Below are positions 1 to 47,605 of a DNA stretch of 47,605 bases, one piece after another; positions within the stretch are counted from its first letter, which is position 1; the number at the start of each line of letters is the position of its first letter. This DNA comes from a virus: the IMG/VR virus record IMGVR_UViG_3300035670_000352, positions 1 through 47,605 of that record; one strand, given 5' to 3'. The notes under the pieces were generated by a model. It saw nothing but the letters and a program-made list of their open reading frames with translations. It searched no databases and was not told where the DNA came from. The translations under genes and the position numbers were made by a program.

Positions 1-9
1 GCTGAACAA

Positions 10-747
10 ATGTATGATTATTCTTATGTTGTCCATACTGAAAAATGGCAAGGAAAAGAGATTAAACACGATCCCAGATATGCTATGATAGAGACACTAA
101 ATCTATCTTTTTCGTGTCAAATGAATCCTGACTTAAAAGTTATTGGAGATCAAATTAAACCAAATTTCGATTGGGCAGACGAGCATTTTGAAGAAAGAGT
201 AGGGGGTCTACCTCTTAATCCTCCGCCCTCTCACGTCCGATGGCCCTATGCGCAGAAAAATAATGCTGAGTTTGGTGGGCTTGAAAAATTCTCGCACACA
301 TATCCAGAAAGAATCTGGCCAAAATTTGCTTCCGATATACCTAACAGTAAAATGTCAGGTATCAGATATGACTATGGGGATTTTAAAGATGTTGTAGATT
401 TAATGGTTAAAGAGCCTTTCACTAGACAAGCATTTCTCCCTATTTGGTTTCCCGAGGATACCGGTTCCGTTCACGGAGAAAGAGTTCCTTGTACAATAGG
501 ATATCATTTTATAAGAAGGGCAGAATGGGTCCATGTGGTTTACTATATTAGATCGTGCGATTTCTTTAGACATTTTAGAGATGATATCTATTTATGCGCT
601 AGAAAAGTGTTTTGGCTCATCGATCAATGTAAAGAAAAAGATCCTGAAAATTGGAAAGACGTTAAGCCAGGAATGCTCACAATGCACATAACTTCCCTCC
701 ACGCATGGGCTTCAGAAAAACCTATGCTTAAGAATTTGATTCGATGA
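10..747 (+). CDS. 42: Thymidylate synthase-family enzyme, probable dCMP hydroxymethylase (T4 gp42-like)
   Basis: Thymidylate synthase fold enzyme acting on pyrimidine deoxynucleotides with methylene-tetrahydrofolate. The catalytic Cys is in RVPCTIGYHF (about C161) and the phosphate-binding RSCD is at 181-184. At the position of E. coli TS Asn177 the protein has Asp (D192 in FRDDI), as in T4 gp42 (FRNDY), where this Asp selects dCMP over dUMP; SLHAW near the C-terminus matches SLHVY of gp42. I infer 5-hydroxymethyl-dCMP production for modified phage DNA. The length (245 aa) is close to gp42 (246 aa). The frame is open to the left edge, so the start could lie upstream; the ATG at 10 is simply the first seen. 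Family certain, dCMP specificity likely; a TS or other dCMP-modifying relative is possible. Confidence 0.8.
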   Translation: MYDYSYVVHTEKWQGKEIKHDPRYAMIETLNLSFSCQMNPDLKVIGDQIKPNFDWADEHFEERVGGLPLNPPPSHVRWPYAQKNNAEFGGLEKFSHTYPERIWPKFASDIPNSKMSGIRYDYGDFKDVVDLMVKEPFTRQAFLPIWFPEDTGSVHGERVPCTIGYHFIRRAEWVHVVYYIRSCDFFRHFRDDIYLCARKVFWLIDQCKEKDPENWKDVKPGMLTMHITSLHAWASEKPMLKNLIR

Positions 748-757
748 TATATAATGG

Positions 758-1600
758 ATGTTGAGACATCTAAAAGACTTTAAAAACTTTTCTTTATTTG
801 AAAATGTAAAGGTGGAAAAAATAGACCCCGCCTCGTATAAGATGGAAACTGTTACTGAGCTTCCCTATATGAGTTACATCAAGGAAAATCGTAATAAGTT
901 TTTAAAGAAATTAATAAAGATATCTGAGGAGCTTGGTATAAAGCCACAATGGCTGTTACACACTATATTTCACGAGAGCAGATTCGATTCCAAATATAAA
1001 GATGAGATGTCAGGTCAAGTCGGCCTTATATCTTTTATTCCCTCTGTGCTAAAGAATTTTATTAATCCAGATACAGGAAAAAATTATTCATCAAATGACG
1101 TTTTAGAAATGAGTAACGTCGATCAATTAGATCTAATTAGAGCTTTTTATAAAACATGGATAAGCGAAATGAATCTTAAAGGGGAGTTATCTCCAGGTGA
1201 TTTTGCATCTATAACTTTTTATCCCGAAACAATTAGGAAAGATTGGAAATGGGAATTCCCATCCTATGTAGTTGACAAGAATATAGAAACATTTAAAAGT
1301 TTTCCTTCCGATGGAGGTAAATCCAAGAAGGATTACTACGAGTATATAGATCAGATTTTTAATAGTGATGAAGAACAAGATGACGATAACAATTACATTC
1401 TTGGTAACTTCTCTGGAGCTTTCGCAGACACACAATCATACAGATCTAAAAAGCCTTTAGAATATTACAGAGGCTTGTTAGATTCAATAGAAGATCCATA
1501 TCTAAATCAGGATATACAACAACAGGATTTAGAAAACACCGAAAAAAATAAACAGTCTAACGTTAACACCGTTCCGCTGGGAATAAATGCTGTAAAATGA
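758..1600 (+). CDS. Lytic transglycosylase-like protein with candidate capsid-targeting N-terminus
   Basis: Residues about 55-120 look like an SLT/goose-lysozyme type muramidase domain: GIKPQWLLHTIFHESRF, with E73 in the HESRF motif as the candidate catalytic Glu, then a GQVGLISF segment like the glycine-rich part of lytic transglycosylases. The C-terminal third is acidic and low complexity. The N-terminus (LKDF, then SLFEN at 12-16) resembles the T4 capsid-targeting sequence that the prohead protease cuts after [LI]-x-E, so the enzyme may be packaged in the head and injected. An ATG at 754 is in another frame; ATG 758 opens this frame 10 bases after the previous stop. It overlaps the next gene by 4 bases. 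Enzyme family moderately sure, packaging inferred. Confidence 0.6.
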   Translation: MLRHLKDFKNFSLFENVKVEKIDPASYKMETVTELPYMSYIKENRNKFLKKLIKISEELGIKPQWLLHTIFHESRFDSKYKDEMSGQVGLISFIPSVLKNFINPDTGKNYSSNDVLEMSNVDQLDLIRAFYKTWISEMNLKGELSPGDFASITFYPETIRKDWKWEFPSYVVDKNIETFKSFPSDGGKSKKDYYEYIDQIFNSDEEQDDDNNYILGNFSGAFADTQSYRSKKPLEYYRGLLDSIEDPYLNQDIQQQDLENTEKNKQSNVNTVPLGINAVK

Positions 1601-1878
1601 AAATAAAAAAACTAAAAGATTTCGCTATAAAAGAAAATTTAGAATATAGTGGAGAAGACGTAACAAAAATGCCAGTCATAGGTAAAGTTATTACTAAAGC
1701 TATAGGTCCTTTTGAAGAAGCAGAATATGACGTGGTTGAAATAATAGAAGACCCAAACGGTCGAGAAATTTACGTATGTAATAAATGGTACAAAGAATAC
1801 AAAAGAATTCCACAGTTAATACATTCAGAGCTTGTTAAAGAATATATTCCAGTAGCCAAATTCGGAAACTTTTATTAG
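1597..1878 (+). CDS. Small protein of unknown function with candidate capsid-targeting N-terminus
   Basis: I do not recognise the family of this 93-residue protein. It starts inside the stop of the previous gene (ATGA overlap), so the two are probably translated together. The first 14 residues (LKDFAIKEN) match the pattern of T4 internal protein leaders (MKTYQEFIAEA): basic/aromatic start, then I-K-E followed by N, a site of the [LI]-x-E type used by the T4 prohead protease. The rest is a compact mixed domain with alternating hydrophobic segments (YDVVEII, EIYVCNKWYKEY). An injected internal head protein is a reasonable guess, not a demonstrated function. Confidence 0.6.
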   Translation: MKIKKLKDFAIKENLEYSGEDVTKMPVIGKVITKAIGPFEEAEYDVVEIIEDPNGREIYVCNKWYKEYKRIPQLIHSELVKEYIPVAKFGNFY

Positions 1879-1986
1879 CGTAGTTATATAATAATAGAAC
1901 TAGAGGTTTCTAGTCACTTCCCGGTCAACAAACCGTAGAGCTTTCAGAAATGGACGTGAAGGAAGGGGCCAAATAAAATAATCTTT
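1879..1986 (+). ncRNA. Possible structured leader RNA, 108 bases, unidentified
   Basis: This gene-free stretch can fold: ACTAGA (1899-1904) pairs with TCTAGT (1909-1914) over a GGTT loop; CGGT (1922-1925) pairs with ACCG (1932-1935) over a 6-base loop; CTTCC (1917-1921) can pair with GGAAG (1961-1965), enclosing the second hairpin. It is notably richer in G+C than other gaps here. It ends in an A-rich ribosome entry tract before the gene at 1987, so it is most likely a 5' leader. The start resembles a preQ1-I stem, but the pairing needed for that class is absent. Not assigned to any RNA family. Confidence 0.3.
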
Positions 1987-2802
1987 ATGTATTATTCAAC
2001 GCCAAGCGTGAATGTGGGGGGTTGTACCGCACACATCACAAGAAACAGAAATAGATCTAAGATCTATGGAGATTCCGTCTATCTCAAAGACGGGGAAAAT
2101 TTCGAGATTGAATTATTCAATCCAACAACAGCAAGGGTCCTTGCGAAGATCAATCTAAACGGTAAGAGTATTTCCGAATCTGGTATTATATTAAGACCCG
2201 GGGAAAGAGTTTATCTAGAAAGATTTATAGACACAAATAACAAGTTTCTTTTCGAAACTTATGAAGTCGATAAATCCAACGAGGCTCTTAACGCTATAAT
2301 TGATAATGGTATGTTAGAGGTTTCTTTCTATAAAGAATCATTACCCCAGACCAACTATACAGGTAGTGGTTACTTTAAAGGATCTTCTCCTTATAATCCA
2401 TCAATTACTATTGGTAGCGGTTCTACTGGAATTTATTATGGTGGATACACCTCTGATGTATTTACATCTTACTGTTCAGATGTAAACTTCTCTTTAGGCG
2501 GGTCTACTATAAACAATTTATTTACTACTACAAGTATGACAAATGATTCAGTAAAAGGGTCTAATGCTAGTAATAGTTTGGAAACTGGGAGAGTTGAAAT
2601 GGGTGAATCTAGTAATCAAGAATTTAGAAGTGTTTCTGCAAATTTTATGGATATAGCAGAAACAACTATTAAATATAGAATATTACCTGAATCGCAAAAA
2701 CCACTAGAGTCTTCTTCAATTAGAAACTACTGCACAGATTGCGGGACTAGAATGAAAAAGCAAACTTGGAAATTCTGTCCTAATTGCGGATCTAAGATCT
2801 AA
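1987..2802 (+). CDS. Unknown protein with C-terminal zinc ribbon
   Basis: The 271-residue protein has two parts. The N-terminal ~115 residues form a beta-rich domain (YLKDGENFEIELFNPTT, then GIILRPGERVYLERF and FLFETYEVD), a layout I have seen in hypothetical proteins of large phages and algal viruses. A Gly/Ser/Thr/Asn-rich low-complexity middle follows, then a zinc ribbon at the end: YCTDCGTRM and FCPNCGSKI supply two CxxC pairs. Role unknown; a virion-associated or nucleic-acid-contacting protein is possible. The ATG at 1987 follows AAATAAAATAATCTT, the initiation context typical of this genome. A bidirectional terminator lies just downstream. Confidence 0.65.
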   Translation: MYYSTPSVNVGGCTAHITRNRNRSKIYGDSVYLKDGENFEIELFNPTTARVLAKINLNGKSISESGIILRPGERVYLERFIDTNNKFLFETYEVDKSNEALNAIIDNGMLEVSFYKESLPQTNYTGSGYFKGSSPYNPSITIGSGSTGIYYGGYTSDVFTSYCSDVNFSLGGSTINNLFTTTSMTNDSVKGSNASNSLETGRVEMGESSNQEFRSVSANFMDIAETTIKYRILPESQKPLESSSIRNYCTDCGTRMKKQTWKFCPNCGSKI

Positions 2803-2817
2803 ACCTTACCTCACAAA

Positions 2818-2841
2818 AAACCCAGGAGAGATCCTGGGTTT
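2818..2841. terminator. Bidirectional rho-independent terminator
   Basis: AAACCCAGGA (2818-2827), loop GAGA, then TCCTGGGTTT (2832-2841): a perfect 10-bp stem between two convergent genes. On the minus strand it is followed by a run of six T, making a strong terminator for the gene starting at 3662; on the plus strand a weaker T-rich tail (GTAGTTTT) follows. Confidence 0.85.
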
Positions 2842-2849
2842 GTAGTTTT

Positions 2850-3662
2850 CTATAGATATCTTTCCCAATCTTGAGCCATTTCAGCTTGAGAGATTTCTGA
2901 ATCTGTATAGGGTCTAATATTTTTAAGCGGGGTTCCTTGATAAGCCATATAAGCATCTTTAGGAACTGGTATTTGATATCCCGGGGAGACGTTAGCATTT
3001 CCTCCATATCCTGCAGTTGTAGGAGTAGTTGATATTTTAGGCTGATCCTTTGGACCAAACATCCAGTCATAAGATTTTTTTGCAAATTTAGCCTCCTGTG
3101 TAATCCCTCTTACAGATTTGGTTAATTCTTTAACTCTAGCAGGATTAGATGCTAGTGTTGTTAATTTTGATCCCCCTTTCATTACAAAGTTCTTAAGGGA
3201 GCCTATCATTTTTCCTATAAATGGACCTATTCCAGCAAATTTAGTCATAAACTTAGAGCTTTTTAAGAAGGCCACTATTTTAGGAAAGAATTTGGCAACC
3301 AAATTTATAAGAGGCTTTAATATGGAAGCTCCTATTGCTTTACCTTTTCCTAAAGCTTTAACTAAAAGTGTTCCGCCAGCTCCAATATATTGACCGAAAA
3401 GTGGAATAAGACCTATTGCACATAGTCCAGCTAATAGATATTCACCTTGCTTAGCATAAGAAACTAAATTTATCCCTTCTGCTACTGATCCTACCCCAGG
3501 AATAAGGGCTGCAAAATCTAGAACAGTATTATACCAGGCCTCCATTAATGCTGGATCCTCGGAACTAAGATATTCTAGAGATTCATTAATTTGCTCATTA
3601 GTAAAAAATATAGGGGATTCATTTTCGAATAAATAGTCCTCTAAAGAAAGAATGTTATTCAT
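2850..3662 (-). CDS. Hydrophobic pretoxin-like protein with candidate capsid-targeting N-terminus
   Basis: 270 residues on the strand opposite almost everything else. Residues 1-14 end in YLFEN, a [LI]-x-E-N site like the T4 capsid-targeting leader. Residues about 48-100 read D-FAALIPGVGS-EGINLVSYAKQGEYLLAGLC-IPLFGQYIGAGG, the helical-hairpin pattern found ahead of toxin domains in polymorphic toxins (pretoxin-type) and in some phage proteins. A hydrophobic, Lys-rich stretch (about 100-170) could enter membranes; the C-terminal ~80 residues are polar and Pro/Tyr-rich. It has its own upstream GATATATAC box and its own terminator, so it is an independent unit. I infer a packaged, injected membrane-active or effector protein; no catalytic toxin domain is visible. 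Confidence 0.6.
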   Translation of the reverse strand: MNNILSLEDYLFENESPIFFTNEQINESLEYLSSEDPALMEAWYNTVLDFAALIPGVGSVAEGINLVSYAKQGEYLLAGLCAIGLIPLFGQYIGAGGTLLVKALGKGKAIGASILKPLINLVAKFFPKIVAFLKSSKFMTKFAGIGPFIGKMIGSLKNFVMKGGSKLTTLASNPARVKELTKSVRGITQEAKFAKKSYDWMFGPKDQPKISTTPTTAGYGGNANVSPGYQIPVPKDAYMAYQGTPLKNIRPYTDSEISQAEMAQDWERYL

Positions 3663-3674
3663 ACTTTTTTTATT

Positions 3675-3683
3675 GTATATATC
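3675..3683 (-). promoter_or_regulatory. GATATATAC box upstream of the minus-strand gene
   Basis: The minus strand reads GGAGGGATATATACAATA, with the box ending about 12 bases before the ATG at 3662. The same nine bases occur upstream of the + strand genes at 17545, 28746 and 31115, each in an intergenic gap, which suggests a phage promoter element. Inference from recurrence only. Confidence 0.4.
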
Positions 3684-3723
3684 CCTCCTATGAAATTTTT
3701 AATTCCTAAATGGTATAAGTGAT

Positions 3724-4071
3724 ATGCTTTATAGATCTAATAAAATATATGTAGACGATTCTCCTGTTCACGGAAGAGGAGTTTTTGCAGCTGAAAAAAT
3801 AAAACCCGGGGAGATCCTTGAGGAATGTCATTATATAAAAGTTCCAGAGGATATTCAATATCCACAAATACTAAGGGATCATTTTTTCAGTTGGCCTAAG
3901 GGAGAAAGTGGATTAGTTATATGTTTAGGATTCGGTAGTATTTTTAATCACTCCGACAATTTATATAATGCAGATTGGGAAACTGATACAAGGAAAAATA
4001 AGATAATATTTTTTGCAACTAGAAATATAGAAGTAGGTGAAGAAATATTTACAAACTATCAGAAATATTAA
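3724..4071 (+). CDS. SET-domain protein, putative lysine methyltransferase
   Basis: A stand-alone SET domain of 115 residues. SET hallmarks are present in order: HGRGVFA (16-22), I-K-PGEILEEC (26-35), GFGSIFNHSDN (69-79) with the NHS motif that helps bind S-adenosylmethionine, and the closing GEEIFTNYQKY (105-115), where the Tyr is the expected catalytic/structural residue. There is no pre- or post-SET zinc region, as in small viral SET proteins. It would methylate a lysine, but whether the target is phage or host protein cannot be read from the sequence. It is divergent from the gene at 3662; the short shared gap probably carries both promoters. Confidence 0.85.
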   Translation: MLYRSNKIYVDDSPVHGRGVFAAEKIKPGEILEECHYIKVPEDIQYPQILRDHFFSWPKGESGLVICLGFGSIFNHSDNLYNADWETDTRKNKIIFFATRNIEVGEEIFTNYQKY

Positions 4072-4115
4072 CAGAAATCTTTTTTTTTAAAGGGGCTTAT
4101 ACTCTACATTTGGTA

Positions 4116-4124
4116 TATAAAATA
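4116..4124 (+). promoter_or_regulatory. TATAAAATA box ahead of ATG 4134
   Basis: TATATAAAATAAAAAACAAA leads directly into ATG 4134. The same arrangement occurs ahead of the genes at 17545, 20991, 23748, 28179 and 36735. It could be a T4-late-like TATAAATA -10 element with a very short leader, an A-rich ribosome entry site, or both. It argues for initiation at 4134 and not at the in-frame TTG at 4110. Confidence 0.4.
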
Positions 4125-4133
4125 AAAAACAAA

Positions 4134-4391
4134 ATGGAACCAGAAGAAATAAAAAAACATTTGAATTTTGAAGAAGAAATTGATAAAATGTATGACGAGC
4201 AGTCACGAAAGCTTTATTCTTATATAGAAGCGGAAGGCGAGAAAGCTTTTGAAAAAGAGAGTCCATTGTACAAATTCTTAAAAACAGACCTTTTTGAAAG
4301 ATTAATTTCTCACTTTGAGTCTACTGAAGAATATGAAAAGTGTGCTTACATTTTAAAATTATCCCAGAGAATAAAAGAAAAAATCTCTTAA
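4134..4391 (+). CDS. Small acidic helical protein of unknown function
   Basis: 85 residues from ATG 4134. An in-frame TTG at 4110 would add 8 residues, but it lies inside the A-rich initiation tract, so 4134 is preferred. The sequence is almost all charged helix (EEEIDKMYDEQSRKLYSYIEAEGEKAF) and ends in ISHFESTEEYEKCAYILKL. That ending resembles the tail of the next gene product (NFETCSRLLGLKNAI), so the two may be distantly related small proteins. No enzymatic motif is visible and I do not recognise the family. Confidence 0.6.
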   Translation: MEPEEIKKHLNFEEEIDKMYDEQSRKLYSYIEAEGEKAFEKESPLYKFLKTDLFERLISHFESTEEYEKCAYILKLSQRIKEKIS

Positions 4392-4409
4392 GAAGAAACT
4401 TTATCGAAA

Positions 4410-4435
4410 TTTCCCATATAATATAATATGGGAAA
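4410..4435 (+). repeat. Perfect inverted repeat enclosing a start codon
   Basis: TTTCCCATAT (4410-4419), 6-base loop AATATA, ATATGGGAAA (4426-4435). The ATG of the next gene (4428-4430) lies in the 3' arm, so in mRNA the hairpin would bury the start codon. The same bases also contain TATAATATAATA, so a promoter overlap is possible. Confidence 0.55.
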
Positions 4436-4685
4436 GGGAAAAAGATATATTAAAAAATCTGCTGATGGCAGATTTTTTTTGCATATAGAGGAACCTGAGT
4501 ACTCTATAGATCCGGATAAAAAAAGCAAATTGTGGCTTTCCTCGCCATATCTCTTAGAGGAATCTCTAAAACAAGATCCAGGTGTCACTACCAAAGTATT
4601 AGATTATCTAATAAAATGGAACGAAATAAACCAAAATTTCGAAACGTGCTCAAGACTGCTTGGATTAAAAAATGCTATAAAATAA
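4428..4685 (+). CDS. Small protein of unknown function
   Basis: 85 residues, basic at the N-terminus (GKGKRYIKK) with a short beta-like segment (GRFFLHIEEPEYSI) and a helical C-terminus (TKVLDYLIKWNEINQNFETCS). The family is not recognised. The C-terminal helix resembles that of the preceding small protein. The start codon sits inside a perfect 10-bp inverted repeat, which suggests that translation may be controlled by RNA folding or coupled to passing ribosomes. Coding is supported by an uninterrupted frame and natural amino-acid composition, not by homology. Confidence 0.55.
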   Translation: MGKGKRYIKKSADGRFFLHIEEPEYSIDPDKKSKLWLSSPYLLEESLKQDPGVTTKVLDYLIKWNEINQNFETCSRLLGLKNAIK

Positions 4686-4760
4686 TCTATTTTTAAAAGA
4701 TTCTCGGACCAAAATAAAAAATCTGAGTATAATAAATGTATGTAATTAAAAATTGATGAT

Positions 4761-5066
4761 ATGAGTGATTTTTTTATTAAAGGGGGATTTAATTTGGGTA
4801 GGATGATTTCTTTTTCTAAATCTAGTTATAGAGAAAAATATCCGGATAATGAGGTATACTTTAATGCTAATATTTTTGTTCTGGGTGAAGGAAAAGTTTG
4901 GTACGGCGATGTTGATGTAACGAAAGACACGGACTCGCTTCAAAATGTTGCTAGAGAAATGGGGAAAGATTTGTATATCCTTAGTGAGATGGACGGAAGA
5001 TTCGAAAATGAAAATTTAGATGATTCTGAAATCATTAGGAGATCTAGATGTAAAATAAGTAAATAA
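4761..5066 (+). CDS. Conserved-looking hypothetical protein
   Basis: 101 residues. The core reads YFNANIFVLGEGKVWYGDVDVTKDTDSLQNVAREMGKDLYILSEMDGRFENE (read here as separate motifs NANIF, WYGDVDVT, LYILSE and RFENE), a pattern I recall from small hypothetical proteins of phages and bacteria with no assigned function. A TATAATAAAT box (4728-4737) precedes it. It ends 10 bases before uvsX and may be co-transcribed with it. Mixed alpha/beta, no signal peptide, no membrane segment, no catalytic motif visible. Confidence 0.6.
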   Translation: MSDFFIKGGFNLGRMISFSKSSYREKYPDNEVYFNANIFVLGEGKVWYGDVDVTKDTDSLQNVAREMGKDLYILSEMDGRFENENLDDSEIIRRSRCKISK

Positions 5067-5076
5067 TTTAATTAAT

Positions 5077-6255
5077 ATGGCTAAGAAGGAATTTTCGTTT
5101 GCAGAACTTGATAAACAATTATCTAAAATCGATGGATTTGAAATGGGATCTATATTGGAGAATAACGAATTCTCTGAGGTTACTGATTGGATACCAACAG
5201 GAAATTATTTGTTAAATGCCCAACTATCGGGAAGTTTGTTTGGAGGAATTGCTAATAACCGATCAATGGGTATTGCTGGTGATCCACAAACAGGTAAATC
5301 ATTCCTGTGTATGAACATAGTAAGAGAGGCTCAAAGAAAAGATTATAATGTAATCTATTGCGATACTGAAGGTGCTATTGATAAGTCTGGAGCAAAAAAA
5401 TTCGGGATTGATACAAACAAAGTTAGATATCAACCTATTAAGACTATTTCAGACTTCAAAGTATTTGTTGCTAATTTAGTTGATAAAGTTAAGGGATATA
5501 GAAAAGAAGGTGCAGATCCTAAGATTGCTCTTGTTTTAGATTCACTTGGTATGTTATCTACTGATAAAGAAACAGGAGACGCATTAAAGGGTAAGAGTGC
5601 AATGGACATGGGTATTAGATCTAAAGAATTAAGATCTTTATTCCGCGTTATTACCTTAGATCTTACTGCAGTTAAAATACCTCTTATATGTACAAATCAC
5701 ACAACTACAGGTAACATTGGAGGATTTATGCCAACAAAAGAAGCTGCTGGTGGTGATGGTCCTATCTTTTCTATGAGCAACGTGATTATGCTATCTAAAG
5801 CTCAACTTAAAGAAGGAGACACTAAAACTGGTATTGTTGTTACATCGACACCTAAAAAAGCTAGATTCACTAGACCATATGCTGTTAAGTTCCATATTTC
5901 ATTCATGAATGGTATGAATCCATATGTGGGATTACAGGACTTTGTTTCTTGGGAAAATTGCGGAATACAAAGAGGTAAATTAGAAGTTGATAAAAAAACT
6001 GGAGAAATGGAATTCATTCCAAATGAATCTTCACCAAGATGGGCAGTTAGACATTTAGGAAAAACCGTTCCATCGACACAAATATTTACTGCTGAAGTGT
6101 TCACTGAGGATGTACTTAAACAATTAGACGAGAATGTTATACAGCCCCACTTTAAATTACCAGATCTGTTTGATGAATCAGAGCTAGAAGATTTAATAAA
6201 TGGTGATGTAGAAGAACAAGAAGTAACTGAGTCTAATGGAGAAGAACAAGCTTAA
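5077..6255 (+). CDS. uvsX: UvsX, RecA-like recombinase
   Basis: RecA/RAD51-family strand-exchange ATPase that forms filaments on single-stranded DNA for recombination-dependent replication and repair. Walker A is GDPQTGKS (68-75) and Walker B is IALVLDSLG (150-158). KEAAGGDGPIFSMSN matches the DNA-binding loop region of UvsX. At 392 residues it is nearly the same length as T4 UvsX (391) and ends in an acidic tail (DVEEQEVTESNGEE), as T4 UvsX does. It heads a block with the replicative helicase and gp47/gp46, its functional partners. It is too divergent from bacterial RecA to be host-derived. Confidence 0.95.
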   Translation: MAKKEFSFAELDKQLSKIDGFEMGSILENNEFSEVTDWIPTGNYLLNAQLSGSLFGGIANNRSMGIAGDPQTGKSFLCMNIVREAQRKDYNVIYCDTEGAIDKSGAKKFGIDTNKVRYQPIKTISDFKVFVANLVDKVKGYRKEGADPKIALVLDSLGMLSTDKETGDALKGKSAMDMGIRSKELRSLFRVITLDLTAVKIPLICTNHTTTGNIGGFMPTKEAAGGDGPIFSMSNVIMLSKAQLKEGDTKTGIVVTSTPKKARFTRPYAVKFHISFMNGMNPYVGLQDFVSWENCGIQRGKLEVDKKTGEMEFIPNESSPRWAVRHLGKTVPSTQIFTAEVFTEDVLKQLDENVIQPHFKLPDLFDESELEDLINGDVEEQEVTESNGEEQA

Positions 6256-6529
6256 ATTAAAATACCTTCTTGGGATATGGAAGGATCTACCTGAATACCC
6301 AACTAAGGAGGACATAATTTACGAGTTAAATTCTTATTTAGTTAGAGACGGAAGACCTGATGGGGAATTCTCAGATCAGACATTTAATTCATTCCTGGAA
6401 TCGGACTGGAAGAAAACTAATCATGGTAAATTAGTAAAAGAATTAATAGATACTGGAATATTTGAAAAAACAGAAAAAAGTATAGGAAATAAAAATTGGT
6501 ATAAAATAAAGGACAATCCACACTATTAG
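6236..6529 (+). CDS. Small protein between uvsX and helicase, possible winged-helix
   Basis: 97 residues starting inside the 3' end of uvsX (20-base overlap) and ending 3 bases before the helicase start, so it is embedded in the replication operon. The C-terminal half (GKLVKELIDTGIFEKTEKS, then NKNWYKIKDN) has the helix-turn-beta-wing feel of a small winged-helix domain. T4 places no such gene here, and UvsY and gp59 are longer, so I do not assign either. A role as recombination or helicase accessory factor is only suggested by position. Confidence 0.6.
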   Translation: MEKNKLKLKYLLGIWKDLPEYPTKEDIIYELNSYLVRDGRPDGEFSDQTFNSFLESDWKKTNHGKLVKELIDTGIFEKTEKSIGNKNWYKIKDNPHY

Positions 6530-6532
6530 AAA

Positions 6533-7834
6533 ATGCAGAATCAACACTTAGAAAATATTTGGTTTAGAGCGGTTATAGATAATCCGGCTTATATAGATGC
6601 TACCGACGTTAGCTTTTTTAAGAATTCGGACTATCAGGAAGCTTTTAAAGTTATAAAATCCTTCTGGAAAAAATATCAACAAATACCAAGTAAAATTCAG
6701 GTAAGGGAGTCTGCAAAGCTTTTAAGAATAGATGATAGGCTAACAGATTCTTTGTTAGACTCCATGTGGATGATAAATCTGGAGGATTATGATGTTGAGT
6801 GGCTCCAGCAAAATGTAGAATCATGGATCGAATGGAAAACACTAGAGAAGAGTGCAGTAGATTCAATAAACTACATAAGAAGCACGGATGTAACTCCGGA
6901 TAACATCAAAGACGTAATAAACACATATAAATCTATTGTGGTCGACAGAAATAAGGTCGACTTTTCTTTTGATATGGGCTTAAACTTTAGGGATCCAGAC
7001 TCGCACAAACAGCCTAGCAATCTAACATTTTCTAGCGGATATGATTATATAGATTTTTGTTTAGGTGGAGGATTTTCAGCAAAAGGATTATATGTTTTCT
7101 TGGGACAGCCTAAAGTAGGTAAAACATTATGGCTAGGTAATATAGCAACACAGGCAATTAGAGCATCCAATAATGTTGCTATTATAACTCTAGAGCTTAA
7201 TGACAGAAAATATATGAAAAGATTAGGATCTAATCTATTAGGAATAAGAATGTCCGAATATAAGGACAGTGCAGAGAACGATGCTTTAATTAAAAAGAAG
7301 ATCACAAATCTTGCTTTCGAAAACTTAAGAACCCCTGGAGAATTGGTAGTTAAGGAGTTTCCAACTTCACAAGCGTCTGCAATAGATGTTGAAAATTGGC
7401 TAACTAAAGTGGAGCAGATAATGGGGATGAAGTTCAAGATTGTTATTATCGACTATATCAATATTATGAAGAACTGGAGAAATCCAAATTCAGAAAATAC
7501 ATATATGAAGATTAAGCAAATAGCTGAGGATTTAAGAGCTGCTGCTCAAAGAAACCAATGGGCTATTGTTACAGCAACACAAACAAAACAAAGCGAATTT
7601 GACGCTACAGATTTAAGTATGAACTCTGCATCAGAATCCTCTGGACTAGTTGCTACAGTGGATGGTATGTTTGGTATCATCCAGGATCCAATGATGTATA
7701 CGAACAACGAATATAAGCTAAAGTTGTTAGCAAATAGGGACGAGGGATATAAAAATTCCTACAAGAAATTTTTAGTTGATTACAACTTTATGAGGATTTC
7801 TGAAGATCCCAATTCCCAAATAATGAATGATTAA
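6533..7834 (+). CDS. 41: Replicative DNA helicase, DnaB/gp41 type
   Basis: Hexameric 5'-3' helicase that unwinds the replication fork and works with primase. The N-terminal ~140 residues match the helical DnaB/gp41 N-domain; the RecA-like motor follows with Walker A GQPKVGKT (191-198), ITLELNDRKYMKRL after the first strand (like ELS/ELN in DnaB motif H1a), Walker B KIVIIDYINIM (302-312) and a Gln/Thr-rich H3 segment (ATQTKQSEFD). The length of 433 is close to T4 gp41 (475). It overlaps the next gene at TAATGA. The primase gene is not in the window. Confidence 0.92.
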   Translation: MQNQHLENIWFRAVIDNPAYIDATDVSFFKNSDYQEAFKVIKSFWKKYQQIPSKIQVRESAKLLRIDDRLTDSLLDSMWMINLEDYDVEWLQQNVESWIEWKTLEKSAVDSINYIRSTDVTPDNIKDVINTYKSIVVDRNKVDFSFDMGLNFRDPDSHKQPSNLTFSSGYDYIDFCLGGGFSAKGLYVFLGQPKVGKTLWLGNIATQAIRASNNVAIITLELNDRKYMKRLGSNLLGIRMSEYKDSAENDALIKKKITNLAFENLRTPGELVVKEFPTSQASAIDVENWLTKVEQIMGMKFKIVIIDYINIMKNWRNPNSENTYMKIKQIAEDLRAAAQRNQWAIVTATQTKQSEFDATDLSMNSASESSGLVATVDGMFGIIQDPMMYTNNEYKLKLLANRDEGYKNSYKKFLVDYNFMRISEDPNSQIMND

Positions 7835-8310
7835 TGAAAAGGCAAAAAAAACTAATAGAAGATGAAAAGGATGATCTTAATATAGATGGCGAATTAGAGG
7901 AAGCTGCTCAAAAAGAAGAGCCAGGGGAAGAGGAGTTTGAAGTAGATCCTGCTTTAGATTATAGAAGTTTACATTCCGTAGTTACTTATGAAGATGAGGA
8001 TTACATATATTCTTGTAATTTAAATGATAAAATAGATGAGATCTTTCAAGCTTCCAGATGGACGGTAATAAGTCCGAGTAAAAAAATCCCCAAGGATTTA
8101 ATCCCATTGATCTTTCAGGACATTTTAAAAGAGTTGGAAGATACCGAATTTAGTATGGTTGAAAAATTTGTTGCTATTTGTGACTATACAGCAATAAATT
8201 ATCAGAAGGCTTATGAATCTATTCATATGAAATATAAAGAGCTTATAGTTCAAGAAATGGATCAAAAATATGGTATTTTAGGTAAAAAAGGAATTAAAAA
8301 AATATTCTAA
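7834..8310 (+). CDS. Unknown protein between helicase and gp47 nuclease
   Basis: 158 residues. The first 45 are highly acidic (EDEKDDLNIDGELEEAAQKEE, a region without expected fold), followed by a helical domain (DLIPLIFQDILKELED, then MVEKFVAICDYTAINYQKAYESI). It overlaps both neighbours by one base (TAATG junctions), so expression is coupled with helicase and nuclease. Family unknown; a replication or recombination accessory factor is a positional guess. No metal or nucleotide motif seen. Confidence 0.65.
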   Translation: MKRQKKLIEDEKDDLNIDGELEEAAQKEEPGEEEFEVDPALDYRSLHSVVTYEDEDYIYSCNLNDKIDEIFQASRWTVISPSKKIPKDLIPLIFQDILKELEDTEFSMVEKFVAICDYTAINYQKAYESIHMKYKELIVQEMDQKYGILGKKGIKKIF

Positions 8311-9422
8311 TGGAGAAATTCCCAGGAATTAAAAGAATAATATTTATTACTGATACACACTTAGGGGTTAGAAACAATTCTAACGATTGGATTGAGATAC
8401 ATGAGAATTATTTTAAAAATTGGTTTATCCCCCTATGTAAAAAAATATACAAACCGGGGGATTGCCTCGTGCACCTGGGAGACGTGTACGACAGTAGGCA
8501 GTCACTAAATCTTAGAGTTCTTAATCTAGGTATAGAGATATTTGAAGAACTTTCCGATATCTTTAAGGATGGGATTTTTATTATATGCGGTAATCACGAC
8601 ATATATGGAAAAAATACCAATGAGGTTAATTCTTTAAAATCTCTAAAATGGATTCCTAGAATAAAAATATACGAAGAGCCTGAATCTGTAATAATGGGAG
8701 GACGCAAGGTTTTTCTTATGCCATGGAGAAAGGACCATGACGCGGAAAGAGAAACATTAAGATCCGTAAAAGATCCTCACGACTATATGTTTTGCCACAC
8801 AGATTTAAAAGGATTAATGTTCAATAAATTTGTTAGGATAGATGAAGGATTGGAATATACAGAAATAGATAAATTTGATAGAGTTTATTCTGGACATATA
8901 CACTACTCACAAACTTTTGGTAAAATGAGAATGCTAGGATCTCCTTATCAGCTCACAAGATCTGATACGGATAATCCTAAAGGTATAACTGTTCTTGACT
9001 TGGAAACAGGATACGAGGATTACTATGATAATGACTATTCTCCAAAGTTTATAAGAATGACTTTTGAGAAAGTCATAAATTCTAATCCATCAGAGCTAAA
9101 TCCTATATTCAAGAATAATTTTATAGACATATTAGTTGATCCAGAACTAGCAGTTAAAGCTCCACTAGGTCTATTAACAGAATATGTTAATCCTCCTTTG
9201 AAGATCTCATTTACTCCTATAACAAATCCTGACCATGAGGTAGTGGATGAGGGATTTCACGATCTAGAAGGTAAAAACTTTTCCATCCTAGATCTCACTA
9301 AATTATATCTTGAAAAATGTAATTACGAGGAGGAGAAGAAAACAAAAATATACAGCGCGATAGAAAAACTGCTACATAAAATATCTGTACAAGTTAAGGA
9401 AGATGAAAATCAAGAAGATTGA
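8310..9422 (+). CDS. 47: gp47/SbcD/Mre11-type nuclease subunit
   Basis: Calcineurin-like metallophosphoesterase, the nuclease half of the gp46-gp47 complex that resects DNA ends for recombination and degrades host DNA. Metal ligands appear in family order: ITDTHLG (D15, H17), HLGDVYD (D58), ICGNHDIYG (N95, H96), FCHTD (H163) and YSGHIHYS (H196, H198). At 370 residues it fits T4 gp47 (339) with a short C-terminal extension. Its 3' end overlaps gene 46 by 20 bases, consistent with the obligate complex. Confidence 0.93.
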   Translation: MEKFPGIKRIIFITDTHLGVRNNSNDWIEIHENYFKNWFIPLCKKIYKPGDCLVHLGDVYDSRQSLNLRVLNLGIEIFEELSDIFKDGIFIICGNHDIYGKNTNEVNSLKSLKWIPRIKIYEEPESVIMGGRKVFLMPWRKDHDAERETLRSVKDPHDYMFCHTDLKGLMFNKFVRIDEGLEYTEIDKFDRVYSGHIHYSQTFGKMRMLGSPYQLTRSDTDNPKGITVLDLETGYEDYYDNDYSPKFIRMTFEKVINSNPSELNPIFKNNFIDILVDPELAVKAPLGLLTEYVNPPLKISFTPITNPDHEVVDEGFHDLEGKNFSILDLTKLYLEKCNYEEEKKTKIYSAIEKLLHKISVQVKEDENQED

Positions 9423-11070
9423 ATGGAGGAACGTTGCCTCGTATGGTAATAAGATCCAAAAATTAGAATTACCCGAAAGTGCTGGGTTAATACAGGTTGT
9501 CGGAGAAAACGGAGTGGGTAAGTCTACCATATCTGACGTAATAACTTTTGGGCTATATGGAAAACTAGAGGGTAAAAAGCTAAAGGATATACCAAACAGA
9601 TCCAACAAAAATGCTTGGATGAAAATATCTTTTGAGCAGGATGGTAAAAATTATGAGGTTGAAAGAGGATTGGATCCTCCACTTTTCCAACTATCAATTG
9701 ATGGCAATATTTACGATCAAGCAGGAAAAAACAACGTTCAAGATTATCTTAGCGATGACATATTAAAGATACCTTATTATGTTTTTAATAATACGATTTC
9801 TTTATCAATAAATGACTTTAAAAGCTTCTTAAAAATGAGCACGGCTGATAAGAAGCTTATAATAGATAAAATATTCGGATTTTATATCTTGAATGAAATG
9901 AGAGATATTTTAAAAGAGGAAAGTAAAAGTATAAAATCCCAAATAGATCAGTTAACCGGGGAGATCTTTGCAACTGGTAGATCTATATCGTCATCCCAAA
10001 AAGAACTGGAGGAATTACAACAAAAAATAATCGAGAACTCAGGAACAGAAATAGAGAAAACACAGGAACAGTTAGAGAAATATAAATCTCTGCTAGAGCT
10101 ACATACAGATAAAATAAAATCATTTAGGACTAAGGAAAATCAGGTAAACAAAGCGGTAACGGATTCGTATGAAAAGTATAGTGATTTAGGTGCAAAGATG
10201 AAACAACTAGACACCAAAATAAATCTGTACAACCAGGATAAGTGTCCCACTTGTTCCTCAGATTTGTCAACAGATTTTCACAAATCTATATTTGACGATC
10301 TTTGTAAACTAAAAGAAAAATATCAAGAAGATCTTAAGAAGCTAAAGTCTAATTACGAGGATGCTAAAAAATCACAGAATAAAATAGTAGAAACAAAGAA
10401 CGATCTTTTCTCTAAGGGCAGTAAAATAGAAACTGGTATAAAAACCCTACAAAGTAAAATAAAGGATCTTAAAACTGCTAAAAACAATGATGAGGCTAAT
10501 TCTATAAGGAAGCTTTTATCTCAGGCAAATGAGGATCTTACTGCATTTAATCAGGAGAAAGCTTTATTTGAAGAAAAGCAGGGATGGATAAAAACTTTAG
10601 ATGAAGTGCTCAGCGAGAAAGGGGTAAAACAGCTAGCAATAAAATCAATACTTCCCTCACTAAATAATGAGATATTAAATACGCTTCTTTCTTTGCACCT
10701 ACCGTATAAGGTTGTTTTTAATGAAGAATTCAACGCTCAAATTTTCCATTTAGGCGAAGAAATATCTCCACAAACACTTTCCACTGGAGAAATGAAAAAA
10801 GTTGATTTTGCGGTACTTATAGCAGTAATAAAGCTAATGAAAATAAGGTTCTCTTCGGTGAATATTCTTTTTTTGGACGAGATCTTTAGTTCGGTAGATC
10901 CCGACGGAGTTCACAGTATACTTAGCACATTAAGAAAACTTTCTGATGACCTTAGCATGAATATATTTGTAATAAATCATGCACCAATGCCTACAGAGAT
11001 ATTCGATTATAAAATAGAAATATCTAAAAAGAATAGTTTCTCTGATATTGCTTTTGATAAATTGTCATAG
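9403..11070 (+). CDS. 46: gp46/SbcC/Rad50-type ATPase subunit
   Basis: SMC-like ABC ATPase partner of gp47. Walker A is GENGVGKST (34-42), ABC signature TLSTGEMKK (458-466) and Walker B ILFLDEIFSSVD (488-499). Two long coiled-coil arms (about 165-400) are separated by a zinc hook with CPTC (281-284). The length is 555 against 560 for T4 gp46. The complex processes double-strand ends to feed UvsX-driven recombination. This gene closes the recombination block; the following gene begins a virion-protein block. Confidence 0.94.
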   Translation: MKIKKIEWRNVASYGNKIQKLELPESAGLIQVVGENGVGKSTISDVITFGLYGKLEGKKLKDIPNRSNKNAWMKISFEQDGKNYEVERGLDPPLFQLSIDGNIYDQAGKNNVQDYLSDDILKIPYYVFNNTISLSINDFKSFLKMSTADKKLIIDKIFGFYILNEMRDILKEESKSIKSQIDQLTGEIFATGRSISSSQKELEELQQKIIENSGTEIEKTQEQLEKYKSLLELHTDKIKSFRTKENQVNKAVTDSYEKYSDLGAKMKQLDTKINLYNQDKCPTCSSDLSTDFHKSIFDDLCKLKEKYQEDLKKLKSNYEDAKKSQNKIVETKNDLFSKGSKIETGIKTLQSKIKDLKTAKNNDEANSIRKLLSQANEDLTAFNQEKALFEEKQGWIKTLDEVLSEKGVKQLAIKSILPSLNNEILNTLLSLHLPYKVVFNEEFNAQIFHLGEEISPQTLSTGEMKKVDFAVLIAVIKLMKIRFSSVNILFLDEIFSSVDPDGVHSILSTLRKLSDDLSMNIFVINHAPMPTEIFDYKIEISKKNSFSDIAFDKLS

Positions 11071-11082
11071 GATATATAAAAC

Positions 11083-11511
11083 ATGGCAGAAATATATCCA
11101 GCAGGAACAGAATCTATAAGAAACCTTACCCCTACTTTTAATTACTTTTTAGTTATTAAAGGGGATTCTTTAGTAGATGACATACCACAAAAAGAATATT
11201 TCGTTTATAGATTTAAAGTTCCAGTTAATAAGAAAGACGGGATATCACAGTTAAATAACTATTTTAAATCTACTGATCTCTCTATAGTTTATGAATGTAG
11301 GGAGCTTTCTGATATTGAATATGCAACTGGTAATTTTTTTCATCCGGATTATAAAAATTCAATGAAACAGCCACTAAGATTTAAAATGAGAGAAATCCCT
11401 ATCTATTTACAATCTCAAATAAGAGTTATAGACTTAGAGAAAGATCCATATCAATACGGAAGCAAGCCCATAATAAGGGACAAAACATCAGTAATACTAG
11501 ACAATAACTAA
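11083..11511 (+). CDS. Unknown protein at the head of the neck/tail gene block
   Basis: 142 residues, unrecognised. It starts 12 bases after gene 46; TATATAAA (11073-11080) lies immediately before the ATG. It looks like a compact alpha/beta protein (FNYFLVIKGDSLVDDI, EYFVYRFKVPV, LSIVYECRELSDIEY) with an extended C-terminal tail. It precedes the sheath-terminator and neck genes, so a tail or neck accessory role is possible. No transmembrane or signal segment. Confidence 0.55.
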   Translation: MAEIYPAGTESIRNLTPTFNYFLVIKGDSLVDDIPQKEYFVYRFKVPVNKKDGISQLNNYFKSTDLSIVYECRELSDIEYATGNFFHPDYKNSMKQPLRFKMREIPIYLQSQIRVIDLEKDPYQYGSKPIIRDKTSVILDNN

Positions 11512-11515
11512 AAGA

Positions 11516-12352
11516 ATGAATTTTTTAGAAAAATATAATACAGACGACGTATTTTTTAGAGGTGTAATTATAGGCCTTTTAAGTAAACTTAATGAGGTTA
11601 TAACGTATGAGCAGGTAGATAGTAATCAAGAAGTTTCTAAAATCTATATTCCTTTCTTCTACTCTATGGTCGGTGACGAACCATTCCTACAAGATTTTTA
11701 TCTTTCTTATGAAGACTGTGACGGTAAACCTGCTTTTGCGGAGGGAAATTACGATGTGATACCTAGGGGTATAATAGAAATAGGAACGACAAGAATAGAC
11801 ACAGGATCTGCTACTACTAAATTTGTCAGAGGATCTTATGCTAAAGAAATAGAAAAGGAGACCGGTAGTGAGATGGTTACTTATTCGTCATACTTCTATC
11901 CAATTCCTTTAGGGATATCAATCAATGCAAAGATAAAAGCTGATACAACTCTAGACGCTTTTAAAATCCAACAAAGTGTGCTTGAAATATTATATAAAAG
12001 ATTCGTTTATTATTTCTATTATAAAGGATTTAGAATCCCTGTACAGGTGAGTTTAGGTGATGCACCACCAGATAAACAGCCCAACAATTTCCAAATGTCG
12101 TATGGTTCACAAAGAGGAGAAGCTATAACACTAAGTTTTTCTATGGAACTTGAAACATATTTACCTGATATAGATCAAACAACAGAAAGATTTAGAGGTA
12201 ATCTAATGCAAGGAGGAATAAAACTTAATGTTGAATTAGGAACAGCTCCTCCAGACAATAGCACAATAATATCAGGATTAGGGATATATGATATCAAAAA
12301 AGATATTACTGGGGTAACTGGTGCAACTGGAGAAGCTCCTTCAAATCCTTAA
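11516..12352 (+). CDS. 15: Tail sheath terminator/stabiliser, gp15-like
   Basis: 278 residues against 272 for T4 gp15, which caps the sheath and joins tail to neck. The general plan matches: N-terminal FFRGVIIGLLSKLNEVITYE, a hydrophobic IYIPFFYSMVGDEPFL strand, a YPIPLGISINAKIKADTTLDAFKIQQSVLEI stretch (given here as the PIPLGISI and FKIQQSVLEI motifs) and a late FSMELETYLPD strand, corresponding to the gp15 pattern around EQILPYF and WSLTFEV. It sits directly upstream of neck, terminase and sheath genes as expected. A short collagen-like GVTGATGEAP tail closes the protein. Distant similarity judged by eye. Confidence 0.55.
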   Translation: MNFLEKYNTDDVFFRGVIIGLLSKLNEVITYEQVDSNQEVSKIYIPFFYSMVGDEPFLQDFYLSYEDCDGKPAFAEGNYDVIPRGIIEIGTTRIDTGSATTKFVRGSYAKEIEKETGSEMVTYSSYFYPIPLGISINAKIKADTTLDAFKIQQSVLEILYKRFVYYFYYKGFRIPVQVSLGDAPPDKQPNNFQMSYGSQRGEAITLSFSMELETYLPDIDQTTERFRGNLMQGGIKLNVELGTAPPDNSTIISGLGIYDIKKDITGVTGATGEAPSNP

Positions 12353-12663
12353 GAATTTAAAGGCTGATCCTCTTTTACCTCTTCAGTTTTTGTTTCGTCA
12401 ACTTCTATTTCACTAACACCAGAATCTTTAGATTTTCTATAACCTAATAGAGTAGCTCCAATAGAGACAAAAATTATTGATTGTGTGAGTATATCTACAC
12501 TTTTATCTAGAAACATTTTATCAATACATCCTAGTAAAAAGCATATCCCCCCTATAAAAACAACATATAATCCTGCGGTCCCACTTCCTGATGTTTTGCC
12601 GTCTGAGTTAGAAGTAAGCTGTGCAAAACTAAACTTCTCCATAGTAGCTCTAAATTTTTTCAT
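12349..12663 (-). CDS. Small membrane protein, two predicted transmembrane segments
   Basis: Minus-strand gene whose 3' end overlaps gene 15 by 4 bases. From the ATG at 12663 it encodes 104 residues: a polar N-terminus, TM1 (GLYVVFIGGICFLLGCI), a short loop, TM2 (ILTQSIIFVSIGATLLGY) and an acidic C-terminus. An in-frame ATG at 12693 would add ten residues, but the A-rich tract AGAAAAAAGTAT before 12663 is typical here and the upstream ATG lies in the promoter-like TATATAT region. Holin-like size and topology, but no direct evidence for lysis function. Confidence 0.6.
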   Translation of the reverse strand: MKKFRATMEKFSFAQLTSNSDGKTSGSGTAGLYVVFIGGICFLLGCIDKMFLDKSVDILTQSIIFVSIGATLLGYRKSKDSGVSEIEVDETKTEEVKEDQPLNS

Positions 12664-12702
12664 ATACTTTTTTCTGATATATATTAAAAACATTTCTCCA
12701 AA

Positions 12703-14892
12703 ATGGCAGACAGCCCGATAGAATTTTCTGCAATAGGTAATTATAGAATTATATCCTGGTCAGAACCATTCAAAAACGTAGAAGCTTTTAATGGATGGGT
12801 AATAGATACAAGTGGAGAAAATCCTCCGCACATATACCTGTATCTAGAGTATAGGTGGAGTATAAATGGTTCAAATTGGTCTTTGTGGGCTCCTTTAACC
12901 CAACAATCTATTGGAGATATTCCTATATCATCGGATAACCCATTCTGGATTGAAGTAAGATTAACAGCTTCTTCTGATGATGATTCAAGTCCATATTATC
13001 CGCCAGGAACAACATTAAGTCCACCGATAGTTTTATTAGACTTCGAATTAGATCTACAGTATAAAACTGTTGATCCTAGAGATCTAATGACCAATCCTCC
13101 CGCTCCATTGTGTAGCAAGGAGCTAACTAACTATCCTATAGTTTTTTCTGACTGTGATTTCACCTTCAGGCCTTACGATATTAATAGATCCATAAACATG
13201 TACCAGGATCTAAGTAAAATAGTAAATAACGTGTTCGGACACGAGGTTGTTTACTACTCAGTACAACCACAAGGAAGAGGAAGAGACGTGGTTCTTAAAG
13301 AATACAACTTATTTAATGTTGTTGATGAGAAATGCGTTAAAGTAATGGTTCCTAATAACCAATTCCCCGATGCAGCCCTTACTTTCGATTCGTGGGGGTT
13401 AAACTTTAATCAACCATTCGAAATTCACATCGACAGAAAATATTTTGAAGGTATATTTGGTAAAGGATCTCAACCAAGAAAAAGAGATATTATCTATTTC
13501 CCTTTAACAAACAGAATTTATCAAATAGATTCAATGTATGTTTTTAGGGATATAAATAACTATCCGGTTTATTTTAAGATTCAGCTCACTAAGTACGAAG
13601 TTAAAAAGAACACTACATTTATCGATCCACAAGCAGAAGCTGCTTTATTAGATTATACTGTTAATACTAAAGATCTATTTGGAGAGGAAGTTAAGAACGA
13701 AGAAATAGAACTGACAAAACCTCAGCAGTACGCCATAACCTCACAGAGAAGATTAGAGGATCCTATAAGATCATATATAAACAAAGATCTTCCTATAATA
13801 GAATATGACCTTAATAATAACTGGACTATAGTGTTTAACAATTATTATGATTTAGATAGAATATTTGTTGATGCACAGGCTCAGGTTGATCCATCTTCCC
13901 CTTCCTTACTAGTTATAGAAAGAGACGCCGTAAGGTGGAAGGCAGATCCAGTTTTAACAGCAAATGAGGAAAGAGCATTTCTTTGTTGGTTTAGAATAAG
14001 AAATTATTTAGATCGCAGCAAATTAGTTCCTAAGCCTGCTCCTAGAGTACCTATTACTATTGATAATATAGGAACTGGACAAATAACATACAGCACCTAT
14101 CCTATACCACATAAATTAAGCATGGGTGAAAATCCAAATGGATTTGTATCTATACTAGCCGACGGTATCAGATCGGGTGGATTTGAACTGCTGTCAGTAG
14201 ACGATCAGTTTAGATTTACAATCAAAGACGAAGGAGCAACAGCTCCTGTAACAACTGCTGGATGGAAAATGCAAAAAGCACAGGCTAGAACTCTTTTTGA
14301 TGGTTATTATAATGGGCAGGGGATGCTTATCGATCTTATATGGAGCGGATCTAATGCGGTTACAAGCCCAACAGAAAATAATTATTTACAGACCGGTAGT
14401 TTTAGATTCAGGATAAATAATCTAGAGATATCTTCTCCTTTTGGTGCTGGCATATCCAGTACGATAGGGGAATTTATTCCAACAACAGATGATTGGTATG
14501 GTTTTGTTTTTAATTTCTCAAATATATTCAGACAATATTCTATGAAAGTTTGGAGACTTACATATGATCCTGATAATCCTGCAACACAAACTTCTGACCT
14601 AAGTCTAGTTCATTCATTAGATGGTGTTACTACACAGGCTTATACGTTTAATATACCACCAGTAATAGAAGAAGACTACGATAGTCCTTTTTATGGAACA
14701 AATAACTATGCTTATAAAACAAGATCATGTCCTTTATGGGCAACCAATTATAGATTTTTTAAACAAATGGTAGAAGAGGAAAAACAGTCCACTATGTTAA
14801 ATCAAAATATAGTGGGAGACGCACAGCTTGGTATTATAATAGATAATGCTAAACCTATACTGAAACTTCCTAAAGTTGCCAGAAACAGATAA
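12703..14892 (+). CDS. 14: Large neck protein, gp14-like core with extra domains
   Basis: 729 residues, far longer than T4 gp14 (256). Residues about 155-310 carry the gp14-like pattern: a DLSKIVNNVFGHEVVYYSVQP segment, LNFNQPFEIHIDRKYFEGIFG, then PRKRDIIYFPLTNRIYQIDSMYVF, equivalent to the P-x-GDLIYFP-FEI strands of gp14, and KIQLTKYEVKKN. Upstream is an Ig-like N-terminal part (YRWSINGSNWSLWAPL) and downstream a long jelly-roll-like C-terminal half. Position between gene 15 and the terminase genes supports a neck role. Similarity judged by eye. Confidence 0.5.
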   Translation: MADSPIEFSAIGNYRIISWSEPFKNVEAFNGWVIDTSGENPPHIYLYLEYRWSINGSNWSLWAPLTQQSIGDIPISSDNPFWIEVRLTASSDDDSSPYYPPGTTLSPPIVLLDFELDLQYKTVDPRDLMTNPPAPLCSKELTNYPIVFSDCDFTFRPYDINRSINMYQDLSKIVNNVFGHEVVYYSVQPQGRGRDVVLKEYNLFNVVDEKCVKVMVPNNQFPDAALTFDSWGLNFNQPFEIHIDRKYFEGIFGKGSQPRKRDIIYFPLTNRIYQIDSMYVFRDINNYPVYFKIQLTKYEVKKNTTFIDPQAEAALLDYTVNTKDLFGEEVKNEEIELTKPQQYAITSQRRLEDPIRSYINKDLPIIEYDLNNNWTIVFNNYYDLDRIFVDAQAQVDPSSPSLLVIERDAVRWKADPVLTANEERAFLCWFRIRNYLDRSKLVPKPAPRVPITIDNIGTGQITYSTYPIPHKLSMGENPNGFVSILADGIRSGGFELLSVDDQFRFTIKDEGATAPVTTAGWKMQKAQARTLFDGYYNGQGMLIDLIWSGSNAVTSPTENNYLQTGSFRFRINNLEISSPFGAGISSTIGEFIPTTDDWYGFVFNFSNIFRQYSMKVWRLTYDPDNPATQTSDLSLVHSLDGVTTQAYTFNIPPVIEEDYDSPFYGTNNYAYKTRSCPLWATNYRFFKQMVEEEKQSTMLNQNIVGDAQLGIIIDNAKPILKLPKVARNR

Positions 14893-14895
14893 TTT

Positions 14896-15666
14896 ATGCC
14901 AAGAAGAAAACCAAAAACACCAAATTTATCTAAAGAGCAAGAACTTAATCTTAAGGATAAATTAGACAGTATTATACTAGCAGACGAGATGCTTTCTGGG
15001 CTGAGCACTCCTGATATACCCCCAATAAAAGCTCACAGAGAATTAAAAATAGACACTGTTAAAAGTGAAGTAGAAATGGAGGCCAGAGCAATACTAGAAT
15101 CCCTTTCTAAATTCTATAATGACATAGAAAACATCTCCGAGGATTCTTATATTAAGCACAAACAGAAAATAGATGCGATGAGCATTTCAACCATGGCTTT
15201 TCAAATAAGAACTGCTCAGCATGCAATAGCTAAAATAATAGAGGAGATAGATTCAGGCAGGGTGGAGCCTAGGCTTTTTGAGGTTTTAGCTCAGCTGCAG
15301 AATCAAATAATGCAGATGCCTAAGAATTTTTCGTCGTACATGACGCAGATGGAGAAAAACTATAAGCAATTAAAAGCAGAAGGGGAAGAAATAAAAAGGG
15401 GAGGTGGAGATATACAGTTTGATGAAAACGGAAACATCATCCAATCTAAAGAAAACGAGGATCTTTTAAAAGCCAGAGGAACTAGAAGTCTTATGGAGAA
15501 TCTTCAGAATGTTATGAAAAATGGTAACATAGTAAAAGATGCCGAGATAGTTACCCCTGATGATAGTTTAATAAATCCAAGAACAAAATTCGGAGGCACC
15601 TCTGACTTATTAGGGGGAGGTGAAGATGATGTAGATTTTGAACTCGATGACGATATATTCGATTAA
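14896..15666 (+). CDS. 16: Terminase small subunit, gp16-like
   Basis: 256 residues, mostly helical. The central segment (ISTMAFQIRTAQHAIAKII, then GRVEPRLFEVLAQLQNQI) matches the gp16 pattern around PR-FEV-A-L, which forms the oligomeric DNA-recognition ring. It has a basic N-terminus and an acidic C-terminus (GEDDVDFELDDDIFD). It ends 2 bases before the large subunit gene, the usual terminase arrangement. It would recognise or regulate DNA during packaging. Confidence 0.75.
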   Translation: MPRRKPKTPNLSKEQELNLKDKLDSIILADEMLSGLSTPDIPPIKAHRELKIDTVKSEVEMEARAILESLSKFYNDIENISEDSYIKHKQKIDAMSISTMAFQIRTAQHAIAKIIEEIDSGRVEPRLFEVLAQLQNQIMQMPKNFSSYMTQMEKNYKQLKAEGEEIKRGGGDIQFDENGNIIQSKENEDLLKARGTRSLMENLQNVMKNGNIVKDAEIVTPDDSLINPRTKFGGTSDLLGGGEDDVDFELDDDIFD

Positions 15667-15668
15667 TT

Positions 15669-17474
15669 ATGAGTCTTAAGGAAGAAAAATCCAGTAATTT
15701 CTGGTCCAGCGCCAAAGTAGAAAAATTAGTATACGACGCTGAGGAAAACGGAATAGACTACAAAGACGTAGATAATCCATTTCACGAGAATGACCCAGAA
15801 CTAAGAAAAGGTAATATTCTTTTTGAATACACCGAATGGGAATTAGAGGAAATAAAAAAATGTGCGGAGGATGTTGTTTATTTCGCTGACAATTACTGTC
15901 ACGTTATGACCGATGAGGGTATTAGACAGATATCCCTTAGGGACTATCAAATTCAGATACTAAACCAATACCAACACCACAGAAAAAACGTTTTCGTTTC
16001 CCCTAGACAATCAGGTAAAACTATTACGTCTTCTATATTTCTGCTATGGTATCTGTTATTTAACTTTGAAAAAAATGCCATGATTATGGCTAACATTGGC
16101 GACACTGCAGCTGAATTAATGGACAAGATTAAAGTTATTATGAAGGGCTTACCTTTCTTTTTAAAGCCAGGCCTAGTCGTTTATAACGTAATGACGATGA
16201 AGTTTGATAACGGGTGCCGTATAATGGCTAAAACGACAACTAAAACATCCTCGATCGGTTACACGATTCACATGTTATACATGGATGAGTTTGCGCACAT
16301 TAATCCTAACTTTATAAATCAGTTCTTTAAATCTGTTTATCCTACCATATCATCATCACAGATTGCGAGAGTTATTATAACCTCTACACCTAATGGTATG
16401 AATAAGTTTTGGGAGATATACAAGGGTGCAGTTGAGGGAGAGAATGAATTTAACCCAATAAGAGTTGAATGGTGGCAGGTTCCAGGAAGGGACGAAGAAT
16501 GGAAAAGAAAAGAAATTGCCGCACTTGGCTCTGAGGAAGACTTTAACCAGGAGTATGGTTGTCAATTTTTATCTTCTTCTAGATTGTTGTTAGATTCCAA
16601 CACGTTAAAGAGACTAAAGGGATCAGAAGAGCAATTTATATTTCATGAATTATCGCCATTCGAAAAAAGTCCGATAGATTATTCTAATCTTTTGTGGCAC
16701 CCTAAATTTGATCCCACATCTATATTTGAAAAAGAAGGACAAAAATTTTATATTTCTATAGACACAGCTAGCGGAGGAGGAGGCGACTATTCAGTCGCTA
16801 ATATTTTTAAAGTTGCTCCTATGCCTAGCAGCGTAATAAAGAATAAAAGATTTTTCGAAGACGAGAGTGACTTTTTCTGTCTCCTTCAAGTTGGTATATT
16901 TAGGTCCAATATTATTGAAATAGACGAGTTTAAAGCATTTTTAGAGATTCTTATAGTTGATGTATTAGGAACAGACAATACAAGAATCGTACTGGAACTA
17001 GACCACAAAGGAGAAATGCTTATGGACAAGTTACTAGATTCTGAAGAATTTTTTGATGAGATGTTCGTTTACACTAAACACTCAGAAGCAAGCACTAAAT
17101 TAAAGCCAGGAGTTAAATTAACAGTAAAAAATAAAGAAAAATTCTGTTACGATTTAAAAATAAATACCAGATCATATAAAATAATTCCTTCCAACAAGAA
17201 CGGAATACACGAATTAGCAAACTTTGGAATAAATCCAAATGGAAGTTTCTCTAGTCAAATAGGAAAAGACGACGAAGCCATGACGCTAGTTAATTTAAAT
17301 TGTGTTTTTGATGTTGGAGATTTTCAAGAAACTGTGATGGATCTCTATGATATTATCCCAGAAAAGTTTAGAAAACTGATAGAAGAGAGGCTTTTAGAAA
17401 ACTCAGAAGCTGCTCAAAATAAAACTAGCGATCTATCAAACTATACTTTCTTAAACGGACTCCTTGATTCTTAG
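15669..17474 (+). CDS. 17: Terminase large subunit (packaging ATPase/nuclease), gp17
   Basis: Two-domain packaging motor. The ATPase has a deviant Walker A SPRQSGKT (111-118), as in T4 gp17 (SRQLGKT), Walker B MLYMDEFAH (202-210) with D206/E207, and a coupling motif TSTPNGMNKF (238-247). The RNase H-like nuclease starts at FYISIDTASGGGGDYS (D365, D373), with further acidic residues in VLELDHKGE. At 601 residues it matches T4 gp17 (610). It docks on the portal and cuts concatemers. The next gap holds a GATATATAC box and a hairpin leader for the sheath gene. Confidence 0.95.
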   Translation: MSLKEEKSSNFWSSAKVEKLVYDAEENGIDYKDVDNPFHENDPELRKGNILFEYTEWELEEIKKCAEDVVYFADNYCHVMTDEGIRQISLRDYQIQILNQYQHHRKNVFVSPRQSGKTITSSIFLLWYLLFNFEKNAMIMANIGDTAAELMDKIKVIMKGLPFFLKPGLVVYNVMTMKFDNGCRIMAKTTTKTSSIGYTIHMLYMDEFAHINPNFINQFFKSVYPTISSSQIARVIITSTPNGMNKFWEIYKGAVEGENEFNPIRVEWWQVPGRDEEWKRKEIAALGSEEDFNQEYGCQFLSSSRLLLDSNTLKRLKGSEEQFIFHELSPFEKSPIDYSNLLWHPKFDPTSIFEKEGQKFYISIDTASGGGGDYSVANIFKVAPMPSSVIKNKRFFEDESDFFCLLQVGIFRSNIIEIDEFKAFLEILIVDVLGTDNTRIVLELDHKGEMLMDKLLDSEEFFDEMFVYTKHSEASTKLKPGVKLTVKNKEKFCYDLKINTRSYKIIPSNKNGIHELANFGINPNGSFSSQIGKDDEAMTLVNLNCVFDVGDFQETVMDLYDIIPEKFRKLIEERLLENSEAAQNKTSDLSNYTFLNGLLDS

Positions 17475-17483
17475 AAGAAGAAT

Positions 17484-17492
17484 GATATATAC
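17484..17492 (+). promoter_or_regulatory. GATATATAC box upstream of the tail sheath gene
   Basis: The nine-base box recurs at 28731, 31088 and, on the minus strand, 3675, each in an intergenic gap. Here it lies 52 bases before the sheath ATG, leaving room for the leader hairpin at 17500-17522. Proposed late-promoter element by recurrence; no transcription data. Confidence 0.4.
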
Positions 17493-17499
17493 ATAGAAA

Positions 17500-17522
17500 A
17501 AGAAGTCAAAGGATAACTTCTT
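17500..17522 (+). promoter_or_regulatory. Leader hairpin before the tail sheath gene
   Basis: AAGAAGT (17500-17506) pairs with ACTTCTT (17516-17522) over a 9-base loop, without a following T run, so it is not a terminator. A 5' leader hairpin in front of an abundant structural gene could stabilise the mRNA. The adjoining TATAAATA (17527-17534) ends 10 bases before the ATG. Confidence 0.35.
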
Positions 17523-17544
17523 AGAATATAAATAAAAATTAAAA

Positions 17545-20500
17545 ATGGCAAAACAAGTCAAACTTGATTTATCCCAATTTAAAGCATCTGGTGTTTACAC
17601 TTTAGAATTTGATGCTAGTGAGAACATTATTATTAACCCTTCCACGATCAGATTGGTCGTAGGTTATTCTAGCGTTGGACCTTTCAATACACCAGTTTAT
17701 TGTCCGGATATTACGACTTTCCAATCAGTATTTGGAGGAATAGAAAGAACTATGGAAAAGAAAGGATCTTTCTTTCATAGATCTTGCTTAGTGTGTCTAC
17801 AAAGTGGACCTATATTTGCTCTAAACTTAAGACTTTTAAATAATACTGTAGACGAAAACGGTGATCCTGATTATGCTGCAGGTGCCGATGTAGCTAGATA
17901 TAGAGCTTTCTCTATGGATACAGAGGAACAAAACGGTGCTAATGCTACTGGGGGATATTCAGATCCTTTAACAAAACAGGATAAATTATTGTCTTCTTAC
18001 TACAACAAAGAGAAGTTTTGGTTCCCAGATACAACTTATTTGTTAGCTACAGAGGACACTTCAGGAGCTCAACCAGATTCAAGAAAACTATTTAGCCTTG
18101 TTAATCTTGGACAAAATCCTGTAAGTATCATAGTAAGAAAATCGTTGGATTCTAGATTTCCTTTAAGAGGATTCGACATTACAGCTAGAGAATATTTTGG
18201 ACCTGATAACGTTCCTTCATATATGAATCAATATGATTATCTTTCGGATTGGTTTATTGATGTGATTGCAATAAATGGAAATTGGACTGATTATCAAGCT
18301 CTTTCTAATGATCCAGTTTATAGCCAGTACTTTACTTCTAAAGGATTTATAAAGTCACAAATAGATAATTTCTTAGCTCTTGATGGTGTTAATATTGCAC
18401 TAACAGTAACAGGTACTATAATTCCTAACTTTACAGACCAAAACGGTACTTTAAGATACATCCAAACTCTAATCAACAATCAAACACCAACAACAGGTAT
18501 TTTCTGTGCTGTTAACGAAGAAGCTTTAGATGATCTAGTTGATAACTCTTCAGTATTCGACTTAGTTGGTCATCACTTGGTAGATGAAATAGGTTCGGAT
18601 GCAGACATTACATCAGTACCTAAGAATCTTAACTTCTTGTCATATAGTCAAAATCTATTTGCAGACTACACTTATTATAAGAACATTGACGGATCTACGG
18701 GAGGTACTGAGATAGAAGATAACCTTTCGCCATCTAATCCGGGAATGGACATACTACCAGAAACCGGAACTCTCCTTTCTGATACACTATATAATGCAAC
18801 TGGAGATGCTGGTATACCGACAACTCTTTGGGACACCTATAACTCTAGTGCAAGAGACGGAGGGGCTATTTATATAGACACATTATTTACATCTACTTCC
18901 CTACACGACGACCAAATAACAACATTAGACGACTTTGTCTCAGTTTCGAGTACAGCTCCTGCAGATAGATGGGTATTAGGTAAAGTAACTTCAAACTTAC
19001 CAACACCAGGATATCTTGGATTCTACGAAGGAGATTTAGTTAAATTAAGAATAGTAGAGGCAAAAACAATTACTAATTCAACTTTACCTGTCGGCGTTAG
19101 AACTCAGGTAAGATTGAGATTAAAGCATCCTCTCGTAGGATCTACTTCTTCAACAACTTATGTTGAACCTTACGAAATAACGAATAAGAGTACAGCTGCT
19201 GCCTATCAGATAGGTAATCCAGATTACTTCGATAATGATGACGTTTACTTCTCACCAGACATACCAGTAGGAACTGATTCTTACTTAGCTTACGAAAACT
19301 CAGCGATGTATAGAGACTGGGTTAAAGGAAACATCGGTGATGGTGATATTGACTGGAAAGACGATACTGGATCCTTACTTCAATATTTAAAATTTGAAGT
19401 TAACGTAGATAGAGACGGATACAATATCCTAGTTTGTAGAGCGTATGCAGATGATACGTTCGCAACTCCGGAAGCTATCTCAACTTGGGATACAACTTAC
19501 ATTAGCTCACTTCCGATTGGAACGAACCAAACCACAGGGGAAAGCTTTAACATAGTTTCAACTGCAGGAAACATAAGCGATTATGTTGACATTATTACAC
19601 AGTTACAGCCTAATGTTATTGAGTTATCTACCGCTGTTGCTACATCTTCTGGTATAAAAGTTGGGGATCTGCTTGTATCTACAGATCTTCAGACTTATGA
19701 TAACCCTTTAACTGAAAATCTTCAATCTAGATTAACAAGAGTACTGGAGGTTAAAACGGTAGCTTCTGCAACATCTCCTGGAGTTTACACTGTACAAGTT
19801 AAAACAGAAAGACCAATTAAGCTTTACCCTGGTGTGACAACAAGAGTTTGGAAATTTAAAAACATCCAAGAGTTTGTTAAGTCATTTAACTTTACGTATC
19901 TTCCTGGCGCAGACATTAAAGCAGCTTCTATGCCTAATGGAACAGACACAAGAATGAATGACATCTTAGATGTTCTTACGAATACTAATCTTGCTAGAAC
20001 ATTAGCAGATACTGACGTAATTACATTCCGATACATTGTTGATACATTTGACGGAGGTATACAGCCAAACTGTAAATTCCAGCTTACTAGACTTGCTAAA
20101 AACAGACAAAAATGTTTAGCAATTTGTAACCTACCTTCGATGAAGAAGTTTGCAGAATCCATAGATCCTAGATTTACTTCTGCACCAACTGCAACTGATC
20201 CAGCTCCACTTTTACAAGCTAGATTCATCGCAGATGGAGGTAACTTAAGTCTTAATCCGTCATTTACTTTCTCTTTACCAGATGAAGATCTAGGTGCTAA
20301 ATTCTCAGGATTCTTTGCGCCATTCTTAACAATCAGAGAAAACAATAAGAATTTAGATGTTCCACCTTCAGCTTATGTTTCTAACAATTTTATACGTAAG
20401 TTTATTACAGGCGAACCTTATTCAATCGTAGCTGGTCTTAAGAGAGGTATTATCTCTGCTAGTAACTTAGTAGGATTGGAATATGATTTCGACTTACAAG

Positions 20501-20946
20501 ATAGAGAATACTTAGAGCCATTCGGAGTTAACCCTATCATCCGTAAGAGAGGAGTTGGTATAGTTATCTACGGTAACCAAACAAGCTACCAAAGAACAAA
20601 CTCTGCATTCAACAACTTACACGTAAGAGATTTATTAATTACTGTAGAGAGTGCAATCGAAGAAATCCTTTCTAACTACGTATTTGATTTCAATGAAGAT
20701 AATGTTAGACTTGAAATTAAAACATTAGTAGACAACTACTTAACCGGAGTAAGATCTGTTGGAGGTATCTACAACTATTTGACTATCATGGACTCTTCTA
20801 ATAATACTCCTGCAATAATCGATCAAAACATCGGTATTATCGACGTAATAATCGAACCTGCAAGAGGTATTCATAAGTTCATTAATAGAATGACAGTTAC
20901 TAGAACAGGAGGTATTGCTTCAGGAGGATTCATTCAATTTAGCTAA
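17545..20946 (+). CDS. 18: Tail sheath protein, gp18-like, very long
   Basis: Contractile sheath subunit. The N-terminal GPFNTPVYCPDITTFQSVFG region and the C-terminal half (NPIIRKRGVGIVIYGNQTSY, HVRDLLITVESAIEEIL, IEPARGIHKFINRM) carry the sheath family core. At 1133 residues it is far longer than T4 gp18 (659); the surplus lies in the middle (about residues 230-760), rich in beta strands and Asp/Thr, presumably extra surface domains on the extended tail. It follows the terminase gene and precedes two tail tube genes, as in T4 (17-18-19). The ATG at 17545 is preceded by TATAAATAAAAATTAAAA. Confidence 0.92.
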   Translation: MAKQVKLDLSQFKASGVYTLEFDASENIIINPSTIRLVVGYSSVGPFNTPVYCPDITTFQSVFGGIERTMEKKGSFFHRSCLVCLQSGPIFALNLRLLNNTVDENGDPDYAAGADVARYRAFSMDTEEQNGANATGGYSDPLTKQDKLLSSYYNKEKFWFPDTTYLLATEDTSGAQPDSRKLFSLVNLGQNPVSIIVRKSLDSRFPLRGFDITAREYFGPDNVPSYMNQYDYLSDWFIDVIAINGNWTDYQALSNDPVYSQYFTSKGFIKSQIDNFLALDGVNIALTVTGTIIPNFTDQNGTLRYIQTLINNQTPTTGIFCAVNEEALDDLVDNSSVFDLVGHHLVDEIGSDADITSVPKNLNFLSYSQNLFADYTYYKNIDGSTGGTEIEDNLSPSNPGMDILPETGTLLSDTLYNATGDAGIPTTLWDTYNSSARDGGAIYIDTLFTSTSLHDDQITTLDDFVSVSSTAPADRWVLGKVTSNLPTPGYLGFYEGDLVKLRIVEAKTITNSTLPVGVRTQVRLRLKHPLVGSTSSTTYVEPYEITNKSTAAAYQIGNPDYFDNDDVYFSPDIPVGTDSYLAYENSAMYRDWVKGNIGDGDIDWKDDTGSLLQYLKFEVNVDRDGYNILVCRAYADDTFATPEAISTWDTTYISSLPIGTNQTTGESFNIVSTAGNISDYVDIITQLQPNVIELSTAVATSSGIKVGDLLVSTDLQTYDNPLTENLQSRLTRVLEVKTVASATSPGVYTVQVKTERPIKLYPGVTTRVWKFKNIQEFVKSFNFTYLPGADIKAASMPNGTDTRMNDILDVLTNTNLARTLADTDVITFRYIVDTFDGGIQPNCKFQLTRLAKNRQKCLAICNLPSMKKFAESIDPRFTSAPTATDPAPLLQARFIADGGNLSLNPSFTFSLPDEDLGAKFSGFFAPFLTIRENNKNLDVPPSAYVSNNFIRKFITGEPYSIVAGLKRGIISASNLVGLEYDFDLQDREYLEPFGVNPIIRKRGVGIVIYGNQTSYQRTNSAFNNLHVRDLLITVESAIEEILSNYVFDFNEDNVRLEIKTLVDNYLTGVRSVGGIYNYLTIMDSSNNTPAIIDQNIGIIDVIIEPARGIHKFINRMTVTRTGGIASGGFIQFS

Positions 20947-20976
20947 TAAATTGTAGAGAATTCTTGAATGTAAATA

Positions 20977-20985
20977 TATAAAATA
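20977..20985 (+). promoter_or_regulatory. TATAAAATA box ahead of the first tail tube gene
   Basis: TATAAAATAAAAAC runs directly into the ATG at 20991. It is the same box-plus-A-tract seen before the genes at 17545, 23748, 28179 and 36735; it may act as a late promoter element or as the ribosome entry tract. Confidence 0.35.
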
Positions 20986-20990
20986 AAAAC

Positions 20991-21563
20991 ATGGCAGGAT
21001 TACCACATTATACAAGTTCTAAAGCTTCAGTTAACAAGTTCGAACCTGTTTTCCTCAACCAGTTCGAGGTTATTATTACACCTCCGGCTGCTATTCCAGT
21101 TCAGGCTGGAAATCCAGGAAGTTCTAATATATTATTAGAGCAGGTAACAAACGTTACTGGATTACAGGTAGACCAGAACCCTTCTGAGGTTACTCAACAG
21201 TATAAATTTGCTAAAAGATATTATTCTGGTGCAGCTCCACAAAGAACCGGATTAGATGTTGGTATGGGATTTGAAATCAACCTTAACGAGAATAACTCTA
21301 TGTATGTTTTTAAAACACTTCGTCAGTGGTCGGATTTAATCTACAATCCATTAACAGGAGCTATGGGGCTTAAAAAAGATTACACTGGAAATATATTAAT
21401 CAATGTTTTCAACAAGCAAGGAGATATTTTCAGAAAAATAAATCTTAGAGATTGTTTTCCGATGTCAGCTATACCAGAAATGGCGCTTAACTACACCCAA
21501 ACATCTATTTATAAAATAGATATTACTTGGGCGGTTGATTATTTCGAAGACGTGTTTATATAA
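20991..21563 (+). CDS. 19: Tail tube protein, gp19-like, copy 1
   Basis: 190-residue tube subunit (T4 gp19 is 163). Family features: an N-terminal NQFEVIITPPA strand, QYKFAKRYYSGA, the FEINLNENNSMYVFKTLRQWSDLIYNPLTGAMG signature (here split as FEINLNENN and LRQWSDLIYNPLTGAMG), and C-terminal KIDITWAVDYFEDVF. Rings of it form the inner tail tube through which DNA passes. A second complete copy follows after 12 bases. Confidence 0.92.
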   Translation: MAGLPHYTSSKASVNKFEPVFLNQFEVIITPPAAIPVQAGNPGSSNILLEQVTNVTGLQVDQNPSEVTQQYKFAKRYYSGAAPQRTGLDVGMGFEINLNENNSMYVFKTLRQWSDLIYNPLTGAMGLKKDYTGNILINVFNKQGDIFRKINLRDCFPMSAIPEMALNYTQTSIYKIDITWAVDYFEDVFI

Positions 21564-21575
21564 AAATTAAAAAAA

Positions 21576-22154
21576 ATGGCAGGATTACCACATTTTACAT
21601 CAGCAAAAGCGGCAGTACAATTGTACGAACCGGTATATCTTAACCAATTTGAGGTTATTATACAGCCTCCTGCTGGGGTCGTAAACGAGCAAGGAAACGG
21701 AGGTAGAACTCTTTTAGTAGAAAATGTTTTATCTGTTGCTGGTTTAAGTGTTGATAAAAACCCACAACCTGCAGAACAGAGATACAAATTTACCAAAAGA
21801 AGATACGCTGGAGGTATGGTAGATGATACAGGTGTTAAGGTGAGAATAGAATTTGAAACAAACCTTAACGATAATAACAGCAACTATGTTTTTAAAACAT
21901 TACGTCAGTGGTCAGATTTAGTTTATAATCCTCTAACTGGTGCTATGGGAATAAAATCTACATATGCTGGAGGAACTTATATCCTTATCTCAATATTTAA
22001 CAAACAAGGAGACGTATTTAGGAGAATTAAATTGCTAAATTGCTTCCCTGTTGATCAGATTAAATCTTTAGATCTCGATTACAGCAACGGTACAACCCCT
22101 TACAAAATAGCTTTATCATTTAGAGCGGATTATTTCGAAGACGTTTTTAATTAA
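21576..22154 (+). CDS. 19: Tail tube protein, gp19-like, copy 2
   Basis: 192 residues, clearly paralogous to the upstream copy: both start MAGLPH-TS-KA, share NQFEVII-PPA, LRQWSDL-YNPLTGAMG and end in DYFEDVF. Differences are spread over the whole protein, so this is an old duplication with both copies kept intact. One may form the bulk tube and the other a specialised end ring, or they may alternate. A strong terminator follows. Confidence 0.9.
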   Translation: MAGLPHFTSAKAAVQLYEPVYLNQFEVIIQPPAGVVNEQGNGGRTLLVENVLSVAGLSVDKNPQPAEQRYKFTKRRYAGGMVDDTGVKVRIEFETNLNDNNSNYVFKTLRQWSDLVYNPLTGAMGIKSTYAGGTYILISIFNKQGDVFRRIKLLNCFPVDQIKSLDLDYSNGTTPYKIALSFRADYFEDVFN

Positions 22155-22174
22155 TTTTATTTAACTTAATATAT

Positions 22175-22206
22175 AAATGGAGGCTCAACAAAGTCTCCAT
22201 TTTTTG
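22175..22206 (+). terminator. Rho-independent terminator after the tail tube genes
   Basis: AAATGGAG (22175-22182) pairs with CTCCATTT (22195-22202) over a 12-base loop, followed by further T runs. It ends the sheath-tube transcription unit. Confidence 0.8.
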
Positions 22207-22256
22207 TTTTTTGTTAAAACTTAGAATGTTAAATTAAAATAATATGGACGAAGATT

Positions 22257-22484
22257 GTGAATCAAAAAAGAAGAACAAGAACGGCTTCAATTTGCTTAGT
22301 TTTAGCGACTTTCTTCAATCCCTTCGGATTCGATATCCTTTTTGCAACTATAATGAAATGGACAAATTCCTATTGGCATACAGTAGCAATTTTTTACTCC
22401 CTTTCGGGACTTTTCTTTGGACTTTATTTCTTTTTGTCTTCAAATAAGAAACTAAACAACAAAGAAAAGGTAAAAGAGATATAA
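22257..22484 (+). CDS. Small membrane protein, two predicted transmembrane segments
   Basis: 75 residues from GTG 22257: a basic start (NQKRRTRT), TM1 (ASICLVLATFFNPFGFDILFATI), a WTNSYWHT turn, TM2 (VAIFYSLSGLFFGLYFFLS) and a basic tail. The NPFGFD-WTNSYW-FFGLYFF pattern looks like a genuine protein family. The good A-rich start context, however, belongs to ATG 22244, which opens a different frame (67 codons). Either the GTG is used or the frame is entered in another way. Inner-membrane location inferred; function unknown. Confidence 0.5.
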   Translation: MNQKRRTRTASICLVLATFFNPFGFDILFATIMKWTNSYWHTVAIFYSLSGLFFGLYFFLSSNKKLNNKEKVKEI

Positions 22485-22495
22485 GAAGAAATAGT

Positions 22496-23533
22496 ATGGA
22501 ACATAATATGGACGACGAATTGCTTAATCAGTTGGGCAGAAAAGAAGCGGAATCTAAATTCCAATATGATCAGGATCCAGACGTTGGATCATACACTATA
22601 CCAGATTGGATAAATAATGAAGCTAATCCCGCTCAAAATCAACAATCAGTTCAAAATCAAACAAACAACTTAGGTAAAGTAAACGTTACCAGAACCCCTA
22701 TGGGTCTAGAGAATGACTGGAAAAATATACCAGTTACTAATCTACCATCGAAGGGATTTGGTTATCCTGAAGGGTTTGAGATTGCAATAAAAGCAGCAGG
22801 GGTTAAGGAGATAAGACAATTTTCTACTGTTGACGAGGACGACAGAATAGATCTAGATGATAAATTGAATGCTATTCTTTCTAAGTGTATGAAGATAAGA
22901 TGGAATGGAGGATTTTTGGAATCGTATGATCTTTGGTATGAGGACAGATTTTATATCATAATGTCTATTAGAGATATTACTTTTATAAGAGGGGAAAACA
23001 AAATATTGCTTCCCGTAACTAAAAACTGTACAAAGCCTGACTGCAATGTACCGGATATGTTAGAATTAAGATCTAACCTATTAGATAGCTTTGTGGTTGA
23101 TCCAGAGATTCTTAAAAGATATAGCAGAGAAAGCTATTCATTTAAATTTGTACCAAAAGACGGAAGTCAAGAGATGGATCTTTATATTCCTACAGTTGGA
23201 GTTACTACTATATGTAGAAAAATACTAGCAGACAAAAGAAGAAAGGGAAAAAATTTTGATGAGAGCTTTGCTAAAGTGGCTTCTTTCATAATACCTGACT
23301 GGAGAGGATTAGATGAATCTGTATATGATCAATACGAAAGGGCATCTACAGAATGGACACCACTTCAGTTCTCTATAGCTGATCAAATAACGGAGAAGAT
23401 TAACTTCGCTACCAAATCAAGAATTTATAGTAAATGTGAAAGCTGTGAGGGGGAGGTCACAGCAGATATATCATTTCCCGGAGGGTACAGATCTCTTTTC
23501 GTTATTTCAGATATCTTTAGCCAACTACTTTGA
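22496..23533 (+). CDS. 26: Baseplate hub / tail assembly protein, gp26-like
   Basis: 345 residues. The core matches the T4-type baseplate family: LPSKGFGYPEGFEIAIKAAGVKEIRQFST (seen as LPSKGFGYP and VKEIRQFST), a helical segment with DLDDKLNAILSKCM, LWYEDRFYIIMSIRDITF, and cysteines in NCTKPDCNVPD. The C-terminal part adds KCESCEGEVTADISFPGGYRSLF. T4 gp26 is shorter (208). It ends at CTT TGA inside a frame that continues for 59 codons, so a +1 frameshift product of about 404 residues is likely (see next entry). It starts at ATG 22496; a nearby ATG at 22508 is also possible. Confidence 0.65.
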   Translation: MEHNMDDELLNQLGRKEAESKFQYDQDPDVGSYTIPDWINNEANPAQNQQSVQNQTNNLGKVNVTRTPMGLENDWKNIPVTNLPSKGFGYPEGFEIAIKAAGVKEIRQFSTVDEDDRIDLDDKLNAILSKCMKIRWNGGFLESYDLWYEDRFYIIMSIRDITFIRGENKILLPVTKNCTKPDCNVPDMLELRSNLLDSFVVDPEILKRYSRESYSFKFVPKDGSQEMDLYIPTVGVTTICRKILADKRRKGKNFDESFAKVASFIIPDWRGLDESVYDQYERASTEWTPLQFSIADQITEKINFATKSRIYSKCESCEGEVTADISFPGGYRSLFVISDIFSQLL

Positions 23534-23711
23534 TATTAAGTTTAGGCTGTGGGAAGAATTTAAACTGTCTATAGATACTTTAGAATCTCTGCCCTTCTAC
23601 GAATATCAGCTATTCATAGACAAGCTAAATGAAAAAATAGAAAGGGAGAATAAGAAAAACGAACAAGGAGACTTAGTAGAAGCATTTTCATTTTCAAAGC
23701 CAAAAAGATAA
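23532..23711 (+). CDS. Frameshift-dependent C-terminal extension of the gp26-like protein (gp51-like position)
   Basis: The +1 frame after TGA 23531-23533 encodes 59 residues (DIKFRLWEEF, LESLPFYEYQLFIDKLNEKI) of convincing helical protein. It lacks a usable start: within this frame only GTG codons at 23436 and 23445 precede it, where the reading is a shadow of the upstream gene. The preceding gene ends CTT TGA T, the same CUU UGA used for +1 slippage in RF2 mRNA. In T4 the gene after 26 is 51, a hub assembly factor. Lambda-like phages also make tail chaperones by frameshift, so this may be a functional analogue. Confidence 0.55.
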   Translation, partial: DIKFRLWEEFKLSIDTLESLPFYEYQLFIDKLNEKIERENKKNEQGDLVEAFSFSKPKR

Positions 23712-23725
23712 CTTTTTGGCTTTTT
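23696..23725 (+). terminator. Rho-independent terminator with the stop codon in its loop
   Basis: AAAGCCAAAAAG (23696-23707), loop ATAA, CTTTTTGGCTTT (23712-23723), then TT. The TAA of the frameshift extension (23709-23711) is in the loop, which indicates that this frame is a real, terminated coding unit. Confidence 0.85.
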
Positions 23726-23730
23726 AGGTA

Positions 23731-23738
23731 TATAAATA
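23731..23738 (+). promoter_or_regulatory. TATAAATA box ahead of TTG start 23748
   Basis: An exact match to the T4 late promoter core TATAAATA directly after a terminator, followed by AAAATTATT and the TTG start. As with the other copies, a role as A-rich ribosome entry tract cannot be separated from a promoter role. Confidence 0.5.
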
Positions 23739-23747
23739 AAAATTATT

Positions 23748-25523
23748 TTGGCAGGAGAAACAGGAACAGCTGGAGCAACAGGAGCAACAGGAACAGCTGG
23801 AGCAACAGGATCGGGATTCCCTATTTTTAAATCCGAGGGGGGAGCTTTTGATAGAGCCAAATTTACACAGGCGATAAGAAACAACGCAGTTGGTACAATT
23901 ACGGAAGAAACATTCGAAGCTATGAAAGCTGCCGACAGTGTAGCAAAAGCAGCTAACATATTCTACGGCGAATCTTTCGATAAAAACATAAAAGAATTAG
24001 CACCTGAATTAGACCCTAAATCCGTTTATTATAGGGAAGCTTATGCAGATGTTGCATCCGATAGGAACAGGATACAAAAAAGACTTGACAAGGGTGAAGC
24101 GATAGACGGCAAAGAGATATTTGAAATGTCCAAAGGCGCTGCTATAAACAAAATAGAAAATGCAAAAATCCTAAAGACTGGTAAAGCAACAGAGATAATA
24201 GAAAATATAGGATATAGGGACATAAAAGATTTCGAGAATTTCGATGCGGTCAAGGAAGATTTTGATTCAAAAGTAACTGAGGAGAAATTTAAGTTCGAAC
24301 CTTTAGTAGATAGATTTTTAGATGTTCTTAGCTACTTTAATGAGGATAGACCGATGGATGCTAGAACAGCATCATTAATATACTCCCCAGAAAACAATGC
24401 TATAATTTCAGCTCTCTCTAAAATATTAGAAGGCGAAGGATTTAACAGTGAGAGTATTGTAAACATGTCTAAAAAATATGAGGATAATCTAAACAAACTC
24501 ATACAGAAATCTAAAGGGGGTACTGTCGAGGATATAAGAACGATACTGCCTGGTACTACTGGAGCTACTGGAGCTACTGGAGCTACTACAGAACAAAAGC
24601 TGGAGGAAAAGAAATCTGCATCCGAAACAGGTGCAACCGGACCAGCTACAACAGAAACCCCTCCCAGTGCAACTGGTGCAACTGGTGCTGTGTCACCAGT
24701 AGAAGGAGTTTCTACCACTACACCAAAACAAGAAGTGTCTGGTACTGGACCTACTGCTACTACAAGTGCTGAGAATTTAACAGAGAAGGGAACTACCGGA
24801 ACTACTGGAACTACTGGAACTACTGGAGCAGGAACCACAGGAAAGATAGAGGAAGCTAAAACTAATACAGGTGAAAATAAAGGGGCAACAGCAGGTGGAG
24901 GATCGGCAGAACTTAGTCAATCGGCTAAGGGAATACTAGAAATGTTAGGGATAAAAGCACCCGCGTCTAAGGAGGGAGGGGAGGAAGGAAAAGATAAAGG
25001 AGCAACAGGGGAAGCTTCTGGTAGTTCAAAGGCAGACAAAATACTAAGCGAATTAGGAATTACTAAGTCTAAGGGAGCAGAGGGAGGAGTAAAAACTGAT
25101 AATAAACCTAAAGCGGAAAATAAAGAAACTAAGTTAGAGGAAAAAATTTCAGGAGATATGGACAAAAAACCCGAAACTTCTGCGGTTAATACGCCTATAA
25201 AAGAAACAGTAACACAAAATTTATCTAGTGTAACTACACCAAGTACAGAAACAAAAGGAGAAAACAAAGAAGAGATAAAAGCAACACCAACGACAACTAC
25301 CGAAAATAAAACCGAGGATATAAAAAGCGAAACATCAAGTGAAGTAAAAACTGCAGAATCTCAACAAAAAGAATCTGAAGATAAAACAAAAAAAGAGGAT
25401 CAGGATAAAATGAATAAAGAACTGGGAGACAACATGAAATCTATGGTATCATTACTAACTCAGCTAAATAATACTTTAAAAAATCCTCTAATGGTTATAT
25501 CTAACGATAAAAAATTCCATTAG
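23748..25523 (+). CDS. Collagen-like, low-complexity structural protein
   Basis: 591 residues from TTG 23748; this start is chosen because TATAAATAAAAATTATT-TTG GCA repeats the context of other structural genes (ATG GCA) and no closer ATG exists. Order: collagen-like GETGTAGATGATG (1-25), a helical globular part (about 30-260), a long Gly/Thr/Glu-rich disordered region with GATGATGATT, GTTGTTGTTG and Lys/Glu segments, and a short C-terminal helix (KSMVSLLTQLNNTLKN). The length is close to T4 gp29 (590), but no tape-measure similarity is evident. Probably a virion or baseplate component; function unknown. Confidence 0.65.
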   Translation: MAGETGTAGATGATGTAGATGSGFPIFKSEGGAFDRAKFTQAIRNNAVGTITEETFEAMKAADSVAKAANIFYGESFDKNIKELAPELDPKSVYYREAYADVASDRNRIQKRLDKGEAIDGKEIFEMSKGAAINKIENAKILKTGKATEIIENIGYRDIKDFENFDAVKEDFDSKVTEEKFKFEPLVDRFLDVLSYFNEDRPMDARTASLIYSPENNAIISALSKILEGEGFNSESIVNMSKKYEDNLNKLIQKSKGGTVEDIRTILPGTTGATGATGATTEQKLEEKKSASETGATGPATTETPPSATGATGAVSPVEGVSTTTPKQEVSGTGPTATTSAENLTEKGTTGTTGTTGTTGAGTTGKIEEAKTNTGENKGATAGGGSAELSQSAKGILEMLGIKAPASKEGGEEGKDKGATGEASGSSKADKILSELGITKSKGAEGGVKTDNKPKAENKETKLEEKISGDMDKKPETSAVNTPIKETVTQNLSSVTTPSTETKGENKEEIKATPTTTTENKTEDIKSETSSEVKTAESQQKESEDKTKKEDQDKMNKELGDNMKSMVSLLTQLNNTLKNPLMVISNDKKFH

Positions 25524-25550
25524 GGGGTTTACTTTTTGATGAGGATTTAA

Positions 25551-25558
25551 TATATTTG
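25551..25558 (+). promoter_or_regulatory. TATATTTG, Bacteroidota-type -7 element
   Basis: Matches TAnnTTTG, the -7 consensus of the primary sigma factor in Bacteroidota, 27 bases before the ATG at 25585. A TTG lies upstream (25536-25538) but closer than the usual -33 spacing, so only half of the promoter is convincing. It would let host RNA polymerase transcribe the deaminase/sigma gene group. Confidence 0.4.
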
Positions 25559-25584
25559 TGTAAAATAAACCTAAATAATAAACT

Positions 25585-25860
25585 ATGAGTAAAAATTATG
25601 AAATTACAAAGGAGCTTAGATCAACACTGGTCGAGTTCTTGAATGCCTATGGAGGCTACAGAGAATGTTTGGAAATTTTGGAAAATGAGGGAAAAGAAAA
25701 TTTTACAGAGGACGAAGTAAATCAAGTACTTAATCTTCTTGGGATATTTAGACTTATGGACACTTTCCATATTGTAGAGAGATTTAAAATAGAAGTTACA
25801 CCTCTTAAATCCCAAGAGTCTGATGAGCAATCAGAGCCTACCTCAGCACAAGCAGAATAA
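25585..25860 (+). CDS. Small acidic protein of unknown function
   Basis: 91 residues, mostly helical: a YEITKELRSTLVEFLNAYGGYRECLEIL helix pair (seen as LRSTLVEFL and YRECLEILE), then FTEDEVNQVLNLLGIFRL and a Ser/Glu/Gln-rich tail. The 3' end overlaps the deaminase gene by 38 bases in another frame. Not recognised. A host-type TATATTTG box lies upstream, suggesting early expression. Confidence 0.6.
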   Translation: MSKNYEITKELRSTLVEFLNAYGGYRECLEILENEGKENFTEDEVNQVLNLLGIFRLMDTFHIVERFKIEVTPLKSQESDEQSEPTSAQAE

Positions 25861-26260
25861 AATCGACTCACTCTATTTAAGGATGGCCAATGTTTGGTCG
25901 GAGAACTCTCACTGTAAAAGGAATAAGGTCGGGTGCTTGATAGTAAAGGACAGACAAATAATATCAGACGGATATAACGGAACACCTTCTGGATTTTCTA
26001 ATGAATGTGAAGACTGCAATAACAACACGCTTCCTACTGTGTTACATGCAGAAGCCAACGCCATAACTAAAATAGCTAAGAGTACAAACAGCGCAGAGGG
26101 GTCAACTCTCTACGTGACTCTGTCTCCTTGTTTTGATTGCGCTAAGCTAATCATACAAGCTGGGATCAAAAGAATTGTTTATTCTGAAACATACAGAAAT
26201 ACAGATTCTTTTAAACTTTTTGAGGAAGCAGGTATAGAAATAAAGAAAATAAGCATTTAA
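25823..26260 (+). CDS. cd: dCMP deaminase
   Basis: Zinc-dependent deaminase converting dCMP to dUMP for dTMP synthesis. HAEANAI (H75, E77) and SPCFDCAK (C103, C106) give the zinc site and the catalytic Glu; NGTPSGF (52-58) is the substrate-binding motif of the dCMP branch, and additional Cys residues (ECEDC) suggest a second structural zinc as in T4. 145 residues against 193 in T4. Together with the enzyme at 10-747 it controls the fate of dCMP. The ATG at 25823 lies inside the previous gene; a later start would cut off the first helix. Confidence 0.9.
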   Translation: MSNQSLPQHKQNKIDSLYLRMANVWSENSHCKRNKVGCLIVKDRQIISDGYNGTPSGFSNECEDCNNNTLPTVLHAEANAITKIAKSTNSAEGSTLYVTLSPCFDCAKLIIQAGIKRIVYSETYRNTDSFKLFEEAGIEIKKISI

Positions 26261-26274
26261 AAAAATAAGGTAAT

Positions 26275-26898
26275 ATGGCAGTAAAGAACATTCAAGAATT
26301 GGCAGAAAGTTTTATGAGGACGTCTTCGGAGAAAGATTTTGTTGAACTATATAAAAGAATTAAACCTGGACTACTAAATCATTGTAAGTCTATATTAATA
26401 GAGCAGGAAGCTGCAGAGGATGCAGTCTCTAACACTATGGCTAAAATATGGACTAAAATATCTCAGTACGATCCATCAAGAGGAAATTTTTCTACATGGG
26501 TATACAACATTGCAAGAAATGAATCTCTAGGGATTAAAAAGAATGAGGACAGATATTTACCAATGATACACGAAGTGGTAAGGAGTAATGACGAATCCGA
26601 AGATTCTTCATATCCAACAATAAGTTCGTCCCCGGTAACACTAGAAGCTGAATTTGATTACATCAGCACAGAAAATGACGAGATGGAAAATTTATACGAT
26701 AACGTCATAGAGAGAATGAAGGATCTACCTGAAATCTACAAAGATATTCTATTTGATCGCGAAATCTTAAGGATGAAATACCAGGAGATTGCAGACAAAT
26801 ATGGTATGAAGAAAAGAGCTATTGCAACAAGAATTAGAAGAGCAAGATTAAAAGTTAGGGAGATGTTTCCGGGTGTTAATTTAACTTTTAATGATTGA
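26275..26898 (+). CDS. ECF-like sigma factor (sigma-70 family regions 2 and 4)
   Basis: 207 residues. Region 2 spans about 18-90 (EQEAAEDAVSNTMAKIWTKI, QYDPSRGNFSTWVYNIARNE), the typical core-binding and -10 recognition helices. An acidic linker (about 100-140) follows, then region 4 (about 145-200) with DILFDREILRMKYQEIADKYG and the helix-turn-helix MKKRAIATRIRRARLKVREM. It would direct RNA polymerase to a set of phage promoters. It is a different protein from the gp55-like factor at 33678, so this phage carries two sigma-type proteins. Family assignment firm, promoter class unknown. Confidence 0.85.
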   Translation: MAVKNIQELAESFMRTSSEKDFVELYKRIKPGLLNHCKSILIEQEAAEDAVSNTMAKIWTKISQYDPSRGNFSTWVYNIARNESLGIKKNEDRYLPMIHEVVRSNDESEDSSYPTISSSPVTLEAEFDYISTENDEMENLYDNVIERMKDLPEIYKDILFDREILRMKYQEIADKYGMKKRAIATRIRRARLKVREMFPGVNLTFND

Positions 26899-26932
26899 TT
26901 GTAACTTTTCCTTATAGATAGATATAATTGAT

Positions 26933-27394
26933 ATGAGATACCCTTTTAAAAGAGTTATAACGGACATTAGGAACTATTTCTTTATAAGAAAAACTATAAA
27001 GAAAAATGAGAAATCCATAGAGTGGGAAAGATTCAAGCTAAGAGTAGATTGGATAGGAAGAATATACACTGTAGTTAATCTTCCACCAGAAGTTATTTAT
27101 TCTCCCGATTCCCCAGAAGAGATTAGACCCGCATATATTTTAGAGGAGTCTAGGCCACTCAACGAGTATCTTACTTCATTAAATTTACAGGAAATAATAA
27201 TGCCTGCTATATCCCCAATTCCTAACTCTTTTTCCTATTTAATAGTTTATAGTCCATACTTCCAAAGACTTTCGATTAGATGGGTTATCTATAGGGTAAT
27301 ATTGATTCTTATCCTAATCTGGTTACAATATAAATTTGGATTTATGAGTTGGCTCTTAGGAGGAATTAAATACTTATGGAATGTTATCTTCTGA
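26933..27394 (+). CDS. Membrane-anchored protein of unknown function
   Basis: 153 residues. A basic N-terminus (RNYFFIRKTIKKNEKS), a central soluble part with FKLRVDWIGRIYTVVNLPPEV, and a C-terminal hydrophobic segment (WVIYRVILILILIWLQY, then MSWLLGGIKYLWNVIF) that should anchor it in the inner membrane. GATATAATTGATATG surrounds the start. It overlaps the following nuclease gene by 14 bases. Family not recognised. Confidence 0.6.
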   Translation: MRYPFKRVITDIRNYFFIRKTIKKNEKSIEWERFKLRVDWIGRIYTVVNLPPEVIYSPDSPEEIRPAYILEESRPLNEYLTSLNLQEIIMPAISPIPNSFSYLIVYSPYFQRLSIRWVIYRVILILILIWLQYKFGFMSWLLGGIKYLWNVIF

Positions 27395-28136
27395 CATACA
27401 AATAAATCGGCAAGCATTTCCTTGGGGGAGAGCTTATGTAGTAGAAGGAGCTGGCGAAGCTCCTTTAATTTTGCCTTCCGTTACTACGATTCTAAAATTA
27501 GTAAAGAACGAGAAGTATGAAAAATTAAGAGAACAGTTTGGTGAGGATAGATGGAATAAAATATTATATGATGCAGCAGAGAGAGGGACCGTTATGCACA
27601 GAATGCTTGAATTATTTCTTCTCGAATGGGCAAAAGAAAAAGATGTTGACCGGTCCCTAAAAAAAGCACAAATATTTGCTATCGAAGAAGCTAGAAGGGA
27701 CGAGGGGAAATATTCTAAATATGTAAACAAAGGAAGGGACCTTTTCTGGAACTTCTATCACACAAATTTTTGGGAGGATATAGAAGAGGTGGTTGACAAC
27801 GAGGCTTTTCTTTATACAACATTTAAGGGAGGATGGGCAGGAGCATGCGATTTTGTTTACCGGGATAAGGAAGGATATTTAATAGTTGACGATTTTAAAT
27901 CATCAACTTCGCTAAAGGATGAAGATGATATTTTAAGTTATAAGTTACAAATATCAGCATATATGTTTATGTGTGCTGAGAAATATAAAGAGGTTCCTAA
28001 AAAAGGAAGAATAAGAATAGCAAACGAGCAAACATCCAATATACAAACTTTTATTGTGCATGACTATGAATTAAAAGATTATCTTGGACAATTCATAGAA
28101 CTAGCCAGAAAATTTAGAGAAATGCACGGTATATGA
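27381..28136 (+). CDS. PD-(D/E)XK nuclease, RecB/Cas4-like exonuclease
   Basis: 251 residues. RGTVMHRMLELF (69-80) has the conserved H of the RecB/Cas4/MGME1 branch; E141, D157 (AGACDFVY) and D171-x-K173 (IVDDFKSS) make the metal-binding catalytic core; LQISAYMFMC corresponds to the Q-x-x-x-Y motif. Likely a single-strand or end-processing DNA exonuclease used in recombination, repair or host DNA breakdown. No helicase or FeS cysteines are present. The ATG lies inside the upstream gene; the first 30 residues are less characteristic. Confidence 0.8.
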   Translation: MLSSDIQINRQAFPWGRAYVVEGAGEAPLILPSVTTILKLVKNEKYEKLREQFGEDRWNKILYDAAERGTVMHRMLELFLLEWAKEKDVDRSLKKAQIFAIEEARRDEGKYSKYVNKGRDLFWNFYHTNFWEDIEEVVDNEAFLYTTFKGGWAGACDFVYRDKEGYLIVDDFKSSTSLKDEDDILSYKLQISAYMFMCAEKYKEVPKKGRIRIANEQTSNIQTFIVHDYELKDYLGQFIELARKFREMHGI

Positions 28137-28159
28137 GAAACTTATTAATTATTAATCAC

Positions 28160-28169
28160 TATAAAAATA
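28160..28169 (+). promoter_or_regulatory. TATAAAAATA box ahead of ATG 28179
   Basis: TATAAAAATAAAAATTAAA leads into the ATG at 28179, almost the same as the tract before the sheath gene. Candidate late promoter or ribosome entry tract. Confidence 0.35.
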
Positions 28170-28178
28170 AAAATTAAA

Positions 28179-28676
28179 ATGGCAAAAAAACAATCATTAG
28201 AAGTGATGGAAGCTAAAAATGAAGCGGCACTTGAGAAATTCATCAGTAAAGTTGATACTGAAAAAGTGAAATCCATTAAAGAAGATCTTGAAAATTACAA
28301 AGCAAGTCTTAAAAATAAGGAGTATGCAGTATCAATGAATGACTCACTTTTACATAGATTTGAAACCTATATGAGAGAGGAAGTTCAGTGGAGATCTAAA
28401 GAAGCTCTTGGGGTTAAAGAGATTTTGAAAAGAATTGACGAGGTAAAATCAGAAGGTATCAAGGATGGCGTTGTTTATTTTACTAACTTAGAGGTTGAGG
28501 CTTCGCACTATTTCATCCTGAAAATGGAGGGGAAAGGACAAAAAGAAATTGAGCATTTTGTGGCTCTTTGGAAAACTTTTGAAGAAACTTTAGCTTTGAT
28601 CCAACAAGATAACTTAGTAGTTAAGGATCTTGAGCAACAACTTGCAGCTGCTGAGCAAGGAATAGAATTAGAATAA
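28179..28676 (+). CDS. Helical/coiled-coil protein of unknown function
   Basis: 165 residues, almost entirely helix-forming: KNEAALEKFISKVDTEKV, SIKEDLENYKASLKNKEY, ALGVKEILKRIDEVKSEG, and a C-terminal coiled coil (VVKDLEQQLAAAEQGIELE). The abundant-gene start context and its own terminator suggest strong, separate expression. No recognised family; a structural or DNA-associated small protein is possible. Confidence 0.6.
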   Translation: MAKKQSLEVMEAKNEAALEKFISKVDTEKVKSIKEDLENYKASLKNKEYAVSMNDSLLHRFETYMREEVQWRSKEALGVKEILKRIDEVKSEGIKDGVVYFTNLEVEASHYFILKMEGKGQKEIEHFVALWKTFEETLALIQQDNLVVKDLEQQLAAAEQGIELE

Positions 28677-28696
28677 TTGTTTCCATAAACATAAAA

Positions 28697-28729
28697 GAAG
28701 AGACTGGTATTAATGCCAGTCTTTTTTTT
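28697..28729 (+). terminator. Rho-independent terminator
   Basis: AGACTGG (28701-28707) pairs with CCAGTCT (28716-28722), extendable through the inner TATTAATG, followed by eight T. It ends the transcript of the gene at 28179. Confidence 0.85.
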
Positions 28730-28730
28730 G

Positions 28731-28739
28731 GATATATAC
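28731..28739 (+). promoter_or_regulatory. GATATATAC box directly after a terminator
   Basis: Lies two bases after the T run of the preceding terminator and 6 bases before the ATG at 28746. Being squeezed between a terminator and a start codon supports promoter function, though the leader would be very short. Confidence 0.45.
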
Positions 28740-28745
28740 TTAAGT

Positions 28746-29981
28746 ATGAAAAATAAATTATTACCTTGGATAATAGCACTATCTGCTCTATCCGTTTCTG
28801 GATCTGCTGCTTTCTATTCGGTATCAGGCTTAGGTAAAATGTTTGCGGGTGCTTCGTTACAGGTTATGGTTTTAGCTGGAAGCTTAGAGTTTGCTAAACT
28901 AGTTACTGCATCTCTTTTATATCAATATTGGAAAAAACTTAACCTGGGACTGAAGGTTTATCTTTCCATAGCAACTGTTATATTAATAATTATAACTTCT
29001 GCTGGTATTTATGGATTTCTATCATCTGCTTACCAAGAAACATCTTTCAAAGTTCAAAACCAGGATAAAAATATAGAGATATTAGATAAAAATATTTCTA
29101 TAGTACAAACCGAAATAAAGAACTTCGAATCACAAATAAAGCAAAAAAGCGACAGATTAGGACAACTAACGATAATAAGAACAAATCTTCAATCCACTCA
29201 AGATGTTCTCATAGAAAAATCAAAATCTACTAATGCTGTTAGGCAACAAATAAAAGAGGTTGATTCTGAGATAAAAAGAATGGATTCTGAGATATCTGTA
29301 TTGAACGATTCAATCTCATCTAAAAATACAAGAATAGCGTCGATAGAACAACAAAAACTAGGCGTATCCTCTAATGCAGACCTTGCCAAGGAGGTTGGTC
29401 CTTTGAAATATATTGCAAAATTAACAGGTAGTGATATAGATAGTGTAGTTAACTGGTATATAATCGTTCTAATGCTTGTTTTTGATCCTCTAGCAATAGC
29501 TCTAGTTGTTGCTGCAAATTTTGCATTCGAAATGAATCAGAACGAAAATAAAAAAGAAGAAGAAATGAAAGAAAAAGAAGAGGGGATAATAAAAAAATTA
29601 TGGTCGAAGTTAACTAAAATAAGTACTAGGAGAAATAATTCACAGAAAAAAGTTTTACCTCAAACAGATGAACAAATTCGGAACGAATTATCACAAGAAG
29701 TTAAAAAAACAGAAGCTTTAGATGTAAAAACAGATAGCCAGCTAGATTTATTTAATAGTACACCAGAAGACAGTAAGCAAGAAGCAGAAAAACCAATTGA
29801 GGATAAAACAGAAACACAAGAGAATAAAATAGAAGATCAAGATAAATATAAGACGGATAAAAACCTTAACAGTAGAGTAAAAAGCAACAGAGATAGGTTC
29901 AGAGGAAATCCTGACGTTAAAAGCTCTAGGGAAGGAATTAGAAATAATACTGGGGACTCAAACCCTTTAAATTTAAGATGA
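28746..29981 (+). CDS. Coiled-coil membrane protein, four predicted transmembrane segments
   Basis: 411 residues from ATG 28746; a longer reading from 28713 would run through the terminator and is rejected. TM1 (LPWIIALSALSVSGSAAFY), TM2 (LQVMVLAGSLEFAKLVTASL) and TM3 (VYLSIATVILIIITSAGIYG) are followed by a long coiled coil (about 90-215), TM4 (WYIIVLMLVFDPLAIALVV) and a charged, disordered C-terminal third. The FDPLAIALVVAANF ending recalls membrane proteins of unknown function in other T4-like phages. Host inner membrane location likely; possibly a lysis-timing or superinfection factor, unproven. Confidence 0.65.
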   Translation: MKNKLLPWIIALSALSVSGSAAFYSVSGLGKMFAGASLQVMVLAGSLEFAKLVTASLLYQYWKKLNLGLKVYLSIATVILIIITSAGIYGFLSSAYQETSFKVQNQDKNIEILDKNISIVQTEIKNFESQIKQKSDRLGQLTIIRTNLQSTQDVLIEKSKSTNAVRQQIKEVDSEIKRMDSEISVLNDSISSKNTRIASIEQQKLGVSSNADLAKEVGPLKYIAKLTGSDIDSVVNWYIIVLMLVFDPLAIALVVAANFAFEMNQNENKKEEEMKEKEEGIIKKLWSKLTKISTRRNNSQKKVLPQTDEQIRNELSQEVKKTEALDVKTDSQLDLFNSTPEDSKQEAEKPIEDKTETQENKIEDQDKYKTDKNLNSRVKSNRDRFRGNPDVKSSREGIRNNTGDSNPLNLR

Positions 29982-30562
29982 TTGGAAAAGTTTATACAAC
30001 AGACCAAAGGTATGTAAAATATCTAGAATGCAATCCTGCTGTTTATAGGAGAGTTTATTTCCAGTCTTGTAATTTAGACGTAAAAGAGGGTTCAAATATT
30101 CTTACCACTGTCTCCCTCTGTGATTTTAAACTAGAATCACTAGGAAGCTCAGAATTAGGTGGATGTGGGGGATCTGGTAAAAAAACTGCAACCTTAGGTC
30201 CATTAGGAACATACACGTTAACTGCTCCTGAAATCGGGCAAGCACAAGGAGAAGTGCAAATGATAGTAGTTAAAGTCAAGTATGAAAAATCATGGGTAGA
30301 GGAGGAAAGATATTTAAACTGGGAATACAAAGGAAACATATATCCTTTGCACACCTTGATGGTACTAACTGGAAGAACAGAGGCAGAAATACCATGGCAA
30401 GGATGGGATCTTAGCTATTATTCAAATAACCCCCCTAGCCCAGATTTTAGCCCTCAGCCATACCCAGTAATAACTTCACCTAATCTTTCTTTCGGTGGGA
30501 TACTTTTCAGCAATCCTAATGATTTAAAAAGTGCTGAACTAGAAATATTTATTTTTAACTAA
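29978..30562 (+). CDS. Structural-looking protein, paralogue A
   Basis: 194 residues, overlapping the previous stop (ATGA). Shares its plan with the next gene product: FQSCNLDVKEG, a SLCD motif, GGCGGSG, then YKGNIYPLHTLMVLTGR, GWDLSYY and GGILFSNPND. Beta-rich, with no signal or membrane segment. Probably a virion or fibre-associated beta-sandwich. Family unknown, paralogy clear by eye. Confidence 0.6.
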   Translation: MIGKVYTTDQRYVKYLECNPAVYRRVYFQSCNLDVKEGSNILTTVSLCDFKLESLGSSELGGCGGSGKKTATLGPLGTYTLTAPEIGQAQGEVQMIVVKVKYEKSWVEEERYLNWEYKGNIYPLHTLMVLTGRTEAEIPWQGWDLSYYSNNPPSPDFSPQPYPVITSPNLSFGGILFSNPNDLKSAELEIFIFN

Positions 30563-31053
30563 TGGCTACACCACCCCTAGTATGTGATCCAATCCAATTT
30601 GAAGGAGCTATTTTCCAAAGATGCAATCTTCAGGTTATTAGAGGAACAACTGTTATTAAAGAAATGAGCCTCTGTGATACAAACATTGAAATTGGAAATT
30701 ACTCAAGTTTTAGTGGATGTGTGTATGGAAATTCAAGTCTAGTTTTAAACTCTGAGGGAATGGGAGAACTTTGTTTTATAATGATCAAAGCATCATATCC
30801 TACTACACTACCAGTTTCTAGTAGATTTATAAACATAATATACAATGGTTCATACCTTCCTATGTCAAATCTTACTATCTTAACCGGAAATCCCTCAGAT
30901 TTATCACCATATACAAATAACAGGGGATGGGACTTAGATCCGAACGGTAGCGACATAGAATCGCCATTTTTTAGCAATGGCGGGATGATTCTTTATAATC
31001 CACATTCGGTTAGAGTGAATGTGGATGTTATTTTAGGTGGTAGTATTCAATGA
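30562..31053 (+). CDS. Structural-looking protein, paralogue B
   Basis: 163 residues, starting at the last base of the previous stop (TAATG). It matches paralogue A segment by segment: FQRCNLQVIRG, MSLCDTNIEIG, FSGCVYG, YNGSYLPMSNLTILTG, GWDLDPN, GGMILYNPHS. Paralogue A has an extra Pro/Ser-rich insertion (about 150-170). The tandem pair suggests two related subunits of one structure. Confidence 0.6.
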   Translation: MATPPLVCDPIQFEGAIFQRCNLQVIRGTTVIKEMSLCDTNIEIGNYSSFSGCVYGNSSLVLNSEGMGELCFIMIKASYPTTLPVSSRFINIIYNGSYLPMSNLTILTGNPSDLSPYTNNRGWDLDPNGSDIESPFFSNGGMILYNPHSVRVNVDVILGGSIQ

Positions 31054-31087
31054 GAGATAAAAATACATAGAAAGTTTAATTAAGTAA

Positions 31088-31096
31088 GATATATAC
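31088..31096 (+). promoter_or_regulatory. GATATATAC box upstream of the 772-residue repeat protein
   Basis: Exact copy of the nine-base box, 18 bases before the ATG at 31115, giving a plausible leader length. Proposed phage late promoter element by recurrence. Confidence 0.45.
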
Positions 31097-31114
31097 TAAA
31101 AAAGCGAATAACAA

Positions 31115-33433
31115 ATGGAAAAAAATATTAATCCAGAGATCAATAGATTAAATATGGAGACTTCTAGAAACGCAGCAGATTCTCTTAGAGGATGGGCTGG
31201 ACTAGGATCAGAAAAAAAACCTGTTGCATCTACTTTCCTTGGCGGCTCAACAGCTCAAATGCTTAAAGAATCGCAAAACTTTGATATTTCAGGACAGCCT
31301 AAAAACAGCGTTGTTTTTAGTTTTGGTCTAGTTAATACGGTTTCTGCTTTAAAAAATTCTTCTTTAGGTGATCTCCCGGCAGGAAAAATACTTTTAGAAA
31401 AATACGAGCACTTATTATTAGGAAAAGGTATTTCTGAAGCTTTTGTATTGGAAGGCTTTTTAAATGATCTTAAGTCATTTTCTTGGGAAAATTCAGTAGT
31501 TCCTGTTTTAGAAAATTTAGAAAGAATCTTTGAAAATAGAAGAAGAGAAATAGAGGTTGTTAAAACATACGAATCTATTAAGAATGCACCAGGAAGAGAA
31601 CTTTTTTCCGATGCTACTAAACAAATGAAATCGTGGTTGCTTGCAGAAAATAAATCAAGTGATACCCTAATCCACGGCCTTAAAAGCTTTGGATTTAATC
31701 CTATGGTTAGAAACTTGGTTAGCTTTCTATCTCTTTATGAAAATGATAACAGCGGTAAATTTCATGTAGGTTTTGATAACAATGTTTGTAAAATAGATAA
31801 TTTATATTCACCGATATCAGTTAACGAAAATGAGACATTATTTTACTCCTCTGGTAAATTTTTAAAGATCGATCACGAATCTGGAATTATCCAAGAATGT
31901 AACATGGATGAAGTACCAGCTGAACTTGCCGATAAGGCTCAAATAGTTAGCGATAGGGACGTAAAAATCGACAACAATAAGATTTCATTAAATATTGGAA
32001 ACAATAAGGTAGAGATAGTATTTACGAACGAATCTAAGGAAGTTTACTTCGACGGTAAAAGAATAAACGAAGAGGATCTTCCCGTTGCAGTTAGTGTTAG
32101 CACTAATAACCTTTTAGAAAGCTCTAACCATAAGATCAGTAAAGCAGTTTTTGTAGCTAAATCTGCTGAAGATATTGTTGATATCGATTTTGGTAAGAAG
32201 ATAAAATCTAAAGTATACGAGAACGTAGAAGTTAATTTATTTAAAACTGAATCAGGAATTTATGTTCAAACCGTTAATCCAGCAATGAGATTAAATAAAA
32301 TCTACGAAGCAAATGCAACACAGGCTATTAAAATTGTTAAAGATTTTATTAAATATGACATCTCTGAATCATTAACAGAATTCTTAGAAGGAGAAGAAGC
32401 TTTCCTAAGCGTAATGAAAAACGATAAGAATGAAATAGTTAAAAACGTAGAGATCTTAGAAAATCAGCTTAGAAAATTAGATATAGCTAAGAGAGAAAAT
32501 CCTTTACTTGCTAACTCTGAAGAACTTATCACATTAGAAGAAGGGATTCATAATGAAATTTCGTCTCTACAAGATAGATGGAACCAAATCAATCTTGAAA
32601 TTTCCAGATTCGAAAACAGAGCAAAAGAGGTTCCTTCAGTTAATGAAGATCTAGGTTATCCGATTGATACTGAGGTTAGAATCAAAAGAAATGGAAATAA
32701 AGGTAGAGTGATTGGAGTAGATGGAAGCTCTAAAACTTATACTATTCTTTTTAAGGAAGGTAAAACTGGAGAATATTTCTTTTCGGATGTTGAAGATCTA
32801 GAGGACGAAATTGACAGATATGACATTAAAGCTCCAGATCTTGATTTAGAATACACTAATGAATCTAACCAGAACTTTGCAAATGCTCCAGGTAATAGAG
32901 GGGGATCACACAAGGATTCTAGAATAGAGGCTCTTTCTAAAAAACACATGGCACATGCACCTGATAAAAAAACAGGTTCTTCTGCTAAGTTTATAAACAA
33001 CGAGAAAGGCACAATGGCAGGTTTACCTAAGAGTGGTAAATCAGCGCCTTTAACAGGAAGAGGGGTTAAATCTAAATCTTCTAACATGGCTGATCTTCCT
33101 AACAAGGGAAAAGGTGGAAGCGGTAAAAAGTTTATAGATAATTTAGAAAACCTAGATCTTGCTAAAGCACCTAGTGCTTCCCTAAAAGGATCTGCTAAAT
33201 TTATTCAAGACCTTAAGAATATGAATTTAGCTACTCTTAAAGAGAGTCAAAAAAATTCACACATCGAAAAAGCACCTAAAGGTAAATCAGAAAAGTCTAA
33301 GAAATTTATCGAGGATGAGGATGATTTTAACTTTGCAGATGCTCACGGAAACAGTAAAAAGAATGGAAAAAGATTTGCAGAAAACGATAAAGTAGCAAAC
33401 CTTTCCTCTGCACCGAAGACAAAAAAAAAGTAA
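31115..33433 (+). CDS. Large repeat protein of unknown function, probably extended by -1 frameshift
   Basis: 772 residues. An N-terminal part (1-200) is helical (RNAADSLRGWAGLGS, ILLEKYEHLLLGKGISEAF); about 200-400 is beta-rich; about 430-510 is helical; DTEVRIKRNGNKGRVIGVDG at about 525-545 looks like a small KOW/SH3-type barrel. Residues from about 585 to the end carry 7-8 copies of a degenerate ~23-residue unit, N-[FLM]-A-x-[AL]-P, a Lys/Gly/Ser-rich stretch, then K-[KR]-F-I. It ends in nine A's and TAA, and the -1 frame continues with good coding sequence. It precedes the late sigma gene. A capsid-interior or scaffold-like role is possible; not recognised. Confidence 0.7.
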   Translation: MEKNINPEINRLNMETSRNAADSLRGWAGLGSEKKPVASTFLGGSTAQMLKESQNFDISGQPKNSVVFSFGLVNTVSALKNSSLGDLPAGKILLEKYEHLLLGKGISEAFVLEGFLNDLKSFSWENSVVPVLENLERIFENRRREIEVVKTYESIKNAPGRELFSDATKQMKSWLLAENKSSDTLIHGLKSFGFNPMVRNLVSFLSLYENDNSGKFHVGFDNNVCKIDNLYSPISVNENETLFYSSGKFLKIDHESGIIQECNMDEVPAELADKAQIVSDRDVKIDNNKISLNIGNNKVEIVFTNESKEVYFDGKRINEEDLPVAVSVSTNNLLESSNHKISKAVFVAKSAEDIVDIDFGKKIKSKVYENVEVNLFKTESGIYVQTVNPAMRLNKIYEANATQAIKIVKDFIKYDISESLTEFLEGEEAFLSVMKNDKNEIVKNVEILENQLRKLDIAKRENPLLANSEELITLEEGIHNEISSLQDRWNQINLEISRFENRAKEVPSVNEDLGYPIDTEVRIKRNGNKGRVIGVDGSSKTYTILFKEGKTGEYFFSDVEDLEDEIDRYDIKAPDLDLEYTNESNQNFANAPGNRGGSHKDSRIEALSKKHMAHAPDKKTGSSAKFINNEKGTMAGLPKSGKSAPLTGRGVKSKSSNMADLPNKGKGGSGKKFIDNLENLDLAKAPSASLKGSAKFIQDLKNMNLATLKESQKNSHIEKAPKGKSEKSKKFIEDEDDFNFADAHGNSKKNGKRFAENDKVANLSSAPKTKKK
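32868..33430 (+). repeat. Degenerate ~23-residue protein repeats (A-x-A-P ... K-K-F-I)
   Basis: Units begin NFANAPGN, HMAHAPDK, TMAGLPKS, NMADLPNK, DLAKAPSA, IEKAPKGK, NFADAHGN and ANLSSAPK, most followed by [SG]-x-K-[KR]-F-I and acidic residues. Spacing is 22-24 residues. DNA copies have diverged, so selection acts on the protein motif. Confidence 0.7.
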
Positions 33434-33681
33434 ATAGACAATCAATAAGTGAGTCTATTGCCAAAGACCCAGACGAGGGAGTTGGTAATAGACTCAATTT
33501 TGTTTTAGACGATTTGAAAAATTGTTTAGAAAAAATAAAAGAATTAGAAACTTCTAGTGAAGAAAACGGTAAGATAGGTATAGACACAATTAGAGATTCG
33601 AGGAAAAATTTGGAAGAATTAAGGGTTAATTTAGAGCAACAAATAGAAAAACTCCAAAATAATATTCCACAACAAGAATGA
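33430..33681 (+). CDS. Frameshift-dependent coiled-coil extension of the repeat protein
   Basis: The -1 frame is open from 33391 to TGA 33679-33681. After the A tract (33421-33429) it encodes 83 residues (SISESIAKDPDEGVGNRLNF, DDLKNCLEKIKELETSSEEN, NLEELRVNLEQQIEKLQ), a good coiled coil. It contains no ATG or GTG; the first TTG is at 33514, well inside. The stop overlaps the ATG of the late sigma gene as ATGA, typical of real coupled genes. A-AAA-AAG TAA at 33424-33433 is a classic -1 slip site; transcript slippage on A9 or a one-base sequencing error would also join the frames. Fusion length about 855 residues. Confidence 0.6.
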   Translation, partial: VNRQSISESIAKDPDEGVGNRLNFVLDDLKNCLEKIKELETSSEENGKIGIDTIRDSRKNLEELRVNLEQQIEKLQNNIPQQE

Positions 33682-34034
33682 TATACGTAAAAAACAAAGA
33701 GCTAAAACGAGCTCTCCTCGAAAGCAAAGAAAAAGGTCAGTTAACCGACGAGACCGTTAAAATGTTTACTCTTATAGTAAACGGGATGTCTAAGACACAT
33801 TCTTATAGAGATAATGAAGACAGAGAAGATTGCATATCCTCTGGTTTAGAAGATCTTGTTAAGTATTGGAACAGATACGATCCAGAAAAATCTGACAATC
33901 CTTTTGCCTTTATATCTCAAATAGCACATAATGGAATGAAAAAGGGATGGAAAAAAATACATCCGCCTAAATCTCCTAAGACTATTCCATTTTCAAGAAT
34001 AGTAAGAGAAGAAAATTCCAATTATAATGTATAA
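33678..34034 (+). CDS. 55: Late-gene sigma factor, gp55-like
   Basis: 118 residues. Similar to the N-terminal two thirds of T4 gp55 (185 aa): IYVKNKELKRALLESKEKG (T4 YVNNKELLQAI), VNGMSKTHSYRDN, EDCISSGLEDLVKYWNRYDPEKSDNPFAFISQIAHNGM (T4 [20 protein letters not shown]), here cited as the YDPEKSDNPFAFISQ block, then a KKIHP basic end. This is the minimal sigma region 2 that reads TATAAATA late promoters with the sliding clamp and gp33 in T4. The T4 clamp-binding tail is not evident here. It starts inside the upstream stop (ATGA). Confidence 0.82.
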   Translation: MIYVKNKELKRALLESKEKGQLTDETVKMFTLIVNGMSKTHSYRDNEDREDCISSGLEDLVKYWNRYDPEKSDNPFAFISQIAHNGMKKGWKKIHPPKSPKTIPFSRIVREENSNYNV

Positions 34035-34036
34035 TT

Positions 34037-34522
34037 GTGGATATAAAAAAATTAAAACCCAGGGGCAATTGGAAATCCGGTAAATACACCCCGGTTAATC
34101 CAGAAAAGTATATTGGGGATATCTATAATATAATCTATAGAAGCTCCTGGGAAAGAAAATTTTGTCAGTATTGTGACGTTAACCCAAACATAACTAAATG
34201 GAGTTCGGAACCCACGGGAATTCCTTATTGGAGTCCAATAGATAAAAAAGAGCACAAATATTTTGTAGATTACTACATTCAAGTAAAGAAAGGTGAAGTT
34301 CTAGAAAACTGGTTGATAGAAATAAAACCAGAAGAACAATATGCACTTCATAAAAGACCTAAAGAGCCTTTAGGAAATCTAACAGAAAAAAAAGTAAGGT
34401 CTTATAACGAAAAACTCAAAACGTGGATAACAAATAGAGCTAAGTTTGAAGCAGCAACTAGATTTGCTGAATCTAGAGGATACAAATTCGGTGCTATCAA
34501 CGAAAGCTTTATAATGAGATGA
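34037..34522 (+). CDS. 4: Head completion nuclease, gp4/gp50-like
   Basis: 161 residues from GTG 34037, two bases after the previous stop. Matches T4 gp4: KYIGDIYNIIYRSSWERKFCQYCDVNPNI (T4 KYRGDPKKITYRSNWE), WSSEPTGIPYWSP, YFVDYYIQV, and WLIEIKPEEQ, an E-x-K of the PD-(D/E)XK type, followed by KFEAATRFAESRGYKF (T4 KWKAAQSLAEKRGIKF). gp4 finishes DNA-filled heads before tail joining. T4 gp4 is about 150 residues, so the length fits. Confidence 0.85.
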   Translation: MDIKKLKPRGNWKSGKYTPVNPEKYIGDIYNIIYRSSWERKFCQYCDVNPNITKWSSEPTGIPYWSPIDKKEHKYFVDYYIQVKKGEVLENWLIEIKPEEQYALHKRPKEPLGNLTEKKVRSYNEKLKTWITNRAKFEAATRFAESRGYKFGAINESFIMR

Positions 34523-35115
34523 TCCAACCTTTTAGACAAAAATTTAATGATTATAAACTTTCAGTGTCCGGATTATCTTCACTTCCTGAGGAATCTTTTA
34601 TGCACTGGGTAAAAAATTATATCAATAAGGATTCCCAGTTTAATCCTTTAAATTTTTTACAAGGAAAAGTTTACTCCTTTGCTTACAATGATAAGCTAGA
34701 ACCTGGTAAAAAATTCATAAATAAAAGACCAGTGATATTTTTTACCGGATATGATAACTACGAAAAGAAAAATCTATTTAATGGATTAGATCTAGTTTTA
34801 ATATCCCCAATTTTTAGATTAGCATTTTTCGAAAGAGTACAAAGTGTATTTCAGGATCAGATAGAAAGAAACTTAAAAAAAGAAGAAATGGGAGAGGGCA
34901 AGGATCAAGCTCCCCTTAGAACTGAATATCAAATAATGGAAATAATTCTTAAAGGAATCCCCTATAAACATGCGTATAGATCATGGGATTTGAAAAAAGT
35001 TAAGGATGTTATGGAAATTCCTTTTGAAGATTGGACTAGAATAGTATATCTGGATACCCGATCAATTGAAGGGACCCAGTTAAATGAGATATATAATAAA
35101 AATTCACAAGTCTAA
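34519..35115 (+). CDS. Unknown protein between head completion and portal genes
   Basis: 198 residues, overlapping gene 4 (ATGA) and ending on the first base of the portal ATG. A beta-rich first half (GKVYSFAYNDKLEPG, RPVIFFTGYDN, NGLDLVLISPIFRLAFFERV) and a helical second half. The R-P-V-I-F ... G-x-D-L pattern recalls small proteins next to head genes in T4-like phages, but I cannot name it. Virion assembly role inferred from context. Confidence 0.6.
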   Translation: MIQPFRQKFNDYKLSVSGLSSLPEESFMHWVKNYINKDSQFNPLNFLQGKVYSFAYNDKLEPGKKFINKRPVIFFTGYDNYEKKNLFNGLDLVLISPIFRLAFFERVQSVFQDQIERNLKKEEMGEGKDQAPLRTEYQIMEIILKGIPYKHAYRSWDLKKVKDVMEIPFEDWTRIVYLDTRSIEGTQLNEIYNKNSQV

Positions 35116-36728
35116 TGGCTGGATTTACCGACGATAAAAAATCATTCTTTAGCTCTATTATAGATAGCATAAAGAAAGTAGGTAGTTTTGGGATGGCCTA
35201 TGAAGATCTTGTTGTAAAGAATTCTCAAGCAGTAGGTATAACAGAAGCTCAATTTCTGCAAAAGGGAGGAATTAAAGATGAATCATTCCTATTCGGTTTA
35301 AGGAGAGCAGACACTACTACTAAACAGTATATAGCTTATTTTGATAAGGACTACAAGAACAAAAGACATTATTTACAAGGATTTGCACAGAATCCAGAAA
35401 TTGAGTTCATATTAGACACAATATGTGATGAGTCTATAGTTTATGATGAGAAAAACTTTTGGGCTTACTTCTCATTTATGCAGCACGATGACGTTGATGA
35501 GGAAACATACGACAAAGTTCAAAAGAGATACAAAGAAATTTATAACTTATTTGGATTCAATCAGGATATTTCCGCCTGGCATTTATTTAGAAAGTTTTTA
35601 GTAGATGGTATAATAGCATTTGAAATAGTTTTTGATAAGAAGGGAAAAAATATAGTCGGATTTAAGGAATTAGACCCTTGGTCTTTAATACCAACGGTAG
35701 AAGCACAGCCGGATGGTTCTTTTATTGATATATGGATACAGTATCCTGATAATCCATCACTGACAAGAAAGCTTTATGATTCGCAGATAATTTATATAAG
35801 TTATGCTAAAGGGGGAGGAACATCCTCACGAGTTAGCTATTGTGAAAGAATGATTCGCTCTTTTAATCTCTTAAGAATAATGGAGCACACAAGAATTATT
35901 TGGAACGTGATGAACTCGTCATACAGAATGGCGATGACAGTTCCTATTGGCACTAGATCGCCTCAAAAAGCAAAACAAACGCTAGGAGAGTTAATGTCTA
36001 TATACAAGGAAGATATAAGACTTAATACAGACAGTGGGGAATTAAGCATAGATGGTAGGCCGAAGATTCAATTCTTTAAGAATTATTTAATGCCTTCATC
36101 TCCTAATGGTACACCAGATATACAACCACTCCCTGGCGGCGGTGATGCCACAGCATTCTCTGACACCACAGTTCTTAAATACTTTGCTAATAAATTAAGG
36201 ATGGATTCTAAAATTCCTGCTACTAGGTTTGGTAGAGAAGAATCAGGATCAGAAGGAACTATAACTTTTACAGCAGAGGGACTAGATCAAGAGGAAGTAA
36301 GGTTTGGTAAATTTATAAATAGATTAAGATCAATTTACCAAGAGATATTAATGAAGCCACTTTGGGTTCAATTCTGTTTAGATTTTCCACACCTGAAAAA
36401 GGACTATATAATAAAATCTGAATTTGGTCTAGACTATGTAAAAGAAAACATGTTTAGAGAAGCCAAAGAAATGGAGGTTTTAACAGCAAGAAAAGATCAG
36501 GTAATTAAGATATCTGCCCTTATGAATTCTGCAGGAAAAAAATACTTCAGCATGGATTTCTTGGTTGATAGATGGCTAGGAGTAAAAGGACAAGATTTAA
36601 TTAGTAATAAAAAAGCTAAAGAGAAAGCTGCAGAAGCTAAAAAGAAAGCTGCAGAAGCTGAAGCAGGAGCTACTGGAGCAGAAGGAGCTACTGGAGCAGA
36701 AGGAGGCGGAGACGAATTTACACTATAA
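35115..36728 (+). CDS. 20: Portal protein, gp20-like, copy 1
   Basis: 537 residues (T4 gp20 524). Portal family core: IEFILDTICDESIVYDEKNFW, WHLFRKFLVDGIIAFEIVFD, GFKELDPWSLIPTVE, QIIYISYAKGGG, RSFNLLRIMEHTRIIWNVMNSSYRMAMTVPIG (quoted here as RIIWNVMNSSYRMAMTVPIG), TLGELMSIYKEDIRL and DGRPKIQFFKNYLMP, then QEILMKPLWVQFCLDFP. Forms the twelve-fold ring at the packaging vertex. The C-terminus ends in an unusual collagen-like EAGATGAEGATGAEGGGDE tail. A second complete portal gene follows. Confidence 0.92.
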   Translation: MAGFTDDKKSFFSSIIDSIKKVGSFGMAYEDLVVKNSQAVGITEAQFLQKGGIKDESFLFGLRRADTTTKQYIAYFDKDYKNKRHYLQGFAQNPEIEFILDTICDESIVYDEKNFWAYFSFMQHDDVDEETYDKVQKRYKEIYNLFGFNQDISAWHLFRKFLVDGIIAFEIVFDKKGKNIVGFKELDPWSLIPTVEAQPDGSFIDIWIQYPDNPSLTRKLYDSQIIYISYAKGGGTSSRVSYCERMIRSFNLLRIMEHTRIIWNVMNSSYRMAMTVPIGTRSPQKAKQTLGELMSIYKEDIRLNTDSGELSIDGRPKIQFFKNYLMPSSPNGTPDIQPLPGGGDATAFSDTTVLKYFANKLRMDSKIPATRFGREESGSEGTITFTAEGLDQEEVRFGKFINRLRSIYQEILMKPLWVQFCLDFPHLKKDYIIKSEFGLDYVKENMFREAKEMEVLTARKDQVIKISALMNSAGKKYFSMDFLVDRWLGVKGQDLISNKKAKEKAAEAKKKAAEAEAGATGAEGATGAEGGGDEFTL

Positions 36729-36732
36729 AATA
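36724..36732 (+). promoter_or_regulatory. TATAAAATA box overlapping the end of the first portal gene
   Basis: Spans the TAA stop of copy 1 and leads into the ATG at 36735. A promoter or strong ribosome entry site here could give the second portal its own expression level. Confidence 0.35.
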
Positions 36733-36734
36733 AA

Positions 36735-38375
36735 ATGGCTGGATTTTTAGATAATTTAGGAAAAATAAACCCCAATGTCTCTAGGATATTAAAAACTATT
36801 AGTGGTCTAGGGTCTTTTGGGATGGAATATAAAGACATGGTTATCCAAGACTCTATGGCAATCGGTGTATCCGAAGCCAATATGAGGGAAAGATTCGGAT
36901 TTAGTGATACTGACGAAGATTTTATCTATAGCATAGCAGCCCAGGACACATCTAATAGAAAATACATAGCATACTTCGACAAAGACTATCCATTCAAAAG
37001 GGATTTTCTTAGAACTTTTGCTTTAAATGCAGAGATAGAATACATCTTAGACACTATATGTGACGAAGCAATAGTTTATGACGAAAAGAATTTCTTTTGT
37101 CATCCAGCCTTAATGAACATGGATCTTAAAGATGATGTAATAAAAGCTCTAAGAAATAATTTTAGAAAACTATATGTATTACATAACTTTGCCAACGGGC
37201 TTACTGGGTGGCAATATTTTAGACAACTAATAGTAGAAGGATTTCTTGCCTTTGAAATAATATACTCTAATGACGGAAAAGAGATAGTAGGCTTTAAAGA
37301 ATTAGATGCAGTTAGTTTAACTCCCGCTGTGGAGAAGAAACCAGACGGGACTAGAGAAACTATCTGGTGGCAATATTACGGTGAAACTGTAAGACAAAGA
37401 AAACTTCTTGACGCACAAGTTATCTACATATCTTATGCTAAAGCAAATGTAGTTTCTAGGGTTTCCTATACTGAAAGACTTATAAGATCTTACAACCTAC
37501 TAAAAATCATGGAGCACTCCCGTATAATATGGAACGTGATGAATGCTCAGTATAGGATTAAAATGACGGTTCCTATCGGAAGCAAAGCTCCGCAAAAAGC
37601 TAAAGAAACATTAGGGGAACTTATGTCTGTCTATAAAGAAGATATTAAGCTTGATACCACCTCAGGAGAGCTATCAATAAACGGTAGACCTGATATACAG
37701 TTTTATAAAAACTATTTATTTCCTCAACAGGGAGGTGAATCTGTTAAAATAGAAACATTAAATGCACAGGGTCCAAATCTAAATATTATGGACTCGGTGG
37801 TTTATTTCTATAATAAATTAAGACAAGATTCTAAAATTCCTTATAATAGATTCTCATCTAGATTTGGGGTTGGATCTAACAATGTATTTAAAACTGCTGC
37901 AGATGGAGCAGAAAGAGACGAAGTTAGATTTGCTAAGTTTATAACACGACTCAGGTCTATATTTCAGGAGATCGTTGTTAAACCCCTATGGATTCAAATG
38001 TGTCTAGATTTTCCAGATCTTAAAAATGATTCGGAATTTAGAAGTCAGATAGGTGTTAAATTTGAGAGCGATAACATATTCGGGGAATCTAGAGAGATAG
38101 AGCAATTAATAAAGAAAATAGATTTTATAACATCCATGGGGGAAATCAAAGAAACTGTAAACGAAGAAGAAGTACAGTTCTTTGACCAGGATTTTATGAT
38201 AGAGAGATGGCTAGATTTATCATACGATGATATACAATTGAATAAGTCGTATGTAAAAAAAGCTGAAGAAGCTGGAAAATCTGCAGCAACTGGAGCAACT
38301 GGAGGAGCAGGAGCAGAAGCATCAGGAGGAGCAGAAGCTGCAACAGGAGGAGCAGAAGCTGCAACGGGAGCTTAA
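36735..38375 (+). CDS. 20: Portal protein, gp20-like, copy 2
   Basis: 546 residues, aligned with copy 1 throughout: both start MAGF, share SFGM-Y-D-V, KYIAYFDKDY, IEYILDTICDEAIVYDEKNF, GFKELDAVSLTPAVE, VIYISYAKANVVSRVSYTERLIRSYNLL (seen as VIYISYAKA and RLIRSYNLL), RIIWNVMNAQYRIKMTVPIG and KPLWIQMCLDFP. No frameshift or internal stop, so both copies look functional. The C-terminus is an Ala/Gly/Thr-rich tail (AATGATGGAGAEASGG and repeats). Which copy forms the ring, or whether they mix, cannot be read from sequence. Confidence 0.92.
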   Translation: MAGFLDNLGKINPNVSRILKTISGLGSFGMEYKDMVIQDSMAIGVSEANMRERFGFSDTDEDFIYSIAAQDTSNRKYIAYFDKDYPFKRDFLRTFALNAEIEYILDTICDEAIVYDEKNFFCHPALMNMDLKDDVIKALRNNFRKLYVLHNFANGLTGWQYFRQLIVEGFLAFEIIYSNDGKEIVGFKELDAVSLTPAVEKKPDGTRETIWWQYYGETVRQRKLLDAQVIYISYAKANVVSRVSYTERLIRSYNLLKIMEHSRIIWNVMNAQYRIKMTVPIGSKAPQKAKETLGELMSVYKEDIKLDTTSGELSINGRPDIQFYKNYLFPQQGGESVKIETLNAQGPNLNIMDSVVYFYNKLRQDSKIPYNRFSSRFGVGSNNVFKTAADGAERDEVRFAKFITRLRSIFQEIVVKPLWIQMCLDFPDLKNDSEFRSQIGVKFESDNIFGESREIEQLIKKIDFITSMGEIKETVNEEEVQFFDQDFMIERWLDLSYDDIQLNKSYVKKAEEAGKSAATGATGGAGAEASGGAEAATGGAEAATGA

Positions 38376-38378
38376 CCG

Positions 38379-38397
38379 AAAACTTCTTTAGTTTTTT
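38379..38397 (+). terminator. Weak terminator-like hairpin after the portal genes
   Basis: AAAACT (38379-38384), loop TCTTT, AGTTTT (38390-38395) followed by TT. A+T-rich and short, so weak; it lies in an 86-base gap that also holds TATAATATTTAAAT before the ligase gene. Confidence 0.35.
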
Positions 38398-38461
38398 AGT
38401 ATAATATTTAAATCCTTTTTATTATTAAAATCGATTTTCTATATTAGCTAAAAACAGATAA

Positions 38462-39787
38462 ATGCAGAAAGAACTTAGAATCCTGTTAGAGATAGAGAAC
38501 GCAACAGGAAACGGATCACAAAAAGTCAAACAAGATCTTATAAAAAACAATTACTCTAAGGAACTAGAATATCTCCTTAAGGTTTCTCTTGATCCATTCC
38601 TTACTACAAAATTACACAAGCTTCCTGTTTTACCCGACTCGCCTTACCTTGTAGAGTCTGGTGATATTTTTGATCGATTTAAAGATCTTACTAAAAAACT
38701 TTTTGAAGCACCCGCAGCTAACGACAAGTTAAGAGAGGAAGCATTTGAACTAGTTAATTGCTATCCATTATCTTTAGAAGAAAGAAAGATTTTGTCTAAA
38801 GTTTTAACAAAAAGATTAAACATAGGAATCGGTGCTAAGCTAATAAACAAAGCTTTTAATAAAGAAGTTATACCAGATCCCAGTTTAATGCTTGCACAGG
38901 ATGACGAGGATGAAATAAAAAAATGGGATTCTATAGTTTGTGAAGAGAAATATGATGGGGTAAGAGTAATTGCTTTTGTCTCTGGGGAGGAAGTAAAATT
39001 TTATACCAGAGCATTTAATGAAATACCTAATCAATACTTAAAAAAGATTGCGGACGAATGTTTGATATTAATTAAAAACTCCGGGCTACAAGGAGAATGG
39101 TTTTTTGATGGGGAACTTACCGACTCCAATAGAAAAAGCGTTTCTGGTAAAGTCACCCAAATGTTAAAGGGTAAACCAGCGGAATCTATAGGAGATGATC
39201 TATTTTATAATGTTTTTGATCTTGAAGATGCGGAAACACTTAAAAGAGGTAAAGGCATTGTTCCTTTCGACGTAAGGAGAGGCACATTAGAGGGTGTTTT
39301 TGTAACGTATAAGACGACTTCGCTCACCCTCGCAGATTCTTTCTTAACTACTGAAAAAGAAGACATATACGCTTACTATAAGAAAATTGTAGATCAAGGA
39401 GGAGAGGGCGTTATCCTTAAAAATCCTGAGCATGTATACGAATGCAAAAGATCTAAAAATTGGATCAAGTTAAAAGAGGTTAACGATTGTGATTTAATTA
39501 TTACTGGCTGGTACCCAGGTGAGGGAAAGAGAGAGGGATTCATAGGAGGATTTTACTGTGAAGATTCTTCTGGTACTGTTAAGGTTAAAGTTGGTGCAGG
39601 ATTTACGGATCAGGATCTTAAAGATCTTAGCGAAAATCCAGATTCTCAAATAGGTAAGGTTTGTGCTATACAGTACAACGTCATAATAAATGATAAGAAT
39701 GATAATTGGTCATTGTTCCTACCGAGATTTATCGAGATAAGAAACGATAAAGATTCAGCAGATAATATGAGAGGTTTATGTAAATAG
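38462..39787 (+). CDS. 30: ATP-dependent DNA ligase, gp30-like
   Basis: 441 residues (T4 gp30 487). An N-terminal helical domain (1-150), then nucleotidyltransferase motif I CEEKYDGVRVI with adenylated Lys163, motif III FFDGELTD, motif IV EGVILKNPEHVYECKRS, motif V WIKLKEV, and a C-terminal OB fold (KVKVGAGF, LFLPRFIEIRNDK). Seals nicks between Okazaki fragments and in recombination intermediates. First gene of a replication block with the clamp loader and RNase H. Confidence 0.94.
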   Translation: MQKELRILLEIENATGNGSQKVKQDLIKNNYSKELEYLLKVSLDPFLTTKLHKLPVLPDSPYLVESGDIFDRFKDLTKKLFEAPAANDKLREEAFELVNCYPLSLEERKILSKVLTKRLNIGIGAKLINKAFNKEVIPDPSLMLAQDDEDEIKKWDSIVCEEKYDGVRVIAFVSGEEVKFYTRAFNEIPNQYLKKIADECLILIKNSGLQGEWFFDGELTDSNRKSVSGKVTQMLKGKPAESIGDDLFYNVFDLEDAETLKRGKGIVPFDVRRGTLEGVFVTYKTTSLTLADSFLTTEKEDIYAYYKKIVDQGGEGVILKNPEHVYECKRSKNWIKLKEVNDCDLIITGWYPGEGKREGFIGGFYCEDSSGTVKVKVGAGFTDQDLKDLSENPDSQIGKVCAIQYNVIINDKNDNWSLFLPRFIEIRNDKDSADNMRGLCK

Positions 39788-39802
39788 ATTAAATTTTAAT
39801 AT

Positions 39803-40384
39803 ATGGAGGTTAGAGTAGCAAAATTTTTAAAGGGTGTATGCAAAATTCACGGAGAGACTGATTTTTATATCTATAAAGAGGAGGCTCATAAATGTGCTGA
39901 GTGTACTAGGAAAAAATCTAAGGAATGGGGCCTAAAAAATCAAAAATACAAAAAACAATATTCGATCCAATACAATAAAAAAAATCACGAAAGAATAAAA
40001 TTCCTAAATGAGAGACACAGAGAAATAGGCAGGAAAAAAAGAATAGAAAGCCGAGAGGATTTTTACAAAAAATTTGGTTGCTATATAGAAGAAATAGCAT
40101 CAAAGATTTCTTTGAAAAAAATACCAGATTATACAAAACTTGGAATAATGCCTAATCCTACTAAGGATAAAATACTCGAGGCCCTTATAAAATGTAAAAA
40201 AACCCAATTAACCAATTACGAAAGATATAGAGCTTCCGCAATGGTTAAATGGAACCACCTTAAGTCTCTTAATATGAGGTTTGCAACAGAAGAGCAGAAA
40301 TCTATTATAAGAGCAGAGTATAAAAGAATAGCACAGGAAGTTATTGATGCTGAGATGGAAAGAATATTAAAAAATATTAAATGA
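39803..40384 (+). CDS. Basic zinc-finger-like protein of unknown function
   Basis: 193 residues. The N-terminus has a four-ligand zinc site, CKIHGETDFYIY-HKCAECTRKK (C-x2-H plus C-x2-C), as in the N-terminal ribbon of several phage endonucleases, followed by a very basic helical region (KNQKYKKQYSIQYNKKNHER) and a helical C-terminus. No HNH or endonuclease VII catalytic residues follow, so I do not call it a nuclease. It overlaps the clamp loader gene by 4 bases. A DNA- or RNA-binding role is inferred. Confidence 0.6.
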   Translation: MEVRVAKFLKGVCKIHGETDFYIYKEEAHKCAECTRKKSKEWGLKNQKYKKQYSIQYNKKNHERIKFLNERHREIGRKKRIESREDFYKKFGCYIEEIASKISLKKIPDYTKLGIMPNPTKDKILEALIKCKKTQLTNYERYRASAMVKWNHLKSLNMRFATEEQKSIIRAEYKRIAQEVIDAEMERILKNIK

Positions 40385-41328
40385 TACAAGAACTATTAAC
40401 TGAAAAATTAAGACCTAAGGAATTAAAACACATGATCCTTCCTCAAAGGATTAAAGGATCCTTTGAAAATGGATTACAGCAGAATGTTTTATTAGCAGGT
40501 TCTCCTGGCTCTGGTAAAACAAGTATGGCTAAAATTCTAATAAAGAACCATCCATACATTTTTATAAATGTTTCGGACGAGAGCTCAGTAGAAACTATTA
40601 GAACAAAGGTACACGATTTCTGCTCTACTGTTTCTATATTAGATGGAGAAAATCAAACTAAGATTGTAGTACTAGATGAGTTTGACGGTGCATCAGATCA
40701 GTTCTATAAAGCTTTAAGAGGAACAATAGAGAAATATGCTAGAACCACAAGATTTGTTGCTACATGTAACTATTTAAGTAAAATCCCTGATGCTATTAGA
40801 TCTAGATTCGAAGTCTATGATTTCGATCCAATGAGTAAAGAAGAAGAAAACGAAATAAAAAATCAATGGCAAGAGAGGGTATCTAAAATACTTAATATAA
40901 TGTCAATAAATCACGACGATAAGAGTCTTGATTTGTTTACAAAGAAATATTTTCCCGATATGAGATCTGCGCTAAATACTATTCAAAGGTGGCAGATTGA
41001 TGGAGTTACTGATCTAACAGAAAGTAAAATAAACGAAATTACTTTCGACCACGAGGAAATTTTTAATATGGTTGTTGGTAAGCCCAATCCAATAGGAAAT
41101 TACCAGTATGTTGTTGGTCAATATTCAGGAAGAGTCGATGAAGTGATGGCATCTTTAAGCTCGGATTTTATTAAATGGATAGAAGAAAAACATCCACAGA
41201 AATTAAATCTGATACCTTCTATAATTATTACTGTTGCAAGATATCAGTCACAGAGAAGCCAAGTAATAGATCCAATAGTTAGTTTGCTAGCTTTGATATT
41301 CGAACTACAGCAAATGTTCAATAAATGA
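40381..41328 (+). CDS. 44: Sliding clamp loader large subunit, gp44-like
   Basis: 315 residues (T4 gp44 319). AAA+ ATPase: Walker A AGSPGSGKTS (39-48), Walker B KIVVLDEFDG (94-103), sensor VATCNYLSKI (126-135) and arginine-finger-type IRSRFEVYDF (139-148; T4 has SRC/SRF-type). Opens the gp45 clamp on DNA at primer ends with gp62. The clamp itself is not in the window. The small subunit candidate is at 42996. Confidence 0.92.
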   Translation: MIQELLTEKLRPKELKHMILPQRIKGSFENGLQQNVLLAGSPGSGKTSMAKILIKNHPYIFINVSDESSVETIRTKVHDFCSTVSILDGENQTKIVVLDEFDGASDQFYKALRGTIEKYARTTRFVATCNYLSKIPDAIRSRFEVYDFDPMSKEEENEIKNQWQERVSKILNIMSINHDDKSLDLFTKKYFPDMRSALNTIQRWQIDGVTDLTESKINEITFDHEEIFNMVVGKPNPIGNYQYVVGQYSGRVDEVMASLSSDFIKWIEEKHPQKLNLIPSIIITVARYQSQRSQVIDPIVSLLALIFELQQMFNK

Positions 41329-41330
41329 TA

Positions 41331-41379
41331 AGTATACTACTCATTATCATGAGTTTTTACACTTAATGGGTAGTATACT
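41331..41379 (+). repeat. Long inverted repeat between clamp loader and dNMP kinase genes
   Basis: AGTATACTACTCATT (41331-41345) pairs with AATGGGTAGTATACT (41365-41379) over a 19-base spacer, with one G-T pair. A competing hairpin is possible inside it: ACTCAT (41338-41343) with ATGAGT (41348-41353). No T run follows, so not a standard terminator. It covers the ATG at 41366. Confidence 0.65.
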
Positions 41380-41395
41380 ATACAAAACACAGAGT

Positions 41396-41866
41396 ATGCA
41401 CGGAAAAATTATAATAGTTGGTCCAGGAGGATCTGGAAAAGATTTTTTAAGAAAAAAAATGGTAGATAAAGGATTCTCTTATGGAGTTTCGTTTACAAGT
41501 AGACCTCCTAGAGTAGGCGAAGTTGAGGGATCGGATTACTATTTTAGGTCCCTAGATTTTTTTGAAGCCAATTCAGATCTTTTTTTAGAACTCCAAGAAT
41601 TTAATGGATGGAAATATGGAATATCTAAAGAGGAATTTAAGAAGAAAGACCTTTTTATACTTAGCCCAGCAGGGTTAAAAAGCTTACCTGAGGATCTTAG
41701 AAAAATTTCTTTCGTTATTTATTTAAATCCTGATGAAAAAATCAGAATAAAAAGATTGGAAAGCAGAAATGATGCTGATAGCGTGGAAAGAAGATTAATT
41801 GCAGACGGGAAGGATTTTTTTCAATTTTCTGACTATGATATAATGATAACTAACGAAGATTTTTAA
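41396..41866 (+). CDS. 1: Guanylate-kinase-like deoxynucleoside monophosphate kinase
   Basis: 156 residues from ATG 41396; an in-frame ATG at 41366 lies within a long inverted repeat and would add ten non-family residues. P-loop GPGGSGKD, and the guanylate kinase signature TSRPPRVGEVEGSDYYF, then ELQEFNGWKYGISKEEF and a lid-like IRIKRLESRND. It phosphorylates (d)GMP or, like T4 gp1, several dNMPs, possibly including hydroxymethyl-dCMP; if so it would be the next step after the enzyme at 10-747. It ends on the start of the RNase H gene (TAATG). Confidence 0.8.
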   Translation: MHGKIIIVGPGGSGKDFLRKKMVDKGFSYGVSFTSRPPRVGEVEGSDYYFRSLDFFEANSDLFLELQEFNGWKYGISKEEFKKKDLFILSPAGLKSLPEDLRKISFVIYLNPDEKIRIKRLESRNDADSVERRLIADGKDFFQFSDYDIMITNEDF

Positions 41867-42996
41867 TGGTAACAGTTTGCATAGACGGAAATTACATGTT
41901 TCATAAGACATTCGGAATATTTTCTGGGTTTGGCTCAAAAAATCCTGGGGATGTTTTGTCTTCAGAAGCAGAAAGAAACATGTTTGTAAGAAAAGTAATA
42001 ACGGATCTTTGTTATGCTTTAAAACAAATACCTGATATAAAACAGGTGATATTTTGTAAAGATTCTAGATCTTGGAGAAAAGATTATAAAATCACAAGAA
42101 GCGTATATAAAGAAAGTAGAATAAAAGGAGAGGGCGTAGATTGGGGTTCATTCTTTAAAATCATGGATGAATTTTCAGAATATCTAGAACAGAACGGATT
42201 TATTTATAGTTCATACCAAGGAGCAGAAGGAGACGATTTAATATGGGCTTGGTGCGATCATCTTTCAAATAATGGCGAGTCTGTTATAGTAATAAGTGGG
42301 GACAAAGACATGCACCAACTTGTTAAATATGATGATAGATCTTGGGTTGGAATATGGAATAGTAACTCAAAGAATAACAAATTAATAGTTTCTGAAAATT
42401 GGAAAACGGAATCGGAAGAAGAAACCACAATATTTGATGTTAATCCAACTTCAGGATCAAACACTTCCAAAATGGAAAAACTACTTTCTTCTTGCACATT
42501 AGAAAGAATTGATACGAAGGAATACATTTTCAAAAAAATCCTAATGGGGGATAAAAAGGATGATGTGCCCGGCGTTTTTCCACACCAAACCAAAAACGGA
42601 AAAAATTCAAACATAGCAGAAGGAAAGGCTAATAAAATATGGGAGCTTTATAAAGAATCTGAATGGGTATCTTTTGATATGGAAGATCTATGGGACAATG
42701 ACGACTTTCTTGGGTGGATATCAGGATTATCCCTCAGATTAATATCACAGACTGACAATAGCGAGAACAGAGAGAAATTCAAAAATTTCTATGAAGAGAA
42801 TGCTAGATTAGTTTGGTTGAATTCTAGAACTTTACCAAGAAATATGGTAGAAGGATTAAAGAATCATATAAGTGAACTAGAATCTAAAGAAAAATTACCG
42901 CTTGTAATGGATAAAAAAGAAATGATAGAAAAATCACCATGGGCTAAGGAATCGACTCCACCTAAGGGATTCGATCCATTTGAACTATTTAACTAA
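41866..42996 (+). CDS. rnh: RNase H / flap 5'-nuclease (T4 Rnh family)
   Basis: 376 residues (T4 RNase H 305). FEN-type nuclease acidic residues in order: CIDGNYMFHKTF (D7), FCKDSRSWRKDYK (D66 with basic arch), GAEGDDLIWAW (E121, D123, D124), VISGDKDMHQL (D146, D148) and ILMGDKKDDVPGV, the helix-hairpin-helix entry. Removes RNA primers from lagging-strand fragments. An insertion of about 50 residues (TESEEETTIFDVNPTSGSNT area) explains the extra length. Confidence 0.9.
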   Translation: MVTVCIDGNYMFHKTFGIFSGFGSKNPGDVLSSEAERNMFVRKVITDLCYALKQIPDIKQVIFCKDSRSWRKDYKITRSVYKESRIKGEGVDWGSFFKIMDEFSEYLEQNGFIYSSYQGAEGDDLIWAWCDHLSNNGESVIVISGDKDMHQLVKYDDRSWVGIWNSNSKNNKLIVSENWKTESEEETTIFDVNPTSGSNTSKMEKLLSSCTLERIDTKEYIFKKILMGDKKDDVPGVFPHQTKNGKNSNIAEGKANKIWELYKESEWVSFDMEDLWDNDDFLGWISGLSLRLISQTDNSENREKFKNFYEENARLVWLNSRTLPRNMVEGLKNHISELESKEKLPLVMDKKEMIEKSPWAKESTPPKGFDPFELFN

Positions 42997-43397
42997 TGAA
43001 TAATCCATTTGATATAATAAAATCTTTTTATTCCAAATCATGGGATAAAATAAACGACAGGGATAAAGCTAGAAATTTATTTATGGTGAACAGGATATGT
43101 TCTATTGCTTATCCTTTACAAGCCAACTCCTTTAATAATATAAAAATACAAGGAGAGAAAGTTATAGATTTCTGGAAGATATTTGTAAGACATCATAATA
43201 GAAGTGTTCCTTCTTGGATATGGACAAAAACAGTAAAGAAGGAAAAGGAAAAAGAGAGAAGAGAGTATAAAGAGGAGGTAATAAACTTTATAAAAGAAAA
43301 ATACGACCTGTCAAACAGAGAAATAGAAGAACTGAAAAATTTTTTCCCTACTAAATTTAATACTTTTTATAAGGAGATCGAAACGCTGATAAGTTAG
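42996..43397 (+). CDS. 62: Clamp loader small subunit candidate, gp62-like
   Basis: 133 residues, starting on the last base of the previous stop. The pattern FMVNRICSIAYPLQANSFN, VIDFWKIFVRHHNRSVPSWI, WTKTVKKEKEKER and DLSNREIEELKNFFP resembles the short gp62 proteins of T4-like cyanophages (N-R-x-L-S, P, KK-K-K, S-x-x-E). It is shorter than T4 gp62 (187) and separated from gene 44 by two genes. It would be the non-ATPase subunit bridging the gp44 ring. Moderate assignment. Confidence 0.55.
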   Translation: MNNPFDIIKSFYSKSWDKINDRDKARNLFMVNRICSIAYPLQANSFNNIKIQGEKVIDFWKIFVRHHNRSVPSWIWTKTVKKEKEKERREYKEEVINFIKEKYDLSNREIEELKNFFPTKFNTFYKEIETLIS

Positions 43398-43444
43398 ATT
43401 GATATTTAAATTCCGGATATATATTCTAAACATAATATTCCGGG

Positions 43445-46411
<2,967 letters not shown>

Positions 46412-46472
46412 TTTGAGGACATAGGAAAATATTTAAGGGATAAATACTAATGAAAAAAACAATATAAAATAG

Positions 46473-47605
46473 ATGGCTCAGATATCAGGATTACCCGTAA
46501 CAATGATTGCTAGTGTTGAAGCTGGCTCTGTTACGGTTAATAGTTACTATAATAATCCATCTAGCGTTTGGGATGGATTTCCTTCCAGCTTTAATTGTAC
46601 GTTAAATCTAATAGCTACCCCGACTTCTCAAGAGCCTAATTTTACGTTTGATGCTAACGATCTTGTAGATGGCATGTGGCTATTACAACCGAACGGTAAT
46701 GCTTTTTTAATAACTAACATTATAGTTGTCAACAATCTAGAGGTAGATGTAGTTTTAAAGGATATAGACCTTTATAATTTAGTAAGCGATTACACTGTAT
46801 CTGGTAATAACTATCCGACAGAAGGAATCAATGGAATAACATTCGAGGTGTCAGAAGATGGTGCTCCTGTAACTGCTTTAATAGCAACTGCTCTGGCACC
46901 AAACTTAGACGAAAATGGATATTGGATAGACGATGCTTTAGCTAGATTTCAATTTAGAAACGTGGTTAAAGCTAGTTATACGAACGTATATTCACCTAAC
47001 CCAACATATTCTCTATTCAATGTAGGACAAGTAGTTTATTTGGACACTTACGGGGTATTTGACATAGTAGACACATCGTCAGTAACTGAAGTTGAAAAAG
47101 CATTCGGGGTTATAACATCTATAGATGAGCCAGAAACTGGTAATATAAACGTCAGACCTTTCGGAAGAATAGTTACGACACCTTTTGCTCTCCCTGGTAG
47201 TATCGGAGAAGTGTTATATTTTGATAACACAGCTACGCCGTCTTATGTTACTAATGTTAAGCCATTGGTAAATCCAATTCCGGTTTATATTAAAATAAGT
47301 GACTATGTCGGTTCTTATTTGTACCCCGCACAGGGGAGCGGATCTGGAACAACTTCAGGAACTAGTGGAACATCAGGAGTAGATGGAACAAGTGGAACTT
47401 CTGGAATCGATGGAACAAGTGGAACTTCTGGAATCGATGGAACTTCAGGAACATCCGGAATCGATGGAACAAGTGGAACATCCGGAATCGATGGAACAAG
47501 TGGAACTTCTGGAATCGATGGAACTTCAGGAACAAGTGGAACATCCGGAATCGATGGAACTTCAGGAACTAGTGGATCTTCAGGAACAGACGGAACAAGT
47601 GGAAC
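46473..47605 (+). CDS. Collagen-like fibre protein, 3' end beyond the window
   Basis: Open from ATG 46473 to the right edge (377 codons seen). MAQISGLPVTMIASVEAGS begins a beta-rich globular region of about 285 residues (VWDGFPSSFNCTLNLIATP, VDGMWLLQPNGNAFLITN, GQVVYLDTYGVFDIVD). From about 47338 it becomes (Gly-Thr-Ser)-(Gly-Thr-Ser)-(Gly-Ile-Asp) repeats. Preceded by TATAAAATA (46463-46471). Probably another tail fibre or virion decoration protein; since the end is missing, the tip domain is unknown. Confidence 0.75.
   Translation, partial: MAQISGLPVTMIASVEAGSVTVNSYYNNPSSVWDGFPSSFNCTLNLIATPTSQEPNFTFDANDLVDGMWLLQPNGNAFLITNIIVVNNLEVDVVLKDIDLYNLVSDYTVSGNNYPTEGINGITFEVSEDGAPVTALIATALAPNLDENGYWIDDALARFQFRNVVKASYTNVYSPNPTYSLFNVGQVVYLDTYGVFDIVDTSSVTEVEKAFGVITSIDEPETGNINVRPFGRIVTTPFALPGSIGEVLYFDNTATPSYVTNVKPLVNPIPVYIKISDYVGSYLYPAQGSGSGTTSGTSGTSGVDGTSGTSGIDGTSGTSGIDGTSGTSGIDGTSGTSGIDGTSGTSGIDGTSGTSGTSGIDGTSGTSGSSGTDGTSG
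47341..47605 (+). repeat. Tandem 27-base repeats encoding GTS-GTS-GID
   Basis: Units built of GGAACAAGTGGAACTTCTGG plus AATCGAT recur with swaps between AGT/TCT/TCA/TCC serine codons. They are more uniform at DNA level than the collagen tracts of the preceding gene and reach the window edge, so copy number cannot be given. Confidence 0.85.

What the first reader, a model, noticed from the sequence alone, without database searches (positions are those of the whole stretch)
758..3662. Three neighbouring proteins share a T4-like capsid-targeting leader ending in [L/I]-x-E-N
The proteins starting at 758, 1597 and 3662 (minus strand) begin with short peptides ending SLFEN (E15), AIKEN (E13) and YLFEN (E13), preceded by LKDF, LKDF and LEDY. 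T4 internal proteins use MKTYQEFIAEA as a leader cut after I-A-E by the gp21 protease, whose sites are [LI]-x-E. The bodies are unrelated (a muramidase-like enzyme, a small unknown, a hydrophobic pretoxin-like protein). This suggests a set of cargo proteins packed into the prohead, trimmed and injected with DNA. The leader could also serve to find more cargo genes in this genome.
Basis: partly seen in the sequence, partly recalled or inferred. Interest (0 to 1): 0.8.

Follow-up and report, generated by a model that had tools for sequence, protein, structure and literature searches.

The report
Head-targeting leaders on phage cargo proteins
A group of large freshwater bacterial viruses appears to mark many unrelated proteins with a short removable front tag that sends them into the virus head during assembly, as phage T4 does with a few proteins, and the head protease of these viruses carries a long tandem row of the same short core motif.

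Summary
The three leaders are real. The window is a 47.6-kb fragment of a T4-like myovirus. A leader profile trained on five related records, homologues of the three proteins left out, ranks exactly these three first among 51 window genes (22.0, 19.0, 16.2 bits; next 7.9; 0 of 200 shuffled windows reach the third). The glutamate before the predicted cut is kept in 18 of 18 distinct 758-type proteins; the Asn after it is not. In the window and five relatives 77 proteins of 48 body families reach 10 bits; in four further records 8 to 44 do, against 0.5 to 2.5 expected. None of 206 genes in the replication/tail/packaging block of four relatives has it. Relatives encode an S77 prohead protease; 44 of 44 distinct protease ORFs examined carry 6 to 16 copies of a core like [FY]xx[FY][LI]xE, also the core of T4's MKTYQEFIAE. 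Best reading: a T4-style capsid-targeting system with a large cargo set, whose leaders resemble units of the protease's own array. Packaging, cutting and injection are inferred; I found no virion data. New variant of a known kind.

The parts
758..802 (+). leader of the first protein, residues 1-15 (MLRHLKDFKNFSLFE), predicted cut after E15
   Evidence: profile 22.0 bits with homologues left out of training; E15, F11 and H4 invariant in an 18-row alignment, 17 rows distinct
803..1597 (+). body of the first protein, lytic-transglycosylase-like
   Evidence: PHROGs peptidase/transglycosylase/hub families down to 5e-10, Pfam SLT only at 0.11; weak fold matches headed by lytic transglycosylases, none with E below 0.4, model pLDDT 55.6
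1597..1635 (+). leader of the second protein, residues 1-13 (MKIKKLKDFAIKE), predicted cut after E13; its ATG overlaps the stop codon of the first gene
   Evidence: profile 16.2 bits with homologues left out; overlap read from the sequence
1636..1875 (+). body of the second protein, 80 residues, function unknown
   Evidence: no Pfam or PHROGs match better than 0.004
3624..3662 (-). leader of the third protein, residues 1-13 (MNNILSLEDYLFE), predicted cut after E13
   Evidence: profile 19.0 bits with homologues left out; 22 distinct homologues listed
2853..3623 (-). body of the third protein, with long hydrophobic stretches, function unknown
   Evidence: no PHROGs match and no Pfam match better than 0.3; hydrophobicity read from the sequence

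Best explanation
The three N-termini are capsid-targeting leaders that work like T4's. A short N-terminal stretch with two aromatic or hydrophobic residues three apart (F-x-x-F in the 758 protein, L-x-x-F and L-x-x-Y in the others) docks the new protein onto the prohead core. After shell assembly the phage's S77 prohead protease cuts after [LIVM]-x-E; the leader is lost and the body stays in the head with the DNA, probably to be ejected into the host. In this lineage the system is large (6 to 44 leader genes per record at 10 bits in the nine relatives, several of them fragments), and protease and core scaffold are one polypeptide with a tandem array of about 14-residue units, each holding a core like [FY]xx[FY][LI]xE, so that cargo leaders would imitate one unit of the array. 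Shown: the leader, its conservation, its spread over unrelated bodies, its place in the genome, the protease and the array in relatives. Inferred: docking, cutting, packaging, ejection, and the role of the array.
For: Homologue-free profile ranks the three genes 1-3 of 51, 0 of 200 shuffled windows as good. Enrichment in five relatives, 0 of 200 shuffles each, and none of the strict pattern in seven control genomes. Records outside the training set: 44/851, 13/205, 16/214 and 8/150 genes at 10 bits against 2.5, 0.7, 1.1 and 0.5 expected. 77 proteins in 48 body families, 71 of 77 with E at the predicted site (the profile favours E). Leader genes 0 of 206 in the tail/replication block against 68 of 676 elsewhere. 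S77 protease in relatives, arrays in 44 of 44 distinct ORFs. Capsid protein is a gp23 homologue with [LI]xE|S sites near its N-terminus. T4 ipII, ipIII (MKTYQEFIAE|A) and ipI (MKTFKEFTSTTTPVSTITE|A, with a spacer) have the same two-part design; in IPIII residues 4 and 7 serve targeting and 8 and 10 processing (PMC9026906, passages).
Against: No virion proteomics, no mature N-terminus. No protease in the window. The window alone is not significant. The profile does not pick out T4's internal proteins (0 of 251 T4 genes at 10 bits), so descent from T4's sequence is not shown. In distant records many front halves lack [LIV]xE within 12 residues (present in 13/41, 6/20, 9/19, 2/8; only the third clearly above shuffles). 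Two of the three window leaders have L, not an aromatic, at the first key position. Scored with the whole leader profile the array is the top protein in only 3 of 9 array records. In the 1597 and 3662 families 4 of 14 and 5 of 23 rows do not align E at the window's site.
Confidence: 0.82

Rival explanations
1. The likeness of the three N-termini is a coincidence of short, AT-rich, Lys/Phe/Glu-rich N-termini.
For: On the window alone the patterns are not significant; loose patterns have many chance hits.
Against: Homologue-free ranking of the three genes and four records outside the training set; absence from the tail/replication block; conservation of E15 in 18 of 18 distinct homologues while P2 varies.
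Confidence: 0.01
2. The leaders are amphipathic helices that anchor proteins at the host membrane or another infection-time structure, and the [LI]xE is incidental.
For: The front half is hydrophobic-basic, and in the distant records often stands without a clear [LIV]xE.
Against: In four close relatives 59-71% of front-half genes have [LIV]xE within 12 residues against 17-20% of other genes, although the front-half profile was trained on whole leaders; leader genes also lie beside the capsid and protease genes; the E survives indels in the spacer.
Confidence: 0.08
3. The leaders mark core or scaffold proteins that help build the head and are destroyed or stay structural, not cargo injected into the cell.
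For: Some leader genes sit directly beside protease and capsid genes, and T4 core proteins are cut by the same protease (PMC9026906, passage).
Against: Many leader bodies lie far from the head genes, and several look like enzymes: CHAP, MoxR-type AAA+, DUF2201 metallopeptidase, endolysin- and transglycosylase-like.
Confidence: 0.2
4. The protease array is an ordinary coiled-coil scaffold, and its likeness to the leader core is accidental.
For: A helix with hydrophobic residues at i, i+3, i+4 and Glu at i+6 is a common pattern (general knowledge); the whole leader profile puts the array first in only 3 of 9 records.
Against: The core occurs at 2.2e-4 per position outside arrays, about 0.003 for a 14-residue unit in any phase (ignores helix composition), yet 44 of 44 protease ORFs keep it, always with E.
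Confidence: 0.4

Closest known systems
T4 capsid targeting sequence of internal proteins IPI, IPII, IPIII with protease gp21
   Same: N-terminal leader of 10-20 residues, two aromatic/hydrophobic residues three apart, then [LI]xE as cutting motif; unrelated bodies; S77 protease; gp23-type capsid protein
   Different: Many more leader genes (6-44 per record against three T4 internal proteins found with the motif here), different leader sequence (not found in T4 by the profile), protease fused to an array of cores; P1' mostly S, N, G where T4's three have A
Giant-phage head maturation (SPN3US gp245, phiKZ gp175)
   Same: Prohead protease cutting after x-x-E in several head proteins, N-terminal propeptides, ejected proteins (PMC10052503, passages)
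   Different: SPN3US motif is A-X-E, most propeptides are 111-254 residues, 14 sites in nine proteins, and the authors report about 80% of the remaining head proteins uncut; no shared short leader is described in the passages I saw
Tenacibaculum phage PTm1 prohead core scaffolding protein and protease (ORF-300)
   Same: S77 protease in one ORF with a scaffold-like region holding several [LI]xE sites
   Different: No array of the YxxYLAE core; the strict leader is not enriched (1 of 275), though a shorter FxxF+[LI]xE pattern is (10 against about 4; 1 of 200 shuffles)
Phage PAU internal capsid proteins (gp142, gp154)
   Same: Many proteins with a short common leader ending in [LI]xE|[ASN]; two are annotated 'internal capsid protein'
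   Different: Other leader, MK[ST]x(2-5)L[YF]E in 18 of 299 ORFs and in none of T4, SPO1, PTm1, Lak-A2 or G005; separate short protease without array

Membership tests
T4-type capsid targeting sequence | processing motif [LI]xE shortly after the N-terminus | tested here: met
   L-F-E, I-K-E, L-F-E in the three window proteins; E kept in 18/18, 10/14 and 18/23 distinct proteins at the same column
T4-type capsid targeting sequence | two key targeting residues three apart (T4 Y4 and F7) | tested here: inconclusive
   strictly aromatic in 1 of 3 window proteins, L-x-x-[FY] in the other two; in the cohort F or Y at the first place in 62 of 77, F, Y or W at the second in 75 of 77, by a profile that favours them
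T4-type capsid targeting sequence | same leader on bodies that are not homologous | tested here: met
   48 body families by single linkage at E 1e-3
T4-type capsid targeting sequence | S77 prohead protease in the same phage | tested here: inconclusive
   not in the window; over cut-off in 5 of 20 related records and, through a protein search, in 58 viral loci; the window is a fragment
T4-type capsid targeting sequence | sequence homology to T4's leaders (same profile finds both) | tested here: not met
   0 of 251 T4 genes reach 10 bits. I therefore say it works like a CTS, not that it descends from T4's
T4-type capsid targeting sequence | leader directs packaging and is removed by the protease | not testable with these tools
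   needs virion proteomics and fusion experiments
Peptidase S77 (PF03420) | profile match over the curated cut-off | tested here: met
   35-40 bits against 27 in five relatives
Peptidase S77 (PF03420) | conserved catalytic regions | tested here: met
   G69 E70 D72 H73 P74 and S128-G133 invariant in 30 sequences; that these hold the catalytic His and Ser is recalled

The most novel reading that the evidence does not exclude
The prohead protease of this lineage is also the cargo receptor: its polypeptide carries an array of capsid-targeting cores, and each cargo leader is in effect one detached array unit that joins the same helical core and is cut at the same kind of site. Capsid targeting would then be scaffold mimicry, and the packaged protein set of uncultured phages of this kind, megaphages included, could be read from their N-termini.
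Probability: 0.4. Interest if true: 0.82.

Novelty: new variant of a known kind. Interest (0 to 1): 0.68.

Why it matters
In T4 this tag is known from a few internal proteins. Here dozens of unrelated proteins in one phage lineage, including a 597-kb record (G021), carry such a tag, and most of the larger bodies I scanned have no known family. The leader gives a sequence-only way to predict which phage proteins travel in the head and may enter the cell with the DNA, a class likely to hold counter-defence and takeover proteins (inference from T4's internal proteins). The array on the protease offers a concrete, testable model for how a capsid-targeting sequence is recognised, which the T4 passages I read do not give.

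Tried and rejected
Window-only statistics were too weak to decide. The first loose regex had several false positives and was replaced by the profile. Scored with the whole leader profile the array tops the list in only 3 of 9 array records (G022, G023, G024), so the array claim rests on the 7-residue core alone. AlphaFold models were of low confidence: protease fusion mean pLDDT 54.6 with the array drawn as one long helix (residues 271-432), mostly under 50; 758 protein 55.6. Its PDB search put lytic transglycosylases first, but with no E below 0.4. Pfam gave no match for 10 of 10 cargo or core proteins, and PHROGs none for 7 of 10. A Dda-like helicase in the cohort (G003_36986) is probably a chance hit, because the motif lies in an ordinary helicase N-terminus, and the capsid protein enters the cohort through an internal Met. 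A test of leader against array co-variation is not possible with one lineage. Ribosomal protein S21, tested to link these records to published lake phages, is in 2 of 10 records. Limits: block borders were set by me with the hits known, by synteny with window 3.7-47 kb, and G007 was left out of that pooled count; gene calls are longest non-overlapping ORFs, not curated genes; for G021-G024 homologues of the training proteins were not removed; one of six search patterns behind the 58 protease loci came from the array itself, which favours array-bearing hits, and seven end-truncated loci of the 58 were left out of the count.
Full report
What is there. The window is a 47,605-base virus record, probably a fragment, of a T4-like myovirus. 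By my reading of the ORFs it encodes UvsX-like, DnaB-like and gp46/47-like proteins, terminase, sheath and tubes; a thymidylate synthase (PHROGs 7e-24) and two portal homologues rest on searches. Three genes at its left edge begin MLRHLKDFKNFSLFE|N (758), MKIKKLKDFAIKE|N (1597) and MNNILSLEDYLFE|N (3662, minus strand). The coordinates given are right.

Is it more than chance? With the window alone one could not say: the strict two-part pattern fits 1 of 49 genes, reached by 48 of 200 shuffles. I therefore fetched relatives. Searches with the 758 and 3662 proteins gave 9 and 32 viral loci; five of the longer records behind them were taken whole. In all five the strict pattern is enriched: 9/260, 12/162, 12/211, 12/220 and 4/122 genes against means of 1.1, 0.7, 0.9, 1.0 and 0.4 in shuffled N-termini, 0 of 200 shuffles each. 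It is not enriched in SPO1, crAss001 (80 kb), T4, PAU, PTm1, MaF61 or Lak-A2. Looser patterns tell less: a short FxxF+[LI]xE pattern is not significant in G007 (23 of 200 shuffles), and the cutting motif alone is also enriched in T4, PAU, Lak-A2 and PTm1, not clearly in MaF61, SPO1 or crAss001.

A two-block profile with a spacer, trained without the genome under test, finds 12, 17, 20, 15 and 4 genes at 12 bits or more in the five relatives against 0.6, 0.5, 0.5, 0.5 and 0.3 expected, and in the window exactly the three claimed genes. Because homologues of the three were in that training set I retrained without them: they rank 1, 2 and 3 of 51 with 22.0, 19.0 and 16.2; the next gene has 7.9, and no shuffled window has a third-best score above 8.7 (0 of 200). 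In four records not used for training the profile finds 44/851 (G021, 597 kb), 13/205, 16/214 and 8/150 genes at 10 bits or more, against 2.5, 0.7, 1.1 and 0.5 expected; homologues of training proteins were not removed there.

Conservation. In the 758 family E15, F11 and H4 are invariant in the 18-row alignment (17 distinct rows), while P2 is F, N, T or L and P1' is N, S or G, and two sequences shorten the spacer but keep L-N-E|S. Codons of the conserved Phe, Leu and Asp vary synonymously among 14 sequences, so selection is on the protein. With all distinct homologues plus the window, E stands at the window's site in 18 of 18 (758), 10 of 14 (1597) and 18 of 23 (3662) rows. In the listing most of the exceptions keep an [LIVM]xE one or a few residues away; one (G007) has no clear site. 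The conserved thing is [LIVM]xE, not E-N.

Breadth. In the window and five relatives 77 proteins reach 10 bits: 3, 13, 20, 20, 15 and 6; 71 have E at the predicted site, but the profile favours that. Their bodies fall into 48 families by single-linkage BLAST; in 40 families at least one member has [LIVMFY]xE at the site. Two families are not plain cargo: the major capsid protein, matched inside its propeptide, and a Dda-like helicase that is probably a chance hit. Named domains among the rest include CHAP, MoxR-type AAA+ and DUF2201 metallopeptidase over their cut-offs, a second CHAP and NlpC/P60 below them, a nucleotidyltransferase-like match below cut-off, an endolysin-like protein and the transglycosylase-like 758 protein. 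Many large bodies have no match.

Place in the genome. Leader genes avoid the replication/tail/packaging block: 0 of 206 genes against 68 of 676 elsewhere in four records (Fisher p 1.3e-8; borders set by me after seeing the hits). In the window it is 0 of 46 after position 3663 and 3 of 5 before it. In the near relative G005 the syntenic place is the edge of a stretch where 12 of 57 genes reach 10 bits, so the window probably shows only the rim of such a region.

Protease and array. The PF03420 prohead protease is not in the window (no control genome rang there, but the same search rang in relatives). It is over the cut-off in 5 of 20 related records, in ORFs of 666-695 residues in four and of 413 residues cut by a run of N in the fifth. 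Next to it in G003 and G005 lies a major capsid protein (phmmer 7e-6 to T4 gp23) whose first 45 residues hold IIE|S and LNE|S. Behind the protease domain the ORF carries a tandem row of about 14-residue units such as SYSEYLAENLDKNI. The core [FY]xx[FYW][LIVM]xE occurs 13-15 times in the four intact proteases and 8 times in the interrupted one; among the proteins of the 13 records scanned only one other has it three times, and none more often. A search with this protein gave 58 loci; 51 had a usable ORF, 44 distinct, and all 44 have 6-15 cores by this pattern, 6-16 by a looser one that also catches a few sites outside the array; some of these proteins are about 42% identical to the query. AlphaFold draws the array as one long helix, at low confidence. 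With the whole leader profile the array is top-ranked in only 3 of 9 records; the likeness is confined to the core.

Comparison with T4. The T4 record gives ipII and ipIII as MKTYQEFIAE|A and ipI as MKTFKEFTSTTTPVSTITE|A (cut positions from the motif). In IPIII residues 4 and 7 direct targeting and 8 and 10 processing, and gp21 cuts after L/I-X-E (PMC9026906, passages). The design here is the same, and ipI shows that T4 too has a spacer. But the clade profile does not pick out T4's proteins (0 of 251 at 10 bits), so common descent is not shown. Genes chosen by the front half alone have [LIV]xE within 12 residues in 59-71% in four close relatives, against 17-20% of other genes, and in 4 of 8 in G007 (28 of 500 shuffles); in the distant records in 13/41, 6/20, 9/19 and 2/8 (16, 57, 0 and 157 of 500 shuffles). 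Some leaders there may be cut elsewhere, for example inside MKHLKxFE|N (reading), or not at all.

Wider. The capsid protein links the lineage to Lak megaphages, Tenacibaculum phages PTm1, PTm5 and pT24, PAU, Chryseobacterium phages MA9V-1 and MA9V-2, Flavobacterium phage MaF61 and large uncultured phages (31 records), so the host is probably a Bacteroidota bacterium (inference). PAU has 18 of 299 ORFs beginning MK[ST]x(2-5)L[YF]E, a start found in none of T4, SPO1, PTm1, Lak-A2 and G005; two of its proteins, gp142 and gp154, are annotated as internal capsid proteins. Lak-A2 has 42 of 554 genes with an N-terminal [LI]xE[NSGA] against 20 expected, with yet another leader type. The PAU and Lak-A2 proteases lack the array. 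Leader type thus differs between lineages.

Literature. Seven searches on capsid targeting, prohead protease, jumbo phages, PAU, Lak, Tenacibaculum phages, Bacteroidetes and T4-like phages, and protease-scaffold repeats listed no paper whose title or abstract start describes this leader cohort or the array. Only open-licence PubMed Central papers are held; I saw listings, and passages of four papers (PMC3012670, PMC9026906, PMC10052503, PMC9723584). [quoted passage not shown] S21 is in 2 of my 10 records, so they may be related.

Verdict. A real, conserved, lineage-wide leader of T4 capsid-targeting design, with a large candidate cargo set and a protease-borne array of the same core. Packaging, cutting and ejection await virion data.

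Noticed in passing
window 35115-36728 and 36735-38375: Two tandem portal homologues, 48-49% identical to each other; both copies are kept in G001, G002, G003, G005 and G007, while Lak-A2, G021, G022, G023, PAU, PTm1 and MaF61 show one match each and G024 none.
   Followed up: partly
window 31115-33433, C-terminal 170 residues: A 772-residue protein ends in a repeated motif like [NHD][FML]A[DNHK][AL]P followed by G/K/S-rich sequence and KFI; the region is conserved in five relatives. Unexplained.
   Followed up: partly
window 20991-21563 and 21576-22154: Two neighbouring tail-tube-like proteins look like paralogues (by eye).
   Followed up: no
G001 99140-102254 and G002 68645-71186: Two neighbouring leader-bearing genes whose families match a DUF2201 metallopeptidase (tested in G002_68645) and a MoxR-type AAA+ ATPase (tested in the relative G002_209888); possibly a co-packaged pair.
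   Followed up: partly
Lak-A2 (MK250019), many loci: Excess of N-terminal [LI]xE[NSGA] sites (42 of 554 genes against 20 expected), often as LIE|SLFDD or LYE|SIM: a possible separate leader cohort in megaphages.
   Followed up: partly
Sphingomonas phage PAU (JQ362498), many loci: 18 of 299 ORFs begin MK[ST]x(2-5)L[YF]E, another leader type; gp142 and gp154 are annotated internal capsid proteins.
   Followed up: partly
G001 18962-19114 and G007 105196-105348: Ribosomal protein S21 genes in 2 of 10 records of this lineage.
   Followed up: no
G005 45214-46047: A leader-bearing protein (MDKKILSFEEF...) whose body is almost only Asp and Glu; function unknown.
   Followed up: no

Follow-up and report, generated by a model that had tools for sequence, protein, structure and literature searches.

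The locus at positions 22496–23711 of the window (the whole stretch of DNA analysed, a virus fragment of 47.6 kb) is probably a single gene that encodes a tail assembly chaperone of T4 type (gp26/gp51), whose two forms would be produced by a programmed frameshift, as comparison of its reading frames with those of its relatives suggests. A frameshift joining a gp26-like protein and a gp51-like tail, in parallel to the G/GT chaperones of lambda but in a T4-type phage, had already been put forward in a sequence-only reading of the same DNA, and this much of it still seems to hold; the place of the shift does not, as the likely site lies some 33 bases upstream of the CTT TGA at 23528–23533 that had been taken for the junction. 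The features of the locus are as follows, all on the plus strand, with their grounds in brackets.

23480–23485 (+): GGAGGG, a possible SD-like upstream stimulator (an inference; cyanophages have GGAGGG before T_TTT_TTC)
22496–23533 (+): 0-frame ORF, gp26-like putative tail assembly chaperone, short form of 345 aa, stop TGA at 23531–23533 (predicted fold and the PF12322/phrog_150 matches of relatives)
23492–23500 (+): proposed shift site TCT CTT TTC, with the invariant CTTTTC at 23495–23500 (constraint switch, NTT TTY conservation, codon enrichment)
23499–23530 (+): dual-coding overlap, VISDIFSQLL in frame 0 and SLFQISLANYF in the +1 frame (substitution pattern)
23499–23711 (+): +1-frame gp51-like C-terminal part, 70 codons plus TAA at 23709–23711 (profile alignment with cyanophage gp51, phrog_634 matches in relatives)
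23528–23533 (+): CTT TGA, read as an ordinary 0-frame terminator and a by-product of +1-frame F-D codons (conservation and frame of constraint)
23696–23723 (+): strong terminator-like hairpin with the TAA of the tail in its loop (z −4.3)

The locus and the family of its two parts

The 345-codon ORF ends CTA CTT TGA T, after which the +1 frame stays open for 59 codons, from GAT to the TAA at 23709–23711; the sequence-only reading had described both correctly, the position of this TAA in a terminator loop included. A tail sheath gene (17545–20946) and two tube-like genes (at 20991 and 21576) lie directly upstream, which puts the chaperone gene in the usual position of a tail assembly chaperone. 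The stretch from the second tube-like gene to the chaperone gene holds two small overlapping ORFs (22244–22484). Directly 3' of the terminator hairpin, the next gene (23748–25523) encodes a protein of 591 residues that starts with TTG and contains collagen-like GAT/GTT repeats, for which no confident family match, tape measure included, was found. At 25823–26898, a deoxycytidylate-deaminase-like protein (HAEAN, PCFDCAK) and, behind it, a sigma-factor-like one could be recognized by reading the sequence. Scanning the window for Rfam families and tRNAs returned no matches, and neither did a plasmid search.

The N-terminal part encoded in the window gave no Pfam match itself; its homologue in the relative L152, with which it falls into one alignment, matches PF12322 T4_baseplate (E 1.9e-9, 38.0 bits vs a curated cutoff of 24.5) and phrog_150 (E 6.9e-11), a family that T4 gp26 and the longer T4 gp51 both match. 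The fold of the N-part model (pLDDT 77) matches T4-type baseplate hub/gp26 proteins among viral structures (E about 1e-8); a PDB fold search with this model gave no significant match, and among solved structures a second look ranked the HK97 tail assembly chaperone 2ob9 first, which is only weakly similar (Z 3.2, 90 aligned, 4.9 Å). As the whole N-part profile matches T4/cyanophage gp26 weakly (E 0.018), it is the hmmscan and fold results that place it in the gp26 family. A gapless alignment of 53 columns, from the first residue on, links the tail profile to cyanophage gp51 (E 7.3e-10), and phrog_634, which corresponds to the gp51 C-terminus, matches the tails of L187 (E 4.4e-5) and L147 (E 1.6e-4), the value for the window tail alone being 0.17. 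Judged by homology and predicted fold, the N-part is gp26-like and the C-part gp51-like, as expected of the T4-type gp26/gp51 chaperone family.

Conservation of the layout and the frame under constraint

Relatives of the protein are encoded at 54 IMG/VR loci (68–99% identical), and every one of these that reaches past the junction keeps the 59-codon +1 continuation, with CTT TGA, CTT TAA or TTT TGA as the context of the 0-frame stop. Wider scans extended the comparison to 25 lineages that share less than 60% identity, among them Lak phages, Tenacibaculum PTm1, Chryseobacterium MA9V-1, Flavobacterium MaF61 and Sphingomonas PAU; in 53/53 further distinct loci, the frame of the tail is +1 with respect to the first ORF, and a search of 53 loci for a natural in-frame fusion of both parts found none. 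The same frame arrangement across relatives means that the layout is not a sequencing accident, which disposes of the indel that the sequence-only reading had named as a possible refutation. In Lak phages and their relatives (L056, L057, L074, L220), the gp51-like part carries an insertion of ~30–50 residues and the site reads ATA/TTA TTC; in Lak, the frame stays open only if TAG is read as an amino acid.

The point at which the coding constraint passes from one frame to the other was located by counting synonymous and nonsynonymous codon differences per frame. Among 22 representatives of the window clade, the −45 to −31 block, counted from the stop, shows 93 synonymous and 0 nonsynonymous differences in frame 0, and the block −30 to −16 shows 0/168 in frame 0 and 157/0 in the +1 frame. 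A second comparison, of 11 lineages under 60% identity, gave 135/193 in frame 0 vs 16/317 in the +1 frame upstream of the site, and 19/208 vs 136/79, respectively, within the overlap, the switch falling at CTT TTC (window position 23495–23500). Amino-acid constraint on the +1 frame begins at 23499 (TCG), ~30 nt before the 0-frame stop, and not at 23532; its I-S-L, for example, is kept via ATA TCT CTG, ATC TCG CTG, ATT TCA CTG or ATA TCT TTA, with frame 0 varying. Taken by itself, the L058 clade has an overlap conserved in both frames and a switch point that is less sharp, and in L149/L150 frame 0 is apparently constrained as far as the stop.

These counts bear directly on the version of the sequence-only reading, which places a +1 shift on the CTT TGA of the 0-frame stop, and make it highly improbable. 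CUU UGA does coincide with the shift site of RF2, and the whole window clade has CTT TGA, CTT TAA or TTT TGA there; however, the +1 frame is constrained and frame 0 is not from 30 nt before the stop, and an RF2-type shift there would leave the conserved +1-frame S-L-F-Q-I-S-L-x-N-[FY]-F before the stop unexplained. The string is a consequence of the conserved +1 codons TTT GAT (F-D), with CTT TAA resulting from TTT AAG or TTT AAT elsewhere, and most other lineages have TAA at the 0-frame stop, from +1 F-K codons. Conservation of CTTTGA among relatives, proposed earlier as a check, is seen within the window clade if CTT TAA and TTT TGA are counted with it, and is lost beyond it, where lineages with the non-slippery ends GAA TAA, TCT TAA, GAG TAA and TTA TAA still keep the +1 tail. 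A recoded stop was rejected as well, given that the frame shifts by one base and that the stop may be TGA or TAA.

A version with no frameshift at all, in which coupled or non-AUG initiation would yield the tail as a gp51 protein of its own, is also improbable. The window clade has no conserved ATG/GTG/TTG near the start of the tail; in L041, the +1 frame is closed by a stop 21 codons ahead of the 0-frame stop and offers no ATG/GTG/TTG beyond it, and many lineages (L055 among them) have a +1 stop 9 codons upstream of CTT TTC. Upstream own initiation is excluded in L041 and L055, which agrees with the earlier remark that the continuation has no credible start of its own. The +1 constraint, moreover, begins immediately at TCG 23499, and the corresponding +1 codon varies by lineage (TTA, TTG, CTG, CTA, TCA or TGC). 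A start at the +1-frame GTGs found 28–31 codons before the stop was considered and rejected, as there is no +1 constraint there and the stop in L041 comes after them. Separate initiation is favoured by the tail gene of L147, which starts with ATG, by the cyanophage gp51, which has its own ATG directly after gp26, and by a conserved +1-frame ATG shortly after the site in the L058 clade, where a second start is possible. Separate ATG genes, which the sequence-only reading would have counted against a frameshift, do exist in L147 and the cyanophages but not in the window clade, for which these phages seem to be informative outgroups rather than a refutation. The separate tail gene of L147 (L147:2339-2650) begins MKAVAGISVDKKSILSMFKINLENFF...

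The proposed shift site and the probable direction of slippage

Of 153 distinct sequences, 138 have NTT TTY at the junction (CTT TTC in 93, ATT TTC in 41, ATT TTT in 2, GTT TTC and TTT TTC in 1 each), as do 17 of the 23 lineages without a separate tail gene. TTC stands at the site in 21/23, vs a background of 30% in the codon usage of the same genes, and CTT accounts for 11/14 of Leu, vs 25%, so that both are enriched; ATT shows no enrichment over codon usage. As the +1-frame Ser also demands TTC, its enrichment alone is no proof of slippage. Six lineages keep the arrangement without NTT TTY (the Lak lineages L056/L220 with ATA TTC, L074/L068 with TTA TTC, L149 with CTG TTC and L151 with ATC TTT), and re-pairing cannot fully account for them. 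CTT TTC is also present in frame elsewhere in the window ORFs, so sequence context must matter. L147 and L223 have TTA TTT at the site, unlike the other lineages; in L223 (near 2380–2470), a CTT TTT just before the stop is perhaps a relocated shift site, a separate tail gene also being possible.

The search for an upstream stimulator that the sequence-only reading had called for yielded one candidate, the GGAGGG at 23480–23485, which may act in an SD-like manner as in cyanophages; it is largely explained by Gly-Gly codons and is absent from some lineages. Folding of the RNA just downstream of the site was no better than that of shuffled sequences (z −0.6), and no covariation indicative of a conserved downstream structure was found.

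We infer slippage itself, its direction, its efficiency and the chaperone role from the sequence comparisons. Most ribosomes would stay in frame 0 and stop at TGA 23531, releasing the 345-residue short form in the role of lambda gpG, and a fraction would slip at TCT CTT TTC into the frame ending at 23711, giving a long form of about 405 aa with the 70-residue gp51-like C-terminus in the role of gpGT. Given this site, the slip is rather likely to be −2: the Phe-tRNA would leave UUC and re-pair with UUU two bases back, the next codon being TCG and the product ...GGYRSLF/SLFQISLANYFDIKF... (the slash marks the slip); the corresponding −2 junctions would read HIF/SLIR in PTm1 and SLF/SLFQVDLQ in MaF61. 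Such re-pairing is possible on NUUUUC, i.e., in the window and in 138/153 sequences, and impossible in the six divergent lineages. NTT may begin with any base (C, A, G or T), a freedom that favours Phe moving from UUC to UUU over a +1 slip on AUU/GUU, and the −2 product scores slightly higher in alignment with T4 gp51 (26.9 vs 24.0, a small difference). The preference for −2 derives from this re-pairing logic and the small score difference, along with the homologous cyanophage −1 site, where the same UUC to UUU re-pairing applies.

A +1 slip is, given the site, possible if doubtful, and as an explanation of the locus as a whole it is rather unlikely. Here, Leu-tRNA would move from CUU to UUU at 23495, giving a long form ...GYRSL/SLFQI... 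one residue shorter than that of −2. The move from CTT to TTT is a P-site re-pairing of the RF2 type, and CTT is the commonest site codon (93/153) as well as an enriched one; yet in the ATT TTC (41), ATT TTT (2) and GTT TTC (1) sequences the first base would mismatch on re-pairing to UUU, the A site would hold an ordinary UUC, neither a stop nor obviously slow, the invariant 0-frame F335 would enter the long form under −2 only, and T4 gp51 aligns less well with the +1 product. An alignment of T4 gp51 IFTFYQI with LF/SLFQI was rejected, as the profile alignment places DVFKLL there.

Comparison with known systems and what the site may mean

Chaperone frameshifts of the lambda G/GT type run −1 in lambda, −2 in Mu and +1 in others, and −2 access to the +1 frame, which yields one residue more than +1, is known from Mu and arteriviruses (reviewed in PMC5009743). 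The locus resembles lambda G/GT in having tube then chaperone genes, a short and a putative frameshift-extended form with the shift near the 3' end of the first frame, and (in the window clade) a conserved second frame that overlaps the first and has no start of its own. It differs in belonging to a T4-type family and in the proposed use of a +1-equivalent frame at NTT TTC without a classical XXXYYYZ heptamer. The −2/−1 site of arterivirus nsp2TF, G_GUU_UUU, allows −2 re-pairing of Phe tRNA on a U run. Such Phe re-pairing may be shared with the window, although gene and system are unrelated, and the arterivirus site requires a protein complex as its stimulator (PMC7939443).

T4 gp26 and gp51 have the same domains, but as two separate, oppositely oriented genes instead of one frameshift-joined locus, and T4-like phages have been reported to make their tail assembly chaperones otherwise than by frameshifting (Vladimirov, Gautam and Davidson 2022, Virology 566:9, as cited in PMC12846349). 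In the cyanophages S-PM2, Sf-CH11 and S-H9-2 (L233/L234/L235), gp26 ends TCT TTT TTC GCA/GGA TAA GC ATG, where T_TTT_TTC, in the homologous position, is a −1 heptamer of the classical kind and gp51 lies in the −1 frame. This site shares with the one proposed here its T-richness, the final TTC, the upstream GGAGGG and the re-pairing from UUC to UUU; unlike in the window, the frame of gp51 is −1 and gp51 has, in addition, an ATG of its own. The cyanophage heptamer would fuse gp26 to gp51, which are annotated as two genes only, and cyanophage gp51 has been called truncated by about 200 N-terminal residues in published alignments (PMC3037559). No earlier report of the exact window shift site was found in open-licence papers.

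There seems to be an even chance that a UCU_CUU_UUC −2 frameshift serves the chaperones of a very large T4-type group, many isolates of which infect Bacteroidota, as the counterpart of the cyanophage −1 U_UUU_UUC on the same codons, with the direction having changed at a homologous site and T4 having dropped frameshifting for two genes. The long forms would then be missing from current annotations, PTm1, MA9V-1, MaF61 and PAU carrying two hypothetical or unnamed proteins instead. T4-type chaperones outside the family of T4 itself are indicated to use a frameshift, probably of the −2 kind, which has rarely been described, and a single gene family would thereby offer three solutions (the putative −2 site here, the −1 site of cyanophages and the separate genes of T4), making a change of shift direction open to study at one homologous site.
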